From Necropsobacter massiliensis (GTDB lineage Bacteria; Pseudomonadota; Gammaproteobacteria; Enterobacterales; Pasteurellaceae), in contig NZ_LN776184.1 in NCBI RefSeq assembly GCF_000827595.2, positions 1 to 64,000 on the forward strand: a stretch of DNA of 64,000 nt. Direction: 5' to 3'. The notes under the pieces were generated by a model. That model did not search any database. It was not told the DNA's origin and saw nothing but the letters and a program-made list of their open reading frames with translations. Each line of letters begins with the position of its first letter. Position 1 is the stretch's first letter. The translations under genes and the position numbers were made by a program. Positions 1 to 64,000 of the stretch are shown here, in pieces.

Positions 1-302
1 ATATCAGACCAGTCAACAAGTACAATGGGCATCGTATTGCCCGAACAGATAAAGCTAGCATGCCAACGGTATACAGCGAGTCGCTCTTTGTGGAGGTGAC
101 GATTACCTAACAATCGGTCGATTCGTTTGATGTTATGTTTTGTTCTCGCTTTGGTTGGCAGGTTACGGCCAAGTTCGGTAAGAGTGAGAGTTTTACAGTC
201 AAGTAATGCGTGGCAAGCCAACGTTAAGCTGTTGAGTCGTTTTAAGTGTAATTCGGGGCAGAATTGGTAAAGAGAGTCGTGTAAAATATCGAGTTCGCAC
301 AT
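1..302 (-). CDS. IS10 transposase, N-terminal part (cut by window edge)
   Basis: DDE-type cut-and-paste transposase of the IS4 family that excises and inserts IS10. The minus-strand frame from ATG at 302 begins MCELDILHDSLYQFC and runs about 100 codons to the edge without a stop. It matches the IS10 transposase N-terminus as I remember it, including LTELGRNLPTKARTKHNIKR. The catalytic DDE residues lie further downstream, outside the window, so activity cannot be judged. The reading frame seen is intact. Confidence 0.93.
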   Translation of the reverse strand, partial: MCELDILHDSLYQFCPELHLKRLNSLTLACHALLDCKTLTLTELGRNLPTKARTKHNIKRIDRLLGNRHLHKERLAVYRWHASFICSGNTMPIVLVDWSD

Positions 303-409
303 CTTGTTGTCTGATTATTGATTTTTCGCGAAACCATTTGATCATATGACAAGATGTGTATCCACCTTAACTTAATGATTTTTACCAAAATCATTAGGGG
401 ATTCATCAG
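1..409 (-). mobile_element. IS10 (end of the element, rest outside window)
   Basis: The last 40 or so bases before 409 read, on the minus strand, CTGATGAATCCCCTAATGAT and onward, which I recognise as the outside end of IS10. The transposase start follows inside it. The element therefore runs from 409 off the left edge. IS10 occurs alone or as the two arms of Tn10 (tetracycline resistance), and one end cannot distinguish these. The nine bases just outside (410-418, CTTAAGGCC) should be one copy of the target duplication; the other copy is not in the window. Insertion is inside a reading frame (see 410-481). Confidence 0.93.
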
Positions 410-481
410 CTTAAGGCCTTTAAGTTCACCTGCATCATTTTTAATTTTTTTTTCAATTTTTAGTTTAATGAAATTTGTCAT
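410..481 (-). pseudogene. 5' stub of a small gene interrupted by IS10
   Basis: A minus-strand frame starts at ATG 481 with a good ribosome binding site (AGGAGT, 8 bases upstream). It encodes 24 codons beginning MTNFIKLKIEKKIKNDAGEL before it meets the IS10 end at 409/410. The frame read on into IS10 gives only a short chimeric tail. The gene follows the resolvase at 564-1154 in the same direction. I do not recognise the product from 24 residues; it is lysine-rich. The rest of the gene should lie beyond IS10. Confidence 0.6.
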
Positions 482-563
482 AAATTGACTCCTAGTTATT
501 TAAATCCTAACTGCTTAGACAATATATTTTACATTAAATTCTTCATAAAAAAGAATTTATTAG

Positions 564-1154
564 TTAATTCTTATTCTCTCTGTTATAAATACCTTTTAGT
601 CTCGCCACTGTTGATTTAGATAAATCATATCGTTTCATTACTGTTGAAATAGAATCACCAGCTTTAAAATCCGCATAAATCTTTTTACGTATTTTATCTG
701 TCACTTTAGGTGGACGGCCGCCTAATGCATTTTTATGACCTGAAGCAAGTTTTGTTCGCTTCCCTTCCTGAGTACGCTCGACAATAAAACTTCTTTCCAA
801 TTCAGCAAAAATACCTAACAATTGAATTAAGGCCATCCCCATAGGATTGTTTTGGGTTCGGGTATCTATTCCTTGTTGTATTGCAACAAAACCAATATTT
901 TTATTCTTAAATAGTTCAAGTGTATTCAAACACTGAGTAAGACTCCTTCCTAAGCGATCAAGCTTAGTTACTGCAACAACATCCCCCTCTCGAATGTAAT
1001 CTAGTAATTCATTTAATTGCGCTTTATTTTTCTCAGCTTTACCGGAATGCTTCCCTGAAAAAATTTTTTTGCAGCCATATTCTTTTAATGCTTGAATCTG
1101 TTCACTTAAATCCTGCTGCTGGGTTGATACCCTGGCGAAACCTATTAATGCCAT
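564..1154 (-). CDS. Serine recombinase (resolvase/invertase family)
   Basis: Site-specific recombinase of 196 residues that would cut and rejoin DNA through a serine-phosphate link, as Tn3-type resolvases and invertases do. The catalytic region is at the N-terminus (MALIGFARVST, nucleophile Ser10). The resolvase motifs KLDRLGRS and ELERSFIVERTQEGK follow, then a short C-terminal helix-turn-helix (about residues 170-190, SISTVMKRYDLSKSTVARL). The start at 1154 is chosen over an upstream ATG because it has an AAGGTG ribosome binding site and begins at the usual resolvase N-terminus. It lies in the ICE cargo between an IS10-disrupted gene and a decayed gene whose stop codon touches its ribosome binding site. 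No partner transposase is visible. Confidence 0.9.
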   Translation of the reverse strand: MALIGFARVSTQQQDLSEQIQALKEYGCKKIFSGKHSGKAEKNKAQLNELLDYIREGDVVAVTKLDRLGRSLTQCLNTLELFKNKNIGFVAIQQGIDTRTQNNPMGMALIQLLGIFAELERSFIVERTQEGKRTKLASGHKNALGGRPPKVTDKIRKKIYADFKAGDSISTVMKRYDLSKSTVARLKGIYNRENKN

Positions 1155-1164
1155 ATCACTCACC

Positions 1165-1625
1165 TTAATTAGAAAAATGGAAATCATTCATTCTTATATA
1201 ACCCTTCTGACTCGTGAAAATAAAATAATCATTTAAATGGATATCTGTAAACATATCCATTTCATCTATATTTACTTCACAATCATTTTCGCTTTTATCT
1301 AAAGTAAAGAATTATCTTCGTAACTTCGAGCCCTTTTCTATTTCTGACCTAGACTCCTGAAATTTCTCCTCTAAATTGTTTCATTCTATTAACCCAAACT
1401 CTTGCTGAAAGGTTTCTAAATCAGATTAGGAGCTACTTACTAGTGGTAATGGAGCAATATTTACTTCACCTTTCGTAGCCTGAAAGTATATTTGCATTTT
1501 ATCTGTACGCTACCATAATTCCCGCCAGCTTTAGCTTAATCATCTCCACCTTTAGCTCCATTATTTTTAACTACTGGCATTAATTCTACATTTAGTTTTT
1601 TATCATTATTATCGTTATTAATCAT
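1165..1625 (-). pseudogene. Decayed gene upstream of the resolvase, function unknown
   Basis: Reading the minus strand from ATG 1625 (AAGGAT ribosome binding site) gives MINNDNNDKKLNVELMPVVK and about 29 codons to a stop. In a frame shifted once, the coding-like text goes on (QATKGEVNIAPLPLVSSS, then SDLETFQQEFGLIE, then NNLEEKFQESRSEIEKGSKL). It is broken by TAA, TGA and TAA codons and ends IHLNDYFIFTSQKGYIRMND... at 1165, at the resolvase ribosome binding site. The size (about 150 codons), a proper start and the tight junction suggest a former gene co-transcribed with the resolvase. I do not recognise the family. Confidence 0.5.
1235..1262. repeat. 10-bp perfect inverted repeat upstream of resolvase
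   Basis: AAATGGATAT and ATATCCATTT flank an 8-base spacer, about 80 bases upstream of the resolvase start. Resolvases usually act at dyad subsites next to their own gene, so this could be part of a res site. It could also be a chance palindrome in the decayed gene. No second or third subsite was identified. Confidence 0.35.
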
Positions 1626-1757
1626 TTTTTATCCTTATATGTATTTTAAGCTTAACAATATAAACATCTAAAAATCTTTTTACCCTCAATCAAATGTCTT
1701 GCATTGAAATACATTCTTCCATATAATAGGTGCTGTCTTTCAATGTAAGACATATCT

Positions 1758-1773
1758 AGTTGGTTATCCAACT
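1758..1773 (+). promoter_or_regulatory. Inverted repeat before the antitoxin gene, likely autoregulatory operator
   Basis: AGTTGG-TTAT-CCAACT, 24 bases upstream of the antitoxin start. RelB/DinJ antitoxins normally bind a palindrome in their own promoter, which is why this is proposed as the operator. The 1626-1797 interval also has to hold the promoter for the decayed minus-strand gene. Confidence 0.45.
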
Positions 1774-1797
1774 GTAAGTAACTTAAAGGAGATTATC

Positions 1798-2142
1798 ATG
1801 GCTATCACAAACACATCATCTTTCAGCTTTAGATTAGCTGGGGATTTAAAACAGGAGGCGTTCAATATTCTGGAAAATTATGGTTTCACCCCATCTCAAG
1901 CATTAAATTTATTTTTAACTGAAATTGTTAATACAAAAACAGTTCCATTAAACCTCTCTTACTTACAGCCAAATGCTACAACACTTAATGCGATGCAAGA
2001 AGCTGAAAGCGGAGAATTAGAAATTATCACCTCAGCTAACTCAAATGAGAATATTGTTGAGGTTTTACAAAAAGTAAAAGGAGACCAATTTGGACAATCA
2101 TCAGCGTCCGACACTTCAAGTCGCTATGACAAAAGAGTTTAG
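1798..2142 (+). CDS. RelB/DinJ-family antitoxin
   Basis: Antitoxin of a type II toxin-antitoxin pair, 114 residues. The N-terminal third (SFSFRLAGDLKQEAFNILENYGFTPSQALNLFLTEI) has the ribbon-helix-helix pattern of DinJ/RelB: a beta strand with alternating residues, then two helices separated by a GxTPSxA turn. That part dimerises and binds operator DNA; the C-terminal part would wrap the toxin. The ribosome binding site is AAAGGAG. The protein is somewhat longer than DinJ (86 residues) because its last 17 codons overlap the toxin gene. In an ICE such a pair typically stabilises the element. Confidence 0.85.
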   Translation: MAITNTSSFSFRLAGDLKQEAFNILENYGFTPSQALNLFLTEIVNTKTVPLNLSYLQPNATTLNAMQEAESGELEIITSANSNENIVEVLQKVKGDQFGQSSASDTSSRYDKRV

Positions 2143-2392
2143 GAAAGACATCAAAAAATTAGCACCAAATCAACTTTGTTCACCACAATTTTCTGAGGTC
2201 ATGTATTTACTGCAACGAGATCTCACTCTACCGGAAAATTACTTAGATCATCCCTTAAGGGGTGAGATGAACGGTTACCGAGATTGTCATATACTTAACG
2301 ATCTTGTACTTATCTATCAAATTTTGGAGAAAGAAAACAAAAAAGAACTTAGATTAATCAGAATAGGAACGCACGCAGCCTTATTCAAATAA
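2090..2392 (+). CDS. YafQ/RelE-type mRNA interferase toxin
   Basis: Toxin of 100 residues expected to cut mRNA in the ribosome. It has the RelE-superfamily layout: an N-terminal strand and basic helix (QVAMTKEFRKDIKKL), HPLRGEMNGYRDCHILNDLVLIYQI in the middle and a final RLIRIGTHAALF strand. The HxL(x)G..DCHI..D.LLIY pattern and the near-terminal GTH resemble YafQ, where the terminal His is catalytic. The start is a TTG at 2090 chosen because it has a strong ribosome binding site (AAAAGGAGA, 5 bases away) and preserves the first strand. The next ATG (2126) would cut it off. The 53-base overlap with the antitoxin gene suggests translational coupling. Confidence 0.82.
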   Translation: MDNHQRPTLQVAMTKEFRKDIKKLAPNQLCSPQFSEVMYLLQRDLTLPENYLDHPLRGEMNGYRDCHILNDLVLIYQILEKENKKELRLIRIGTHAALFK

Positions 2393-2407
2393 ATTCATAC
2401 AAATAGA

Positions 2408-2449
2408 CTAAAACGCCTAGCAAAATTCCTTGCTGGGCGTTTTAGTTTA
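2408..2449 (+). terminator. Rho-independent terminator after the toxin gene
   Basis: Stem CTAAAACGCC / GGCGTTTTAG with inner pairing TAGCAA/TTGCTG and a T-rich right arm, 15 bases after the toxin stop. On the other strand it lies at the end of the decayed gene 2442-2728. Confidence 0.75.
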
Positions 2450-2728
2450 TAAAAATAGAACCCGACATTGAACTAGCATTACCTTGGATATTACCTAATA
2501 CTTGGATATTTCAAGACATACTTTTGACTGAACCAAATACATTGCCACTTACATTTCTTGTTGACCTACGGAACCTTTACTCATAGAGGTATGGAGTATT
2601 TTTATAGTTTGACTGCCATTTATTCCTACGTTCAAGTTTTGGATGTTACCTTTAACTAAAATTTCTAAGTTGCTTATATCACATTCAGCAAATTTTCTAT
2701 TGATAAAAATTCTAGTTTACACTTTCAT
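2442..2728 (-). pseudogene. Decayed gene with NVxGNVxSV-type repeats
   Basis: Minus strand from ATG 2728 (TAAGGAG ribosome binding site) reads MKV, stop, then TRIFINRKFAECDISNLEILVKG and GINGSQTIKILHTSMSKGSVG. After one frameshift it continues RNVSGNVFGSVKSMS, a stop, NIQVLGNIQGNASSMSGSIFIN and a final stop at 2442. The repeated N-V/I-x-G-N-V/I pattern resembles small beta-solenoid proteins often found in mobile elements (my family impression, not a search result). At least two stops and one frameshift mean it is not functional. From 2729 to 2973 I see no gene. Confidence 0.45.
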
Positions 2729-2973
2729 CTCCTTATACATTCAAAACTTAAAACTTTTTAGACTACCCATGCAGTATAGTCCCAAAACTTTAACAAAGCA
2801 AGTTTTTAGACAGTCCAAAAACATGAATAAAAGTTTCTGCACTAAATCATAGTATTTTACCTCTCGTATTCACTGACAATCTGTTTTTATTTTTAAAAGA
2901 CTTTCTAAATAAAACTACTTACTAGAAAATCGGATGTTTAGAATTGGTTAAATTTTCAAATACTGCCCCAAAT

Positions 2974-3273
2974 ATGAAACGCTACCTACTCTATATAACA
3001 TGCATTATTACAATTCAAAGTACTGAATCTATAGCTAATATAAGAGACCCTCACGAAGGGGGAATTTGTCACGTTGAAGCAGAATATTTTTATCCAGGAG
3101 TATGGGAAAAATATGGCGAAAAGGAGTTGATTTGTAACTACTGGAAATTTTTAGGTGATGAAGAACGAAGAATACTCGAATCAGAATTAAATGAGGGAGA
3201 AACTGAATCAGAGAATGAATATGGTGATGAATACAGCGATTATGATAGCCAGGATGAAATGTATAGTAACTAA
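2974..3273 (+). CDS. Small secreted protein with acidic tail, unknown function
   Basis: Unrecognised protein of 99 residues. The N-terminus MKRYLLYITCIITIQSTESIA has a short positive start, a hydrophobic core and small residues before residue 22, so it is probably a Sec signal peptide. The mature part has two Cys (ICHVEAE and LICNYWK) that could form a disulfide in the periplasm. The last 35 residues or so are strongly acidic (EGETESENEYGDEYSDYDSQDE). A TTG start at 2944 would add 10 residues and spoil the signal; ATG 2974 is preferred, although no clear ribosome binding site is seen for either. It sits alone in the ICE cargo and is AT-rich like its neighbours. Confidence 0.5.
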   Translation: MKRYLLYITCIITIQSTESIANIRDPHEGGICHVEAEYFYPGVWEKYGEKELICNYWKFLGDEERRILESELNEGETESENEYGDEYSDYDSQDEMYSN

Positions 3274-3322
3274 ATCAAAAAGGTTAAAGGAGTCTCAAAA
3301 GGATTAAGGGTAATGTAATAAA

Positions 3323-3377
3323 GGTAACCTTTCCAAAGGAAAGGTCTTACCTAAAAAGGCCAAAAGGCTTTTTTTCA
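3323..3377 (+). terminator. Two hairpins after the small secreted gene
   Basis: The first (3323-3351) pairs GGTAA-CCTTTCC with GGAAAGG-TC-TTACC. The second (3353-3377) pairs AAAAAGGCC with GGCTTTTTT and ends in a T run, as an intrinsic terminator does. They separate the small secreted gene from the zinc-ribbon gene, so those two are probably not one operon. From 3378 to 3546 no gene is seen. Confidence 0.5.
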
Positions 3378-3473
3378 AAAGGCTAAAAATGGCATCAATA
3401 TCATTGATTAAACATTATTAACGGAGTTCTAAAACGAATAAGGTTAAGATAAAATTTTACAACTTGAAAGATA

Positions 3474-3493
3474 ACGTTTATGTGAATAAACGT
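3474..3493 (+). promoter_or_regulatory. Perfect 8-bp inverted repeat, candidate operator
   Basis: ACGTTTAT-GTGA-ATAAACGT lies 53 bases before the start of the zinc-ribbon/HEPN-like gene. Its position suits a repressor site controlling that gene. No regulator is identified. Confidence 0.35.
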
Positions 3494-3546
3494 AAATTAT
3501 GAATGGTTATAGAAATTAGCAATGTGATAGAAAATAAGGAGAACTA

Positions 3547-4797
3547 ATGATTATAAGTAAAGGATTAAAATGTGAGTTATGCGGACATCGCTACAGAATA
3601 AGGGTTGGAATTGGGTTTGATTCTTATCAGAAACACTATTTTGATTGTTCTAATTGCAATATTAATATAGTCTTTGCTATAAGGACTAAGCCTCCAAGAG
3701 CTGATGTAGAAGCCGTAGAAAATTGTTCTCTTTTTTCGGGAGAGCCAAACATTGAACTCGAAGTCTTAAATTTTCACCCAAATTGTGCATTTAATAAAGA
3801 TGATTTACATGATCCTCTTTGTTTTCCTACATTAATTTCGTGGCCTCTAATAATTCCACATATAAGGTTTAAACCAGGTAGAATGCAAAGTTTTGATAAT
3901 CAATTTGATATACCAAATGCACCACACAAATGGTCTTTGATTAAAGGAATGATAACTAATATCCAAGATAACAAAAAAGCTTCAAATTTTGTTTTGCAAT
4001 ACACTAAACATAGAAACAAGGATATGAACCCATCATCTAATTTTGTGCGCGATGAAGAAATTATAGTTTATAAATCAGGTAGTGTTTATAGTGAATTTGA
4101 TATCATTCATGAATTTTTTGATTCCCTTTTTTACCCTATGTTAGAAAACATTGTAGAACCGATAATTAATACGATTAAAAATATTCCTGAAAGCAAGCTT
4201 TCTAGTTTTATTAGGTATTGGCAGAGTGAGTTAAAACAAGAAAATCAATATCGCTATTTAAATACATTCTCTGAATATTTTCGCCATAGAGATCACTTCG
4301 GTCAAATAGTAATGTATTCTAGAATCGGACATAATGTTGATGATTTAATAGTGTCATCTAATGGGTTTGAGCAGATAAAGCTATATTATGGAGATGCCTA
4401 TGAAGCGCTAACTTCAAATATGACTATTATTGCTTGTTTGAATAATATCATGGACGGTAGAGAGTTTGATGAATTTAAGTCAATGAAGCTATCAAAATAC
4501 CTAGAAATAAATAAAGCAAATAAATCAAATCCATTTAAATTAACTCCTATATTTTCGGTCTTTGCAGAAAATGATATTGAATCTTCTATTCGAAATGGTT
4601 CTCATCATGCGTCAATATGGCGTGATGGTGAAAAAATAATGTATAAAAGTGGAGGGACTGGAGCTGAACATTGCATTCCATACACTCGATATCTGGATTA
4701 TTGTAACAGGTTGACCATTAAATTAGCCGCTTTATTTATAATAGAATGCTACCTTAGTGAATACGTTAATGATTCAAAAAGTTTTGTAGTAAATTAA
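3547..4797 (+). CDS. Zinc-ribbon protein with HEPN-like RNxxxH motif, unknown function
   Basis: Unrecognised protein of 416 residues. The N-terminus carries a four-cysteine zinc ribbon (C9-x2-C12 ... C34-x2-C37, with LCGH and CSNCN). The middle is mixed and aromatic-rich without familiar motifs. The last 140 residues look helical and contain R349-N-G-S-H-H354 after an acidic helix (NDIESSIRNGSHH). R-x4-H with Asn after Arg is the signature of HEPN domains, which in many toxins and abortive-infection proteins form an RNA-cutting site. A good ribosome binding site (AAGGAG) precedes ATG 3547. It is an independent cargo gene of the ICE between the secreted protein and mobH. A defence role is inference from motif plus location; a HEPN-like fold without nuclease activity is also possible. 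Confidence 0.6.
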   Translation: MIISKGLKCELCGHRYRIRVGIGFDSYQKHYFDCSNCNINIVFAIRTKPPRADVEAVENCSLFSGEPNIELEVLNFHPNCAFNKDDLHDPLCFPTLISWPLIIPHIRFKPGRMQSFDNQFDIPNAPHKWSLIKGMITNIQDNKKASNFVLQYTKHRNKDMNPSSNFVRDEEIIVYKSGSVYSEFDIIHEFFDSLFYPMLENIVEPIINTIKNIPESKLSSFIRYWQSELKQENQYRYLNTFSEYFRHRDHFGQIVMYSRIGHNVDDLIVSSNGFEQIKLYYGDAYEALTSNMTIIACLNNIMDGREFDEFKSMKLSKYLEINKANKSNPFKLTPIFSVFAENDIESSIRNGSHHASIWRDGEKIMYKSGGTGAEHCIPYTRYLDYCNRLTIKLAALFIIECYLSEYVNDSKSFVVN

Positions 4798-4954
4798 GAA
4801 TAAGTAAGAGTATCAATCTATCCATGCTTGGTAGCTACTCTTTCTAGCGATATTAAGCTTGTATTAATATTTATTCTTGAATCAAAGTCATTTATTTATT
4901 GAGATTAACTCATAAATCGGTAGCATTTTGCAAAAATTTATGGGTTATTTTTTT

Positions 4955-6856
4955 ATGTTTTCATCAATTTTTTATCGATTAAAAGGGAAAAAACAAGATT
5001 CCTTTACTATTCCAGTTCTAGATTCCCATAACCATTCAATGTCAAAGATTGATAGTGAGGGATGGATAACTCCGTTCTCTGCGTCAGAATTACTCAATTC
5101 TGAATTACGCCAAAAATACTTAAATTTACTTTGGCAACAAGTATCAATGACGCAAGATATGTTTAATGAGCTCTATAAAAAACCTATCGAGCGCTACGCT
5201 GAAATGGTTCAATTATTACCTGCCTCAGAATCACATCATCACTCACATTTAGGTGGTATGCTTGATCATGGCCTAGAAGTTCTTTCATTTGCAGCTAAAT
5301 TACGACAAAGTTATGTATTGCCACAAAATGCTGCTCCGGAAGAACAATCTAAGCAACGTGATGCTTGGACTGCTGCTGTTATTTATGCTGCATTGGTTCA
5401 TGACATTGGTAAAGTTATTGTTGATATAGATATACAATTAAAAGATGGTTCTCGTTGGTTTCCTTGGTTAGGAGTGCCAACTCAACCTTATAAATTCAAA
5501 TATATTAAAGGGCGAGATTATGATCTTCACCCGGTTATGGGTAGTTTTCTTGCAAACTATTTAATTCCTAAAGAAGCATTTGCATGGTTAGCAGAATACC
5601 CGGAAGCTTTTTCAGCTTTAATGTATGCCATGGCTGATCATAAAGATAAAGCTGGTTTATTATCTGAAATAGTACAAAAAGCAGACCAAAACAGTGTAAC
5701 TCTTGCACTAGGTGGAGACGTATCAAAACTGACTCAGAAACCTATAACATCATTTGCAAAACAGCTAGTCATGGCTTTACGTCATTTACTGCAACATAAA
5801 TTTAAAATTAATACACCTAAAGGCCCATCTGATGGTTGGCTTACAGAGGATGCACTATGGTTAATGAGCAAACCCACTGCAGACCAAATTCGAGCTTATT
5901 TATTGGAGCAAGGGATATCAGCTCCAGCAGACAATCCTAAATTATTTAGTGAAATGCAATCGCTGGGGATTATTGAAAGTACAAATGATGGTACAGCAAT
6001 TTGGCATTGTCGAATTAAAGCTGATTCAGGCTGGTGCCCACCTAAAGCATTTTCTTTACTCAGAATTAAACCGGAAGTAGCTTGGGAAAATCTTAATGAC
6101 AGACCTGGTATATTTTTAGGTCGAGTCGATATTGAAAATGAAGAACAATTAAATTCAGGTGAAGATACTAAAGAAGAAAATTCAGTGATTATGGAATCTG
6201 AAATGCCACTTCCTGCAATAACAGGTACACTGAATAAACCGGATTTGTCTGAAAATACATCCTCTCAAAACACTCAAATCAATACCCAAAACTCAGAAAC
6301 CGAGACGGATATGACTGATTTGGTAATGAATTTATTTTCACCTGTAGAAGAATCTCAAGACTCTACTGATAAAAAACCATCTCAAGAAAGTGAAATAAAT
6401 AAAATCGCCTCTACCCCATCTATAGCAACGGATGATGATACAAAGGAAACTGAGGCTGTCTCAGGAGAGATTTTTGTTGAATGGCTAAAATCCGGAATTA
6501 TCGGGAATACCCTAACTATTAATAATTCAAATGCTAAATTACATATAGTCAAAGGCAAACTTTTCCTTGTAACACCTGGAATCTTTCAGCTATTTTTCAA
6601 TAGTAAGGGCATTACTAACTTTACTAAAAAAGATATCGAAAATTTGCAATATAGTTTCCAAGACCTTAAATTACACAAGAAATACCGTCAATCAAACAAT
6701 GATAGTATTAATTTTTGGCGCTGTAAGGTTATTGGCCCAAGAAGAACCTCTCAATTGATTGGGTATTTGATTGATAAAACCGACTATTTTTTCGGTAATA
6801 GAATTCCAATTGATAATTTGCATTTATCACTTATTGAGGAAAATGAAAGTGAATAG
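4955..6856 (+). CDS. mobH: MobH-family conjugative relaxase (TraI_2 type)
   Basis: Relaxase of about 633 residues that nicks the ICE at oriT to begin transfer. MobH relaxases carry an N-terminal HD-hydrolase-like domain; here I see the histidine cluster SHHHSHLGGMLDHGLEV (about residues 93-108) and LVHDIGK (about 147-153). A central region follows, then a low-complexity acidic linker (about 390-500, rich in E, S, T), and a C-terminal domain with GEIFVEWLKSG and LHIVKGKLFLVTPGIF as in TraI_2_C. The start is uncertain: TTG 4928, ATG 4940 and ATG 4955 are in frame with no clear ribosome binding site. 4955 gives MFSSIFYRLKG, which fits the family N-terminus. Its end overlaps the integrase gene, the usual MobH-ICE arrangement. 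Confidence 0.88.
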   Translation: MFSSIFYRLKGKKQDSFTIPVLDSHNHSMSKIDSEGWITPFSASELLNSELRQKYLNLLWQQVSMTQDMFNELYKKPIERYAEMVQLLPASESHHHSHLGGMLDHGLEVLSFAAKLRQSYVLPQNAAPEEQSKQRDAWTAAVIYAALVHDIGKVIVDIDIQLKDGSRWFPWLGVPTQPYKFKYIKGRDYDLHPVMGSFLANYLIPKEAFAWLAEYPEAFSALMYAMADHKDKAGLLSEIVQKADQNSVTLALGGDVSKLTQKPITSFAKQLVMALRHLLQHKFKINTPKGPSDGWLTEDALWLMSKPTADQIRAYLLEQGISAPADNPKLFSEMQSLGIIESTNDGTAIWHCRIKADSGWCPPKAFSLLRIKPEVAWENLNDRPGIFLGRVDIENEEQLNSGEDTKEENSVIMESEMPLPAITGTLNKPDLSENTSSQNTQINTQNSETETDMTDLVMNLFSPVEESQDSTDKKPSQESEINKIASTPSIATDDDTKETEAVSGEIFVEWLKSGIIGNTLTINNSNAKLHIVKGKLFLVTPGIFQLFFNSKGITNFTKKDIENLQYSFQDLKLHKKYRQSNNDSINFWRCKVIGPRRTSQLIGYLIDKTDYFFGNRIPIDNLHLSLIEENESE

Positions 6857-7759
6857 AACCACATTTGATATGTTACTTAGTAATTTTTTTTATACCGTCA
6901 TTTACGTATAGATACTATTAAAAGCTATGAAAAAGCAATTAGACAATTACAGAAAAATTGTAGTATTCAATATCCTGATGAAATATCAGACTCATTAATA
7001 CTCCAATGGAGAAAGAGAGTTGTTGGACAATCTATCATTGAAGTGACTTGGAACAGCTATATTCGTCAGCTAAAGACTATTTTCAAATTTGGAATTGAAA
7101 AACAACTTCTCCCATTTACAAAGAACCCTTTCGATGGTTTGTTCATTAGAGAAGGAAAGAAGAAAAGGAAAGTATATACTTCTTCAGATTTAAAAAAACT
7201 TAGCTTTGGAATCACTGAATCAAAGCATCTTCCTTCTATTCTTCGCCCATTATGGTTTACTAAAACCATAATTATGACTTTCCGCTATACGGCAATTCGA
7301 CGCTCTCAGTTAAATAAATTAAGGATTAAAGATGTAGATTTGCTGAATCAAGTTATTCATATTCCATCTGAGATAAATAAAAATCACGAGTATCATATAC
7401 TTCCTATATCAACTACGCTTTATCCTTATCTAAAGAAATTATTAACTGAACTAAGTAAATTGAATCAGCCTGTAGAATCTCAACTATTTAACATTAATTT
7501 ATTTTCAAATGCTGTTAAACGAAAGGGAGAAAAAATGACCAATGACCAGGTGAGCTATATCTTCAAAGTTATTTCAAAATATACGGGAATTATTAGCTCC
7601 CCTCACAGATTTAGGCATACAGCAGCAACAAATCTAATGAAAAAACCTGAAAACCTGTATATAGCCAAACAATTACTAGGACATAAAGATGTCAAAGTTA
7701 CATTGAGTTATATTGAAGATAATATTGATTCAATAAGAGAATATACAGAATTACTTTAG
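6843..7759 (+). pseudogene. int: ICE tyrosine integrase, frameshifted in a T run
   Basis: Tyrosine recombinase that would integrate and excise the ICE at tRNA-Leu. ATG 6843 has a GAGG ribosome binding site and overlaps the mobH end by 14 bases. It reads MKVNRTTFDMLLSNFF, then meets eight T (6884-6891) and a stop at 6909. Adding one T joins this to the frame continuing LYRHLRIDTIKSYEKAI and on to 7759, giving 305 residues, the normal size. The catalytic domain is complete: Arg in AIRRSQL, HRFRH, LGHK and Tyr in TLSYIE. A GTG at 7043 would give a catalytic-domain-only 238-residue product. Causes to separate: true mutation, a sequencing error in the T run, or slippage that restores the frame. 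Confidence 0.8.
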
Positions 7760-7767
7760 ATAGTCAT

Positions 7768-7795
7768 GCAAGGAGCATCCAAGGGTGTTCCTTGC
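7768..7795 (+). terminator. Hairpin after the integrase gene
   Basis: GCAAGGAGCA / TGTTCCTTGC (9 of 10 paired, 8-base loop), 9 bases after the integrase stop. There is no following T run, so it may be a weak or Rho-assisted terminator. From here to 7964 no gene is seen. Confidence 0.4.
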
Positions 7796-7964
7796 GAAAT
7801 AAATTTAAACCGCTCATTCTCAGCTTATTCATCCTTATAAAAATATTTTTAAAATTAATACATTCAGGCTTTACAAACTAGTATTTTTGTGTAAGATCTA
7901 ACCTATCCACAGAGCGTTAGTGGGTAGATCATGGTGTATTGGCTAGGTACACGGAATTGGTCTA

Positions 7965-8004
7965 AACAAATAGTTTTCAAACTTAACAAATAGTTTTCAA
8001 ACTT
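7965..8004. repeat. Two tandem 20-bp direct repeats beside the attachment site
   Basis: The unit AACAAATAGTTTTCAAACTT occurs twice back to back, ending 9 bases before the tRNA-derived sequence. Tyrosine integrases of ICEs and phages bind short direct repeats (arm sites) next to the core, so these are probable integrase or excisionase binding sites. Confidence 0.6.
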
Positions 8005-8013
8005 AAATGATGT

Positions 8014-8078
8014 ACACAAGGGATTTAAAATCCCTCGCCTTTCGAGGCGTGGCGGTTCAAGTCCGCCCTCGGGCACCA
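8014..8078 (+). other. ICE attachment site: 3' 65 bp of tRNA-Leu(UAA)
   Basis: From ACACAAGGG onward the sequence folds as the anticodon arm (loop TTTAAAA, anticodon UAA), the long variable arm, the T arm (GGCGG-TTCAAGT-CCGCC) and the acceptor end with encoded CCA at 8076-8078. The 5' third of the tRNA (acceptor strand and D arm) is absent and is replaced by ICE sequence. It is thus the duplicated 3' end left by integration (one of attL/attR), not a working tRNA gene. The intact tRNA-Leu should lie at the other ICE end. ICEHin1056-type elements are known to use tRNA-Leu. Confidence 0.88.
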
Positions 8079-8086
8079 TCTAAAAC

Positions 8087-8130
8087 GGCTAAATTTTAGC
8101 CAAAAGCTCATCTAAGAGCTTACTTTTTAG
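8087..8130 (+). terminator. Original tRNA-Leu terminator region
   Basis: Two small stems, GGCTAAA/TTTAGCC (8087-8101) and AAGCTC/GAGCTT (8104-8121), the second followed by ACTTTTTAG. They lie directly after the tRNA 3' end and are probably the chromosomal terminator of the tRNA gene before ICE insertion. Confidence 0.45.
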
Positions 8131-8317
8131 ACAGAATTAAAAGATTTAGTTTAATTTTGATAAAAAGTGAGTTCGTCATGACAAGTTCAGTGCTAAATGC
8201 TTTTAAAACCCGGTTCGCAGTCACCGTGTTATCAATTAAAGGTGGCGCGAAAAGCACTAATGCCGCTAACAAATATAGCGCCTGTTTAATTTTTATGATC
8301 CAAATCAGAAAATCCAT
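8120..8317 (-). CDS. Small hypothetical membrane protein (doubtful)
   Basis: A 65-codon minus-strand frame from ATG 8317 (GGTGGGAAAG upstream) begins MDFLIWIIKIKQALYLLAALVLF, one likely membrane segment, and ends in a basic tail. It lies between the tRNA terminator and the SirB-like gene and is not recognised. It may be no more than a chance frame. Confidence 0.25.
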   Translation of the reverse strand: MDFLIWIIKIKQALYLLAALVLFAPPLIDNTVTANRVLKAFSTELVMTNSLFIKIKLNLLILSKK

Positions 8318-8398
8318 TCTTTCCCACCGCGGCTGATTTCTTTTCAACCGGCTGAATGTTAGAATCCCTGCAACTCAACGAACATTACACGATGACAA

Positions 8399-8749
8399 AT
8401 GACATTTTCATTAATTTATCTTCATATTATCTGCGCTTTCACCAGCTTGGCATTATTAATTGTACGTGGATTGATGCAGCTTTTCGGTAAGAACTGGCGG
8501 GCGATAAAACTGTTAAAAATTCTACCGCACTTATCCGACACACTATTGATTATCAGCGGGGCGATTATTTTATTTACGATGTCATTCGGCTTCCCATGGT
8601 GGATTATCGGCAAACTGGTGCTGCTCATTTGCTATGTGATCTGGGCAACGAGCTACTTCCATAAAACGGCAACGCCCCCCAACGTCAGTAAATTATTGCT
8701 GGCTTGTGCGGCATTTGTCGGCGCAATGCTGTTAGGTTACTTTCATTAA
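8399..8749 (+). CDS. SirB-family membrane protein
   Basis: Integral membrane protein of 116 residues with four hydrophobic segments (about 5-25, 45-62, 66-84 and 95-114). It has the SirB pattern of a histidine in the first segment (YLHIICAFTSLALLIVRG) and LPHLSDTLLIISG in the second. SirB-like proteins were named for an effect on invasion gene expression in Salmonella, but their biochemical role is unsettled. The start at 8399 gives the normal family N-terminus. It is the first clear chromosomal gene after the ICE and stands alone, closed by a hairpin. Confidence 0.8.
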   Translation: MTFSLIYLHIICAFTSLALLIVRGLMQLFGKNWRAIKLLKILPHLSDTLLIISGAIILFTMSFGFPWWIIGKLVLLICYVIWATSYFHKTATPPNVSKLLLACAAFVGAMLLGYFH

Positions 8750-8752
8750 AAA

Positions 8753-8780
8753 ATGCCGAACGATATTTACCGTTCGGCAT
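8753..8780. terminator. Bidirectional terminator between sirB-like gene and yciH
   Basis: Perfect 10-bp stem ATGCCGAACG / CGTTCGGCAT with an 8-base loop, preceded by a run of A so that it also has a T run on the minus strand. It separates the convergent genes. Confidence 0.8.
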
Positions 8781-8801
8781 CCGCAATTTATTTATCGAGC
8801 G

Positions 8802-9122
8802 CTAACCACCCGCTAATTTCACGCTAAAGCCTTTCTGCACTAAGAGCTGCTTCAGTAATTCACGTTTTTCTCCCTGAATTTCAATGCAGCCGTTTTTCAC
8901 CGCGCCACCGCAACCGCAACGTTTTTTTAATTCGGTGGCTAGTGCTTTCAGTTCATCATCATTTAAATCCAAGCCACTAATCAGGCTGACACCATTGCCT
9001 TTTCGTCCGCTCACTTGACGATGAATACGCACGATACCATCACCCTTTGGTCTGTCTGGCTGTTTTTTCTGCTCTTTTATTCGTCCGCTTGCCGTCGAAT
9101 AAACCAACACGCTGTCTGACAT
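8802..9122 (-). CDS. yciH: SUI1-family translation factor-like protein YciH
   Basis: Bacterial relative of eukaryotic initiation factor eIF1 (SUI1), 106 residues. The SUI1 fold is visible as GIVRIHRQVSGRKGNGVSLISGLD (strands), the Cys-containing turn KKRCGCGGAVKNGCIEIQG and the final helix LLKQLLVQKGFSVKLAG. Enterobacterial YciH affects start-site fidelity in vitro, but its cell role is not firmly set. It follows pyrF by one base, the same order as in E. coli, so it is the last gene of the lapA-lapB-pyrF-yciH transcript. Confidence 0.9.
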   Translation of the reverse strand: MSDSVLVYSTASGRIKEQKKQPDRPKGDGIVRIHRQVSGRKGNGVSLISGLDLNDDELKALATELKKRCGCGGAVKNGCIEIQGEKRELLKQLLVQKGFSVKLAGG

Positions 9123-9123
9123 A

Positions 9124-9819
9124 TCAACCTTCGATTGACGCGTTAATCGCCCGTAATACTTCCGCCGGATTTTCCGCTTGGGTGATTGGGCGTCCGATTA
9201 CCAGATAATCGGAACCGGCCTGAATCGCGGCTGGCGGCGTCATCACTCGGCGCTGATCGCCGAAATCCGACCCGATAGGACGAATTCCCGGCGTGACCAG
9301 CGTAAAATCTTTACCGCAGTGAGCTCGCAAAATTTCCACTTCCTGAGGCGAACACACTACACCGTCCAAGCCGGCACGCTGAGTTAAATTAGCCAAGCGA
9401 ATCACCTGTTCCATCGGCGAGGCGTTAATTCCAATCTGCAATAAATCCAGATCCTCCATACTGGTCAACACCGTTACACCAATCAAAATCGGTGCATCTT
9501 TGCCGTACGGTTCGAGAATTTTTTTCGCTTCTTCCATCATGCGCAAACCGCCGCTGGCGTGTAAATCCACCATCCAGACACCTAAATCCGCTGCCGAGCG
9601 CACCGCTCTGGCAACCGTATTGGGAATATCATGAAATTTTAAATCCAAAAACACATCAAAATGACGCTGCTGCAACTGCTTGATAAAATGCGTGCCCAGC
9701 GTGGTAAACATTTCTTTTCCCACTTTCAAACGACATAAACTCGGATCGATTTGATCGACCAGTGCCAGCGCCTGTGCTTCTTTTTCATAATCCAATGCAA
9801 CGATGACTTTACTGCTCAT
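9124..9819 (-). CDS. pyrF: Orotidine 5'-phosphate decarboxylase
   Basis: Last enzyme of de novo UMP synthesis, converting OMP to UMP and CO2 in the cytoplasm. The 231-residue TIM barrel is complete: [12 protein letters not shown] at the start, the catalytic [11 protein letters not shown] motif (Asp and Lys pair, about residues 60-70), and the phosphate-binding GIRP and VIGRPIT motifs near the end. The ribosome binding site is AAGGAAAAG. It lies between lapB and yciH, as in enterobacteria. Confidence 0.97.
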
Positions 9820-9836
9820 AACTTTTCCTTATTAAA

Positions 9837-11027
9837 TCAATTGTGTTCAATTCCACGAATCGGTTTGATACTTTCCCACTGACGGCAGGACGGACAACAC
9901 CATGTCAGTTTGTGAGTCTGATAACCGCAGTTTATACAACGATAATCAAATCCTTGTTTTATCCGTTCTCCGACCATTTTATGCAACAGAATCAGGCTGT
10001 CTTTGGCTCTTCCCGGCTCCGCATTATCAATCTGGTATTGAATAAAACGATGGAAAATAAACGTGCTTGGGTTCTGATTCAGCTGCTGATACAATTTAGT
10101 CTGGGCGGCAAACGAGCCGTCTTTTTCCGCAATCAGATCTGCAAGCGCCAAATCCACTGCGCTGTTACGACAAATCTGGCTAGCTTTAATCAAAAACAGC
10201 TCGAAATTATCCAGCTGATTTAATTCCTGATAACAGTATTTCAGCGCTGGCAACACTTCGCCGATATAAGCGGCATTTTGCTGCAAAATATTTTCAAAAT
10301 TTTTGACCGCACTTTGGTAATCCAATCGCACCATGTAGGCTTCCGCCAGCAGCATTGAGGCGCGCACGCAATTCGGTGCAACTTTCAACGCCTGCTGTAA
10401 AATATCAATCGGTTTATCTTTGCTTTCCGCATTCAGCCCCAATGCATATTCACAATAATAATGAGCCAGTTCAATGTTATCTTCTTTGGGAGCGATTTTT
10501 GCCAGTTTCTCGGCAACATTAACGGCTTTTTTCCATTCCTTCGTTTTTTGATAAATAATCGCCAGCTGCTGTAGGGCGCCTTCAGCAAACTCCGGTTCAT
10601 CCACTAATGTAATATACAGATTCTCTGCACGATCAAAAAAACCGACGGTCATAAAATCTCTGGCAAGCTGCTGTTTTGCCAGTAATTTTTGTTCAAAGCT
10701 ATAATTCGGACTGCGATCTAACGCCTGATGAATGCGCAATGCGCGATCCACCTCACCGCGCGAACGGAACAAGTTGCCTAAAGTCAGTTCCGCTTCAAAC
10801 TGAGAGGCACTTTCTATTTCGTTTTCAGCTTCCTGCTTTTGCAGCATATCTAAAAACAAATCCACCGCTTTATCCGGCTGATTAGATAACAAAAAGTTTA
10901 CGCCGGTAACATAATCGCGGGAAAGTTTATTACTGATATCTTCCTGATCTTTTTTCGCGCTGCGATGCCCCATATACCAACCATAAGCGGCGGCAATCGG
11001 TAACAACAGAAAGAGCAGTTCAAGCAT
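9837..11027 (-). CDS. lapB: Lipopolysaccharide assembly protein B
   Basis: Membrane-anchored TPR protein of 396 residues that controls LPS synthesis by presenting LpxC to the FtsH protease. It begins with one membrane segment (MLELLFLLLPIAAAYGWYMG), followed by TPR helices (about 40-340). It ends with a rubredoxin-like metal site C-x2-C ... C-x2-C (RCINCGYQTHKLTWCCPSCRQW). All expected parts are present. It is two bases downstream of lapA, so the two are co-transcribed. Confidence 0.96.
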   Translation of the reverse strand: MLELLFLLLPIAAAYGWYMGHRSAKKDQEDISNKLSRDYVTGVNFLLSNQPDKAVDLFLDMLQKQEAENEIESASQFEAELTLGNLFRSRGEVDRALRIHQALDRSPNYSFEQKLLAKQQLARDFMTVGFFDRAENLYITLVDEPEFAEGALQQLAIIYQKTKEWKKAVNVAEKLAKIAPKEDNIELAHYYCEYALGLNAESKDKPIDILQQALKVAPNCVRASMLLAEAYMVRLDYQSAVKNFENILQQNAAYIGEVLPALKYCYQELNQLDNFELFLIKASQICRNSAVDLALADLIAEKDGSFAAQTKLYQQLNQNPSTFIFHRFIQYQIDNAEPGRAKDSLILLHKMVGERIKQGFDYRCINCGYQTHKLTWCCPSCRQWESIKPIRGIEHN

Positions 11028-11029
11028 TA

Positions 11030-11323
11030 TTAGGCGGCCTTATCGCGGCTAGTAGCTAATTCGTTAATTTGTAATGTCTGACGTTTAATCTGACGAGCAA
11101 GAGACATATTTTTTAGCTTTAATTTCAAATAAAAAAACGCGCAAATCAACCAGCCCAAAAATAATCCCAACCCGAATAAAATAGCAACCAGCGTGGAAAG
11201 CTGCACTTCGCTTTGCGCAACGATATAATTAAATGAAATGATTTGATCATTATTGGCGCCAACAGTAATTGCAACCAACACAACGGCGAGCAAAATAATA
11301 AATCCGAAAATATATTTAATCAT
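11030..11323 (-). CDS. lapA: Lipopolysaccharide assembly protein A
   Basis: Small inner-membrane partner of LapB, 97 residues. It has two transmembrane helices (about 4-22 and 43-66), with the DUF1049 motifs NNDQIISFNYIVAQSEVQLSTLVAILFGLG and a C-terminal cytoplasmic coiled coil. The ribosome binding site GGGAGAA precedes ATG 11323. It is first in the lapA-lapB-pyrF-yciH run and is separated from ihfB by a terminator. Confidence 0.93.
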   Translation of the reverse strand: MIKYIFGFIILLAVVLVAITVGANNDQIISFNYIVAQSEVQLSTLVAILFGLGLFLGWLICAFFYLKLKLKNMSLARQIKRQTLQINELATSRDKAA

Positions 11324-11377
11324 AACTGTTCTCCCGGGAAATACGTGCGTATCATTATGCCAAAAATAAACACAAAA

Positions 11378-11398
11378 AACGACACTTAAAGTGTCGTT
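11378..11398 (-). terminator. Terminator after ihfB
   Basis: Stem AACGACACTT / AAGTGTCGTT with a one-base loop. On the minus strand it is followed by TTTTTTG, a classic intrinsic terminator 20 bases after the ihfB stop. Confidence 0.8.
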
Positions 11399-11417
11399 AT
11401 TTCAATTAGTTGATATA

Positions 11418-11702
11418 TTATGCCCGAACGTCCACGCGTTCTCTCAGCTCTTTACCCGCTTTAAAGTGAGGTACCGATTTGGCTTCCAGTTTTACCTGAT
11501 CGCCAGTCTTCGGATTACGCCCGATACGCGGTTGGCGAAAATGCAATGAAAAACTGCCGAAACCGCGCACTTCAATACGATCACCCTTCTCTAACGTCTG
11601 CGACATCTGTTCTAAAATATCCTTTACCGCGTTTTCAACATCTTTCACCGCGATAGAAGGATTTTTTTGAACTAAATTTTCAATAAGTTCTGACTTGGTC
11701 AT
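11418..11702 (-). CDS. ihfB: Integration host factor beta subunit
   Basis: DNA-bending protein that pairs with IHF-alpha and shapes promoters, origins and recombination sites. It is also commonly needed by tyrosine integrases such as the one in the neighbouring ICE. 94 residues, with the HU/IHF fold intact: [41 protein letters not shown] (beta arms with the intercalating Pro) and [14 protein letters not shown]. It lies just downstream of rpsA, the conserved order. Confidence 0.97.
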
Positions 11703-11772
11703 AATATTCTCCTCATCTCTTACCGATCGGCACGATAAAATACCGCGCCGACCATTTTAAGGGAATGCTTAA

Positions 11773-13422
11773 TTATTCGCCTTTTGCCGCTTTGAACGCT
11801 TCAGCAAACGCATTCGGCATAGCAATATCTTCTTGCTTGTTGTTGACGCTTGCAACCGCTGCTGCTTCTTCAGCCTGATCTTTTGCTTTCACTGATAAGT
11901 GAACGATACGGGCTTTACGATCCACACCGGTATATTTTGCTTCAACTGTATCACCGGCAGCAACTTCGCTGGTTAAATCGCCTGCACGGATATAGCCTTC
12001 AACACCGCCGTCCAATTCGACTTTAGCGCCTTTTGCATCTGCTTCAACGACTTTAGCCGTAACGATAGCACCTTTTTTGTTTAATGCGACGAAGTTATTG
12101 AACGGATCTTCTTCCAGTTGTTTGATCCCTAAAGAGATACGTTCTTTGGCAGAGTCCACTTGCAATACGATAGCAGATACTTCATCGCCTTTCTTATAGC
12201 TGCGAACCGCTTCTTCGCCCGGTACATTCCAAGAAATATCAGACAAATGCACTAAACCGTCGATGCCGCCTTCCAGACCGATGAAGATACCGAAGTCAGT
12301 GATGGATTTGATTTTACCGGAAACTTTATCACCTTTATTGTGAGTTTCGGCAAATTGTAACCATGGGTTAGGTTTGCACTGTTTTAAACCTAAAGAAATA
12401 CGACGACGTTCTTCATCGATTTCCAATACCATGACTTCAACTACATCACCAAGACTAACCACTTTAGACGGATGAATGTTTTTGTTTGTCCAATCCATTT
12501 CGGAAACGTGAACTAAACCTTCAACACCTTCTAAAATTTCCACGAAGCAGCCGTAATCAGTTAAATTGGTCACTTTACCGGTTAATTTGCTGCCGACCGG
12601 GTGGTTTTCAGCGATAGCAACCCATGGATCCTGACCTAATTGTTTTAAGCCTAAGGATACGCGAGTGCGATCTTTATCAAATTTCAATACTTTAACTGTG
12701 ATTTCATCACCAACGTTCACGATTTCGCTCGGATGTTTAACGCGTTTCCAAGCCATATCGGTGATATGCAACAAGCCGTCAACGCCGCCTAAATCAACAA
12801 ACGCACCGTAGTCGGTAAGATTTTTCACTGTACCTTTCACTTCAGCGCCTTCAGACAGGCTGGCTAAAATTTCTTCGCGATCTTGGCTGTTTTCAGATTC
12901 GATTACCGCACGACGGGAAACAACTACGTTATTACGTTTTTGATCCAGTTTGATAACTTTGAATTCCAGCTCTTTGCCTTCAAGATGTGCAGTGTCACGT
13001 ACCGGGCGGGTATCAACTAATGAGCCAGGTAAGAATGCACGTACACCGTTCAGCTCAACTGTGAAGCCGCCTTTCACTTTACCGTTGATTAAACCGGTAA
13101 CAGTTGCTTGTTCTTCGTATGCTTTTTCCAGTTCGATCCAAGATTCGTGACGAACGGCTTTCTCACGGGATAATTTAGTTTCACCGTAACCGTCTTCAAC
13201 GGCGTCCAACGCAACATTGATCACATCGCCGACTTTCACATCCAGTTCGCCTTGAGCATTCTGGAATTCCTCCGCCGGAATACGCGCTTCGGATTTTAAA
13301 CCTGCATCGACATATACGAAGCCTTTTTCAATCGCGACAACGGTACCGTTAACGATAGAACCCAAGCGGGTTTCCAGGCCTTTTAATGATTCTTCAAATA
13401 GTTGAGCAAAAGATTCTGACAT
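11773..13422 (-). CDS. rpsA: 30S ribosomal protein S1
   Basis: Largest small-subunit protein; it binds mRNA and helps it onto the ribosome. 549 residues with six S1 RNA-binding repeats. The first two are degenerate (ribosome-binding part); the later four carry the typical G-x-V-x-x-L-x-D-Y/F-G-x-F-V motif (for example [22 protein letters not shown] and [23 protein letters not shown]). The cmk-rpsA-ihfB order is conserved. The 68-base gap to cmk includes its leader, where S1 usually represses its own translation. Confidence 0.98.
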
Positions 13423-13490
13423 AATTAATCTTCTAAGTTAGTTAATAACGTCCACTTCTTATCCATAAAAGTGGGGCTGATCATACATGT

Positions 13491-14207
13491 TTATTCGTTC
13501 CCTGAATAAACGGATTGCGATGATTTCGACCGCAAGTCAAGCCGTTGCCGAATATAGACTAACGCGCGCTCAACAACCTGATCAATACCCAATTCGGTAC
13601 TGTCTAATAACAGCGCGTCCTGCGCCGGTTTGAGCGGCGCCACCGCACGGTTTCTGTCACGGCAGTCACGCGCCTTTATCTCGGCCAAAATCTGTGCAAA
13701 GTTACCATTAATCCCTTTATTTTGCAACTGATTATAGCGTCTTTTCGCTCTTTCTTCCGCACTGGCGTCTAAAAACAGTTTAACCTGCGCCTCGGGAAAA
13801 ACCACCGTGCCCATATCACGCCCGTCGGCAATCAGCCCTTTTGGTGTGGCGAAATCGCGCTGTAGCTGTAACAACGCCGCACGTACCTGCGCAAATACCG
13901 CAATTTTGGAAGCCGCCTCCGCCACTTCTTGCGTACGAATCTGCGCACTGACATCATCCCCATCAAGGATAATCTTCACTTCCCCCGCCTGCGGCAAAAA
14001 TTGAATCGCCAGCTTGTCCGCCAGCTCGGCGAGCGCAGCTTCATCTGTCAACGCCACTTGCCGTTGCAGCGCCGCCAACGCGGTCACACGATAAATTGCG
14101 CCGCTATCCAATAACGCAAAACCCAGCTGCTGCGCTAAGGCATAGCATAATGTGCCTTTTCCCGCCCCGCTCGGACCGTCGACGGTAATTACAATATTGT
14201 TTGTCAT
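13491..14207 (-). CDS. cmk: Cytidylate kinase
   Basis: Phosphorylates CMP and dCMP with ATP, feeding nucleotide synthesis. 238 residues. The P-loop is GPSGAGKGT (residues 11-19). The substrate-binding [19 protein letters not shown] and ERAKRR motifs follow, all as in Escherichia Cmk. The last 15 residues or so extend past the usual end. It is first in the cmk-rpsA-ihfB block. Confidence 0.97.
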
Positions 14208-14520
14208 TATTTACTCTTTTAACCTAAAAAAATTCTTTAAATTCGACCGCACTTTTTACCTATCTCAATACGATCATTGCCCACCTGATTTTACCTGAAG
14301 ATCGGGATAATCCATAAAGAATAATTTCACAGTAAAAAACTGTTTATCTTTCATTATGTTATAAATCGTAATCAGCATAACTCGCCGCATTCGCGTTAAT
14401 TTGCCGGGTATCAGACTGACTAACGCTTGCTTTTTTGAAAAAATAGGTATAGTTTACGCCTATTATTTTGTAGCAAACACTTTCCATTTATACAATATAT
14501 ACCGATATAGGGAGACCAAT
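14208..14520 (+). promoter_or_regulatory. Intergenic region with promoter of the NAD-salvage cluster
   Basis: This 313-base gap between divergent cmk and the nicotinate phosphoribosyltransferase gene holds one uptake word (near 14245) and no gene. A good sigma-70 match, TTGTAG (14468-14473), 17 bases, TACAAT (14491-14496), would start a transcript a few bases before the GGGAG ribosome binding site. A second weaker TATAGT lies at 14448-14453. No operator was identified. Confidence 0.45.
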
Positions 14521-15639
14521 ATGGAAACGATAAATAAAGAATTCGAACTAAAACGGCAAGGAAAAATTCCACGTTTAACCAATAAAACCTTTAAGTTCGA
14601 TCCCCGCATTAAAGACGGTTGGTTCTCCGCGGTGTATTTCCTGAAAACAGCAGAAATCATTAAACAGCGCCGACCAAAACAACGGGTGACAATGCAGTTT
14701 TTCCAGAAAAAAGACGCCATCCTGTGCGGTGTTGATGAAGCAATCGCATTGCTGCACACCTTTGCCGTTAATCCGCACGAGTTAACCGTTTGGGCATTAC
14801 ATGACGGTGATAAAATCAAACCTTTTGAAACTGTCTTAATGATTGAAGGCTATTACGAAGACTTCGGTTATCTGGAGGGCTTAATCGACGGCGTGCTGGC
14901 TCGCCGTACCGCGGTCGCAACCAATGTCTATAATGTGGTGCAAGCTGCTGGCAATAAACAGGTGATTTTTATGGGAGACCGCGACGATCACTTCTCTCAA
15001 CAGGCGGGCGACGGCTATTCCGCTTATATCGGCGGAGTGGCAGCGCAAGCCACCCATGCAATGAACGAATGGTGGGGGCGAGAAGGTGTCGGCACCATGC
15101 CTCATGCGCTGATTCAATTATTCGACGGTGATTTAATCAACGCCTGCGAGGCGTATTTAGCCACTTATCCGGAAGATAATTTAGTCGCGCTGGTGGATTA
15201 CCACAATGACGTGATCACCGACAGCCTAAAAGTTGCCCGCCATTTCGGCGAGCGTCTGTACGGCGTTCGTCTGGATACCGCCGCCAATATGGTAGATCAG
15301 TATTTTTTACGCAATCAACACGAATTCGGTCAGGAAGATCTGCGCGGCACCAATGTCTGTCTGGTACGCCGCTTACGTGAACATTTGGATGCCGCCGGCT
15401 TTCAACGGGTTAAAATTATCGTCAGCGGCGGTTTTGACGCCGATAAAATCCGCCGTTTTGAAGCGCAAAACGCACCGGTGGACTCTTACGGCGTGGGTTC
15501 AAGTTTGCTCAAAGTCAATATCGGTTTTACCGGCGACTGTGTCCGCCTTAACGGCAAACAACAGGCGAAACAGGGGCGCCGCTACAGCTTTAACCCGCGC
15601 CTAAGTGCGGTGCAATTTTCGGCAGTTTCTGAAGGCTAA
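14521..15639 (+). CDS. Nicotinate phosphoribosyltransferase family protein
   Basis: Expected to join nicotinate and PRPP to give nicotinate mononucleotide (NaMN), the entry step for NAD salvage from nicotinic acid. 372 residues. Motifs of the family are visible: the N-terminal YFLKTAEI, ARRTAVATNVYNVVQAA, GDRDDHF, LVALVDYHNDVITDSLKVA, the phosphate-binding VSGGFDADKI and SYGVGSSLL. The start is ATG 14521 (GGGAGA ribosome binding site); the frame reaches further upstream but without support. It is slightly short for PncB and resembles the shorter bacterial/archaeal type. Next come a membrane protein (6 bases on) and NadE, so uptake and conversion of a pyridine precursor is likely. Confidence 0.85.
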   Translation: METINKEFELKRQGKIPRLTNKTFKFDPRIKDGWFSAVYFLKTAEIIKQRRPKQRVTMQFFQKKDAILCGVDEAIALLHTFAVNPHELTVWALHDGDKIKPFETVLMIEGYYEDFGYLEGLIDGVLARRTAVATNVYNVVQAAGNKQVIFMGDRDDHFSQQAGDGYSAYIGGVAAQATHAMNEWWGREGVGTMPHALIQLFDGDLINACEAYLATYPEDNLVALVDYHNDVITDSLKVARHFGERLYGVRLDTAANMVDQYFLRNQHEFGQEDLRGTNVCLVRRLREHLDAAGFQRVKIIVSGGFDADKIRRFEAQNAPVDSYGVGSSLLKVNIGFTGDCVRLNGKQQAKQGRRYSFNPRLSAVQFSAVSEG

Positions 15640-15644
15640 TCACA

Positions 15645-16667
15645 ATGACAAACAAGACGTTGAAAACCTTTCTGGCTGCGCGCAATATTGAATTCAGCCT
15701 GCGCCGTTATGCGATCGATGCCATGAACTTTATGGCGCTGGGTTTATTCGGTTCCCTGATTATCGGGCTGATTCTGAAAAATCTGGGCGGCTGGTTGGCT
15801 CAACCATGGCTGGTTGAACTGGGTGCACAAGCTCAAGCAAGCATAGGAGCGGCTATCGGTGTGGGTGTGGCTTACGCCTTAAAAGCGCCGCCGCTGGCGC
15901 TACTCACCAGTACCACCACCGGCATGTTAGGTGCGGCATTAGGCGGACCTATCGGTTGTTTTATCGCGGCGGCAATCGGTGCCGAATGCGGTAAGTTGGT
16001 CAGCAAACTCACGCCGATCGATATTTTAGTCACCCCTGCCGCTACACTGATAACCGGCATGCTCGCGGCGACATTAATCGGTCCGCTGCTCGCCTCATTT
16101 ATGCGCGAAACCGGTGAGTTGATCATGTGGGCAGTGGAACTTCAGCCGATTCCGATGAGCATTATTGTTTCCATCCTCATGGGAATGATTCTAACCCTGC
16201 CGATATCCAGTGCCGCAATTGCGGTAACCCTGTCATTAAGCGGTCTGGCAGGCGGCGCTGCAACCATTGGCTGCTGTGCACAAATGATCGGTTTTGCGGT
16301 GATGAGCTTCCGTGAAAACCGTTGGGCAGGTTTACTTAGCCAAGGACTTGGCACCAGCATGCTGCAAATGCCGAATATCGTGAAAAATCCTAAAATCTGG
16401 TTGCCGCCGACATTAGCCGGCGCCATTATCGCACCTTTTGCGACAGTCTGGTTTCAGATGCAGAATATTCCTTCCGGCGCTGGCATGGGCACCAGTGGAC
16501 TGGTAGGGCAAATCGGTACAATCGATGCCATGGGTAACAGCTTGTCGGTCTGGTCGGCAATTATCTTGCTGCATTTTGTGTTGCCTGCCGTATTCACCTT
16601 ATTATTGGCCGCCTTTATGCGCCGCAAAGGCTGGATTAAGCCGGACGACCTCAGACTTGATGTATAG
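15645..16667 (+). CDS. PTS_EIIC_2-family membrane protein, possible NAD-precursor transporter
   Basis: Integral membrane protein of 340 residues with about eight to ten hydrophobic segments and many small-residue stretches (GAAIGVGVAYALKAPPLALL, LGGPIGCFIAAAIGAECGKL). It looks like the PTS_EIIC_2 family, which are permease-like domains without attached IIA or IIB phosphotransfer domains; none is encoded beside it. The family substrate is not established. Tight placement (5 bases) after the nicotinate phosphoribosyltransferase gene and immediately before nadE suggests it carries nicotinate or another pyridine. That substrate is inference from context. Confidence 0.7.
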   Translation: MTNKTLKTFLAARNIEFSLRRYAIDAMNFMALGLFGSLIIGLILKNLGGWLAQPWLVELGAQAQASIGAAIGVGVAYALKAPPLALLTSTTTGMLGAALGGPIGCFIAAAIGAECGKLVSKLTPIDILVTPAATLITGMLAATLIGPLLASFMRETGELIMWAVELQPIPMSIIVSILMGMILTLPISSAAIAVTLSLSGLAGGAATIGCCAQMIGFAVMSFRENRWAGLLSQGLGTSMLQMPNIVKNPKIWLPPTLAGAIIAPFATVWFQMQNIPSGAGMGTSGLVGQIGTIDAMGNSLSVWSAIILLHFVLPAVFTLLLAAFMRRKGWIKPDDLRLDV

Positions 16668-16697
16668 TATTTGCTACAAACACCAAAGGACACCTTG

Positions 16698-17444
16698 ATG
16701 AAAAATTATCTGAATTATTTATTGCAATGGCTGGAACAACAGCGTCTGGATTACGGCGCAAACGGTTATGTAGTCGGTATCAGCGGCGGCATTGATTCCG
16801 CTGTGGTCACTCATTTATTAATGCGCTGCGGTGCGCCGGTACAGGGCTTAATTCTGCCGTCCGAAACCACTTCCGTGCAGGATATTGAAGACGCCTATCT
16901 GGTCGCCGCAAGCGCACAATGCCCCGTGCTGGAAGTGCCGATTATCGACACCTACCGCACCTTTATGCAAACTATGCAATCGCTGTTCAACGCGCAGGCA
17001 GAACGTCAGAATGTCATCGCCGGCAATTTGCAAGCGCGTTTACGCATGATGTCATTATATGCTTATGCGCAAAGTCATCAGGCAATCGTGGTCGGCACCG
17101 ATAATGCGGCAGAATGGCTGACCGGCTATTTCACCAAATTCGGCGACGGCGGCGTGGATATCGCCCCGCTGCTGCGACTGCGTAAAGAGCAAGTATACGA
17201 ACTGGCGGCATTGTTACAGGTTCCACAACAATTATTGCAAAAATCACCAAGCGCGGGCTTATGGCAAGGACAAACCGACGAAGACGAAATGGGCGTCAGC
17301 TACCGCGATATTGACGCCTTTCTACGCGGCGAACCGGTATCCGCACAAGCCTTGACGCAAATCGAATTCTGGCATAACCGTTCACACCACAAACGCCGTT
17401 TGCCGCCAGTGCCAAAATCCGTCGAGGAAATTACAAGTGTATAA
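16698..17444 (+). CDS. nadE: NH3-dependent NAD synthetase family (NadE; possibly NMN synthetase)
   Basis: ATP-dependent amidating enzyme of 248 residues. It has the N-type ATP pyrophosphatase loop SGGIDS (residues 29-34), GTDNAAEWLTGYFTKFGDGGVDIAPL and the late SAGLWQGQTDEDEMGVSY segment. There is no N-terminal glutaminase domain, so it uses free ammonia. The start is ATG 16698 with an AAAGGA ribosome binding site. Canonical NadE amidates NaAD. A related branch amidates NaMN to NMN (described for Francisella and, as I recall, reported for Mannheimia succiniciproducens). With a NaMN-forming enzyme two genes upstream either is possible; the sequence alone did not let me decide. Confidence 0.88.
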   Translation: MKNYLNYLLQWLEQQRLDYGANGYVVGISGGIDSAVVTHLLMRCGAPVQGLILPSETTSVQDIEDAYLVAASAQCPVLEVPIIDTYRTFMQTMQSLFNAQAERQNVIAGNLQARLRMMSLYAYAQSHQAIVVGTDNAAEWLTGYFTKFGDGGVDIAPLLRLRKEQVYELAALLQVPQQLLQKSPSAGLWQGQTDEDEMGVSYRDIDAFLRGEPVSAQALTQIEFWHNRSHHKRRLPPVPKSVEEITSV

Positions 17445-17584
17445 AAAACATTGAAAAAACCGACCGCACTTTGCATCTCACCTCAACCTCTGAGGCGACT
17501 AAGCTGACTAAAATGTTGCCCCCGTTATCCGCAGGGCTTTTAATTTAATGAGTGTTGATTCTGCACGCAAAGTGCGGTGGTTTT
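17445..17584. other. Intergenic region with two inverted uptake words
   Basis: Between the convergent nadE and virK-like genes. AAAAAACCGACCGCACTTTGC at the left and GCAAAGTGCGGTGGTTTTTT at the right (ends 17584) are near-complementary with about 100 bases between. They could form a long-range stem and terminate both transcripts. The middle has a small CCTCA/TGAGG stem and no gene. Confidence 0.5.
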
Positions 17585-18496
17585 TTAACAGGTTTCTGTG
17601 GCAAAAAAAGCCTTAATCTGCTGTGCGGTGTGATCAAGCATGGCGTAGCGTTTGCGGTACATAGAACGCTTTTTGCTTGGAATCATCGTCGGACATTTGC
17701 GTTCAAGGTTGCGCGGTAACAGCCAATATCCGCGCGATTTGTCATAAACGCCGCCGTTTTCCCGCCAAAATTCGTCATAATTAAACAATAATTTAGTCGA
17801 ATCATTCCAGCGGTATTTAGCCTGATTTTTATGCGGAATACCGCATAATTCACAGTTTAAGGTTTCACTTAGCAACTGAAAGGCGTTAATCAGCATAAAC
17901 ATCGGGCGCATGCCATGTAAATTTTTGGTTGTTTCGCGGATCAAGCTCTGTGCCTGCGCACCATGCGGTCCTTGAATTGAGGTAATCAGCAATGTGTTAG
18001 GTGGCAAAAAAGCAAAAGAGGCATCGTACATGCTTTCTTTATGCGAATTGATAATATTCAACGAAAAAAAACCTTCAAACGGATCGATTTTGTTGATATT
18101 TAAATACAAATCCAATGCTTCTGTCAGCGTCGCCAGCCGCAAACTCTCTTCCTGAATCAGCGATTGCGCTTTAGCATAGCTAAATTTTTGTTCCGCCAAC
18201 ATAAAATTCGCTGTAATCGCCCCAAACCGCCGCCTGATGCCAAAACGTTTGTCGCAGTATTTCGCCAGCAGCGTATTGATGCGATAAGGTAGACGGGCAA
18301 ACAGAGTTTCCCATAATGGATGGAGGTGTAAAAAATACATTAATTCCCGACAATAACGGGCATAAATTAATGTATAAAAACGATAACGAAGATAGCTGCG
18401 GAGCTTTTTCTGCCAGCGTTTTTCGGCAGGATACATTTCCGCAAAAGTTGGAAAATGAGATAATTTATACATGTGATATACCATTAATACGAACAT
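17585..18496 (-). CDS. VirK/YbjX family protein (DUF535)
   Basis: Cytoplasmic protein of about 303 residues in the VirK/YbjX family. I recognise the family by the central block GFFSLNIINSHKESMYDASFAFLP, SIQGPHGAQAQSLIRETTKNLHGMRP and the C-terminal DEFWRENGG. VirK and YbjX have been linked to virulence and resistance to antimicrobial peptides in enterics, but no chemical activity is known. Several ATG codons compete as start (18496, 18484, 18472); none has a strong ribosome binding site and 18496 is a guess. It stands alone. Confidence 0.8.
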   Translation of the reverse strand: MFVLMVYHMYKLSHFPTFAEMYPAEKRWQKKLRSYLRYRFYTLIYARYCRELMYFLHLHPLWETLFARLPYRINTLLAKYCDKRFGIRRRFGAITANFMLAEQKFSYAKAQSLIQEESLRLATLTEALDLYLNINKIDPFEGFFSLNIINSHKESMYDASFAFLPPNTLLITSIQGPHGAQAQSLIRETTKNLHGMRPMFMLINAFQLLSETLNCELCGIPHKNQAKYRWNDSTKLLFNYDEFWRENGGVYDKSRGYWLLPRNLERKCPTMIPSKKRSMYRKRYAMLDHTAQQIKAFFATETC

Positions 18497-18798
18497 ATTA
18501 ACGGCGGCGGATTTTAGCAAAAAACAACCGCACTTTTAAGTCCGACACTTGCTAATCGTCGAAAAAAAAGTCAATCATCGGTAAAAATATTTCATTCTGT
18601 AAAATAGCAAGCCAGTCCAAATCTTAAAATTTAATATCAATTCACCACGTTAAATTAGAATTTAATTTCAAAAATTTACATTACATCGGTAAAAACGCAA
18701 CCAAATTCAATTCAAGGACTGATACTCTTTTGCACGTCGTACAAGAGGATATGCAATATCCGTTTAATAATCCATCCGTTAATTAAGGAGAATTGATT
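18497..18798 (+). promoter_or_regulatory. Leader and promoter region of the arcB-arcC-transporter operon
   Basis: AT-rich 302-base gap between divergent virK-like and arcB genes. It has one uptake word near 18528, AT-rich stretches resembling degenerate ARG-box halves (around 18650-18670), and a small perfect dyad GGATAT-GCA-ATATCC at 18747-18761 about 25 bases before the AAGGAG ribosome binding site. The dyad could be a regulator site or an mRNA stem. No gene is seen. Confidence 0.35.
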
Positions 18799-19803
18799 AT
18801 GGCTTTTAATCTTAAAAACCGGCATTTGCTCAGTCTGGTACATCATTCCGAACGCGAAATAAAATACCTGCTCGATTTATCAAGAGATTTGAAACGGGCA
18901 AAATACGCCGGTACTGAACAGCAGAATCTGAAAGGCAAGAATATCGCGCTCATTTTTGAGAAAACCTCAACCCGTACCCGCTGCGCCTTTGAAGTCGCGG
19001 CATACGATCAGGGCGCCCGGGTGACCTATATTGATCCCACTTCATCACAAATCGGACATAAAGAAAGTATGAAAGATACCGCGCGCGTGTTAGGACGGAT
19101 GTATGATGCCATTGAATACCGCGGTTTCAAACAAAGCGTGGTGGACGAGCTGGCGCAATACGCCGGGGTGCCGGTGTTTAATGGGCTGACCGATGAATTT
19201 CATCCGACGCAGATGCTGGCGGATGTGCTGACCATGATCGAACATTGCGATAAGCCGCTTAGCGAAATCAAATATGTGTATATCGGTGACGCCCGCAATA
19301 ATATGGGCAATTCTCTGCTGCTGATCGGTGCGAAACTCGGTATGGACGTGCGGGTGTGCGGACCGAAAGCATTATTACCGGATGACGAACTGGTGGACTT
19401 ATGCCGACAATTTGCCAACCAAAGCGGCGCACGCTTAACCGTTACCGACGATATTGACAAAGCGGTGAAAGATGTGGACTTCGTACATACCGACGTTTGG
19501 GTCTCCATGGGCGAGCCGTTGGACAGCTGGGGTGAACGTATTGATCTGCTGATGCCGTATCAGGTCACCCCCGAATTAATGAAACGGACAGGTAATCCAA
19601 AAGTAAAATTCATGCACTGTCTGCCAGCATTCCATAACAGCGAAACCAAAGTCGGTAAGCAAATCGCGGAAAAATATCCTCAACTTGCCAACGGTATTGA
19701 AGTAACTGAAGCGGTGTTCGAATCGCCGATGAATATCGCCTTTGAACAGGCGGAAAACCGCATGCACACCATTAAAGCAGTGATGGTCGCCAGCTTAATT
19801 TAA
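18799..19803 (+). CDS. arcB: Ornithine carbamoyltransferase, catabolic type
   Basis: In the deiminase pathway it splits citrulline with phosphate to ornithine and carbamoyl phosphate. 334 residues; carbamoyl-phosphate site STRTR (residues 57-61), then HPTQ, the ornithine-binding DVWVSMGE (SMG loop) and the HCLP motif near residue 272. The start is ATG 18799 with a strong AAGGAG site. The catabolic assignment rests on tight linkage to carbamate kinase. No arginine deiminase gene (arcA in the deiminase sense) lies next to it, which is unusual for a complete pathway. Confidence 0.93.
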
Positions 19804-19815
19804 TCGGAGGATACC

Positions 19816-20745
19816 ATGAGAATCGTTATCGCTTTAGGCGGAAATGCGTTGCTGCGCCGCGGTGAACCGTTATCCGCCGAAAACCAACGGCAGAATGTGC
19901 GCATCGCATGCGAACAAATCGCCAAAATTTATCCGAATAATGAATTGGTGATTACCCACGGCAACGGACCGCAAGTCGGTTTGCTGGCATTACAGGGCGC
20001 CGCGTATAAAGAAGTCTCCACCTATCCGCTGGATGTGCTGGGCGCGGAATCCGTCGGCATGATAGGCTATATGATCCAACAGGAGCTGGGTAATTTGCTG
20101 CCATTTGAAGCACCGTTCGCCACCCTGCTTTCACAAGTGGAAGTGGACCCGAACGATCCGGCGTTCAAAAAGCCGACCAAGCCCATCGGTCCGGTTTATA
20201 CCAAACAAGAAGCAGAAAATTTGGCGCAGGAAAAAGGCTGGACAATCGCCCAAGACGGCGATAAATATCGCCGCGTCGTGCCAAGCCCGCTGCCGAAACG
20301 GATCTTTGAAATCCGTCCGGTGAAATGGCTGTTGGAAAAAGGCAGTATTGTGATTTGTGCCGGTGGTGGTGGCATTCCGACTTATTACGATAAACAAGGC
20401 AATCTGCAAGGGGTTGAGGCGGTCATTGATAAAGATCTCTGCTCTGCGCTACTGGCTGAAAATCTGGATGCCGATTTATTTATCATCGCCACCGATGTCT
20501 CCGCAGTATTTGTGGATTGGGGTAAACCGAGCCAAAAAGCCATCGCCAAAGCTAATCCCGATGCCATCGGGAAAATGGCTTTTGCCTCCGGCTCCATGGG
20601 ACCGAAAGTGCAGGCAACACTGAATTTCGTGCGGCATTCCGGGCATGACGCCGTTATCGGCTCGCTTTCCGATATTGTCGATATCGTAAAAGGTAAAGCG
20701 GGAACAAGAATCACCGCACAGACAGAGGATATCGAGTATTATTAA
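19816..20745 (+). CDS. arcC: Carbamate kinase
   Basis: Transfers phosphate from carbamoyl phosphate to ADP, giving ATP, ammonia and CO2; this is the energy-yielding step. 309 residues with amino-acid kinase motifs: [14 protein letters not shown] at the start, [42 protein letters not shown] and [12 protein letters not shown]. It starts 12 bases after arcB with a CGGAGG ribosome binding site, so it is co-transcribed. Confidence 0.96.
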
Positions 20746-20818
20746 TCCGCTCGTCAAAGATGCGTCTGCATAGGCGCATCTCTGATTTTAACCTAAGCCG
20801 TATCACGAGGAGTTCATC

Positions 20819-22336
20819 ATGGGCACAAAGAAAACATTTAAATTTCCTACGGCGTTTTCAATTTTATTCATTATTCTGATTATTGCCGTCGGACTGACTT
20901 GGATTATCCCGGCGGGTTCTTATTCCAAGCTCACCTACAACCCGTCCACGAATAATTTTGTGGTTAAAACTTATCAACAACCCGATCAAATTCTTCCGGC
21001 GACAACCGAATCGCTGGAGAAGCTAAATATCAAAATCGCATTAAACAATTTTACCGAAGGCACTATCAGAAAACCGATTGCGATTCCCGGTTCTTACCAA
21101 CGGGTCGAACAAAATCCAAAAGGCATTAAAGATATCACCATTAGCATGGTGGAAGGCACGATTGAAGCCGCCGATGTCATGGTGTTTATCTTCGTGCTGG
21201 GCGGGATGATCGGTGTAATCAACAAAACCGGCGCATTTAACGCCGGACTGAGTGCGCTGGCTAAGCGGACAAAAGGCAATGAATTTCTGATTGTGTTCAG
21301 CGTTTGCGTACTCATGGCGATCGGCGGCACAACCTGCGGGATCGAAGAAGAAGCTGTGGCGTTTTATCCGATTTTGGTACCGGTATTTCTGGCGCTGGGC
21401 TATGACGCTATCGTCTGTGTCGGTGCCATTTTTCTTGCCTCATCCATGGGTACCGCCTTTTCTACCGTCAACCCGTTTTCCGTGGTGATCGCCTCCAATG
21501 CTGCCGGTATTCAGTTTACCGAAGGTATCGCGTTCCGCTTTATCGGGTTAATCTTAGGTTCCGCCTGCGTGATTAGTTATATGTACTGGTATTGTAAAAA
21601 AATCAAAGCGGATGCCAGTTTTTCTTATACCTATGATGATAGAGAAGAATTCTATCACCGCTATATGCACAACTATGATCCGAGTACGGAACTGCAATTC
21701 AGCACCAGACGAAAAATCATTCTCAGCATTTTCTGTATCGCCTTTCCAATCATGATCTGGGGCGTGATGGCGGGCGGCTGGTGGTTTCCGCAAATGGCGG
21801 CGTCATTCCTGACTCTGACAATTATTATCATGTTTATTTCCGGACTCTCGGAACAGGATATTATTGATTCCTTTACCCGCGGCGCCTCGGAACTGGTTGG
21901 CGTATCGCTGATTATCGGGCTGGCGCGCGGGGTTAATCTGGTGTTAGACGAAGGCATGATTTCAGATACCATTTTGGCTTATATGTCCGATATTGTCGCC
22001 GGTATGCCGACGACGATCTTTATTCTCACCCAACTGGTGATCTTTATCATACTGGGATTGTTTGTACCGTCGTCTTCCGGACTTGCTGTGCTGTCGATGC
22101 CGATTATGGCACCGTTAGCGGATGCAGTGGGCATTCCGCGCTATATCGTAGTCTCCGCCTATAACTGGGGACAATATGCCATGCTCTTTCTGGCGCCGAC
22201 CGGTCTGGTGCTTGTCACACTGCAAATGCTACATATTCCGTTTGACCGCTGGGTCAAATTCGTATTGCCGATGATCGGCGCATTATTGGTGATCGGTTCC
22301 GCGTTGCTTGTCATTCAAGTGCAGATGTACGCTTAA
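20819..22336 (+). CDS. YfcC-family membrane transporter (probable amino-acid/ornithine exchanger)
   Basis: Inner-membrane carrier of 505 residues with about 11-12 transmembrane helices. It has the family's large periplasmic loop after helix 1 (about 30-115), and the motifs GGMIGVINKTGAFNAGL, AIGGTTCGIEEEAVAFYPILVPV and FVPSSSGLAVLSMPIMAPLAD. YfcC proteins in deiminase-type operons are thought to exchange basic amino acids or citrulline with ornithine. Here it follows arcB and arcC by 73 bases. The exact substrate is inference. It is not the APC-type ArcD. Confidence 0.82.
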   Translation: MGTKKTFKFPTAFSILFIILIIAVGLTWIIPAGSYSKLTYNPSTNNFVVKTYQQPDQILPATTESLEKLNIKIALNNFTEGTIRKPIAIPGSYQRVEQNPKGIKDITISMVEGTIEAADVMVFIFVLGGMIGVINKTGAFNAGLSALAKRTKGNEFLIVFSVCVLMAIGGTTCGIEEEAVAFYPILVPVFLALGYDAIVCVGAIFLASSMGTAFSTVNPFSVVIASNAAGIQFTEGIAFRFIGLILGSACVISYMYWYCKKIKADASFSYTYDDREEFYHRYMHNYDPSTELQFSTRRKIILSIFCIAFPIMIWGVMAGGWWFPQMAASFLTLTIIIMFISGLSEQDIIDSFTRGASELVGVSLIIGLARGVNLVLDEGMISDTILAYMSDIVAGMPTTIFILTQLVIFIILGLFVPSSSGLAVLSMPIMAPLADAVGIPRYIVVSAYNWGQYAMLFLAPTGLVLVTLQMLHIPFDRWVKFVLPMIGALLVIGSALLVIQVQMYA

Positions 22337-22350
22337 CCCCTGCAATATGA

Positions 22351-22389
22351 ACAGGTTACTTTGCCTATCCAATAATCAAAGTAACCTGT
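22351..22389 (+). terminator. 13-bp perfect hairpin after the transporter gene
   Basis: ACAGGTTACTTTG and CAAAGTAACCTGT with a 13-base loop, 14 bases after the stop. There is no clean T run, so termination may be partial. It could also protect the 3' end of the operon mRNA. Confidence 0.55.
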
Positions 22390-22508
22390 CCGACCGTGAA
22401 TTTTATATAATCAATCTCTTTTACAATAAAAATATGAATTCAGCATAACCGTTTCAGAAATGGATGTTCCCTGTCCCTGACAAAAAAGACAGATTTAAGG
22501 AGGAAAAT

Positions 22509-22976
22509 ATGTCCAATCAAATATTGGATAACATTAATACCCGAATCTTACGCGCCTTACAGCAAAACGGTCGTTTACAAAATAACGAACTGGCACAGGA
22601 GGTCGGCTTATCGAATTCCGCCTGTCTCAGACGCGTTAACCTGTTGGAACAAAACGGGTTCATCAACAAATATACGGCGATTCTCGATCCGAAAAAACTG
22701 AACTGCGGTCTGACCGTTTATGCCTTAGGATCATTTTTTGAAGAAGATGTAAAACAGCGAGAAAGGTTTATGTTTGAAATGAAACTGATTCCGCAAATCA
22801 CCGAATGTCATTTAATGGCGGGCGATTATGATTTTATCCTGAAATTGCAAGTTTCCGATTTGGATGAATTTTACGCCTGTAAAAAGAAATATCTCACCAA
22901 AGAACTCGGTATAAAAAATCTAAAAACCGAGATTATTCTCAAAACCGTCAAAAATACCACCGAATTGCCGCTCTAA
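22509..22976 (+). CDS. Lrp/AsnC-family transcriptional regulator
   Basis: DNA-binding regulator of 155 residues with an N-terminal winged helix-turn-helix (about 5-60: NTRILRALQQNGRLQNNELAQEVGLSNSACLRRV) and a C-terminal RAM ligand-binding domain (YALGSFFEE ... ECHLMAGDYDFILKLQVSDLDEF). The start is ATG 22509 with an AGGAGG ribosome binding site; the longer frame lacks one. Members of this family sense amino acids and usually control neighbouring transport or metabolism genes. Its position directly after arcB-arcC-transporter makes that operon its probable target. Confidence 0.9.
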   Translation: MSNQILDNINTRILRALQQNGRLQNNELAQEVGLSNSACLRRVNLLEQNGFINKYTAILDPKKLNCGLTVYALGSFFEEDVKQRERFMFEMKLIPQITECHLMAGDYDFILKLQVSDLDEFYACKKKYLTKELGIKNLKTEIILKTVKNTTELPL

Positions 22977-23023
22977 CCCGATTTTACCGAAACCAACATA
23001 ACACCGAATGTTAGGCCAAAAAC

Positions 23024-23068
23024 GACCGCACTTTTTTCACCGGATTTCGCACCGGCAAAAGTGCGGTC
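23024..23068. terminator. Bidirectional terminator made of two inverted uptake words
   Basis: GACCGCACTTTT and AAAAGTGCGGTC form the outer stem and CACCGG/ACCGGC adds inner pairing. It separates the convergent Lrp-type regulator and argG. Confidence 0.75.
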
Positions 23069-23090
23069 ATATTTTTCAGTGTTTTCTCAC

Positions 23091-24464
<1,374 letters not shown>

Positions 24465-24523
24465 CTAAAAATCGGCTTATTATCATTGAAAACAACGCCA
24501 AAGTCCACCGCACTTTAACGGCG

Positions 24524-25351
24524 TTATTCCAACGGCAGCATCTGATAAGGGTCGGGATATTGATAAACAAACCCTAGCTCGCGACAAATTTTATCCGCCA
24601 GAATAATTCGCTGCGGATCCTGCGCACTGCAAATAAAATGCGGCGGCACCAATCCCAATTGACGCGCCATGGCGCCGTAATATTCCGCTTTATTCGGATG
24701 CAGCGGTGCGGATAAATGATACAAACGCTGATAGCTCGGGGTTTCCAGCAACAACTGAATAGCGCGCGCGCAATCGTCCACATGCACCAGATTAACCGGC
24801 GTATTACCGCCACTTAATGCGGATTTGCCCGCCAGAAAACGCACCGGATGGCGATCTGAACCCACCAGTCCGCTGAAGCGAACGATATCGCAGTCAATAT
24901 CAGATAGGCGAAACAGCCACTCTTCAACGGTTTTCAGCGCCTTTCCTATTTCGCTGTCCGGCTGCGGCGGCACGGATTCATCAAAACGACCAGAAATCTC
25001 GGCGAACACCGAGCTGGAACTGATAAAAATAATATGCTGCACACCCTGCAACAGCGCCTCGTTCACCAGATTTTGTACGCCTTGCACATAATGATTCAGG
25101 TCAAAAAAATATTGGCTCGGCGGAATATTAATCACCAGCGAACGAGCGGCAAACAGCGCGCTCAAATCATCCGGGTCGGCATTAATGTCGGGATTGAGTT
25201 CAAGATGATAGGTTTCCAAACGCAACAGGCGCATTTGCTCGACACCGTCGTGAGTACGTTTAGTGCCTTTGACTTCCCAACCCAGATTTTTCAAATGGCG
25301 GGCAAGGGGCAGCCCCAGCCAACCTAACCCGACGATTGCAACCGACCTCAT
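24524..25351 (-). CDS. NAD(P)-binding SDR-type epimerase-like protein (YeeZ-like)
   Basis: Extended short-chain dehydrogenase-like protein of 275 residues. The N-terminal nucleotide site is VGLGWLGLPLARHL (GxGxxG, residues 7-12). FISSSSVFAEISG supplies a Ser near the catalytic place, but I see no canonical Tyr-x3-Lys pair in the usual spot. It matches YeeZ of E. coli in length and layout, whose substrate is unknown. Not in an operon with argG (about 100 bases and an uptake word between). Confidence 0.75.
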   Translation of the reverse strand: MRSVAIVGLGWLGLPLARHLKNLGWEVKGTKRTHDGVEQMRLLRLETYHLELNPDINADPDDLSALFAARSLVINIPPSQYFFDLNHYVQGVQNLVNEALLQGVQHIIFISSSSVFAEISGRFDESVPPQPDSEIGKALKTVEEWLFRLSDIDCDIVRFSGLVGSDRHPVRFLAGKSALSGGNTPVNLVHVDDCARAIQLLLETPSYQRLYHLSAPLHPNKAEYYGAMARQLGLVPPHFICSAQDPQRIILADKICRELGFVYQYPDPYQMLPLE

Positions 25352-25425
25352 AACACCTCAATGAAAATAGCCAAAAGTGCGGTCGATTCTAGCGCAAAAT
25401 ACACCGCACTTGGGGAAAAATTTCG

Positions 25426-26286
25426 CTATTTGGTTAATAAATCCAAGGCTTCTTGATATTTATCAACCGTTTTGGCAATAACCTCAGCAGGCACTTTCGG
25501 TGCCGGCGGTTGCTTGTTCCAGCCGCTTTGCTCCAGCCAATCGCGCACGAACTGTTTATCGAATGACGGCGGATTGGTACCTTCGCGATAGGTTTCCACC
25601 GCCCAGAAACGGCTGGAATCCGGCGTCAATACTTCATCCATCAGCGTCAGCACGCCGTTTTCGTCCAGTCCGAATTCAAATTTGGTATCGCAAATAATAA
25701 TGCCTTTGCTCAGCGCATAGTCTGCCGCCGCCGTATAAAGCGCAATGGCCTTTTGCTTAACCTGTGCCGCCAGCTCTGCGCCAATCAACTTTTCGCACTG
25801 CGCATAGCTGATATTAATATCGTGATTGCCCACTTCTTCCTTGCTGGACGGGGTAAAAATCGGCTGTGGCAGCTTGCTTGCCTCCACCAATCCCGCTGGC
25901 AATGTCAAACCGCAAATAGTGCCGGTTTGTTTATAATCCTTTAATCCGCTGCCGGTTAAATAACCGCGCACGATAGACTCGATTTTAATCGGCTTCAAGC
26001 GTTTTACCACCACGGCGCGATTTTTTACCGAATCCGCTTCCGCCTTCAGCAACACGTCATAAACGGTTTCGCCGGTGAAGTGATTCGGCATAATCGGCGC
26101 CAATTTGTTAAACCAGAAATTAGAAATTTGAGTCAGAATTTCACCTTTACGCGGAATCGGATCATCTAAAATCACATCAAACGCGGATAAGCGATCGGTC
26201 GCTACCATCAGCATCCGTTTGTCGTCAATTTCATACAGATCGCGTACTTTACCAGAATAAATTTTTTTAAGGCTGAGTTGTGTCAT
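25426..26286 (-). CDS. purC: Phosphoribosylaminoimidazole-succinocarboxamide synthase
   Basis: Condenses CAIR with aspartate using ATP to form SAICAR in purine synthesis. 286 residues, the longer form of the family (E. coli PurC is about 237). Motifs are KKIYSGKVRDLYEIDD, ATDRLSAFDV, RGYLTGSG, ISYAQCEKLIG, IICDTKFEFGLDENG and EVLTPDSSRFW. A PurR-like box lies 64 bases upstream of its start. It is divergent from prfC. Confidence 0.96.
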   Translation of the reverse strand: MTQLSLKKIYSGKVRDLYEIDDKRMLMVATDRLSAFDVILDDPIPRKGEILTQISNFWFNKLAPIMPNHFTGETVYDVLLKAEADSVKNRAVVVKRLKPIKIESIVRGYLTGSGLKDYKQTGTICGLTLPAGLVEASKLPQPIFTPSSKEEVGNHDINISYAQCEKLIGAELAAQVKQKAIALYTAAADYALSKGIIICDTKFEFGLDENGVLTLMDEVLTPDSSRFWAVETYREGTNPPSFDKQFVRDWLEQSGWNKQPPAPKVPAEVIAKTVDKYQEALDLLTK

Positions 26287-26349
26287 TTGCTATACCTTTT
26301 TGGTTATACGAAAAATCGGCGCATATTGTACCGCACTTTTTTCATTTTT

Positions 26350-26365
26350 GCGCAAACGATTACGC
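26350..26365. promoter_or_regulatory. PurR-like operator upstream of purC
   Basis: GCGCAAACGATTACGC matches the purine repressor palindrome (consensus about ACGCAAACGTTTGCGT) in the left half and most of the right. It is followed at 26376-26401 by a perfect stem CTTTTCTTTG / CAAAGAAAAG of unknown role. Confidence 0.65.
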
Positions 26366-26489
26366 CCGATTGTCACTTTTCTTTGTCAACGCAAAGAAAA
26401 GGTAAGCGATATTGCGCCGAAGTCAATTTTCGGCGACAATACGCCCCAGTTTTTTTCATCAATTTTTACAGCACACAGAAATACATCAA

Positions 26490-28070
26490 ATGTCATATCC
26501 GGAACAAGTCAACAAACGCCGCACTTTTGCGATTATTTCCCACCCCGATGCAGGTAAAACCACGATCACCGAAAAAGTGTTACTGTACGGGCACGCCATC
26601 CAAACCGCCGGCACAGTAAAAGGCAAAGGCGCCGCTCAACATGCTAAATCCGACTGGATGGAAATGGAAAAACAGCGCGGTATTTCAATTACCACTTCCG
26701 TAATGCAATTTCCTTATAATGATTGTCTGGTTAATTTGCTGGATACGCCGGGACACGAAGATTTCTCGGAAGATACTTACCGCACGTTAACCGCGGTGGA
26801 TAGCTGTCTAATGGTCATCGACAGCGCCAAAGGGGTGGAAGAACGCACCGTTAAATTAATGGAAGTGACGCGCCTGCGTGATACGCCGATTCTGACCTTT
26901 ATGAACAAACTCGACCGCGATATTCGCGATCCGATGGAACTGCTCGACGAAGTGGAAAACGTGCTGAATATCCGTTGCGCCCCGATTACCTGGCCGATCG
27001 GCTGCGGCAAACTGTTTAAAGGCGTTTATCATTTATATAAAGACGAAACCTACCTGTATCAAAGCGGACAAGGGCATACCATTCAGGCAGTGCGGATCGT
27101 CAAAGGGCTAGATAATCCGGAACTAGATGCCGCCATCGGCGACGATCTGGCACAGCAGCTGCGTGACGAACTGGAACTGGTGCAAGGCGCATCCAATTCC
27201 TTTGCGCTGGACGCCTTTTTAAACGGTGAACTGACGCCGGTGTTTTTCGGTACTGCGCTGGGCAACTTCGGCGTAGATCATATGCTCGACGGCTTAACCA
27301 AATGGGCGCCAGCGCCGCAAGCTCGTCAGGCGGATGTACGCTTGGTGACAAGTGCGGAACCAAAACTGACTGGTTTTGTGTTTAAAATTCAAGCCAATAT
27401 GGATCCGAAACACCGCGACCGCGTGGCGTTTATGCGCATCGTTTCCGGCAAATACGAAAAAGGCATGAAACTGCGCCACGTGCGTATTGGCAAAGAAGTG
27501 GTGATTTCCGACGCGCTGACCTTTATGGCCGGCGACCGTACTCAAGCGGAAGAAGCCTATGCCGGCGATATTATCGGGCTGCATAATCACGGCACCATTC
27601 AAATCGGCGATACTTTTACCCAAGGCGAAGAGCTGAAATTTACCGGCATTCCGAATTTTGCGCCGGAATTGTTCCGCCGTATCCGCTTAAAAGATCCGCT
27701 GAAACAAAAACAGCTGCTAAAAGGCTTGGTGCAACTGTCCGAAGAAGGCGCCGTGCAGGTATTCCGTCCGCTTGCCAATAACGATCTTATCGTCGGTGCG
27801 GTGGGCGTATTGCAGTTTGATGTGGTGGTATCCCGCCTGAAAACCGAATATAACGTGGAAGCGATTTATGAAAACGTGAATGTCGCAACCGCCCGCTGGG
27901 TGGAATGCAGTGAGGCGAAGAAATTCGACGAATTCAAGCGTAAAAACGAGCAGCATCTGGCACTGGACGGCGGCGATAATCTGACATATATCGCGCCAAC
28001 AATGGTTAATCTGAACCTGACGCAGGAACGTTATCCCGAGGTCATGTTCTTTAAAACCAGAGAGCATTAA
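26490..28070 (+). CDS. prfC: Peptide chain release factor 3
   Basis: GTPase that removes release factors RF1/RF2 from the ribosome after termination. 526 residues. G1 is SHPDAGKTT (about 17-25), DTPGHEDF is G3, NKLDRD is G4. The EF-G-like domain 2 and the C-terminal RF3 domain follow ([25 protein letters not shown]). The start is ATG 26490 at [19 protein letters not shown], matching E. coli; the upstream extension of the frame is not used. Confidence 0.97.
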
Positions 28071-28212
28071 TCTACAACTGGCGATTCGCCCGTTTTTTTC
28101 ACCGCACTTCTGGGTTCATTGCCTATTTGCACAACCGGCATGCAATTATCAATATGCTTGCCGATTATTGCACAGTCCGTCAAACAATATTACTCAACAC
28201 AAGGGGAACATA

Positions 28213-28920
28213 ATGAAATTAAAATATTACATAATGAGCATAACACTTATCGGCGCTGCGGTTTCCAGCGCAATTGCCGCACCCAAAACACCTTATAGCC
28301 AACAAGGTGTGAACGCGCGCATGCTGGAACAACAAGCGCCGATAAAATGGGTATCCATCGAACAAATAAAAGACAGTCTCAAAGATCTGCCGCCGATAAA
28401 CGTTAGCTTTGATATTGATGACACCGTTGCCGCGACCAGCGGCTGTTTCCATTACGGCAAACAAAAATATTCACCGGAAGATTTCAGTTATCTGAAAAAT
28501 CAGGACTTCTGGGACGAAATCAATGCCGGCTGTGATAAATACGCCGTTCCTAAAGAAGTAGCAAAAGCGCTAATCAAAATGCATCAGGCGCGCGGCGATC
28601 AGGTTTATCTAATTACCGGGCGGACAGCCGGTAAAGATGATCAGGTCACACCAATTATGCAAAAAGCGCTGGGGATAACAAACATGCAACCGGTGAATTT
28701 TATGGGCGGCAAAGCGCACAGCACAACATATGATAAAACTCCGGCGCTCATTGCCCATAAAATCAGCATCCATTATGGCGACAGCGACGATGATATTTTA
28801 GCGGCAAAAGAAGCGGGAATCCGCGGGATTCGCGTCTTAAGAGCAGCAAACTCGAATTATCTGCCACTGCCGCAAGCCGGCGGCTATGGCGAAGAAGTGA
28901 TCATTAACTCCACGTATTAA
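28213..28920 (+). CDS. aphA: Class B acid phosphatase, periplasmic
   Basis: Non-specific phosphomonoesterase of the periplasm that releases phosphate from nucleotides and similar molecules. 235 residues: Sec signal peptide to about residue 22 (cleavage after AIA), then the DDDD-superfamily motif FDIDDT (66-71, nucleophile Asp67, acid/base Asp69) and later ITGRT, Lys and GDSDDDI motifs. The ribosome binding site is AAGGGG before ATG 28213. In Haemophilus-like bacteria periplasmic phosphatases of this kind can dephosphorylate NMN for uptake as a nucleoside, a possible link to pyridine salvage (inference). Single gene with its own terminator. Confidence 0.93.
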   Translation: MKLKYYIMSITLIGAAVSSAIAAPKTPYSQQGVNARMLEQQAPIKWVSIEQIKDSLKDLPPINVSFDIDDTVAATSGCFHYGKQKYSPEDFSYLKNQDFWDEINAGCDKYAVPKEVAKALIKMHQARGDQVYLITGRTAGKDDQVTPIMQKALGITNMQPVNFMGGKAHSTTYDKTPALIAHKISIHYGDSDDDILAAKEAGIRGIRVLRAANSNYLPLPQAGGYGEEVIINSTY

Positions 28921-28937
28921 CTCAACGTTATGAACAG

Positions 28938-28964
28938 CCGTACCGGACAACCGCACCGGTACGG
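28938..28964. terminator. Hairpin between aphA and qseC
   Basis: Perfect 9-bp GC-rich stem CCGTACCGG / CCGGTACGG with a 9-base loop, in a convergent junction. Confidence 0.65.
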
Positions 28965-28986
28965 ATGCGAAGTTTATTTCTTATTT

Positions 28987-30366
28987 TCAGCGCAGCAATA
29001 TACTGACTTGCAGCCCTGTTTCTCCGTTAGAATTCGTGACATTTTTTAACCGCACTTGATAATGGTGCAACTGTGCGATGCGGTAAACAATGGACAAACC
29101 AAGCCCGCTGCCCTTTTCATTCTGCCCCGCCGGGCGATAAAAACGCTGTCCGAGTTTTGCCAGATCAGCGTCTTCCACACCACCACCGTTGTCCTCTACA
29201 ATAATTTGATCGCGCTCCAAGCGCAACGTAACTGTACTGCCTTGGTGACAATAACGAATGGCATTGTCGATCAGATTGCGTAACATCAAGGATAACAATA
29301 ACGGCTGTCCTTGCTGTTTTTGCGGTAATGCCTGTTGCTCAAATACCAATTCTATGCGGCGTTTTTGCGCATTGAAATACAATTCGCCAATCAGCGAGGG
29401 AATCAGTTTATCCCAATGAATATCCTCCAAATTATCCAGCTGTTTAAGATTATCCAGACGAGAAAGAGTCAGCAGTTGTTCCACCAGTTGAGTGGCGCGA
29501 TCGATGCCTTGAGTTAAATGTGTTAACGCCTGTTCGCGCACCGCCTTATCTTCACCGGCAAGCTGCGCTACTTCAGTCTGAATACGCAGCGCCGCCAACG
29601 GACTGCGTAATTCATGTGCGGCATCGGAAGTAAAACGACGCTCGCGCAGCAGCATGCCGGAAGTGCGGTCGAAAAACCCGTTTAATTCCTGCACCAGCGG
29701 CAAAATCTCACGTGGAATATGGTGCACCGATAACCGGCTGTTATCATCCGGCGCCCGTTGGCTGAGCTGTTCCCCCACCCGGCGCAAGGTACGCAGCTCG
29801 CGGCTGATAACCCACACGATTAAACCGAGCAGAAACGGTAGACTGGCAAACCAGATCCACATTTGCCCGAACACCATATTGTGAATCAGATTTTCCCTAT
29901 ATTCCAGCTCCTGCCCGACCGCCACAATCAAGCGTTCCCCCAGCGGCAGCCAGAAAATACGCCAGTGATCATCGCTGTCACGTATTTTCGCAACGGAAAA
30001 TCCCCGCGCCGGTGCAAAAAGAAAATTATCGCCGTTTTCACCGTCGCTCAGCACGATTTCGCCGTTAGGCGTAAACACGGCGAATGCCAACGCATCGCTG
30101 TCATAGCCTTTTTTCGGTATAAAATGACGGCGGTTTTTGTAACCGTTGGTAAACTCGGGGCGACGCCGTTCAATCAATATCGTGCGCAAATCGGAAGATG
30201 CCAGCCGTTTGGCAAATAAAATCTGTTGGGCATCAAACACTTCGTTGACTTCTTTGCGCACCTGTAGCCATGCCAGCGCAGTGGACATCGCCCAGACAAT
30301 CAGGGCGATAAACGATAACATCACAATTAAGCGAAAACGCAGGCTGGTAGGTTTAGCTGTGTTCAT
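28987..30366 (-). CDS. qseC: Sensor histidine kinase QseC
   Basis: Inner-membrane sensor kinase of 459 residues, partner of QseB. Two transmembrane helices (about 12-32 and 164-186) bracket a periplasmic sensor. Then come a HAMP-like linker, the H-box [16 protein letters not shown] (phospho-His about residue 245), the N-box [10 protein letters not shown] and the G-boxes EDNGGGV and GSGLGLSIV. The start at 30366 gives [13 protein letters not shown] and overlaps the qseB stop by 14 bases, as expected for a coupled pair. QseC responds to autoinducer-3/adrenergic signals or metals in other species; the ligand here is unknown. Confidence 0.92.
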
Positions 30367-31024
30367 CCTGTTTTCCCAACGCATAGCCGACACCATGTAC
30401 GGTGCGGATAAACTGTTTGCCTAGTTTCTGCCGCAGATTATAAATATGCACTTCCAGTGCGTTGCTGCTCACCTCGTCGTCCCAAGCGTAGAGTTTGTCC
30501 TCAATCGCCGCACGCGACAACACCCTGTCCTGATGGTGCATAAATAATTCCAGCAATTTGTATTCGCGGGTGGTCAGCGTAACTTCGTCGCCGTGCAGAA
30601 ACACTTTGCGTTGATTCGGATCGAAACTGACCGCGCCGTGCTCAATCACCGGATTTGTGTGACCGTAACGACGCCGAATCAGCGCTTGCAAGCGCGCAAC
30701 CACCTCCGCCAGAGCAAAAGGTTTACACAAATAGTCATCGGCGCCGCGCTGCAAGCCGTTGATACGTTCGTCCAGCGTATCTCGTGCGGTCAAAATCAGC
30801 ACCGGCACATCTTCGCTGTCTTTACGCCAGCGTTGCAAAATGTCCAGACCGTCCATTTTCGGCAAGGTCAGATCCAGCACTACCGCATCATAAGGTGCGG
30901 ATTTCAGCGCCTGCAACCCGGTTTTACCGTCAGTAAACCAGTCCACGCTGAAACCGGATTTGGTTAAACCGACTTTAAGCCCGTCACCGATTAACGGATC
31001 GTCTTCAATTAATAAAATTCGCAT
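30353..31024 (-). CDS. qseB: Response regulator QseB
   Basis: OmpR-family response regulator of 223 residues. The receiver domain has the acidic pocket EDD at 7-9, phospho-acceptor Asp51 ([13 protein letters not shown]), and KPF near residue 102. The C-terminal winged helix (about 130-220) includes [14 protein letters not shown] and [11 protein letters not shown]. It precedes and overlaps qseC. In related species ygiW stands directly upstream in one operon; here tenA separates them. Confidence 0.93.
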
Positions 31025-31070
31025 AATTTCGACCGCACTTTTTCTGTCATGATGTAAAAATCGGCACGCC

Positions 31071-31718
31071 CTAACTTAAATCCAGCCCCATTTGCCAGAA
31101 CGCGGATTCCATTCGGGTCGCCGTGGTGAAAATTTGCTGAATAACGCGCAGCTGTTCCGCCGTTAACGGTCGGCATAGCGCATCCAACATGCGCGTAAAG
31201 TCTTGCGCTGCTTGCTGAAAATCCTCGCCGGCGTAAGTGTCGATCCACGCCTGATAAGGGTTATTTTCCGTTTTTACGCCCGCCAGCCGTTTCCCAATCG
31301 CCGCATAGCCCAACATACAAGGCGCCAGCGCAGTGTAAAGTTCTGCCAGACCACCTTTAATGCCGCAATCCAATACATAGCGCGTATATGCTACACAGGC
31401 GGGCGACTCCGCTTCGTTCATCAGCGCCTGCGGAGAAATGCCCCACTGACGGCAGAATTCAATATGCAGCTGAATCTCTTTCAGCAGCAGATCATTGGCT
31501 TGATGGGCATACTGGATCTGCGTGAAATTCTCCGCTTTAAAAATCCCGAGCGATAACGCGCGACTGTAATGAAACAGATATAAATAATCCTGTTTCAGAT
31601 AATGCTGAAAACAGGATTTCGGTAATGTGCCGTCCGCTAAACGGTTAACGAACGGATGTTGAATATAGGCTTCCCAATCGGTATGTGCTGTTCGGATCAG
31701 CTGTTGTACGATAGACAT
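31071..31718 (-). CDS. tenA: Thiaminase II / aminopyrimidine aminohydrolase TenA
   Basis: Hydrolyses aminopyrimidine breakdown products of thiamine to HMP for salvage. 215 residues, all-helical TenA fold. Motifs include [35 protein letters not shown] (N-terminal) and [16 protein letters not shown] with the catalytic Cys. The start at 31718 has a GGGAGCG ribosome binding site; an in-frame upstream extension is leader RNA. A TPP riboswitch occupies the leader, so expression should fall when thiamine pyrophosphate is plentiful. It lies between ygiW-like and qseB genes. Confidence 0.93.
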
Positions 31719-31809
31719 TGATTCGCTCCCATAAAAATTGATCAAACGAAACTGTCGGAGAAGACCACGCGCGAAACACATCACGTTATCAATCAAACCG
31801 CTGATAACC

Positions 31810-31893
31810 AAATTAGTTTCCTACGTCAGTGCTAACTGCTTCAGGTTCACGGGTATGATCTCAGCGCGATAATTGGCGCACCCCGACTAATTT
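31810..31893 (-). promoter_or_regulatory. TPP riboswitch (THI element)
   Basis: On the minus strand I see the conserved cores GGGGTGC, GCTGAGA, ACCCGTGAACCTGA and CAGTTAGCACTGACGTAGG in the right order. They are closed by a P1 stem AAATTAGT / ACTAATTT (31886-31893 with 31810-31817). It lies about 90 bases upstream of tenA and should switch that gene according to thiamine pyrophosphate. Confidence 0.95.
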
Positions 31894-31937
31894 CAGTGAT
31901 TGAGTTTAGCGTAAAAAAAATAATTTGCCACCGAAAA

Positions 31938-32486
31938 TTATTCTTTTACTTTTTCAACATAGCGGATTTCGATTTCAGTTTTCTTCCAAGATTTATCCAC
32001 TTCGCCGAATAATTTCACTGCATCGCTTGGCGTAATTTCCTGACCGTGCCATGCGCGGCGATCGATTTCGACTTCAATCTCACCGCTGGCATCACGGAAC
32101 AGGAAATCTTGCTTACCGACCTGCTCGACAATGTTGCCTTGTAAGACAATAAATTGATCGTCTTTCCACGTACTGGCATCCGCCACTTTCATCGGCGGCA
32201 GGTTAAATTCCGGGCGATGCGGTCGACTGGCTTTTTCTGCCGCAGGCTTGCTCGGATCGTTAAATCCGCCGCGCATCTCGTCTCTGTCGTTCCAATCGCC
32301 GCGCGGTCTTTTATCCCCGTGATATCTGCCGCCCTGATAATCGCAACGGTCTTTATTTTTTTGCACCGGTTGTGTTATTTGGGTGCTGCTTTTTTCTTGC
32401 GATACGCTAATCTGTCCGTTCTGTGCCGCAGCGAACAGACTAACGGTTGATAATGTTAAAATTGTTGCTAAACTAAGCTTTTTCAT
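31938..32486 (-). CDS. YgiW/YdeI-family periplasmic OB-fold stress protein
   Basis: Secreted protein of 182 residues. The signal peptide is MKKLSLATILTLSTVSLFAAAQ (about 1-22). A charged low-complexity stretch rich in R, D, G and H follows (about 40-90), then the BOF (bacterial OB-fold) domain KVADASTWKDDQFIVLQGNIVEQVGKQDFLFRDASGEIEVEID to the end. The family is linked to peroxide, cation and antimicrobial stress. The start at 32486 has a GGGAGA ribosome binding site. In relatives a ygiW gene heads the qseBC operon; here a riboswitch-controlled tenA lies between. Confidence 0.85.
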   Translation of the reverse strand: MKKLSLATILTLSTVSLFAAAQNGQISVSQEKSSTQITQPVQKNKDRCDYQGGRYHGDKRPRGDWNDRDEMRGGFNDPSKPAAEKASRPHRPEFNLPPMKVADASTWKDDQFIVLQGNIVEQVGKQDFLFRDASGEIEVEIDRRAWHGQEITPSDAVKLFGEVDKSWKKTEIEIRYVEKVKE

Positions 32487-32605
32487 AATAGGTCTCCCAA
32501 ATAATGTCATTAATAACAAGACGTTTTTGTCTTGTTGAGGCTTATTAAAACAATTAAATATTAAGAAAAACTTAAGACTAAAAATTTTTTAACCAAGGAA
32601 AATTT

Positions 32606-33979
32606 ATGCAGTGTAATCATTCGCTGTCGCCTGACACCTCGACCACCTCACAGACAATCCGTAATACCGCCAATTCGCTACATCGCGCATTCCATCCAGA
32701 CATCGAACAATCACTGTTAGCGATCGTACAACGGGAAGTCGTGCCGGCACTTGGCTGTACCGAACCCATTTCGCTGGCGTTGGCGGCGGCTACTGCGCGC
32801 AAATACTTAGGTGCTTCGCCGCAAAAAATTGAGGCAAAAGTCTCACCGAATTTAATGAAAAATGGCATGGGCGTTACGGTTCCTGGAACCGGCACGCTGG
32901 GGCTGAAAATGGCGGCGGCAATCGGCGCAGTGGGCGGCGATCCCGACGCCGGTTTGGAAGTCTTAAAGCATATCAATGCCGAGCAGGTCGCTTGTGCCAA
33001 GACAATGCTGGAGAACAAACAGGTGAATGTGGCAGTGTTGCAAACCGAGTATATTTTATATTCCGAGGCAACCTTATTTCACGGGCAAGACTGGGTTTGC
33101 GTGCGGATCGCGGCGCATCACGCCAATATTATTTATATCGAAAAAAACGGTGAAATCCTGTTCGCTAAACCCTGTGCTGTTGAAAACGAAAATTCTCAGG
33201 AAATTTTCACCGCACTTTGCGCCAAGGATATTTTTGATTTTGCTATGCACGTCAATGAAGAGCGCATCGCCTTTATCGCCGAAGCAGCAGAACTGAACGA
33301 AGCGCTGTCGCAGGAAGGGTTGCGACAAGACTACGGTTTGCATATCGGGCGGACGTTACAAAAACAAATCCGCAACGGGCTGCTCAGCGATGATTTAATG
33401 AATCGAATCGTCATCGCAACCACCGCCGCATCTGATGCCAGAATGGGTGGCGCCAATTTACCGGCAATGAGCAACTCCGGTTCGGGCAATCAAGGCATTA
33501 CCGCCACCATGCCGGTCGTGGTTGTGGCGCGCCACCTCAATGCTGACCGTCAGCGCCTAATTCGTGCGCTGTTTCTCTCGCATTTAATGGCAATTTATAT
33601 TCACAGCAAATTACCGAAATTGTCCGCCTTATGTGCGGCGACCACAGCGGCAATGGGCAGTTGTGCGGGAATCGCTTGGCTGTTAAGCGGTAAATTCGAC
33701 ACCGTCAGCATGGCAATCAGCAGCATGATCGGCGATATCAGCGGGATCATTTGCGACGGTGCGGCGAACGGCTGCGCCATGAAAGTCTCCACCAGTGTAA
33801 CATCCGGCTATAAAGCCGTGTTAATGGCGTTGGATAATATCAGAGTCACCGGCGATGAAGGCATTGTCGAACACAGCATTGACCGTTCAATCAACAATCT
33901 GTGCGACATCGCCTCGCGCAGCATGCAATATACCGATCGGCAAGTTATCGAAATTATGGTCAACAAGCCGGCTGCCTGA
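32606..33979 (+). CDS. L-cysteine desulfidase family protein (UPF0597, CyuA/YhaM)
   Basis: Fe-S enzyme family that breaks L-cysteine to pyruvate, sulfide and ammonia. 457 residues. Diagnostic features are the N-terminal [57 protein letters not shown] and the C-terminal [15 protein letters not shown], the Cys of which would bind the cluster. The AAGGA ribosome binding site is before ATG 32606. An extra 30 residues or so at the N-terminus are rich in S and T. It stands alone, with no adjacent cysteine transporter (cyuP). Confidence 0.88.
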
Positions 33980-34005
33980 AAACCGTACACCGAATAAATT
34001 TAAGG

Positions 34006-34036
34006 CAAAAAATAAGCGGCGATATTGATCGCCGCC
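34006..34036 (-). terminator. Terminator after glyA
   Basis: Minus-strand stem GCGGCGAT / ATCGCCGC (34016-34035) followed by TTATTTTTT, about 25 bases after the glyA stop. Confidence 0.8.
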
Positions 34037-34060
34037 ATATATAAACACCAAGATGAAAAG

Positions 34061-35323
34061 TTAAGCGTAAACCGGTAGCCGTTTACAAATTTCCAGCACT
34101 TTGGCTTTAGTGGAAAGCAGCACTTCTTCGTGATTATCTTTGCCGATACTGTCAAGCACATCGCACATCCAGCCTGCCAGCGCTTTGACATCGTCTTCTT
34201 TAAAGCCGCGGCGAGTTACCGACGGTGTGCCGACACGGATACCGGAAGTGATAAACGGTTTTTGCGGATCATTCGGTACGGAATTTTTATTTACCGTAAT
34301 ATTTGCTGCACCCAGTGCCGCATCCGCCGCTTTACCGGTAATGCCCTGTTTGATAAAGCTGACCAAGAACAAGTGATTCTGGGTACCGTTAGATACCACA
34401 TCAAAACCGCGCTGTTTGAACACCTCAACCATCGCCTGCGCATTTTTCACAACCTGCGCCTGATATGCCTTAAACTCCGGCTCCAAGGCCTCTTTAAAAC
34501 ACACCGCTTTAGCCGCAATCACATGCATTAACGGTCCGCCCTGACCGGCAGGGAACACCGCACTTTGCAGTTTTTTATACATATCCTGATCGCCGCTGGC
34601 GGAAAGAATCAAACCGCCACGTGGACCGGCTAAGGTTTTATGCGTCGTGGTCGTTACCACATGGGCGTGAGGAACCGGGCTAGGATACACGCCAGCGGCA
34701 ATCAGCCCCGCCACATGCGCCATATCCACGAACAAATAAGCGCCCACTTCATCTGCGATTTCACGCATTTTTGCCCAATCAACCACCTGCGAATAAGCGG
34801 AAAAGCCGCCGACGATCATCTTCGGTTTCACTTCCTGCGCCTGTTTACGCAAAGCGTCATAATCAATCAGCCCTTCTGCGGTAATGCCGTATTGTTCCGC
34901 ATGATAAATCTTGCCGGAAAAACTGACCGACGCTCCGTGGGTTAAATGACCGCCATGCGCCAAACTCATGCCAAGAATGGTATCACCCGGATTCAACAGT
35001 GCCATATACACCGCAGCATTAGCCTGCGAACCGGAATGCGGCTGCACATTAACATAATCCGCCCCAAATAATTCTTTCGCGCGGTCAATGGCTAACTGCT
35101 CGACGATATCCACATATTCACAACCGCCATAATAGCGTTTACCCGGATAACCTTCTGCATATTTGTTGGTTAACTGCGAACCTTGCGCTTGCATCACACG
35201 CGGGCTGGCATAGTTTTCGGAAGCAATCAGTTCGATATGTTCTTCCTGACGGCGATCTTCATCTTGAATGGCTTCCCACAATACGGGATCATAATCGGCA
35301 ATATTCATACTTCTTTTTAACAT
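34061..35323 (-). CDS. glyA: Serine hydroxymethyltransferase
   Basis: PLP enzyme that converts serine to glycine and charges tetrahydrofolate with one-carbon units, which purine synthesis uses. 420 residues. The PLP lysine is in [16 protein letters not shown] (about residue 230); [10 protein letters not shown] and [12 protein letters not shown] are also present. The start [12 protein letters not shown] matches E. coli and has a GAGGA ribosome binding site. Upstream (about 35361-35376) TTTACGTGTTTTCGGA is a weak PurR-like match. Confidence 0.98.
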
Positions 35324-35445
35324 GGGGTTTTCCTCATTGTTGGTGATTGTAAAAAGGTATTTTACGTGTTTTCGGATAAAAGTTTTATTGGTAAATTTTC
35401 AATATGTAAATGAAAATTTTTCATTCCAAAACATTCGCAAAATGA

Positions 35446-35476
35446 ACCGCACTTTTACTAACTGAAAAAGTGCGGT
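35446..35476 (-). terminator. Terminator of inverted uptake words after purD
   Basis: ACCGCACTTTT / AAAAGTGCGGT with a 9-base loop, just beyond the purD stop at 35483. Confidence 0.7.
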
Positions 35477-35482
35477 CAGTTT

Positions 35483-36772
35483 TTATTTATTTTTTTCTCT
35501 CGCCACGGCACGATAGCCGATATCACGCCGATAAAATCTGCCTTGCCATTGAATTCGTTCCGCTAATTTCAAGGCTTTCTGTTGTGCCTCAAAAACGCTA
35601 TTGCCTAATGCGGTGGCACAAAGCACTCGTCCGCCGTTGGTGAGTAATTTATTGTCTTTGGCTTCCACACCAGCCAAGAACACTTTCTCATCAGCGTGAT
35701 TTTCCGTTGGAATACCTGAAATTTCATCACCTTTGCGGTAATCGCCCGGATAGCCTTCTGCGGCAAGCACAATGCCAAGTGCCGCTTCTTTACGCCACTG
35801 GGATTTTACTTGAGCAAGCTCGCCTTGACAGGCTTTTAAGCAAAGCTCCACAAGATCAGATTGCATCCGCATCATAATCGGCTGGGTTTCAGGATCGCCG
35901 AAACGACAGTTAAATTCGATCACTTTCGGCTGAGCGTTTTTGTCGATCATAAGCCCGGCATATAAAAACCCTTTGTACGGATTATTTTCCGCCGCCATGC
36001 CGCGCACGGTCGGGTAAATAATTTGTTCCATCACACGCTGATGAATGTCATCGGTCACCACCGGCGCCGGAGAATAAGCGCCCATACCGCCGGTGTTCAG
36101 CCCTTTATCGCCCTCGCCGACGCGTTTATGGTCTTGCGAAGTTGCCATCGGCTCAACGTTTTTGCCGTCCACCATCACAATAAAACTGGCTTCTTCGCCG
36201 TCCAAAAATTCTTCAATAACAACACGGCTACCTGCATTACCAAAGGCGTTGCCTGACAGCATATCTTGCACCGCATCTTCTGCTTCTTGTAGCGTCATCG
36301 CCACAATCACGCCTTTGCCCGCCGCCAAGCCGTCGGCTTTCACTACAATCGGCGCGCCTTTTTCACGCAAATAGGAAAGGGCCGGTTCAACTTCGGTAAA
36401 GTTTTGATATTCCGCCGTCGGAATTTTATGGCGCGCCAAGAAGTCTTTGGTAAAGGCTTTTGAGCCTTCCAACTGTGCCGCCGCCTGACGCGGACCGAAA
36501 ATGGTTAAACCTGCTTGCTCAAAAGCATCCACCACGCCCACCACCAATGGCGCTTCCGGACCGACAATCGTTAATCCCACCGCATTATCCTGCGCAAATT
36601 TCACTAACGCTGGTACATCCGTCGCGGAAATCGCAACATTTTCCACCGCACTTTCGCGCGCCGTTCCCGCATTGCCCGGCGCCACAAACACTTTATCAGC
36701 CAACGGCGACTGTGCCGCTTTCCAAGCCAGCGCATGCTCGCGCCCGCCGTTTCCGATAATTAAAATATTCAT
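35483..36772 (-). CDS. purD: Phosphoribosylamine-glycine ligase
   Basis: Second step of purine synthesis: joins phosphoribosylamine and glycine with ATP (GAR). 429 residues. ATP-grasp enzyme starting MNILIIGNGGREHALAWK, with GPEAPL, VVKADGLAAGKGV, GEEASFIVMVDG, LNTGGMGAYSPAP and EFNCRFGDPETQ. The start 36772 is used because the upstream frame adds unrelated residues. It is downstream of purH by about 70 bases in the same direction, the usual purHD operon. Confidence 0.97.
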   Translation of the reverse strand: MNILIIGNGGREHALAWKAAQSPLADKVFVAPGNAGTARESAVENVAISATDVPALVKFAQDNAVGLTIVGPEAPLVVGVVDAFEQAGLTIFGPRQAAAQLEGSKAFTKDFLARHKIPTAEYQNFTEVEPALSYLREKGAPIVVKADGLAAGKGVIVAMTLQEAEDAVQDMLSGNAFGNAGSRVVIEEFLDGEEASFIVMVDGKNVEPMATSQDHKRVGEGDKGLNTGGMGAYSPAPVVTDDIHQRVMEQIIYPTVRGMAAENNPYKGFLYAGLMIDKNAQPKVIEFNCRFGDPETQPIMMRMQSDLVELCLKACQGELAQVKSQWRKEAALGIVLAAEGYPGDYRKGDEISGIPTENHADEKVFLAGVEAKDNKLLTNGGRVLCATALGNSVFEAQQKALKLAERIQWQGRFYRRDIGYRAVAREKNK

Positions 36773-36841
36773 AATCACATTCCTTGAATAGCAAGTTTTC
36801 ACTTGCAAAAATAATGAAAATTTCTACCGCACTTTTCTAAA

Positions 36842-38443
36842 TTAATGGCGGAAATGTCTCATTTTGGTCAGCACCATCACCATATTATGCTCGTCGGCGG
36901 CGTCAATCACTTCCTGATCACGCATCGAACCGCCCGGATGGATCACACATTCAATGCCCACTTTTGCCGCCGCGTCAATACCGTCGCGAAATGGGAAAAA
37001 GGCGTCGGACGCCATCACACAACCTTTCACTGCTAAGCCTTCGTCTTGCGCTTTAATGCCTGCGATTTTCGCTGAATAAACGCGACTCATTTGCCCGGCA
37101 CCAATGCCGATAGTTTGGTTGTTTTTGGCATAAACAATGGCATTGGATTTGACGAATTTCGCCACTTTCCAGCAGAATAATAGATCGTTTAATTCTTGCT
37201 CGGTCGGTTTACGTTTGCTGACCACTTCAAGATCCGCCATATCCACCATACCTAAATCGCTTTCTTGTACTAACAATCCGCCGTTAACCCGTTTAAAATC
37301 AAAACGTTGTTCTGCTTTGCTCCATTCGCCACATGCCAACACGCGTACATTTTTCTTTTTCGCGGTAATTTCTAATGTGTGTTTGGAGACGCTCGGTGCG
37401 ATAATCACTTCTACAAATTGGCGTTCGACAATGGCTTGTGCAGTTTTGCCGTCCAATTCGCGGTTAAAGGCAATAATGCCGCCGAAGGCCGAAGTCGGGT
37501 CGGTTTGATAAGCGCGGTTGTAGGCTTCTAAAATATCTGCGCCTAATGCGACGCCACAAGGATTGGCATGTTTGACGATCACACAAGCGGGCTCAGCAAA
37601 GGATTTCACACATTCCAACGCCGCGTCCGTATCGGCAATGTTGTTGTAAGACAGAGCTTTGCCTTGTAATTGTTGTGCGGTAGAAACGCTGGCTTCTTTG
37701 ATTTCATTTTCTACATAAAATGCCGCTTTTTGGTGTCCATTTTCACCATAACGCATAGTTTGTTTACGCACAAAATTCAAGTTTAAAGTGCGTGGAAATT
37801 GACCGCACTTAGCCTCGGCATCTTCTTCCTCTGCGACAAAATAAGGTTTGACTAATTGACCGAAATAGTTGGCGATCATGGCATCATATTGCGCGGTATG
37901 TTCAAAGGCTTTAATCGCAAGATCAAAACGGGTTTCAAGAGTAAGAGCATTTTGATGTTGATCCATTTCGGCAAGAATGGCGTCAAAATCATTGTTATTC
38001 ACTACAATCGCCACATCTTTATGGTTTTTCGCGGCGGAACGCACCATAGTCGGACCGCCAATATCAATATTTTCTACTGCATCTTGTAAAGTGCAATTGG
38101 GTTTTGCTACCGTTGCCGCGAACGGATACAGATTCACCACCACCATATCAATAGGCTCAATGTGATGCTCAGTCATAACATCGTCATCAATGCCGCGGCG
38201 TCCTAAAATACCGCCGTGTACTTTCGGATGTAAGGTTTTCACCCGCCCGTCCATCATTTCCGGAAAACCAGTGTAATCCGATACTTCCGTGACAGGCAAG
38301 CCGTTGTCTGCCAAAAGTTTTGCCGTGCCGCCGGTGGAAAGCAGCTTAACGCCGCGCTGCACAAGACCTTGCGCAAAACCGACAATTCCTGTTTTATCCG
38401 AAACGCTTAATAGTGCCTGACGAATGGGACGATGTGATTGCAT
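36842..38443 (-). CDS. purH: Bifunctional AICAR transformylase / IMP cyclohydrolase
   Basis: Performs the last two steps to IMP. 533 residues. The N-terminal cyclohydrolase domain (about 1-200: [31 protein letters not shown]) is followed by the C-terminal transformylase domain with the KHANPCG motif (catalytic Lys-His), [10 protein letters not shown] and [13 protein letters not shown] PurR-like box is about 58 bases upstream. It is co-oriented with purD and glyA. Confidence 0.98.
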
Positions 38444-38500
38444 TGAAAAGTTTCCTTTTTAATTGATAAATAACCAGAAATAAAAAACCGGGGCATTATA

Positions 38501-38516
38501 ACGCAAACGGTTGCCT
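38501..38516. promoter_or_regulatory. PurR-like operator upstream of purH
   Basis: ACGCAAACGGTTGCCT agrees with the purine repressor palindrome, including the central CAAACG-GTTGC. It suits control of purHD by hypoxanthine/guanine. Confidence 0.7.
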
Positions 38517-38549
38517 TTATGTAGAGACAATTCACAATTTCACAACAAA

Positions 38550-38575
38550 AAACCCGCATCACATAATGCGGGTTT
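38550..38575 (-). terminator. Terminator after the DoxX-family gene
   Basis: Stem AAACCCGCAT / ATGCGGGTTT with a 6-base loop, followed on the minus strand by a TTTTTT run. Confidence 0.85.
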
Positions 38576-38598
38576 GTTCGACAGGGATCTGAAACGGG

Positions 38599-39003
38599 TT
38601 ATTGTTTCGCGCGTTTGTTATCCAGCGCAAAAGCGCCGGCGCCGGCAAAGACAAAATATAAAAAAACCAATGAATATAATGCCGCCAGTTCGCCTTGATT
38701 GACAATCGGCAGCAACAGGTTATCCGCCGAGGCGTGAATCAGAAAATAGGCATACGCCATTTGACCGGATAACACAAATGCCGCCGGGCGAGTAAACAAG
38801 CCTAAAACCAGCAGTAATCCGCCGACAATTTCGATAATCCCGCCGATACCATATAGGGAAAGCAACGGCACGCCGCCGTTTCCGCCGGTCATTGAAACCG
38901 GGAATTCAAATAATTTTGCCGTGCCGTGCAGTAAAAACATATAACCAGCGATAATGCGTAATAACGCCAGAAAATATGGACTGTATTTGTTGAGTGCATT
39001 CAT
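38599..39003 (-). CDS. DoxX-family inner-membrane protein
   Basis: Small integral membrane protein of 134 residues with four hydrophobic segments. It begins YFLALLRIIAGYMFLLHGTAKLF and has GLLLVLGLFTRPAAFVLSGQMAYAYF, the DoxX/YqjF pattern. Members are associated with redox or thiol stress but without a single defined reaction. It is a lone gene next to dsbD, which is transcribed in the same direction about 140 bases upstream. Confidence 0.85.
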   Translation of the reverse strand: MNALNKYSPYFLALLRIIAGYMFLLHGTAKLFEFPVSMTGGNGGVPLLSLYGIGGIIEIVGGLLLVLGLFTRPAAFVLSGQMAYAYFLIHASADNLLLPIVNQGELAALYSLVFLYFVFAGAGAFALDNKRAKQ

Positions 39004-39143
39004 AAAGTGTTCCTTTGCTAACTAACTAAAAAATACCTGTGATTGCTCAACAGGTCCGAGGACTGGCATCATAACGAAATCCGCATTGCACCACAACCGC
39101 TACGTTGAGAAAAGCACTTTTTCATTTTAGTTAAAAATAAAAG

Positions 39144-40898
39144 TTATTGCGTTATATTTTTAATTAAATGATTAAAAAAAGGTTCCGCCGGCATAAATCC
39201 AGTAATCCGCGAATTGGCAATTTCTTCGCCTTGTGCGTTAAAGAAAATGATCGTAGGCAAACCGATAACCTTCAGTTTTTCTGTTAATTCCGTATTTTGC
39301 CGGCTGTTTTCGGTCATATCCACCTGTAACAGCAGTACCTGTTCAAATGCCGTTTGCACCTTCGGATCCCTGAAAGTATATTTTTCAAATTCTTTGCAGG
39401 CGACACACCAATCGGCGTATAAATCCAGCATGGCGATAGCTTTCGGGTTATCGCGCAAAACCTGCTGCAATTCGGCATAACTGTTAATTTGTTGAAAGTT
39501 TGTAGTCTGAGAAATTGCGGAATTTTGCACCGCACTTTTCTGCGCGTGCGGTGCTACGCCCCACGCCCAATCCTGCAACGGTTTAACCGAAATCAATGCG
39601 CTAATGAAAAACAAAATGCGCAATAGCCAACCGATACCGCTTCCTTTCATCTGCATCGCCAGCCATAGGGAAAATGACACGCCCCAAAGCGCCCACACCC
39701 GGGTTTCCCAGATTTCCGGCAACAGACGGGAAAGCAGAAAAATCGGCAACGCCAGCATCACAAAACCGAATCCCTGTTTGACTTTTTCCATCCATTCGCC
39801 GGATTTCGGCAAAATGCGATTGCCGAACAGCGTAATCAACACCAACGGCAAACCCATGCCCAATGCCAGTAAATACAGGGTTAACGCACCGGTCAGCAAA
39901 TCACCGCTTTGCGCCACATACAGCAAGGCGCCCGACAACGGCGCGGAGGTACAGGGCGAGGCAACTAATCCTGCAATCATCCCCATCACAAACACGCCTC
40001 CGAACGCACCGCCCTTTTGCCGCTGGCTGAGCAAGGTTAGACGGGTTTGCCATGCACTTGGCAGTTGCAATGTGAACAGCCCAAACATCGACAGTGATAA
40101 CAAGCCAAACACAATGGATAAACCAATCAGTACATAAGGGCTTTGCAGCGCAATCTGAAACGGCAGTCCAATTGCCGCCACCGCTAAACCGAGTAAGGTA
40201 TAAGTGAGCGCCATTCCCTGCACGTAGGTCATACTTAACGCTAACGCGCGCGCCGTATTCGGGCGTTGCCCGCCGCCAATCACAATCGCAGATAGCAGTG
40301 GCAGCATCGGTAACACACAAGGCGTGAACGCCAGTCCGATACCGAGTAAAAAGAATCCGAACACCGCATAACGGCTGTTAAACAAGGTCTCCGCCAGCCG
40401 ATCCTGTTCTGTCAACTCGCCTGCAACTGCGCTACGTTTCGGCGCTGAATGCGCAGACTGCGCACTTGTCGCAACATCACTGGTCACTGCGCCTAACGAA
40501 ATTTCCCGCGTTTCCGGCGGATAACAAAAACCGGCAGTACAACCCTGATAGGTCACGCGCAGCATACTGTTGGCATGCGCTTGAGTTAACGGCACTTGCA
40601 AGGTTAAGGCGTGGCGATAAACGTCCGTATCGCCGAAAAATTCATCATGATGATTTTCTGCCGGCGGATAATCAAGATGCTCGATTTTGCCCTGCGAATC
40701 CTCGATCAGCAGTTCTTTTTTATACAGATAGTAACCCTCTGCAATTTCCCATTGCAGCAACAGACGGTTCGCTTGTTGTTCAGAAACCAACCGAAACGCG
40801 TCATCCGCTTTTAAAAACGCCGATTTGCCGCCGAACAAGCCTGCTTGTACCGACAGTGCGGTGAAAATCAGAGCGATAATAAGCACATACTTTTTCAT
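39144..40898 (-). CDS. dsbD: Thiol:disulfide interchange protein DsbD
   Basis: Carries electrons from cytoplasmic thioredoxin across the inner membrane to periplasmic DsbC/DsbG and others. 584 residues: signal peptide (1-19); N-terminal alpha domain with the Cys pair in YQGCTAGFCYPP; eight-helix beta domain with FTPCVLPMLPLL and VASPCTSAPLSG; C-terminal thioredoxin-like gamma domain with DWCVACKEFEKY. All six redox cysteines are present. A Fur-like box sits against its start codon. One partner, DsbC, is encoded at 62035-62721. Confidence 0.96.
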   Translation of the reverse strand: MKKYVLIIALIFTALSVQAGLFGGKSAFLKADDAFRLVSEQQANRLLLQWEIAEGYYLYKKELLIEDSQGKIEHLDYPPAENHHDEFFGDTDVYRHALTLQVPLTQAHANSMLRVTYQGCTAGFCYPPETREISLGAVTSDVATSAQSAHSAPKRSAVAGELTEQDRLAETLFNSRYAVFGFFLLGIGLAFTPCVLPMLPLLSAIVIGGGQRPNTARALALSMTYVQGMALTYTLLGLAVAAIGLPFQIALQSPYVLIGLSIVFGLLSLSMFGLFTLQLPSAWQTRLTLLSQRQKGGAFGGVFVMGMIAGLVASPCTSAPLSGALLYVAQSGDLLTGALTLYLLALGMGLPLVLITLFGNRILPKSGEWMEKVKQGFGFVMLALPIFLLSRLLPEIWETRVWALWGVSFSLWLAMQMKGSGIGWLLRILFFISALISVKPLQDWAWGVAPHAQKSAVQNSAISQTTNFQQINSYAELQQVLRDNPKAIAMLDLYADWCVACKEFEKYTFRDPKVQTAFEQVLLLQVDMTENSRQNTELTEKLKVIGLPTIIFFNAQGEEIANSRITGFMPAEPFFNHLIKNITQ

Positions 40899-40899
40899 A

Positions 40900-40918
40900 G
40901 CTAAACATTATCATTATC
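40900..40918 (-). promoter_or_regulatory. Fur-box-like sequence at the dsbD start
   Basis: GCTAAACATTATCATTATC matches the 19-bp Fur palindrome at about 16 positions and begins two bases from the dsbD ATG (minus strand). A bound repressor here would block initiation of dsbD, or, if the promoter lies further up, elongation. No clear ribosome binding site is seen in the same place. Confidence 0.45.
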
Positions 40919-41017
40919 AACAAAACTATTCCGACCGGATTTTAACACAATCACCGGCAAGACAGAAAAAAATCATCAGCGGCAAAAACCAAGCTAATTT
41001 ATTTTAAAAAAATAAGT

Positions 41018-41046
41018 TTGATAATTGTTTTTATTTGGTGTAGTAT
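41018..41046 (+). promoter_or_regulatory. Sigma-70 promoter of rpmE2-rpmJ2
   Basis: TTGATA, a 17-base spacer and TAGTAT, about 48 bases before the L31B start. Zinc-responsive (Zur) control is expected for this pair, but I could not find a convincing Zur palindrome. Confidence 0.55.
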
Positions 41047-41093
41047 GCGTCACAGAATTATTTTTCGTCACAAAATAAGAGGCATTTTAAACC

Positions 41094-41360
41094 ATGAAAA
41101 AAGGCATTCATCCGGAAAACTACCGCACGGTATTATTCTATGACAGCAATGCGAAACAGGGATTTTTAATTCGTTCCTGCGCACGCACCAGCAACACGAT
41201 GAAATGGGAAGACGGTAAAGAATATCCGGTGTTTATGTGCGATACTTCCTCGGCTTCTCACCCGTTTTATACCGGTAAGACCAGACAAATCGCCAATGAA
41301 GGTCGCGCCAGCGAATTCGCCAATCGTTACGCCCGTTTCGGTACGTTAAAAGCAAAATAA
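41094..41360 (+). CDS. rpmE2: 50S ribosomal protein L31 type B
   Basis: Alternative L31 used when zinc is scarce, freeing zinc held by the zinc-binding form. 88 residues, [28 protein letters not shown] at the start and the type-B insertion and tail ([27 protein letters not shown]). It lacks the paired CxxC metal site of type A. The ribosome binding site is AGAGGC. L36B follows 12 bases on, the standard pair. Confidence 0.95.
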
Positions 41361-41372
41361 GGAGCGCTCTGC

Positions 41373-41513
41373 ATGCAGGTATTGTCATCTTTAAAAAGCG
41401 CCAAAAGTCGCCATCCGGGCTGTAAGATCGTGCGCCGTCACGGTGTGGTGTATGTTATTTGCAAAGAAAATCCTCGTTTTAAAGCTCGCCAAGGCGGCAA
41501 GAAAAAAAGATAG
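41373..41513 (+). CDS. rpmJ2: 50S ribosomal protein L36 type B
   Basis: Short alternative L36 of 46 residues, too small for most gene callers. It begins [20 protein letters not shown] and ends in a basic ARQGGKKKR tail. It has two isolated Cys rather than the four zinc ligands of the usual L36. The AAGGAG ribosome binding site starts in the rpmE2 stop codon region. It is co-transcribed with rpmE2 and probably used under zinc shortage. Confidence 0.93.
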
Positions 41514-41547
41514 TTTTTTATTTTTTTGGTATCACTCCTCAACATTT

Positions 41548-41577
41548 CTCCCTTCGTTTACGGAGGGAGTTTTTTTG
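41548..41577 (+). terminator. Terminator after rpmJ2
   Basis: Stem CTCCCTTCG / CGGAGGGAG (one mismatch) followed by seven T. Confidence 0.85.
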
Positions 41578-41648
41578 CTTTAAAAATCAATATCCATGAT
41601 ATAGATCATAAAATTACAGGTTAATTAAATAAATTCAATATTTCCCGC

Positions 41649-41677
41649 TTGTTACAATAATGTTGCAATTATACAAT
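41649..41677 (+). promoter_or_regulatory. Sigma-70 promoter of arcA
   Basis: TTGTTA, a 17-base spacer and TACAAT, 84 bases before the arcA start. Confidence 0.5.
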
Positions 41678-41760
41678 TACGAACTTAAAATACCTGAGGT
41701 TAATCATCCGTTTAAACCGATTAAACGGACACCGAATGTTCGCGAGTAAGGAATACGATA

Positions 41761-42474
41761 ATGGTGACTCCACAAATTTTAATTGTTGAAGACGAAGCAA
41801 TTACCAGAAATACGTTAAAAAGCATCTTTGAAGCGGAAGGATACGACGTATTCGAAGCCTGCGACGGCACGCAAATGCACAAAATCCTTTCCACACAGGA
41901 AATCAATCTTGTCATTATGGACATCAATTTGCCGGGCAAAAACGGTTTGATGCTCGCCCGCGAATTGCGTGAAAACACCGATACCGCCCTGATGTTTTTA
42001 ACCGGCAGAGACAATGAAGTAGATAAAATTTTAGGTTTGGAAATCGGCGCCGACGATTATATTACGAAGCCGTTCAACCCGCGTGAGCTGACTATTCGCG
42101 CCAGAAATTTATTGCAGCGTACCATGCAGGAAAACCACAAAACCGCAAATCAGCATATTGAACAATACCGTTTTAACGGCTGGACGCTGGATCTGAACAG
42201 TCGTTCACTGATTAATCCAGAAGGCGAAGACTATAAACTACCACGCAGCGAATTCCGCGCAATGCTGCATTTCTGTGAACATCCCGGCAAAATTCAGACC
42301 CGTGAAGAATTATTAAGAAAAATGACTGGTCGCGAGCTTAAACCGCAAGACAGAACCGTCGATGTGACTATCCGCCGCATCCGCAAACATTTTGAAGATC
42401 ATCCCGATACGCCGGAAATCATCGCCACGATCCACGGTGAAGGTTATCGGTTCTGTGGCGATATCGAAGACTGA
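41761..42474 (+). CDS. arcA: Aerobic respiration control response regulator ArcA
   Basis: Global regulator that represses aerobic metabolism when oxygen is low, phosphorylated by ArcB kinase (not in the window; the arcB at 18.8 kb is an unrelated enzyme gene). 237 residues. The receiver domain has EDE at 10-12, phospho-acceptor Asp54 ([13 protein letters not shown]) and KPF near 106. The winged helix in the C-terminal half ends with [13 protein letters not shown] and HGEGYRF. It stands alone with its own promoter and terminator. Confidence 0.96.
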
Positions 42475-42505
42475 GAATAAACTTGAATAAAGCGAATTGA
42501 AACTC

Positions 42506-42535
42506 AAAAGTGCGGTGAAATTTCACCGCACTTTT
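42506..42535. terminator. Perfect 15-bp palindrome of inverted uptake words
   Basis: AAAAGTGCGGTGAAA immediately followed by TTTCACCGCACTTTT. It ends both arcA and, on the other strand, the lipoprotein gene, whose stop is 40 bases away. Confidence 0.85.
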
Positions 42536-42574
42536 CGTCTGTTTTCCGTTTATGCCCTTTACACTGTGGCACAA

Positions 42575-42760
42575 TTAATCGTCGTCATCCTCGTCATCGT
42601 CCGGCGTAACCGCATCAATCACCGCGCCGGTGGTTTTGACCGCCACCTTGCCGGCGGTGGCGACCGTACCGACCGCCAATCCGACCGCCGAAGTAACGAT
42701 ACATCCGTTTAACAGCGCACAACCAAGCGCGATACACAACAATCGGGTAAACAATGTCAT
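42575..42760 (-). CDS. Small lipoprotein with acidic tail
   Basis: Predicted lipoprotein of 61 residues. The signal MTLFTRLLCIALGCALLNGC ends in a lipobox LNGC (Cys20). The mature part is a glycine/alanine/valine-rich hydrophobic stretch (VTSAVGLAVGTVATAGKVAVKTTGAVIDAV) and an Asp/Glu run at the end. It resembles the small NF038104-type lipoproteins common in gammaproteobacteria, of unknown function. ATG 42760 is preferred to the ATG four codons upstream. Confidence 0.72.
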   Translation of the reverse strand: MTLFTRLLCIALGCALLNGCIVTSAVGLAVGTVATAGKVAVKTTGAVIDAVTPDDDEDDDD

Positions 42761-42787
42761 TTTGTTCCTCAAAAATCAGTCATTCAA

Positions 42788-44272
42788 TCACAAACCGTCA
42801 GCAGACGGGAAAATCCCCAAACTATCCCAAATGGCATCGATTCTTTCCACCACCTGCGGATCTTTTTTAATCGGCGTGCCCCACTCGCGCTGGGTTTCGC
42901 CCGGCCATTTATTAGTGGCGTCAATGCCCATTTTCGATCCTAATCCTGCCACCGGCGAGGCGAAATCCAAATAATCGATCGGAGTGTGCTCAACAATCGT
43001 ACAATCACGCGCCGGATCGCTGCGGGTGGTAATCGCCCAGATCACATCTTTCCAATCGCGCGCATTAATGTCGTCGTCGCACACAATCACAAACTTGGTA
43101 TACATAAACTGGCGTAAAAACGACCACACGCCCATCATCACCCGCTTGGCATGACCGGCATATTGCTTTTTAATCGTCACCACCGCAAGACGATAAGAAC
43201 AGCCTTCCGGCGGCAGATAGAAATCGACGATTTCCGGAAATTGCTTTTGTAAAATCGGGATAAACACCTCGTTCAGCGCCTCCCCCAACACCGCCGGTTC
43301 ATCGGGCGGACGCCCGGTATAAGTGGAATGATAAATGGGATCCTTGCGCATGGTAATATGAGTGACGGTAAACACCGGGAAATATTCCTGCTCATTATAA
43401 TAGCCGGTATGATCGCCATACGGACCTTCAAGTGCGGTTTCATTCGGATCAATATAACCTTCAATCACAATTTCCGCTCCGGCAGGCACTTCCAGATCAT
43501 TGCTGATGGATTTCACCACTTCGGTTTTATTGCCGCGCAGCAAACCGGCAAACGCATATTCCGACAAATTATCCGGCACCGGCGTCACCGCCCCCAAAAT
43601 GGTCGCGGGATCGGCGCCCAGCGCCACAGATACCGGAAAAGGTTGGTCAGGGTAAGCCGCTTGCCAGTCCTGCAAATCCAATGCGCCGCCGCGGTGAGAA
43701 AGCCAGCGCATAATCAGTTTGTTCTTCGCGATCAACTGCTGGCGGTAAATGCCTAAATTCTGCCGCGCTTTATGCGGTCCGCGGGTGATCGTCAGCCCCC
43801 AAGTTACCAGCGGCGCCACATCGTCTTTCCAGCATTGCATAATCGGCAGCTGATATAAATCCACCTGCTCGCCGCTCAGCACTTGCTGTTGGCAATCCGC
43901 CTTGCCCAGCACTTTGGTCGGCATATTTAATACCTGCTTAAACTGCGGTAAGGTTGACCACAAATCCTTAAATCCTTTCGGCGGCTGCGGTTCTTTCAAA
44001 AACGCCAGCAGCCGCCCGACTTCGCGCAACGCGGAAACCTCTTCCCGCCCCATGCCCATGGCAACTCGTTTCGGTGTGCCGAACAAATTGCACAGCACCG
44101 GAATACGATAACCTTTCGGGTTTTCAAACAGCAGCGCAGGACCGCCGGCGCGCAAAGTGCGGTCGGAAATTTCCGTCATTTCCAGATAAGGATCGATCTC
44201 CTGCGTGATCCGTTTCAGTTCGCCGTTTGCTTCCAATAAAGCGAGAAAATCGCGTAAATTTTTATATTTCAT
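42788..44272 (-). CDS. ubiD: 4-hydroxy-3-polyprenylbenzoate decarboxylase UbiD
   Basis: Prenylated-FMN-dependent decarboxylase in ubiquinone synthesis. 494 residues. It begins [22 protein letters not shown], and has the FMN-binding region ([13 protein letters not shown]) and the conserved E-x-E area ([21 protein letters not shown]). The start 44272 is chosen because the in-frame extension upstream is unrelated. It needs the UbiX cofactor enzyme, not in this window. Confidence 0.96.
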
Positions 44273-44404
44273 AGGGTTATTATTATCCTGATTAATGATT
44301 TCCGCATTGTTATAAAGAATCCCCGCCAATGCAAGCCTTTTTGCTATATTTTCCAATATTCGGTAGAATGAGCGCCAATCAGATTCAGGAAATCAGCAGG
44401 CAAT

Positions 44405-44887
44405 ATGACCAAGAAAAAAGCAAAAGTCGGTTCAAATACGATCGCGCTAAACAAACGGGCACGACACGACTATTTTATTGAAGACGAAATCGAAGCCGGG
44501 CTATCTCTGCAAGGCTGGGAAGTAAAATCCATGCGCGCCGGTAAAGCCAACATCAGCGACAGCTACATCATTTTTAAAAACGGGGAAGCCTATTTATTCG
44601 GCGCCAGTATTCAGCCGTTGAGCGTTGCCTCCAGCCATGTGGTATGCGATCCGACCCGCACACGCAAATTATTATTGAACCAGCGCGAACTGGCATCTTT
44701 ATTCGGCAAAGCCAATCGCGACGGTTTCACCATCGTCGCCCTAGCCTTATATTGGAAAGGCGCTTGGGCAAAAGTTAAAATCGGTCTGGCAAAAGGTAAA
44801 AAACAACACGACAAACGAGAAGACATTAAAGAGCGCGAATGGCGGCTGACCAAAGATCGAATTATGAAAAACGCAGCGCGCGGCTAG
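44405..44887 (+). CDS. smpB: SsrA-binding protein SmpB
   Basis: Binds tmRNA and brings it to stalled ribosomes for rescue. 160 residues. It starts [41 protein letters not shown], has the beta-barrel core and the basic C-terminal tail ([25 protein letters not shown]). tmRNA itself (ssrA) often lies nearby but is not seen in this window. Confidence 0.97.
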
Positions 44888-44915
44888 CGGCGCTGTTTGC
44901 TCAACAAAGGTGTAC

Positions 44916-44953
44916 AAGTGCGGAAAAATAGCCATTTTTGACCGCACTTTTTT
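44916..44953. terminator. Bidirectional uptake-word terminator between smpB and xseA
   Basis: AAGTGCGG-AAAAAT and ATTTTTG-ACCGCACTT pair, followed by TTTTTT on the plus strand. Confidence 0.8.
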
Positions 44954-44957
44954 ATGC

Positions 44958-46295
44958 CTATTTATCGTTGACCGCTTCCACCCGACTGCGCACGCTGCCT
45001 TGTTGTAGACGGATGGTAAGGCGTTCGCCGATAGTCACCTGCGCGGCATGGCTAACGGCGATGCCCTGTGCGTTATAAGCAATGGAATAACCGCGCGCCA
45101 GCACTTTCAGCGGGCTGAGTCCGTCCAATTTACCACATAATGCCGCAATCCGATGCTGTTTCTGGGCGAGATGTTTTTCCACCGCCAAATTCAACCGCAC
45201 TTGTAGCTGGGCGATATCCCGATGTCGTTGCTGTAATCGATAAGGCAGCGGATTGTTATTCAACCGCTCGCAAAGTGCGGTCAGAACATGGCATTTTTTT
45301 TCTGTCAAACGCACGATTGCCGCATGCAGGCGCTGTTCGCACTGCTGCATTTCACGCCGGCGTAATTGCAGCCGGGTGTGCGGGTGCTGGTGTTGTAAAC
45401 GCAGTAAAAGCTGATCCAATATCTGACGCTGTTGCCCGAACAGGCGATCGAACGCCATTTCCAATCGCTGCCGCTTGTCCTGAATGCGGCGCTGTAATTC
45501 CTGTTGATCGCGGCTCACCAATTCGGCAGCAGCGGAAGGCGTCGGCGCGCGCAAATCCGCGACAAAATCGGCAATCGTCACATCGGTTTCATGTCCGACG
45601 GCGCTGATCACTGGCAGCGCAGAATGAAAAATTGCCCGCGCCACCGCTTCTTCATTAAAGCACCATAAATCCTCCAGCGATCCGCCGCCGCGTCCGACAA
45701 TCAATACATCCACTTCCTGTCGCCGATTTGCCAGTTCAATGGTGCGCACGATTTCCGCCGTCGCCTCTTTGCCTTGTACCGCAGTGGGATAAATCACCAC
45801 CCGTAAGCCCGGGTCGCGGCGCTGCAAAATATGCAGAATATCCTGCAATGCGGCACCGGTGGCTGAAGTAACGATGCCGACCGCACGGCAAAAGTGCGGT
45901 AGATTTTTTTTCAGATTCTGCGCAAACAGACCTTCCGCCGCTAGTTTCATTTTCAGCGCGTCAAACTGCTGTTGTAATAAACCCTCGCCGGCCGGGTGCA
46001 TGCTGTCGATGATCAGCTGATAATCACCGCGCGGTTCGTATAAACTGACATTCGCCCGTACCAGCACCTGCATGCCGTTTTGCGGACGAAACGCCACGCG
46101 CAGATTTTTCATCCGAAACATGGCGCAACGCACTTGTGCATTTTCGTCTTTTAAGGTGAGATACCAGTGACCGGATACCGGCTGGCTGAAATTGGAAATT
46201 TCGCCGGTTAGCCACACTAACCCGAGCTGCCCTTCCAACAATTGACGTACCGACTGATTCAGTTGCGAAACGGAATAAATGTTTGCTTCGTTCAT
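44958..46295 (-). CDS. xseA: Exodeoxyribonuclease VII large subunit
   Basis: Catalytic subunit of a single-strand-specific exonuclease used in mismatch repair and damage processing. 445 residues: N-terminal OB-fold (about 1-105, [19 protein letters not shown]...VWLTGEISN), nuclease core ([62 protein letters not shown]) and a long coiled coil (about 270-400). The start is 46295, two bases after the roxA stop, implying coupling. Confidence 0.96.
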
Positions 46296-46297
46296 TA

Positions 46298-47512
46298 TTA
46301 ATCGTCCAATAACACCCAACCGTCATCCAGCCAGTTACAAATGCTGTCCGTCAGTAATACAAGTGCGGTCTCGTTTTCTTGCGTTTTTTCCAGCGTTTGT
46401 GCCGCCAGCGCTAAAATAGCCTGCCAATTCAGGCGGGCGCCGTCCGCCAGCCGTTTTAAAATCTGTGCCTCCAGCGGATTAAGCTCATCCAGCCATTCGC
46501 CGTTGGCGTAAATCCGTAGCGGTTGCTGCGTATAAACCAGTTTGCAGTTGTTATCCTGTACCAGTACGCCGTTTTCCTGCGCTAAAAATGACCGCACTTG
46601 TTCCGGCTCGCACATTTCTTCCGTCGGCAGCAATTCATAGCGACGCGTGCTGACTGTCGCGGCGATAGCCTGTTGCAACAGACAATCAAACTGCGGCGAT
46701 TCCGCCAACGCCGCCAGTAATTGCTGTTTCATTTCCGCCACCGTTGCCGGAGCGAGTTCGCCACATTGCTGTAGCGATGGGCGCAAACGCAGCGGAAGGA
46801 TAAATTCATTTAGGTCAATCTCGGGATTAGGTTGACAGAATCCTTTATTGACGTTTTCCAGTAAATCCGCCAAGCTCGGATAGCGCAGTCCGAAAGAAAA
46901 AGTCAGGCAATCATCCTGTGCCACGCCGTAATGGGATAAGCGCGACGGAATATATAACACGTCGCCCGGCGCCATTATTTCATCCAGCACTAATTCGCCC
47001 ATATCGTCAAAAATACGGATCGGCTGATTCGGCTTAAACTCGCTACCAGGATCGCACCATCTGCCTAGTTGCCAACGTCGATGACCATAGCCCTGCACTA
47101 AAAAGACATCATATTCATCGTAATGTTTGCCGACCGAACCGCCTTGCGGTGCGTAAGACACCATAATATCGTCGCGCTGCCATTGCGGGATAAAACCGAA
47201 AGCCTGCCAAAGCCGCCCCAGTTCCGTTGACCACTGCTCCATATTCTGCACCAGCACACTCCATTGCAGCGGCAGATCGGCAAAATCCGCCTCCGTCAGC
47301 GGGCTGAGCGTCAGCGTCCAGTTATCTTCGTCATACTGCTTAAGCAAACGGGCGGTGACGTCCTCACTGCGCGCCAATTCAAGAATATCCTGCGGTTCAA
47401 ACTGACCGACAATCTGCGGCAATCCGTTACGAATCAGCAGCGGTTTTTTCTGCCAGTAATCGCGCAAAAAAATTGCCGGCGTAATAGATTCAGGCAAACA
47501 GAAATTAGTCAT
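46298..47512 (-). CDS. roxA: Ribosomal protein uL16 arginine hydroxylase RoxA (JmjC/cupin family)
   Basis: Fe(II)/2-oxoglutarate oxygenase related to E. coli RoxA (YcfD), which hydroxylates an arginine of ribosomal protein L16. 404 residues. The cupin core has the iron ligands H-x-D in [13 protein letters not shown] (about 125-135) and a later His in PSRLSHYG. A dimerisation and winged-helix-like C-terminal part follows, ending with [18 protein letters not shown]. The start 47512 ([10 protein letters not shown]) overlaps the end of ratB by 8 bases; the longer frame upstream is an artefact of that overlap. Confidence 0.88.
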
Positions 47513-47867
47513 TTTGCGCCTCCTTTTGTGCCGCTTTGGCAGCTTTTGCCGCCAGTTTTTCCGCTTGTTTCTGCGCCTGCTGTGCGTGTTGCTGCTGTTC
47601 CGCCCGCTTGCGGCGAATATCTTTCGGATCAGCCAACAACGGACGATAAATTTCAATGCGATCGCCGTCTTGTAGCGGATCGGTCAGCTTTGCCGGACGG
47701 CTGAAAATCCCGACCTTATTTTCACGCAAATCAATCTCGGTAAATTGCTGTAACACGCCCGATTGCAAAATAGCCGTCTGTACGGTGGTGCCCGCTTCCA
47801 GCTGAAAACGTTTTAAATAATAATGATCAGGAAAGGCATAGGCGATTTCAATGTTTATCTGTGGCAT
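47505..47867 (-). CDS. ratB: RnfH/RatB family ubiquitin-like protein
   Basis: Small beta-grasp protein of 120 residues: [71 protein letters not shown], then a lysine/alanine/glutamine-rich helical tail. It belongs to the RnfH family, paired with ratA by old naming as a toxin-antitoxin pair, though that role is disputed. The start 47867 has a GGAGC ribosome binding site. It is 10 bases downstream of ratA. Confidence 0.9.
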
Positions 47868-47877
47868 CACAAGCTCC

Positions 47878-48309
47878 TTATCGATAGATCGCTTTCGCCC
47901 GCTGTTTGAACGCATCCACCATTTTGCCCGTCAAATGGGTGAAAATCCGCCCGAACGCCAGTGCGATAATCGGATTAGCAAACTCAAATTCTAAATGCAG
48001 CGAAATTTTACAGCATTGTTCGTCGAGCTCCTCAAAAGTCCATTGACCGTGCAGAAAATCAAACGGTCCTTCCGCCAAACGCATGCTAATGCAGCGCTCT
48101 GGCGTCATCCGATTGCGGGTGGTAAAACGCTGGCTGATCCCCGCTTTACTGATGGTCAGTTCCGCCGTCAACTCCTGCGGATTTGGCGTCACGGTACGGG
48201 CGGCAACACAACCCGGCAGAAATTCCGGATAACGTTCGTAATCATTGACTAAAGCATACATTTGCGCAGCGCTGTAAGGCACCAGCGCACTTTGATTCAC
48301 ACGTGGCAT
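47878..48309 (-). CDS. ratA: Coenzyme Q-binding START-domain protein RatA
   Basis: START/polyketide cyclase-like protein of 143 residues ([32 protein letters not shown] ... [13 protein letters not shown] ... [20 protein letters not shown]). Relatives bind ubiquinone (Coq10-type); E. coli RatA was also reported to hinder 70S ribosome formation. It is first in the ratA-ratB-roxA-xseA run and convergent/divergent borders place its promoter in the short 48310-48385 gap. Confidence 0.92.
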
Positions 48310-48385
48310 GGCAATCGCTATTATGTAGTTAAAAAAACTTTGCTATTATAGCGAAAAAGTGCGGTCACAAAAATAAGGAAAATTC

Positions 48386-48802
48386 ATGAATTGGTTATGG
48401 TTTGCGTTCGGTTCGGCATTCTTTGCCGGTCTTACCGCAATTTTCGGTAAACTCGGTGTGGAAGGGATGAACAGTAATCTGGCAACCTTTATTCGCACCA
48501 TCGTTGTATTGTTCGTTGCCGGTGGCATTGTGACTATACGCAACGAATGGCAGCTGCCGCAGCATATCGCCGCCCGCCCGATGACATTTTTGCTGCTGTC
48601 CGGGGTCGCCACGGGGTTATCTTGGCTGTGTTATTACCGAGCGCTGCAACTGGCGCCCGCATCTTGGGTGGCGCCGATTGATAAGCTCAGTGTGGTGATC
48701 GCCATTATTCTGGGCGTCGTCCTGTTAGGCGAACCGCTTAGCGGCAAACTGATTATCGGCTCGATATTGATTTTATCAGGCGTACTGGTGCTGGCGTTAT
48801 AG
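48386..48802 (+). CDS. Single-domain EamA-type membrane protein
   Basis: Membrane protein of 138 residues with five hydrophobic helices: MNWLWFAFGSAFFAGLTAIFGKLGVEG ... LLLSGVATGLSWLCYYRALQLAPASWVAPIDKLSVVIAIILGVVLLGEPLSGK. It is one EamA (drug/metabolite transporter) unit; typical transporters have two fused units, so this one would work as a dimer. The substrate is unknown. The ribosome binding site is AAGGA. Confidence 0.85.
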   Translation: MNWLWFAFGSAFFAGLTAIFGKLGVEGMNSNLATFIRTIVVLFVAGGIVTIRNEWQLPQHIAARPMTFLLLSGVATGLSWLCYYRALQLAPASWVAPIDKLSVVIAIILGVVLLGEPLSGKLIIGSILILSGVLVLAL

Positions 48803-48980
48803 ACGTTAAGCAAGAAAAAATGGCTGACAAGCGCAGCCGACTGAAACTCGGTCAAATCCGACTGATTAATCGAAGCGCACAAGTGTCTGCTTAGGAAATA
48901 CATTTGTCGGAAAGGGGCTAGAGCCGCCCGCCTTTTTCCGCTACAATAGCCCACTATTTTCAGCTTATGGAAGCAGACTG

Positions 48981-49565
48981 ATGTCAGAAATCAAATTAAT
49001 TGTCGGACTGGGCAACCCGGGCGATAAATACGCGGATACCCGCCATAACGCTGGCGAATGGCTGATTGAGCGCTTGGCGCGACAATATAACTTCAGTTTA
49101 AAAGAAGACAACAAATTCTTCGGCAAAACCGCACGCGCCCTGATCGGCGGGCAAGAAGTGCGGTTTTTAGTGCCTTCGACCTTTATGAATCTCAGCGGCA
49201 AAGCGGTCGGTGCGTTGGCGACATTTTATCGAATTAAACCGGAAGAGATCCTGATTATTCACGACGAACTGGATTTACCGCCAGGCGTGGCGAAAATCAA
49301 ACTGGGCGGCGGACATGGCGGGCATAACGGCTTGCGCGACAGCATCGCCCAGCTCGGTAACAATAAAAATTTCTATCGGTTAAGAATCGGCATCGGTCAT
49401 CCGGGCGACAAAAATTTGGTTTCTGCTTATGTGCTGAGTAAACCTGCGCCGGCAGATCGCCTGCTTATCGACAAAGCGCTGGACGAAGCCACACTTTGCG
49501 TGGATATTTTAATGCGCGAAGGCATCACTAAAGCCACCAACCGATTAAACGGTTTTAAAGCATAA
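48981..49565 (+). CDS. pth: Peptidyl-tRNA hydrolase
   Basis: Recycles peptidyl-tRNA dropped from ribosomes. 194 residues. It has the catalytic His in [10 protein letters not shown] (about residue 21), [22 protein letters not shown] and [12 protein letters not shown] motifs. It is followed 29 bases on by ychF, a conserved pair. Confidence 0.97.
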
Positions 49566-49594
49566 ATAAAAAATGACAATGAAAGGAAAATATT

Positions 49595-50686
49595 ATGGGA
49601 TTTAAATGCGGTATCGTAGGCTTACCAAATGTAGGCAAATCAACTCTTTTTAATGCGTTGACCAAAGCCGGTATTGAAGCGGCGAACTACCCGTTTTGCA
49701 CGATTGAACCGAATACCGGCGTTGTGCCGATGCCCGACCCGCGTTTAGACGCGCTGGCGGATATCGTAAAACCTGAGCGCGTTTTGCCGACCACGATGGA
49801 ATTTGTCGATATTGCGGGCTTAGTCGCTGGCGCCAGTAAAGGCGAGGGACTGGGCAATAAATTTTTAGCCAATATTCGCGAAACGGACGCTATCGGGCAT
49901 GTGGTACGTTGTTTTGAAAACGACGATATCGTACATGTCGCCGGCAAAATCGACCCGGTGGAAGATATTGAGACTATTAATACCGAACTGGCGCTGGCGG
50001 ATTTAGACAGTTGCGAACGCGCCATTCAACGCCTGCAAAAACGCGCTAAAGGCGGCGATAAAGAGGCGAAATTTGAGCTTACAATCATGGAAAAAATCCT
50101 ACCAGTATTGGAAAATGCCGGCATGATTCGTTCTGTCGGACTGGATAAAGAAGAATTACAGGCGATTAAAAGCTACAATTTTCTGACCTTAAAGCCCACC
50201 ATGTATATCGCCAATGTCAATGAAGACGGTTTTGAAAACAATCCATATCTGGATCGCGTGCGCGCAATTGCCGAGCGCGAAGGCGCCGTGGTGGTGCCGG
50301 TATGCGCGGCGATTGAAGCCGAAATCGCCGAGCTGGAAGACGACGAAAAAACCGAGTTCCTGCAAGATTTAGGCATTGAAGAGCCGGGCTTGAACCGTGT
50401 GATTCGCGCCGGTTACGCGCTGTTGAACCTACAAACCTACTTCACCGCGGGAGTAAAAGAGGTGCGTGCGTGGACAGTTTCCGTCGGCGCCACCGCGCCA
50501 AAAGCCGCGGCAGTTATCCACACCGACTTTGAAAAAGGTTTTATCCGCGCCGAAGTCATCGCTTATCAAGATTTTATTCAATATAAAGGCGAAAACGGCG
50601 CCAAAGAAGCGGGCAAATGGCGGTTGGAAGGAAAGGATTATATCGTCCAAGACGGCGATGTTATGCACTTCCGGTTTAATGTTTAA
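49595..50686 (+). CDS. ychF: Redox-regulated ATPase YchF
   Basis: Obg-family P-loop protein of 363 residues that prefers ATP and takes part in translation and oxidative stress. G1 is [14 protein letters not shown], with [20 protein letters not shown] (G3), NVNE region (G4-like) and the C-terminal TGS domain ([38 protein letters not shown]). The ribosome binding site is AAAGGAA. Confidence 0.97.
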
Positions 50687-50723
50687 ATCGTTGCCTTGCT
50701 TTTGGGTTTGTGCAGAAAATCGC

Positions 50724-50772
50724 CAAAAATACACCGCACTTTGCCGTTCAAGGCTGCGTGCGGTATTTTTTA
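50724..50772 (+). terminator. Uptake-word terminator after ychF
   Basis: AAAAATACACCGCAC and GTGCGGTATTTTTT pair imperfectly and end in a T run. The rest of the gap to 50919 has no gene. Confidence 0.55.
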
Positions 50773-50919
50773 CCGTCAATAACGTTTGCTAATAATTAAG
50801 GTCTTTATCTACACTGTTTGAACAGGTCACTCTTTTGTATCCGAACAATAAAGCAAGCCTGTTGCAACTCAAGCAAGGTCGCGATATATCATATTTAATA
50901 CAGGCAGGAAAATACAGCA

Positions 50920-51810
50920 ATGACAATCACTCTCCTCGACGGCGGTATGAGCCGTGAATTAATGCGCTTGAATGCGCCGTTCCGCCAGCCGGAATGGTCG
51001 GCGCTGTCGCTATATGAGCAACCGAGCGCCGTGCAGCAGGTGCATGAAAACTTTATTGCCGCCGGCGCACAAATCATCACCACTAACAGTTATGCCGTGG
51101 TGCCTTTTCATATCGGTGAGCAACGTTTTCATGCCGACGGCAAAATGCTGGCGCAACTCGCCGGACGGCTAGCCCAAAGTGCGGTGAAAAATTCAGGCAT
51201 TTTGACCACACAAATCGCCGGTTCATTGCCGCCGTTATTCGGTTCTTATCGCCCGGATTTGTTCTGCCCTGAGCGGGTGGAAGAAATCGCCCGACCAATT
51301 ATCGACGGTTTGGCGCCCTATGTGGATCTGTGGCTGTGCGAAACCCAAAGCCGCATTATCGAACCGCAAACCGTTAAACCGCTGCTGCCGGATAATCGCC
51401 CGTTTTGGGTTTCGTTTACGTTGAAAGACGACGAACCGACGCCAACACCGCAACTGCGTTCGGGCGAAACAGTGCAAAGTGCGGTGGAAAAAATGGCAGA
51501 ATTAGGTGTTGACGCCATTTTGTTCAATTGCTGCCAACCGGAAGTGATTGAACCCGCCTTGCACGTTACCCGACAAACTTTACATGACTTGCAAGCAGAA
51601 CAGATTCGCCTCGGCGCCTATGCCAATGCCTTTGCCTCACAACAGGAAAATACCGCCAATGATGGCTTAGACGAAGTACGCAAAGACCTCGATCCGCAGG
51701 CGTATTTAAATTGGGCGAGACAATGGGTCAATGCGGGCGCAAGCATCATCGGCGGTTGCTGCGGCATCGGGCTTGAGCATATCAAAGCATTATCTCAGAA
51801 TCTTAAATAA
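50920..51810 (+). CDS. mmuM: Homocysteine S-methyltransferase
   Basis: Transfers a methyl group to homocysteine, typically from S-methylmethionine, making methionine. 296 residues with the zinc-binding Cys motifs FNCCQPE (about 204-210) and GGCCGIG near the C-terminus, and the N-terminal LLDGGMSREL. The ribosome binding site is AGGA. An amino-acid permease gene follows by 142 bases as in mmuP-mmuM, but that permease looks of a different type and is frameshifted. Confidence 0.92.
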   Translation: MTITLLDGGMSRELMRLNAPFRQPEWSALSLYEQPSAVQQVHENFIAAGAQIITTNSYAVVPFHIGEQRFHADGKMLAQLAGRLAQSAVKNSGILTTQIAGSLPPLFGSYRPDLFCPERVEEIARPIIDGLAPYVDLWLCETQSRIIEPQTVKPLLPDNRPFWVSFTLKDDEPTPTPQLRSGETVQSAVEKMAELGVDAILFNCCQPEVIEPALHVTRQTLHDLQAEQIRLGAYANAFASQQENTANDGLDEVRKDLDPQAYLNWARQWVNAGASIIGGCCGIGLEHIKALSQNLK

Positions 51811-51952
51811 TGCAACCGACACAATAGATTTACCCGAACAAATCGCTATCCGTGATTTATTCGGCGCATTTCTCTTTGCCCGACTTTTATGCCAATAGAA
51901 GAAAGGCGATCGCCGTTTGCGCAATTTTTATGCTTATAACAGGAAAGCGACT

Positions 51953-53361
51953 ATGTCTAATAAAAAATCGGTTTAATCTCCCTTACCGCGCTGGTGCTCA
52001 GTTCCATGATCGGTTCCGGCATTTTCAGTCTGCCACAAAATATGGCTGCCGTCGCCGGCGCCGAAGCCTTACTGATCGGTTGGTTGATTACCGGCATCGG
52101 TATTATCTTCCTCGGTTTATCCTTCTTTTATATTTCCCGCTTAAAACCCGAACTGGACGGTGGCATCTATACCTATGCGCGTGAAGGATTCGGCGATCTG
52201 ATGGGCTTTATCTCCGCTTGGGGGTATTGGCTGTGCGCCACTATCGGCATTGTCGGCTATCTGGTTGTGGCATTCGAGGGAATCGGTATCTTTACCGACA
52301 GCGAAAGTGCCGTTTTATTCGGACAAGGCAACACCTTCGCCGCTTTTATCGGTTCTTCGCTCATCCTATGGCTGGTGCATATTCTGATCGCGCGCGGCAT
52401 CAAAGAAGCCGCCGCCGTGAATTTGCTCGCCACGATGGTCAAGGTTTTTCCGCTAATCTTATTTATTGTATTGGCGTTATATTATTTTTCACCGCAGACG
52501 TTCATGCAGGATATGCAAGGCGCCAGCTTGAATGTTTCGGTTACCGATCAGGTTAAACACACCATGCTGATCACGCTGTGGGTGTTCACCGGCGTGGAAG
52601 GCGCGGCGGTGTTGTCTTCCCATGCCAAAAAAAGAAGCGATGTAGGACTTGCCACGGTGCTGGGGATCAGCATCGCCTTAGTGCTTTATGTGGCAATTAC
52701 CTTGCTGTCTCTCGGTATCTTACCGCGCAAGATTATTGCCAGCATGTCCAATCCGTCCATGGCGGGACTGTTAAATGCGATGATCGGTGCAAGCGGTAAA
52801 ATCATCATTACCGTTTGTCTGATTGTCTCCGTACTGGCTTCTTACATCAGCTGGACGATGTATTGCGCCGAAGTGCCTTACCGCGGCGCAAAACACGGCG
52901 CTTTCCCGCAGATTTTAAATAAGCTCAACCGCAACGATGTGCCGATTAACGCCTTATGGTTCACCGGTTTGGTGGTGCAACTTTGTTTGCTGCTGGTATT
53001 GATGACCGGCAAAAGCTACGAAACCTTGTTGCTCATTTCCACCTCAATGATTCTGGTGCCGTATTTATTGATCGGCGCTTACCTGCTGAAACTGTCAATA
53101 CGACAAAAGGCGGCTTGGTACATCAAACTGACCGGTTTTATGGCAACGCTATACGGATTGTGGATTTTATACGCGGCGGGATTGCAATATTTACTGTTGT
53201 CCGCGGTGCTGTATATGCCGGGCATTCTGCTGTTTTTGTATTCCAACTGTCGCTTCCATCATAAATTAAAATTAACCGGCATTGAAAAAGGTATTCTTAG
53301 CTTTATTTTGGCGGTATTTTGCTACGCCTTGTACCGCTTGCCGACATTACTGGCGGCCTAA
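51953..53361 (+). pseudogene. APC-family amino-acid/polyamine antiporter, frameshifted near the start
   Basis: Carrier with 12 likely helices. The body (SLTALVLSSMIGSGIFSLPQNMA onward) resembles ArcD-type basic amino-acid antiporters of the APC family, including GGIYTYAREGFGDLMGF and WVFTGVEGAAVLSSHAK. ATG 51953 has an AGGAAAG ribosome binding site and reads MSNKKSV then stop. With one more A in the A6 run (51962-51967) the frame becomes MSNKKIGLIS and joins the body. The intact length would be about 470 residues. A GTG at 51994 could give a 455-residue product lacking only about 15 residues, perhaps still functional. Mutation and sequencing error cannot be told apart here. Confidence 0.75.
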
Positions 53362-53378
53362 TTGTCGGATAAACTAAC

Positions 53379-53422
53379 CGAAAGTGCGGTTAAAAAAACA
53401 AAAATTTTTAACCGCACTTTCG
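53379..53422. terminator. Uptake-word terminator after the antiporter gene
   Basis: CGAAAGTGCGGTTAAAA and TTTTAACCGCACTTTCG form a 17-bp stem. Confidence 0.8.
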
Positions 53423-53498
53423 CTTATCTGAGCAACCGTTTGCTTAAGCCTGAAATTACAGTATAATTCGCCATCTTTTTATCATCTCAAGGGAAATT

Positions 53499-54809
53499 AT
53501 GAACACGAATCTGCTTTATTCCGTCGAAGACAAACCGCCGTTCGGTTTAACGCTGTTATTAGCCGCTCAGCATTTATTAGCCGCCCTAGGCGGTATTATC
53601 GCGGTGCCGTTGGTAATCGGCAATGTTTTGCAGTTGCCGACTGAAGATACGATCACGTTGGTCAATGCCGCACTGCTGATTTCCGGCGTGGTCACAATTA
53701 TTCAATGCCGCGGACTCGGACCTATCGGCATCCGCTTGCCCAGTGTTATGGGCACCAGCTTCACCTTTGTCGCTGCCGCGCTGGCTATCGGGTTCAGCGA
53801 ATCCGGTGTGGCCGGCATTCTCGGCGCCTCGCTAGTCGGTTCGTTGGTGATGATTATCGGCAGTTTTTTTATGCCTTATATTCGCAAACTGTTTCCACCG
53901 GTGGTAACCGGCACCGTTGTAATGATGATCGGGCTGAGCCTGATTCCGGTTGCGGTGGACTGGTTTGCCGGCGGTCAGCGCGGCGATGCCAATTACGCCA
54001 CGCCGGAAAATCTGATGATGGCAAGTTTCGTGCTAGTTATCGTGGTCATTCTGGTGCAATGGGGCAAGGGAATTTTTTCGGCCGCCGCCATCGTTATCGG
54101 AATGCTGACCGGCTATATTGTCGCGTTGGCGCTCGGCTGGGTTAGCTTTGACGGAGTAAAACAGGCACAAGTTTTCGCCCTGCCGCAACCGCTGCACTTC
54201 GGTCTGGAATTTCCTATCGCCGGCATTATCGGTATGTCTATCGCCTATCTGGTGACGATTGTCGAATCCAGCGGTAATTTCTTAGCCTTGGGCAACGCCA
54301 CCAAAACCGAAATCACCGGCAAACATTTGCGCGGCGGTGTATTGTGTGACGGGTTAGGTTCCGCACTGGCGGCGATTATGTCCACCACGCCGTTTTCCTC
54401 TTTCTCGCAGAATATCGGCGTCATTTCCTTAACCGGCGTTGCCAGCCGTTATGTGGTGGCATTTACCGGTGGATTGCTTACTCTTGCCGGTCTGTTTCCA
54501 GTATTCGGTGCCCTCATTGTGTCCATTCCGCTGCCGGTGTTAGGCGGTGCTGGCTTGATGATGTTCGCCATGATTATCGCGGCGGGTATTCAAATGCTGG
54601 ATAGCATTGAACGCAGCAAACGCAACGGGTTGATTATCGCCATTTCCATCGGCTGCGGGCTGGCGGTGACCACTCGTCCGGAATTGTTGGATAAACTACC
54701 GCACTTTTTCAAAGAAGTACTGGGTTCAGGAATTACTGTCGGATCATTACTGGCGTTGATTTTAAATCTGATTTTGCCGCAAGATAAACCGACTAAAAAT
54801 GCGCAATAA
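53499..54809 (+). CDS. NCS2-family xanthine/uracil permease, xanthine-type
   Basis: Proton-coupled nucleobase transporter of 436 residues with about 12-14 helices. Family motifs are [23 protein letters not shown], the substrate-site ESSGNFLALG and the NCS2 signature SQNIGVISLTGVASRYV, which is the form seen in XanQ/UacT (xanthine, urate) rather than UraA. LPVLGGAGLMMFAMIIAAGIQML follows. The ribosome binding site is AAGGGA. It is a single gene; purine salvage would complement the purine genes in this window. Confidence 0.87.
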   Translation: MNTNLLYSVEDKPPFGLTLLLAAQHLLAALGGIIAVPLVIGNVLQLPTEDTITLVNAALLISGVVTIIQCRGLGPIGIRLPSVMGTSFTFVAAALAIGFSESGVAGILGASLVGSLVMIIGSFFMPYIRKLFPPVVTGTVVMMIGLSLIPVAVDWFAGGQRGDANYATPENLMMASFVLVIVVILVQWGKGIFSAAAIVIGMLTGYIVALALGWVSFDGVKQAQVFALPQPLHFGLEFPIAGIIGMSIAYLVTIVESSGNFLALGNATKTEITGKHLRGGVLCDGLGSALAAIMSTTPFSSFSQNIGVISLTGVASRYVVAFTGGLLTLAGLFPVFGALIVSIPLPVLGGAGLMMFAMIIAAGIQMLDSIERSKRNGLIIAISIGCGLAVTTRPELLDKLPHFFKEVLGSGITVGSLLALILNLILPQDKPTKNAQ

Positions 54810-54873
54810 ATCCCAAGGGCAATCGCTGAATACGCACTGCTCTGAGTACGATACGCAAGTGTACAGCGTGTTT

Positions 54874-54902
54874 TTGGCAATAGCGTATATTTTTGCTATA
54901 CT
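54874..54902 (+). promoter_or_regulatory. Strong sigma-70 promoter of yjdM
   Basis: TTGGCA, 17 bases, TATACT; the expected start is about 25 bases before the yjdM ribosome binding site. Confidence 0.65.
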
Positions 54903-54935
54903 GCGCCGTCGATTTTATCAGCGAGGAAAAAACCA

Positions 54936-55268
54936 ATGGAACAAATGCCAACTTGCCCGCAATGTCAAGGTGAATATGTTTATCACGACGGGCTGAATTT
55001 TGTTTGCCCAAACTGCGCTTACGAATGGTCGGGTGAAGAATCCGCTGCCGAACCAGAAACAAGCGTTAAAGACAGCAACGGCAATATCCTGCGCGACGGC
55101 GATGCGGTGATTCTGCTCAAGGATTTAAAAGTGAAAGGCTCTTCTCTTGTGCTGAAAAAGGGGACGAAAGCCAAAAATATCCGATTGGTGGAAGGCGATC
55201 ATGACGTAGATTGCAAAATCGACGGGCAAAGTTTTTCATTAAAATCCGAGTTTCTGAAAAAAGCCTGA
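54936..55268 (+). CDS. yjdM: YjdM/PhnA-family zinc-ribbon protein
   Basis: Protein of 110 residues with an N-terminal four-Cys zinc ribbon (C-x2-C in PTCPQCQ, C-x2-C in [10 protein letters not shown]) and the PhnA domain ([27 protein letters not shown] and the final [17 protein letters not shown]). Despite the old name it is not a phosphonate enzyme; its role is unknown. It is a single gene with its own promoter and terminator. Confidence 0.92.
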
Positions 55269-55276
55269 ATACAGCA

Positions 55277-55302
55277 CGATGCCGACACTGATGTCGGCAT
55301 CG
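55277..55302. terminator. Terminator between yjdM and nikO
   Basis: Perfect 11-bp stem CGATGCCGACA / TGTCGGCATCG with a 4-base loop, in a convergent junction. Confidence 0.8.
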
Positions 55303-55308
55303 TCATAG

Positions 55309-55950
55309 TTAATCCTCGCTATTCTTCGCTAAAGATAAACAGGCATCCGCCAGCGCTTCGCTAAATTGCGCATCATGCGAGGCAATCAGCATCGGGAGTC
55401 GTAACTCGCGCAAAAGTGCGGTTAGTTTTGCGATATTTTTGGCATCCAGTCCGTTGGTGGGTTCATCCAGCAACAAAACCCGAGGTCGCATTGCCAGCAC
55501 GCCCGCCAGCGCAGTAAAATTTTGCTCGCCGCCGGACAGTGTATTGACCGAGCGATCTTTTAATCCCATCATATTCAGCCGTTCCAACTGCTGCAAGGCA
55601 AGTCGGTATGCCTGTGCGTTATCCAGCCCCTGATTCAGCGGTCCGAACGCCACATCATCAAGTACCGTCGGACCGAACAGCTGATCACCGGCATGTTGAA
55701 AACAGAGACCGACTTTGCCGCGCAACGGTACAAAATCCTTTTCCTGCCGGCAGGCACGCCCAAACCAGCGGATCTCCCCTTGCTGCCGCGGCGTAAAGCC
55801 GAGCAAACTATGCAGTAAGGTCGATTTACCGCTACCGATATCGCCCTGTAAAAACAGGCGCTGATGCGGTGGCAGCACAAAAGAAAGATTATCGATAATC
55901 ACGCGTCGGTCGCGCACCAGCCGCAATTGGCTGACTTCAAGGACATTCAT
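55309..55950 (-). CDS. nikO: Nickel ECF transporter ATPase NikO
   Basis: ABC ATPase of 213 residues that powers nickel uptake. Walker A is GDIGSGKST (about 36-44), the signature is LSGGEQ (about 140) and Walker B VLLLDEPTN (about 160). It is shorter than many CbiO proteins but complete. It overlaps nikQ by 14 bases and is the last gene of nikKLMQO. Confidence 0.92.
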   Translation of the reverse strand: MNVLEVSQLRLVRDRRVIIDNLSFVLPPHQRLFLQGDIGSGKSTLLHSLLGFTPRQQGEIRWFGRACRQEKDFVPLRGKVGLCFQHAGDQLFGPTVLDDVAFGPLNQGLDNAQAYRLALQQLERLNMMGLKDRSVNTLSGGEQNFTALAGVLAMRPRVLLLDEPTNGLDAKNIAKLTALLRELRLPMLIASHDAQFSEALADACLSLAKNSED

Positions 55951-56593
55951 GAGGATTTGCCTTTCGTTTTTTTACATCATGCAGCCGAAAACCGCGTGCT
56001 TTCAGTGCCATTTCCGTTTTTTCCGCCTTAATCAGCGCATGAATTAATAATAAGGCGACTCGTTGCGCCGCCACAAAAAGCGTTCTGCGGTTAAATCCAG
56101 TTCGGTAGCCGCGCGCGCGCATCGCTCTATCCATATTGTAATGCACTTCGCCCAATACCGCGATATAACGCACAGTCAACACAAACAGATGGCGCAGTTT
56201 CGCTGGCAACGGCAAACGACACAGCGCCTGTAACAATAAACTTTCGTTCATATCAATTAACAGCAGCCGTGTCGAACCCAGAATCAGATTAAGGCGCAAA
56301 CTGATCAACAACGCCAGCTGGATGCCCGTCGGATTTGCGACGATACCTTGCTCATTGAGTTTCCAGCTTAACGTCAACCATACCAACAGGGTAAACAGGT
56401 TCAGTTTCAGCCAGTACCCGATATAGTGCGTAAGCGATTTACCGCTTGTCGCCAGCGCAATCGACAGTAGCGCGAACACCGCCAAATTTAAGCCGACCAG
56501 CAACGGAATATGCTGCAACGCGCTGACCGCCAATCCCCATAAAAACACATAAATCAACCGTAAGTGCGGTTGAAAAACGGTGGAAATCTTCAT
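55937..56593 (-). CDS. nikQ: Nickel ECF transporter T component NikQ
   Basis: Energy-coupling transmembrane protein of 218 residues that links the ATPase to the substrate binder. Four to five helices are visible in the N-terminal half. The CbiQ-type coupling motifs follow: MRARGYRTGF (about 165) and ALKARGFR (about 203), the two Ala-Arg-Gly helices that meet the ATPase. It overlaps nikM by 4 bases and nikO by 14. Confidence 0.9.
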   Translation of the reverse strand: MKISTVFQPHLRLIYVFLWGLAVSALQHIPLLVGLNLAVFALLSIALATSGKSLTHYIGYWLKLNLFTLLVWLTLSWKLNEQGIVANPTGIQLALLISLRLNLILGSTRLLLIDMNESLLLQALCRLPLPAKLRHLFVLTVRYIAVLGEVHYNMDRAMRARGYRTGFNRRTLFVAAQRVALLLIHALIKAEKTEMALKARGFRLHDVKKRKANPHECP

Positions 56594-57201
56594 TTCACCG
56601 CACTTAGTACCGTCGGATACATTTTATGCAGCAACAGAATCACCCCGACGCTGACGATACTGTCGATAACAAAAACCGGAATGTGCGAGATGAGCAACAG
56701 CACAATTAAATCGGCATAATCTCTGCCGCCGTCCAGTGCCAGCACCGATGATGCCAGCAATGCCGCACCGCCAACGCCAATCACCCCAGCACCGATACCG
56801 GCGGCGATTTGAGTGCGGCGGGAATGGTGGCGTTCCAGCCGATGAGCAAACAACATATGCACACACAGCGCCGGAAGCGCCATTACGCATAAATTCACAC
56901 CCAATACGGCAAACCCGCCGAAGGAAAACAGCAGCACCTGCAATACCAAGGCGATGAAAAAAGCCGGAAATACCGCCCAACCGAGAAACAGCCCCGCCAT
57001 GCCGTTTAAAATCAGATGTACGCTGCCGATTCCCACCGGCACATGAATGGTACCGGCGACAAAAAAAGCGGCGGCAAACAGCGCAGTGAGCGGCAAGCGC
57101 TGCGGTTCAATTCGACGTAAACCGAGCATAACGCCGCCGATGGCAATCAGCGCACCACCGAGCAGCACCGGCGTATGTAACACGCCCTCCGATAAATGCA
57201 T
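56590..57201 (-). CDS. nikM: Nickel ECF transporter S component NikM
   Basis: Substrate-specific membrane protein of 203 residues (CbiM/NikM family). It begins MHLSEGVLHTPVLLGG; the N-terminal Met-His is where the metal is held in this family. PVGIGSVHLILNGMAGLFLGWAVFP and DSIVSVGVILLLHKMYP are typical. Its neighbours identify nickel rather than cobalt as the likely metal, but both are possible biochemically. Confidence 0.92.
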   Translation of the reverse strand: MHLSEGVLHTPVLLGGALIAIGGVMLGLRRIEPQRLPLTALFAAAFFVAGTIHVPVGIGSVHLILNGMAGLFLGWAVFPAFFIALVLQVLLFSFGGFAVLGVNLCVMALPALCVHMLFAHRLERHHSRRTQIAAGIGAGVIGVGGAALLASSVLALDGGRDYADLIVLLLISHIPVFVIDSIVSVGVILLLHKMYPTVLSAVK

Positions 57202-57202
57202 A

Positions 57203-57700
57203 TTAACTGTCCTTATTCGATGCTGTACGGTTTAGACCGCCGGCCCGATATAACGCCCAGATACCGGCAATGCCCAAAATATAACCGATCCCGCCGAGAA
57301 TATCGTGCAGGTAAATTTTATCTTTCAGTTTAGCAATATCTTCACGCACCAACATTAAGGCATTATCGCCGTGATTTGCCGGTTGCGGCGATATTCTGTC
57401 GGCAACCACCGCAGCTTTATGCCCTTCTTCGCCCTCCACCACGACTTTAAGCGAGCCTTCGGTATTCAGTGCATAAGAAAAGCGCCCTTCGCCGTCGGTT
57501 TTCCCCTCAAGCAACGGTGCGGTCTGTCCAAGCTGAAAAATTTCCAGATAAGTGTCCGCCGCTGGCGTCATATCCGAATAATAGGCTTTGCCGGAAACCG
57601 TCTGTCCATCATATTGGGCGAACAGATACAGGCTGTGAGCGAATACGGATTGCGTGCAGAGCAGCGCGCAAAGTGCGGTTAAAAATACCAATGTTTTCAT
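57203..57700 (-). CDS. nikL: Nickel transporter accessory protein NikL
   Basis: Membrane-anchored periplasmic protein of 165 residues. The signal peptide MKTLVFLTALCALLCTQSVFAHS is followed by a His at the expected mature end (HSLYLFAQYDG), a beta-rich domain (VSGKAYYSDMTPAADTYLEIF) and one C-terminal membrane helix (ILGGIGYILGIAGIWALYRAGGL). NikL replaces NikN/CbiN in this transporter subtype. It is one base from nikM and abuts nikK. Confidence 0.85.
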   Translation of the reverse strand: MKTLVFLTALCALLCTQSVFAHSLYLFAQYDGQTVSGKAYYSDMTPAADTYLEIFQLGQTAPLLEGKTDGEGRFSYALNTEGSLKVVVEGEEGHKAAVVADRISPQPANHGDNALMLVREDIAKLKDKIYLHDILGGIGYILGIAGIWALYRAGGLNRTASNKDS

Positions 57701-58383
57701 TATTTCACATCAAAAGTCAGCATATATTCAATACTGCGTTCGTTATAATCAGGGTTCTCCGCCACCGGCTCATCAAATTCTGCCCAGACTTTATTGTAGC
57801 CGGCTTTAGGGGTAAATTGCGCGATACCTTTTTCATCAGTCAGATTAAATGGATGATCTTCACCCAAGCCGACTTTCACGCCATGCGCCGGTTTGCCGTT
57901 CACCAACACCAAAATATCCAGCGGCTGCCCGGTCTGAGGTTTGCTCTGTGGAATCAGTTCATAATCCATATTATGCGCTTTATAGGCTTGCTCATCCCAA
58001 GCCAGTATCGCTTTGCCGAATTTCAGCGGATTAATGCTCAATACTGCGCCCGGTGCCTGTCGTTTAGTTTTTTCCACATATTTACCGTTTGCCAGTTTTG
58101 ACCATACGCCGTTATCAAAACGCACAAAAACAACGGACGTGTGCGGGGCGGCAAAATAAGCTTCGCCCTGCTTAAAGGTCACGTCCGCGTCACGCAGTTG
58201 CCCCTTGTCATCCAGCAGGCGCACCGCTTTTAATTTGCTTGGCGGATAACTTTCCGTTTCCTCATGACCGAATTTGATCACATATTGCCCGCCGTTATCG
58301 CCGGCGGGTTCAAGCCAGACATTGTGCGCGTTCGTCACTGCCGCAGTAAAAAGTGCGGTCAAAAATACAGCTGTTTTTTGCAT
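57700..58383 (-). CDS. nikK: Nickel transporter periplasmic component NikK (DUF4198)
   Basis: Periplasmic protein of 227 residues; signal peptide MQKTAVFLTALFTAAVTNAHNVWLEP with His just after the cleavage site, a likely metal ligand. The DUF4198 domain covers the rest (HEETESYPPSKLKAVRLLD, LVNGKPAHGVKVGLGEDHPFNLTDEKGIAQFTPKAGYNKVWAEF). It heads the nikKLMQO operon and is transcribed from a MerR-type promoter shared with nimR. Confidence 0.87.
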   Translation of the reverse strand: MQKTAVFLTALFTAAVTNAHNVWLEPAGDNGGQYVIKFGHEETESYPPSKLKAVRLLDDKGQLRDADVTFKQGEAYFAAPHTSVVFVRFDNGVWSKLANGKYVEKTKRQAPGAVLSINPLKFGKAILAWDEQAYKAHNMDYELIPQSKPQTGQPLDILVLVNGKPAHGVKVGLGEDHPFNLTDEKGIAQFTPKAGYNKVWAEFDEPVAENPDYNERSIEYMLTFDVK

Positions 58384-58415
58384 TATCGTTTCTCCTTTTT
58401 TATATTGTGGGTATT

Positions 58416-58446
58416 ATGATAAAGTATGAAGTAACTTCAGAGTCAA
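58416..58446 (-). promoter_or_regulatory. MerR-type promoter/operator of nikK
   Basis: On the minus strand TTGACT (58446-58441) and TATCAT (58421-58416) are 19 bases apart, the overlong spacer typical of MerR-activated promoters. The palindrome TGAAGT-T-ACTTCA (58427-58439) lies in the spacer. This is the expected NimR binding site. Confidence 0.75.
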
Positions 58447-58462
58447 GGGGATTTAACAAAAA

Positions 58463-58876
58463 ATGAAAATCGGTCAGTTAGCCGCTGTCGTCGGTTGTAG
58501 CGTAGAAACCGTGCGTTTTTATGAAAAACAGGGATTAATTGAGCCGGCGGAACGGACAAGTGGCAATTTCCGCCTTTATACGGACGAACATCTGAAACGC
58601 CTTTCTTTTATTTGTTATTGCCGCAGTCTGGATATTTCACTGAAAGAAATCAAAATGCTGCTCAATCCGCAACATGCCAGCAAAGCGCAAGAACGGGAAA
58701 TCAACGCCCTGCTGGATCGACATATCAAGGAAGTGGCGAAACGCATTCATGAATTGGATCATCTGAGAATTCAATTAATTCAGTTAAAAGGTAAATGCCG
58801 TCATTTCGAGCAGGATAATGATTTGATGAACACCCTGCTACAACATAGTGGGGTTAATTTTGTGCGGTTAAAATAA
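58463..58876 (+). CDS. nimR: MerR-family regulator, NimR-like (nickel)
   Basis: Transcription regulator of 137 residues. N-terminal MerR helix-turn-helix (MKIGQLAAVVGCSVETVRFYEKQGLIEPAER) and wing, a dimerising coiled coil (about 80-110) and a C-terminal part with CRHFEQDND and His residues that could sense metal. It resembles NimR of Haemophilus influenzae, which controls the nikKLMQO nickel importer; here it lies divergent from exactly that operon with a MerR-type promoter between. The nickel assignment is by context and memory of the family. Confidence 0.85.
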   Translation: MKIGQLAAVVGCSVETVRFYEKQGLIEPAERTSGNFRLYTDEHLKRLSFICYCRSLDISLKEIKMLLNPQHASKAQEREINALLDRHIKEVAKRIHELDHLRIQLIQLKGKCRHFEQDNDLMNTLLQHSGVNFVRLK

Positions 58877-58895
58877 CCGCACTTTTCATGACGGT

Positions 58896-59588
58896 TTACG
58901 CCAACACATCCAACATCGCCAAGACCATTGCTGACGAACGCTGTGCGGCTAAGGGCAGAAATTCTTCAAAGGACATGCCGGCTGCGCCGTCGCCCGCATC
59001 AGAAACGGCGCGTACCACCACGAACGGCAACGCAAAGGCATGACAAACCTGCGCGATTGCCGCCGCTTCCATTTCCACCGCCATAACTTGCGGAAAATCC
59101 GCTTTGATCCGTGCCAGCGCCTCACCGCCGTGAATAAAGCTGTCGCCGGAACAAATCAACCCGAATGTCACTCGCAGCCCCTGATGTTCCGCCGCCTGCG
59201 CCGCCAGCACGGCCAGTTTTCGATCGGAGGGAAAGGTCGGCGGGCAACCCGGCAGCTGTCCTTTAACATAACCGAAAGCGGTTACATCCGCATCGTGATA
59301 CGCGATTTCATCGGAAATGACAATATCTCCCACCTGCAATCCCGGCGCGACACCGCCCGCCGAACCAGTATTGATTACCACATCAGGCGCTGCCAGTTGC
59401 AGCAGTGCCGTAGTGCCCATTGCCGCCGCCGTTTTGCCGATGCCCGATTGCAGCAATGCCACGGCTTTGCCGTGAATCAATCCTTGATAAATGGTACAGC
59501 CGGCGATATGGGTCACGCATTTCTCCGTCATCAGAGAAGATAAGATTTCGACTTCCTGCGCCATGGCGCCAACAATTCCGATTTTCAT
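58896..59588 (-). CDS. mtnN: 5'-methylthioadenosine/S-adenosylhomocysteine nucleosidase
   Basis: Splits MTA and SAH, recycling adenine and feeding LuxS/autoinducer and methionine salvage. 230 residues. It begins [16 protein letters not shown]; catalytic Glu in VVNTGSAGG...context and [14 protein letters not shown], catalytic Asp in [10 protein letters not shown] (about residue 196). Two adjacent ATGs; the second is given. It overlaps the end of the DsbA-like gene closely. Confidence 0.95.
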
Positions 59589-59590
59589 CA

Positions 59591-60274
59591 TTATTTTCCT
59601 TGTGTGAGTTTGGTCATTAAAAAATCCAGCACCGCGAAACTGTAATCGTCATTATATAAGGTGCTTGCGGTCAGCACGTATTTGCCGCCCACAATCACGT
59701 AAGGATAGGTAAACACACCGTAATCTTCGGTCATTTTAATCGCATCGCGCACCTTGGCGCGGATTTCGGCGGAGGCATACAATTTTTTAAAGGCTTCGGT
59801 ATCCACGTTCTGGGCCTGTAACCAACTAATCAGCGCGCTGAATTGGGAAAGCTCAATAAAACGCGGTTTTTCTGAACTTTCAAACAATAATAAATCCGAC
59901 ACGCTACCGGCCCGTAATGCCTGCAAAGTGAAAAAAACCGTCGCGCCGGCATTGGCTTTTTCCGTTGCCACCGGGCTTTCAAGCAAAATCACTTTATCCG
60001 CATTAATTTGGCTGTAGAGAGTCAGAATATCTTGCGCCAATGAGCAGACGCGGCAATCATAATCAAAAAAGAACTGGATCAAAATTTTTTTATCGCTGCG
60101 CGCCGGCTGCGGGAGCGCTTCCTGATAAGAAAAATAATCCCGCCCGTCTTTAAATTGGGTAATCCGCAATGTAGGCGGCTGTTCGTCACTCGGCGCCGCG
60201 GCTGTCCGGCCGTTGTCAGCATAAGCCGCACCGCACAGAAGAAAAAACATTAGCAAAAACCCAATTCGTTTCAT
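59591..60274 (-). CDS. DsbA-like periplasmic thiol oxidoreductase with CRVC site
   Basis: Periplasmic protein of 227 residues: signal peptide [19 protein letters not shown] (1-19), a thioredoxin fold with the active site C-R-V-C (about 83-86, [16 protein letters not shown]) and a cis-Pro loop [15 protein letters not shown] (about 192-205). The layout (helical insertion between) is that of DsbA/DsbL. The CxxC dipeptide RV is not the usual PH of DsbA. It is transcribed with recJ (5 bases upstream) and mtnN. Substrates are unknown. Likely a second DsbA-type oxidase. Confidence 0.8.
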
Positions 60275-60279
60275 TTCCG

Positions 60280-62001
60280 TTAACCTGCCATCGGCTCAAT
60301 ATAATCCACTAATAACTGAATGGTACGATTACCGCGGTATTCATTAATATCTAATTTATATGCCAATTTCGCATTTTTAATGGAAAGATCAGGATAACAG
60401 CGGGTATCCACATTAAATGCGATAGCATCCAGCAGCGGGCCGCCCTGTGCCGGTTCCACCATCATTTTCAGATGCCGCTCGCCGATCAAACGCTGTTGCA
60501 GCACGCGAAACTCGCCGTCGAACAACGGTTCCGGAAAAGCCTGCCCCCAAGGTCCCGCCTGTTTTAAGGCTTCCGCCGTTTCCAAATTCATAAAGCCGAC
60601 GTTTAATTCGCCGTCGGTCCATACCACACCGCGCAGTTGTTCCGCATCCAGCATATCACACACCACCTGATTGAACGCCTGCTGAAATTGTGCAAACAGC
60701 GCCTCTTGAATGCTCAACCCCGCCGCCATCGCATGACCGCCGAATTTCAGGATCATTTGTGGATGGCGGGAATGAATCCGTTCCAGCGCATCACGAATGT
60801 GCAAACCTTCGACAGAACGCGCCGATCCTTTCAGAACCCCCGGTTGATCCTGCGCAAACGCAATAACCGGGCGGTGAAACTGATCTTTCAGGCGCGATGC
60901 CAATATCCCCAGCACACCCTGATGCCAGTCCGCCTGATACAATGCGATGCCAAGCGGTAAATCTTGCTTAAGTGCGGTCAGATTACGGCAAATTTCCAGT
61001 GCCTCCAGTTTCATGCCCTGTTCAATTTCCTTGCGGGTTTGATTCAGCCCATCCAACTCCAGCGCCAAGGCTCGCGCAGTCGGCATATCTTCCGCCAGCA
61101 GCAACTCCACACCGACCGACATATTGTCCAGCCGTCCCGCCGCATTCAGGCGCGGGCCGACGGAAAAGCCCAGATCCGAAGCGGTAAAACGGCTAATATC
61201 CCGATTAGCCACTTCCGCCAGTGCGCGAATACCGCAACGGCAGCGTTCAGCACGAATCCGCTGCAAACCTTGATAGGCCAAAATCCGATTATTCTGATCC
61301 AACGGCACTACATCAGCGATAGTTCCCAGTGCCACCAAATCCAGCAATTCGGTAAAATTCGGCTGCGATTGAGCGCTGAAAAAACCTAAATCGCGCAATT
61401 TCGCCCGCAACGCCAGCATCACATAAAACGCCACCCCGACACCGGCTAAAGATTTGGAGGGAAAACCGCACTGCGATAAATTCGGATTAACGATGGCATC
61501 CGCCGGCGGCAATATATCGCCGGGCAAATGGTGATCGGTCACAATGACCTTGACCCCGCGCTGTTTCAAAAACGCCACACCATCGTAAGAGGACACACCG
61601 TTATCCACCGTAATCAGCAGCTCCACCTGCCTATCCAATGCCGCCTGCGCCACTGCTACGCTCAGACCGTATCCCTGCTCAAAGCGATTCGGCACCAGAT
61701 AATCCACCGCCGTAAACCCCAGCCGACGCAATGCCAGCACACTCAGCGCGGTACTGGTGGCACCGTCGGCATCAAAATCACCGACAATCACGATCTTTTG
61801 TTGCGCTTCACGCGCCTGCACCAATAAATTTATCGCATTTTCCATCCCGAGTAATAAATCCGGCGACAGTAGCGCGCTTAAAGTGCGGTCCAATTCCTGC
61901 GCGTTTTTCACCCGCCGGGCACGGTATAGTCGATCCAGTAAAGGATGCTCGCAGACAGGCGCGCCCTGCGGCACCAAACGACGTTGAATCACTTTATTCA
62001 C
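60280..62001 (-). CDS. recJ: Single-stranded-DNA exonuclease RecJ
   Basis: 5'-3' exonuclease for recombination and mismatch repair. 573 residues. DHH-family metal motifs are present: VGDFDADGATST (about 73-84), TVDNGVS, VTDHHLPGD (DHH), GTIADVVPL and the DHHA1 region KFGGHAMAAGLSI. It follows dsbC by 33 bases, the same order as in enterobacteria. Confidence 0.97.
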   Translation of the reverse strand: MNKVIQRRLVPQGAPVCEHPLLDRLYRARRVKNAQELDRTLSALLSPDLLLGMENAINLLVQAREAQQKIVIVGDFDADGATSTALSVLALRRLGFTAVDYLVPNRFEQGYGLSVAVAQAALDRQVELLITVDNGVSSYDGVAFLKQRGVKVIVTDHHLPGDILPPADAIVNPNLSQCGFPSKSLAGVGVAFYVMLALRAKLRDLGFFSAQSQPNFTELLDLVALGTIADVVPLDQNNRILAYQGLQRIRAERCRCGIRALAEVANRDISRFTASDLGFSVGPRLNAAGRLDNMSVGVELLLAEDMPTARALALELDGLNQTRKEIEQGMKLEALEICRNLTALKQDLPLGIALYQADWHQGVLGILASRLKDQFHRPVIAFAQDQPGVLKGSARSVEGLHIRDALERIHSRHPQMILKFGGHAMAAGLSIQEALFAQFQQAFNQVVCDMLDAEQLRGVVWTDGELNVGFMNLETAEALKQAGPWGQAFPEPLFDGEFRVLQQRLIGERHLKMMVEPAQGGPLLDAIAFNVDTRCYPDLSIKNAKLAYKLDINEYRGNRTIQLLVDYIEPMAG

Positions 62002-62034
62002 AGCTTGAGTTAATCCTTGAATTCCGGCTGAAAA

Positions 62035-62721
62035 CTATTTCCCTTCCAATACCTCTAATAATTTTTTCGGTTCCAGATAGCCGCCGATTACCTCGCCACT
62101 TTCGGTGATAATGCTCGGTGTGCCGCGCACGCCGAACTGCACGCCCAGTTCATAGTGCTTTTTCACCATATTCGGGGTTTTCAATTCCTGCGGTAAATTG
62201 CCGTTTTCCGCTTCATTAAGCGCAAATACCGGATCTTTCGCCGTCCAAATCGCCTCCATTTGTTTCGCCGTATTATTGTTTAAGCCACTGCGTGGAAACG
62301 CCAGATAACGCACAGTAATGCCTAAATCATTATATTCTTTAATCTGCTGATGTAATAAATGGCAATAATGGCAAGTAATATCCATAAATACAGTGACGGT
62401 ATGTTTCGGTTTGCTTGCCGGATAAACGATCATTTCGTGTTGATAGGCGTTTAATTTATCCACCAACATTCGTCCGCTTAAATCCACCGGTCCTTTATCC
62501 GTCAGCTCGTAAAGCTGCCCTTGCAGCACATAGCGACCGTCTTCGGAAATATAAAAGACGCCTTCATTGGTGATCACGGTTTTCAATCCGTTAATCGGAG
62601 AAGATTTGATTTCAATCTCGGACGCGCCGAGTTTGTTTAATTGCGTTTTAATCGCCGTATCATCGGCACTTGCCCCTAAAGACAACAACGCAAATGAAAG
62701 TGCGGTCAATATTTTTTTCAT
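62035..62721 (-). CDS. dsbC: Thiol:disulfide isomerase DsbC
   Basis: Periplasmic disulfide isomerase of 228 residues kept reduced by DsbD. Signal peptide 1-19 (LSFALLSLGASA), N-terminal dimerisation domain (about 20-80), then thioredoxin fold with FMDITCHYCHLLHQQ (active site C-H-Y-C) and cis-Pro loop VRGTPSIITESGEVIGGY. The usual DsbC site is CGYC; the Gly-to-His change is notable. The ribosome binding site is weak. Confidence 0.93.
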   Translation of the reverse strand: MKKILTALSFALLSLGASADDTAIKTQLNKLGASEIEIKSSPINGLKTVITNEGVFYISEDGRYVLQGQLYELTDKGPVDLSGRMLVDKLNAYQHEMIVYPASKPKHTVTVFMDITCHYCHLLHQQIKEYNDLGITVRYLAFPRSGLNNNTAKQMEAIWTAKDPVFALNEAENGNLPQELKTPNMVKKHYELGVQFGVRGTPSIITESGEVIGGYLEPKKLLEVLEGK

Positions 62722-62976
62722 AATTATAGATTCCCCTAATGCAACATCCTAAAACTAAAATGCGGCGGAATTTTATCACAATCGGACAAAACAAGCTAAT
62801 TCGGTAAAGCACTTTTGCCACCCGTTCCATCGCCGTTGACCCCAGCGGTCGCAATGCACAACGCTGCAACCGCTAACAAGTCGACCGGGACAAAGGAATT
62901 CTCCGCCGCCTCTATTAAATTTTCCCGAAATAGCATATAATTTGGCGCTTAATTATCTTAACGGAAATCTTTTTTT
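62722..62976. other. Divergent intergenic region dsbC-prfB
   Basis: 255 bases with a degraded uptake word near 62809 and the prfB upstream region. No gene or clear hairpin was identified. A frame at 62660-62869 is a shadow. Confidence 0.4.
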
Positions 62977-64000
62977 ATGTTTGAAATTAACCCGGTTAAA
63001 AATAAAATTGCCGACCTCGCCGAGCGTACTCAGGTGCTCCGGGGGTATCTTTGACTTTGAGGTAAAAGTCGAACGCTTAGAAGAAGTCAACGCCGAGCTG
63101 GAACAACCCGATGTATGGAACCAGCCGGAAAAGGCACAGGCGCTGGGCAAAGAACGTGCCGCTCTGGAAACGGTGGTCGATACAATCAAAAATCTGGAGC
63201 AAGGGCTGGAAGATGTGGACGGTCTACTGGAACTTGCCATCGAAGCCGATGACGAAGACACGTTCAATGAAGCCCTTGCCGAGCTTGCCGAGCTGGAACA
63301 AAAACTTGCCGGGCTAGAATTTCGCCGCATGTTCAGCGGACAACACGACAGTGCCGACTGCTATGTGGATCTACAAGCCGGTTCCGGCGGTACGGAAGCG
63401 CAAGACTGGACGGAAATGCTGCTGCGTATGTATTTACGCTGGGCGGAAAGCAAAGGCTTTAAAACCGAATTAATGGAAGTCTCCGACGGCGATGTCGCCG
63501 GCATTAAATCCGCGACGGTTCGCGTCTCGGGCGAATACGCCTTCGGTTGGTTGCGTACCGAAACTGGCATTCACCGCTTAGTGCGCAAAAGCCCGTTTGA
63601 CTCCAACAATCGCCGGCATACTTCTTTCAGTGCGGTGTTCGTTTACCCGGAGATCGACGACGATATTGATATCGACATTAACCCGGCAGATTTGCGCATT
63701 GACGTTTATCGCGCCTCCGGCGCCGGCGGTCAGCACGTTAACCGCACCGAAAGTGCGGTGCGCATTACGCACATTCCAAGCGGCATCGTGGTGCAATGTC
63801 AAAACGACCGCTCCCAGCACAAGAACAAAGATCAGTGTATGAAACAGCTGAAAGCCAAGTTATACGAAATGGAACTACAGAAAAAAAATGCAGAAAAACA
63901 GGCGCTGGAAGACACTAAATCCGACATCGGCTGGGGCAGCCAGATTCGTTCCTATGTGCTAGATGACGCGCGGATTAAAGACTTGCGTACCGGTGTGGAA
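62977..64000 (+). CDS. prfB: Peptide chain release factor 2 (programmed +1 frameshift; 3' end outside window)
   Basis: Recognises UAA and UGA stops. ATG 62977 begins [25 protein letters not shown] and meets UGA at 63052-63054. The slip site GGG-TAT-CTT-TGA-C with the upstream G-rich Shine-Dalgarno-like stretch is the classic autoregulatory +1 frameshift. Translation continues at 63053 ([16 protein letters not shown]...). In the continuing frame [20 protein letters not shown] includes the GGQ-preceding domain region and [21 protein letters not shown] contains the catalytic GGQ. The window ends before the C-terminus. The stop is regulatory, not a disruption. Confidence 0.96.

Follow-up and report, generated by a model that had tools for sequence, protein, structure and literature searches.

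The window analysed here is a stretch of 64,000 nucleotides from the 2.49 Mb genome of Necropsobacter massiliensis, a member of the Pasteurellaceae. It carries three closely spaced genes of apparent vitamin B3 metabolism, together with two copies of an operator-like motif.

14469..14484, forward strand: operator-like motif TGTAGCAAACACTTTC, 52 bases upstream of the pncB start, an exact match to TGTAGCAWAYACTTTY
14521..15639, forward strand: pncB, nicotinate phosphoribosyltransferase, 372 aa (NF005529, 561.5 bits, cut-off 378)
15645..16667, forward strand: PF13303 (PTS_EIIC_2) membrane protein, 340 aa, proposed nicotinate transporter (PF13303, 317 bits, cut-off 28.9)
16663..16678, reverse strand: second motif copy TGTAGCAAATACTATA with two mismatches, lying between transporter gene and nadE; weak when taken alone
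16698..17444, forward strand: nadE, predicted Francisella-type NMN synthetase, 248 aa (TIGR00552, 241.9 bits)

Gene order and distribution in the Pasteurellaceae

The genes start with ATG at 14521, 15645 and 16698 and are separated by 5 and 30 bases. The family scan shows that NadE consists of the synthetase domain only, the glutaminase domain being absent. The initial annotation described this layout of pncB, a permease-like gene and a glutaminase-less nadE, and the open reading frame (ORF) coordinates and family scans reproduce it exactly. Its description of the membrane protein as an orphan also holds, as does the lack of a local NadD gene: no EIIA, EIIB or NadD was seen on reading the neighbouring ORFs of the window (9-24 kb), and the NadD model stays under its cut-off in the genome as well. 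Neither EIIA nor EIIB was found beside those relatives of the protein that were inspected by eye.

The order pncB, PF13303 gene, nadE recurs in five genomes of three genera. All 20 genomes inspected, which between them encode two types of PncB, have pncB and nadE either adjacent or with the PF13303 gene alone between them. Since the order recurs across genera and the pncB-nadE pairing is constant, the three-gene arrangement exceeds what chance would produce. A DUF535 gene (window 17585-18520, reverse strand) adjoins the operon in the genus of N. massiliensis, precedes it in G034 and is close to pncB-nadE in G058, perhaps as no more than a neighbour. The second PncB type (TIGR01513-like, about 480 aa) replaces the first in five Pasteurellaceae genomes (L043, L044, L045, L046 and L047), where its gene also adjoins a Francisella-type nadE and is preceded by the TGTAGC motif in three.

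Co-occurrence across genomes, which the initial annotation proposed as a check, is strict in one direction. The window-type membrane protein occurs in 11 of 140 Pasteurellaceae genomes and NadE in 23, and all 11 fall within the 23. The chance of this is 2e-10 counted by genome and 7.6e-5 counted by genus (6/6 within 11/43), figures that take no account of shared ancestry and treat as independent genomes that are not. Every one of the 11 has PncB and none has NadV. Genus g28 shows the same association on a smaller scale: the one genome with the transporter gene has pncB-nadE, and two sister genomes without either have a NadV-like protein. Of the 11 genomes, five, from three genera, have the transporter gene between pncB and nadE, and six have it elsewhere. 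In G024 it has kept its old position, flanked by cmk and argG; the adjacent pncB-nadE pair has been lost and a different pair is found elsewhere in the genome. G024 had been taken for a NadV genome, wrongly, as the second PncB type was then found beside NadE. The transporter is missing from 12 of the 23 NadE-bearing genomes and is therefore not indispensable for nicotinate use.

The proposed route from nicotinate to NAD

Two fates had been suggested for the nicotinate mononucleotide (NaMN) made by PncB, namely direct amidation to NMN, as in Francisella, or conversion to NaAD by NadD. The second is rejected, as none of 101 Pasteurellaceae genomes, N. massiliensis included, has a NadD match above the cut-off of the model, compared with 9 of 14 control genomes. 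In N. massiliensis the model gives weak matches to a protein of CoaD size and to NadR. The first fate is favoured by the sequence of NadE, whose closest solved structure is 3fiu (281 bits; next best 157 bits), with 130 of 238 residues identical (54.6%) in a gapless alignment. That structure is of the Francisella enzyme known as NMN synthetase (NadE*). The protein is thus closer to 3fiu than to NAD synthetases, in a genome that lacks NadD and possesses an NMN adenylyltransferase.

That adenylyltransferase is NadR, which is complete and encoded elsewhere in the genome (NF005988, 694.7 bits; TIGR01526, 517.7 bits), so NMN should be convertible to NAD. As established in Haemophilus, the NadR adenylyltransferase of the Pasteurellaceae prefers NMN over NaMN. 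Searches of the genome found PnuC and found neither nadA nor NadV. Because NadE is closest to 3fiu, NadD is absent and NadR is present, the route would run from nicotinate through NaMN and NMN to NAD. NadE is accordingly predicted, from its sequence, to be an NMN synthetase of the Francisella type that prefers NaMN. The Francisella route is summarised in PMC3376133; its adenylyltransferase is NadM, in place of which N. massiliensis has NadR.

It is improbable that NadE is instead an ordinary NAD synthetase acting on NaAD, supplied by an unrecognised NaMN adenylyltransferase. The name of TIGR00552, NAD(+) synthase, would fit such an enzyme, and divergent adenylyltransferases could escape detection; however, the only NadD candidates in the genome are the weak CoaD- and NadR-like matches, and 3fiu is the nearest solved relative by 124 bits.

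A shared operator-like motif and niacin gene contexts

The operator link and the NiaR link described below were both found by looking first and then tested against controls. A motif of the form TGTAGC-AWAYAC-TTTTY lies 32-76 bases upstream of pncB in 15 of 20 genomes and precedes genes for both PncB types. A weight matrix trained solely on these pncB sites was then scored upstream of transporter genes that are not linked to pncB. It gave 22.4-33.4 bits before all six of them, compared with 12.8 bits for the best of 277 independent controls. Only three of 280 other genes scored appreciably above 12.8 bits, and all three have their intergenic region in common with a transporter gene or with pncB. 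The 16 bases TGTAGCATATACTTTT occur identically in front of pncB and of the remote transporter gene in both G036 and G092. The pattern TGTAGCAWAYACTTTY is matched exactly at 11 places in 12 whole genomes, 10 of them upstream of pncB or a transporter gene. Of the three genomes of the genus, two have the second copy seen in the window (16663..16678).

The shared motif indicates that pncB and the unlinked transporter genes would form one regulon. In G018 the site is a perfect TGTAGC-N6-GCTACA, a geometry that is the same as that of the E. coli NadR box, and NadR is perhaps the regulator. Some matches were set aside. Those with two mismatches are noise, a backwards control pattern yielding similar counts; one at window position 31387 was dropped as it lies inside a gene; and a third exact copy in G036 (G036:C8:66494, L203), near a chromate-transporter-like gene, is probably there by chance.

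A scan of contigs identified 80 loci with relatives of the window protein, at identities from 48% upwards. Most have no NAD or nicotinate gene nearby. In five, from Firmicutes (L070, L092, L112, L116 and L118), niaR, recognised by its HTH_11 and 3H domains, stands beside the transporter gene or heads its gene group. The order in Natroniella sulfidigena (L070) is niaR, nadA, nadB, nadC, transporter, with a NiaR-type operator upstream of nadA. Taking the published Streptococcus pneumoniae operator (PMC5343564) as query and counting sites that match at least 19 of 23 positions, we found the transporter gene to be preceded by NiaR sites in 6 of 24 genomes that have NiaR and in 0 of 24 that lack it. 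Such sites precede only 2 of 437 other genes (p 1.7e-5), one of which is nadA of L070.

A third context is catabolic. In L063 the transporter gene begins 3 bases after a match to the medium subunit of nicotinate dehydrogenase (3hrd_B, 331 bits, next 176) and ends 18 bases before an enamidase ORF (2vun, 556 bits, next 36). The locus also encodes a large-subunit match (3hrd_A, 418 bits, next 185), and a 2-hydroxymethylglutarate dehydrogenase follows (3cky, 353 bits, next 234). These structures belong to the nicotinate fermentation cluster of Eubacterium barkeri, and relatives of the window protein sit inside clusters with these enzymes; the E. barkeri pathway degrades nicotinate, whereas the operon of N. 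massiliensis is one of salvage. An enamidase-side search of 46 genomes of one Clostridia class gave matches in eight genomes. In all six whose nicotinate dehydrogenase genes and flank were readable (G102, G200, G202, G204, G209 and G210), NdhM is directly followed by a PF13303 relative that shares 43-63% identity with the window protein, and the same placement is seen in a further genome (L069). This placement ties the PF13303 family to nicotinate itself, beyond the NAD genes. Linkage to niacin genes has thus been found in independent lineages, with pncB-nadE, with niaR and nadABC, and with nicotinate dehydrogenase and enamidase.

Co-occurrence, the unlinked shared operator, the NiaR linkage and the catabolic placement all support the proposal, made in the initial annotation, that the orphan protein takes up nicotinate. 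We infer that nicotinate rather than nicotinamide is the substrate. The NiaR, PncB and operator links fit niacin generally and say nothing of direction or charge state, which would suit a carrier of nicotinamide, or of both forms, or a protein that mainly exports nicotinate or a product of salvage. This we regard as unlikely, since nicotinate is the substrate common to PncB and nicotinate dehydrogenase, and all 11 carrier genomes have PncB and none has NadV.

The membrane protein, its proposed role and its family

An AlphaFold model built from 74 sequences has a pLDDT of 92.5; a first model, from 10 close sequences, was poor (54.5) and was discarded. The best structural matches are EIIC carriers, among them MalT (5iws, Z 15.1, rmsd 4.1, 300 residues) and the PtsG model 9a3b (Z 18.2), and the first match that is not an EIIC has a Z of 5.5. 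Foldseek alone gave a weaker result (best E 1.5e-3), and the transporter had no match when the PDB was searched by sequence. The predicted fold is therefore that of the PTS EIIC carriers of the glucose superfamily (MalT, PtsG, ChbC). In contrast to these, with which it shares about 10-14% identity, the window protein has no fused EIIA or EIIB, none neighbouring among the window ORFs over 9-24 kb, and no GITE-type motif (G[IVL][TS][ED]). Within its clade Y22, E114, K117, D126, C210, N225, Q241 and N244 are near-invariant.

Proteins of the broad PF13303 family have been named after PfoR, a regulator of perfringolysin O, and that name would suit a PfoR-like regulator or sensor rather than a carrier. 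We give this hardly any credence, since the model shows a full EIIC carrier fold (the 300 residues aligned to MalT) with no DNA-binding part, and the protein recurs in catabolic clusters at the place expected of an uptake gene. Gene context, the shared operator motif and the structural model together make the orphan protein very probably a nicotinate transporter.

We propose that the locus is a B3 salvage operon in which a PF13303 nicotinate carrier, PncB and an NMN-type NadE act together with NadR, and we consider this reading as a whole, transport included, to be likely. The PF13303 protein would bring nicotinate into the cell by means of an EIIC-type fold that operates without sugar-PTS phosphotransfer partners. 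PncB would convert nicotinate and PRPP to NaMN, thereby also trapping the vitamin inside the cell; NadE would amidate NaMN directly to NMN, as in Francisella, and NadR would adenylylate NMN to give NAD. The TGTAGC-N6-(GCTACA) operator before pncB, and before the unlinked transporter genes of relatives, would place these genes in one regulon, perhaps under the control of NadR. Coupling may be by proton symport, or entry may be facilitated, with PncB trapping the vitamin.

If correct, the proposal gives a substrate to a widespread family and has a sugar-PTS fold serving a vitamin without phosphotransfer. It would also account for the ability of some Pasteurellaceae to subsist on nicotinic acid when related species need nicotinamide riboside; two Pasteurellaceae have been reported to require nicotinic acid in defined medium (PMC3091790). 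Niacin carriers are a recognised gap. According to PMC6593275, a committed B3 transporter has yet to be named even for E. coli, and among the B3 auxotrophs examined there, only 25% could be assigned a known niacin-carrier family with confidence.

The initial annotation held that a nicotinate transporter of this family would be new. Literature searches on PTS_EIIC_2 and COG3641 found no paper, and one on PfoR with niacin found nothing relevant. The passages on niacin transport in two reviews (PMC5343564, PMC6593275) name the families NiaP, NiaX and NiaY, the last predicted from NiaR regulons in five genomes of Bacilli and Clostridia. NiaY is described there as a NiaR-regulated membrane protein of these classes, as the Firmicutes relatives of the window protein likewise appear to be from their operator motifs; those passages do not mention Pasteurellaceae, pncB-nadE or nicotinate catabolism in connection with NiaY. 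Compared by description, the NiaR data fit, and the PF13303 family may be NiaY. The claim to novelty is uncertain for this reason. It is thus only tentatively, and with some doubt, that we offer as newly assigned the role of an EIIC-type carrier without phosphotransfer partners as a dedicated nicotinate transporter in Pasteurellaceae salvage, NiaR-linked uptake in Firmicutes and fermentation in Clostridia. Should the family be NiaY, its Gram-positive part would be the earlier prediction, to which the present analysis would add the EIIC fold, the operon and regulon of the Pasteurellaceae and the link to clusters for nicotinate fermentation.

A quick tree of 79 proteins intersperses members from salvage, NiaR and catabolic settings within a single clade, whose internal branching order is provisional and which lies far from paralogs of about 30% identity; these lack several of the eight near-invariant residues. 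One member of the window clade, a 57% relative from Brachyspira (L066, 4373-7020), shares an operon with genes for L-serine ammonia-lyase subunits, and two relatives from Synergistaceae lie beside an L-serine ammonia-lyase gene on the opposite strand. The distant paralogs in Pasteurellaceae (L053, 9321-10370; L052, 5209-6309; L054, 5307-6332) have as neighbours phosphate butyryltransferase and butyrate kinase with dehydrogenase-complex genes, ilvE, and lutB-type genes. Both the Brachyspira operon and these paralogs would be in keeping with an unrelated substrate, such as an amino acid or a short acid, the position between pncB and nadE then being accidental. We consider this very improbable for the window protein, as three unrelated nicotinate contexts and an unlinked shared operator are unlikely to arise by accident. 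The paralogs of about 30% identity perhaps carry other carboxylates.
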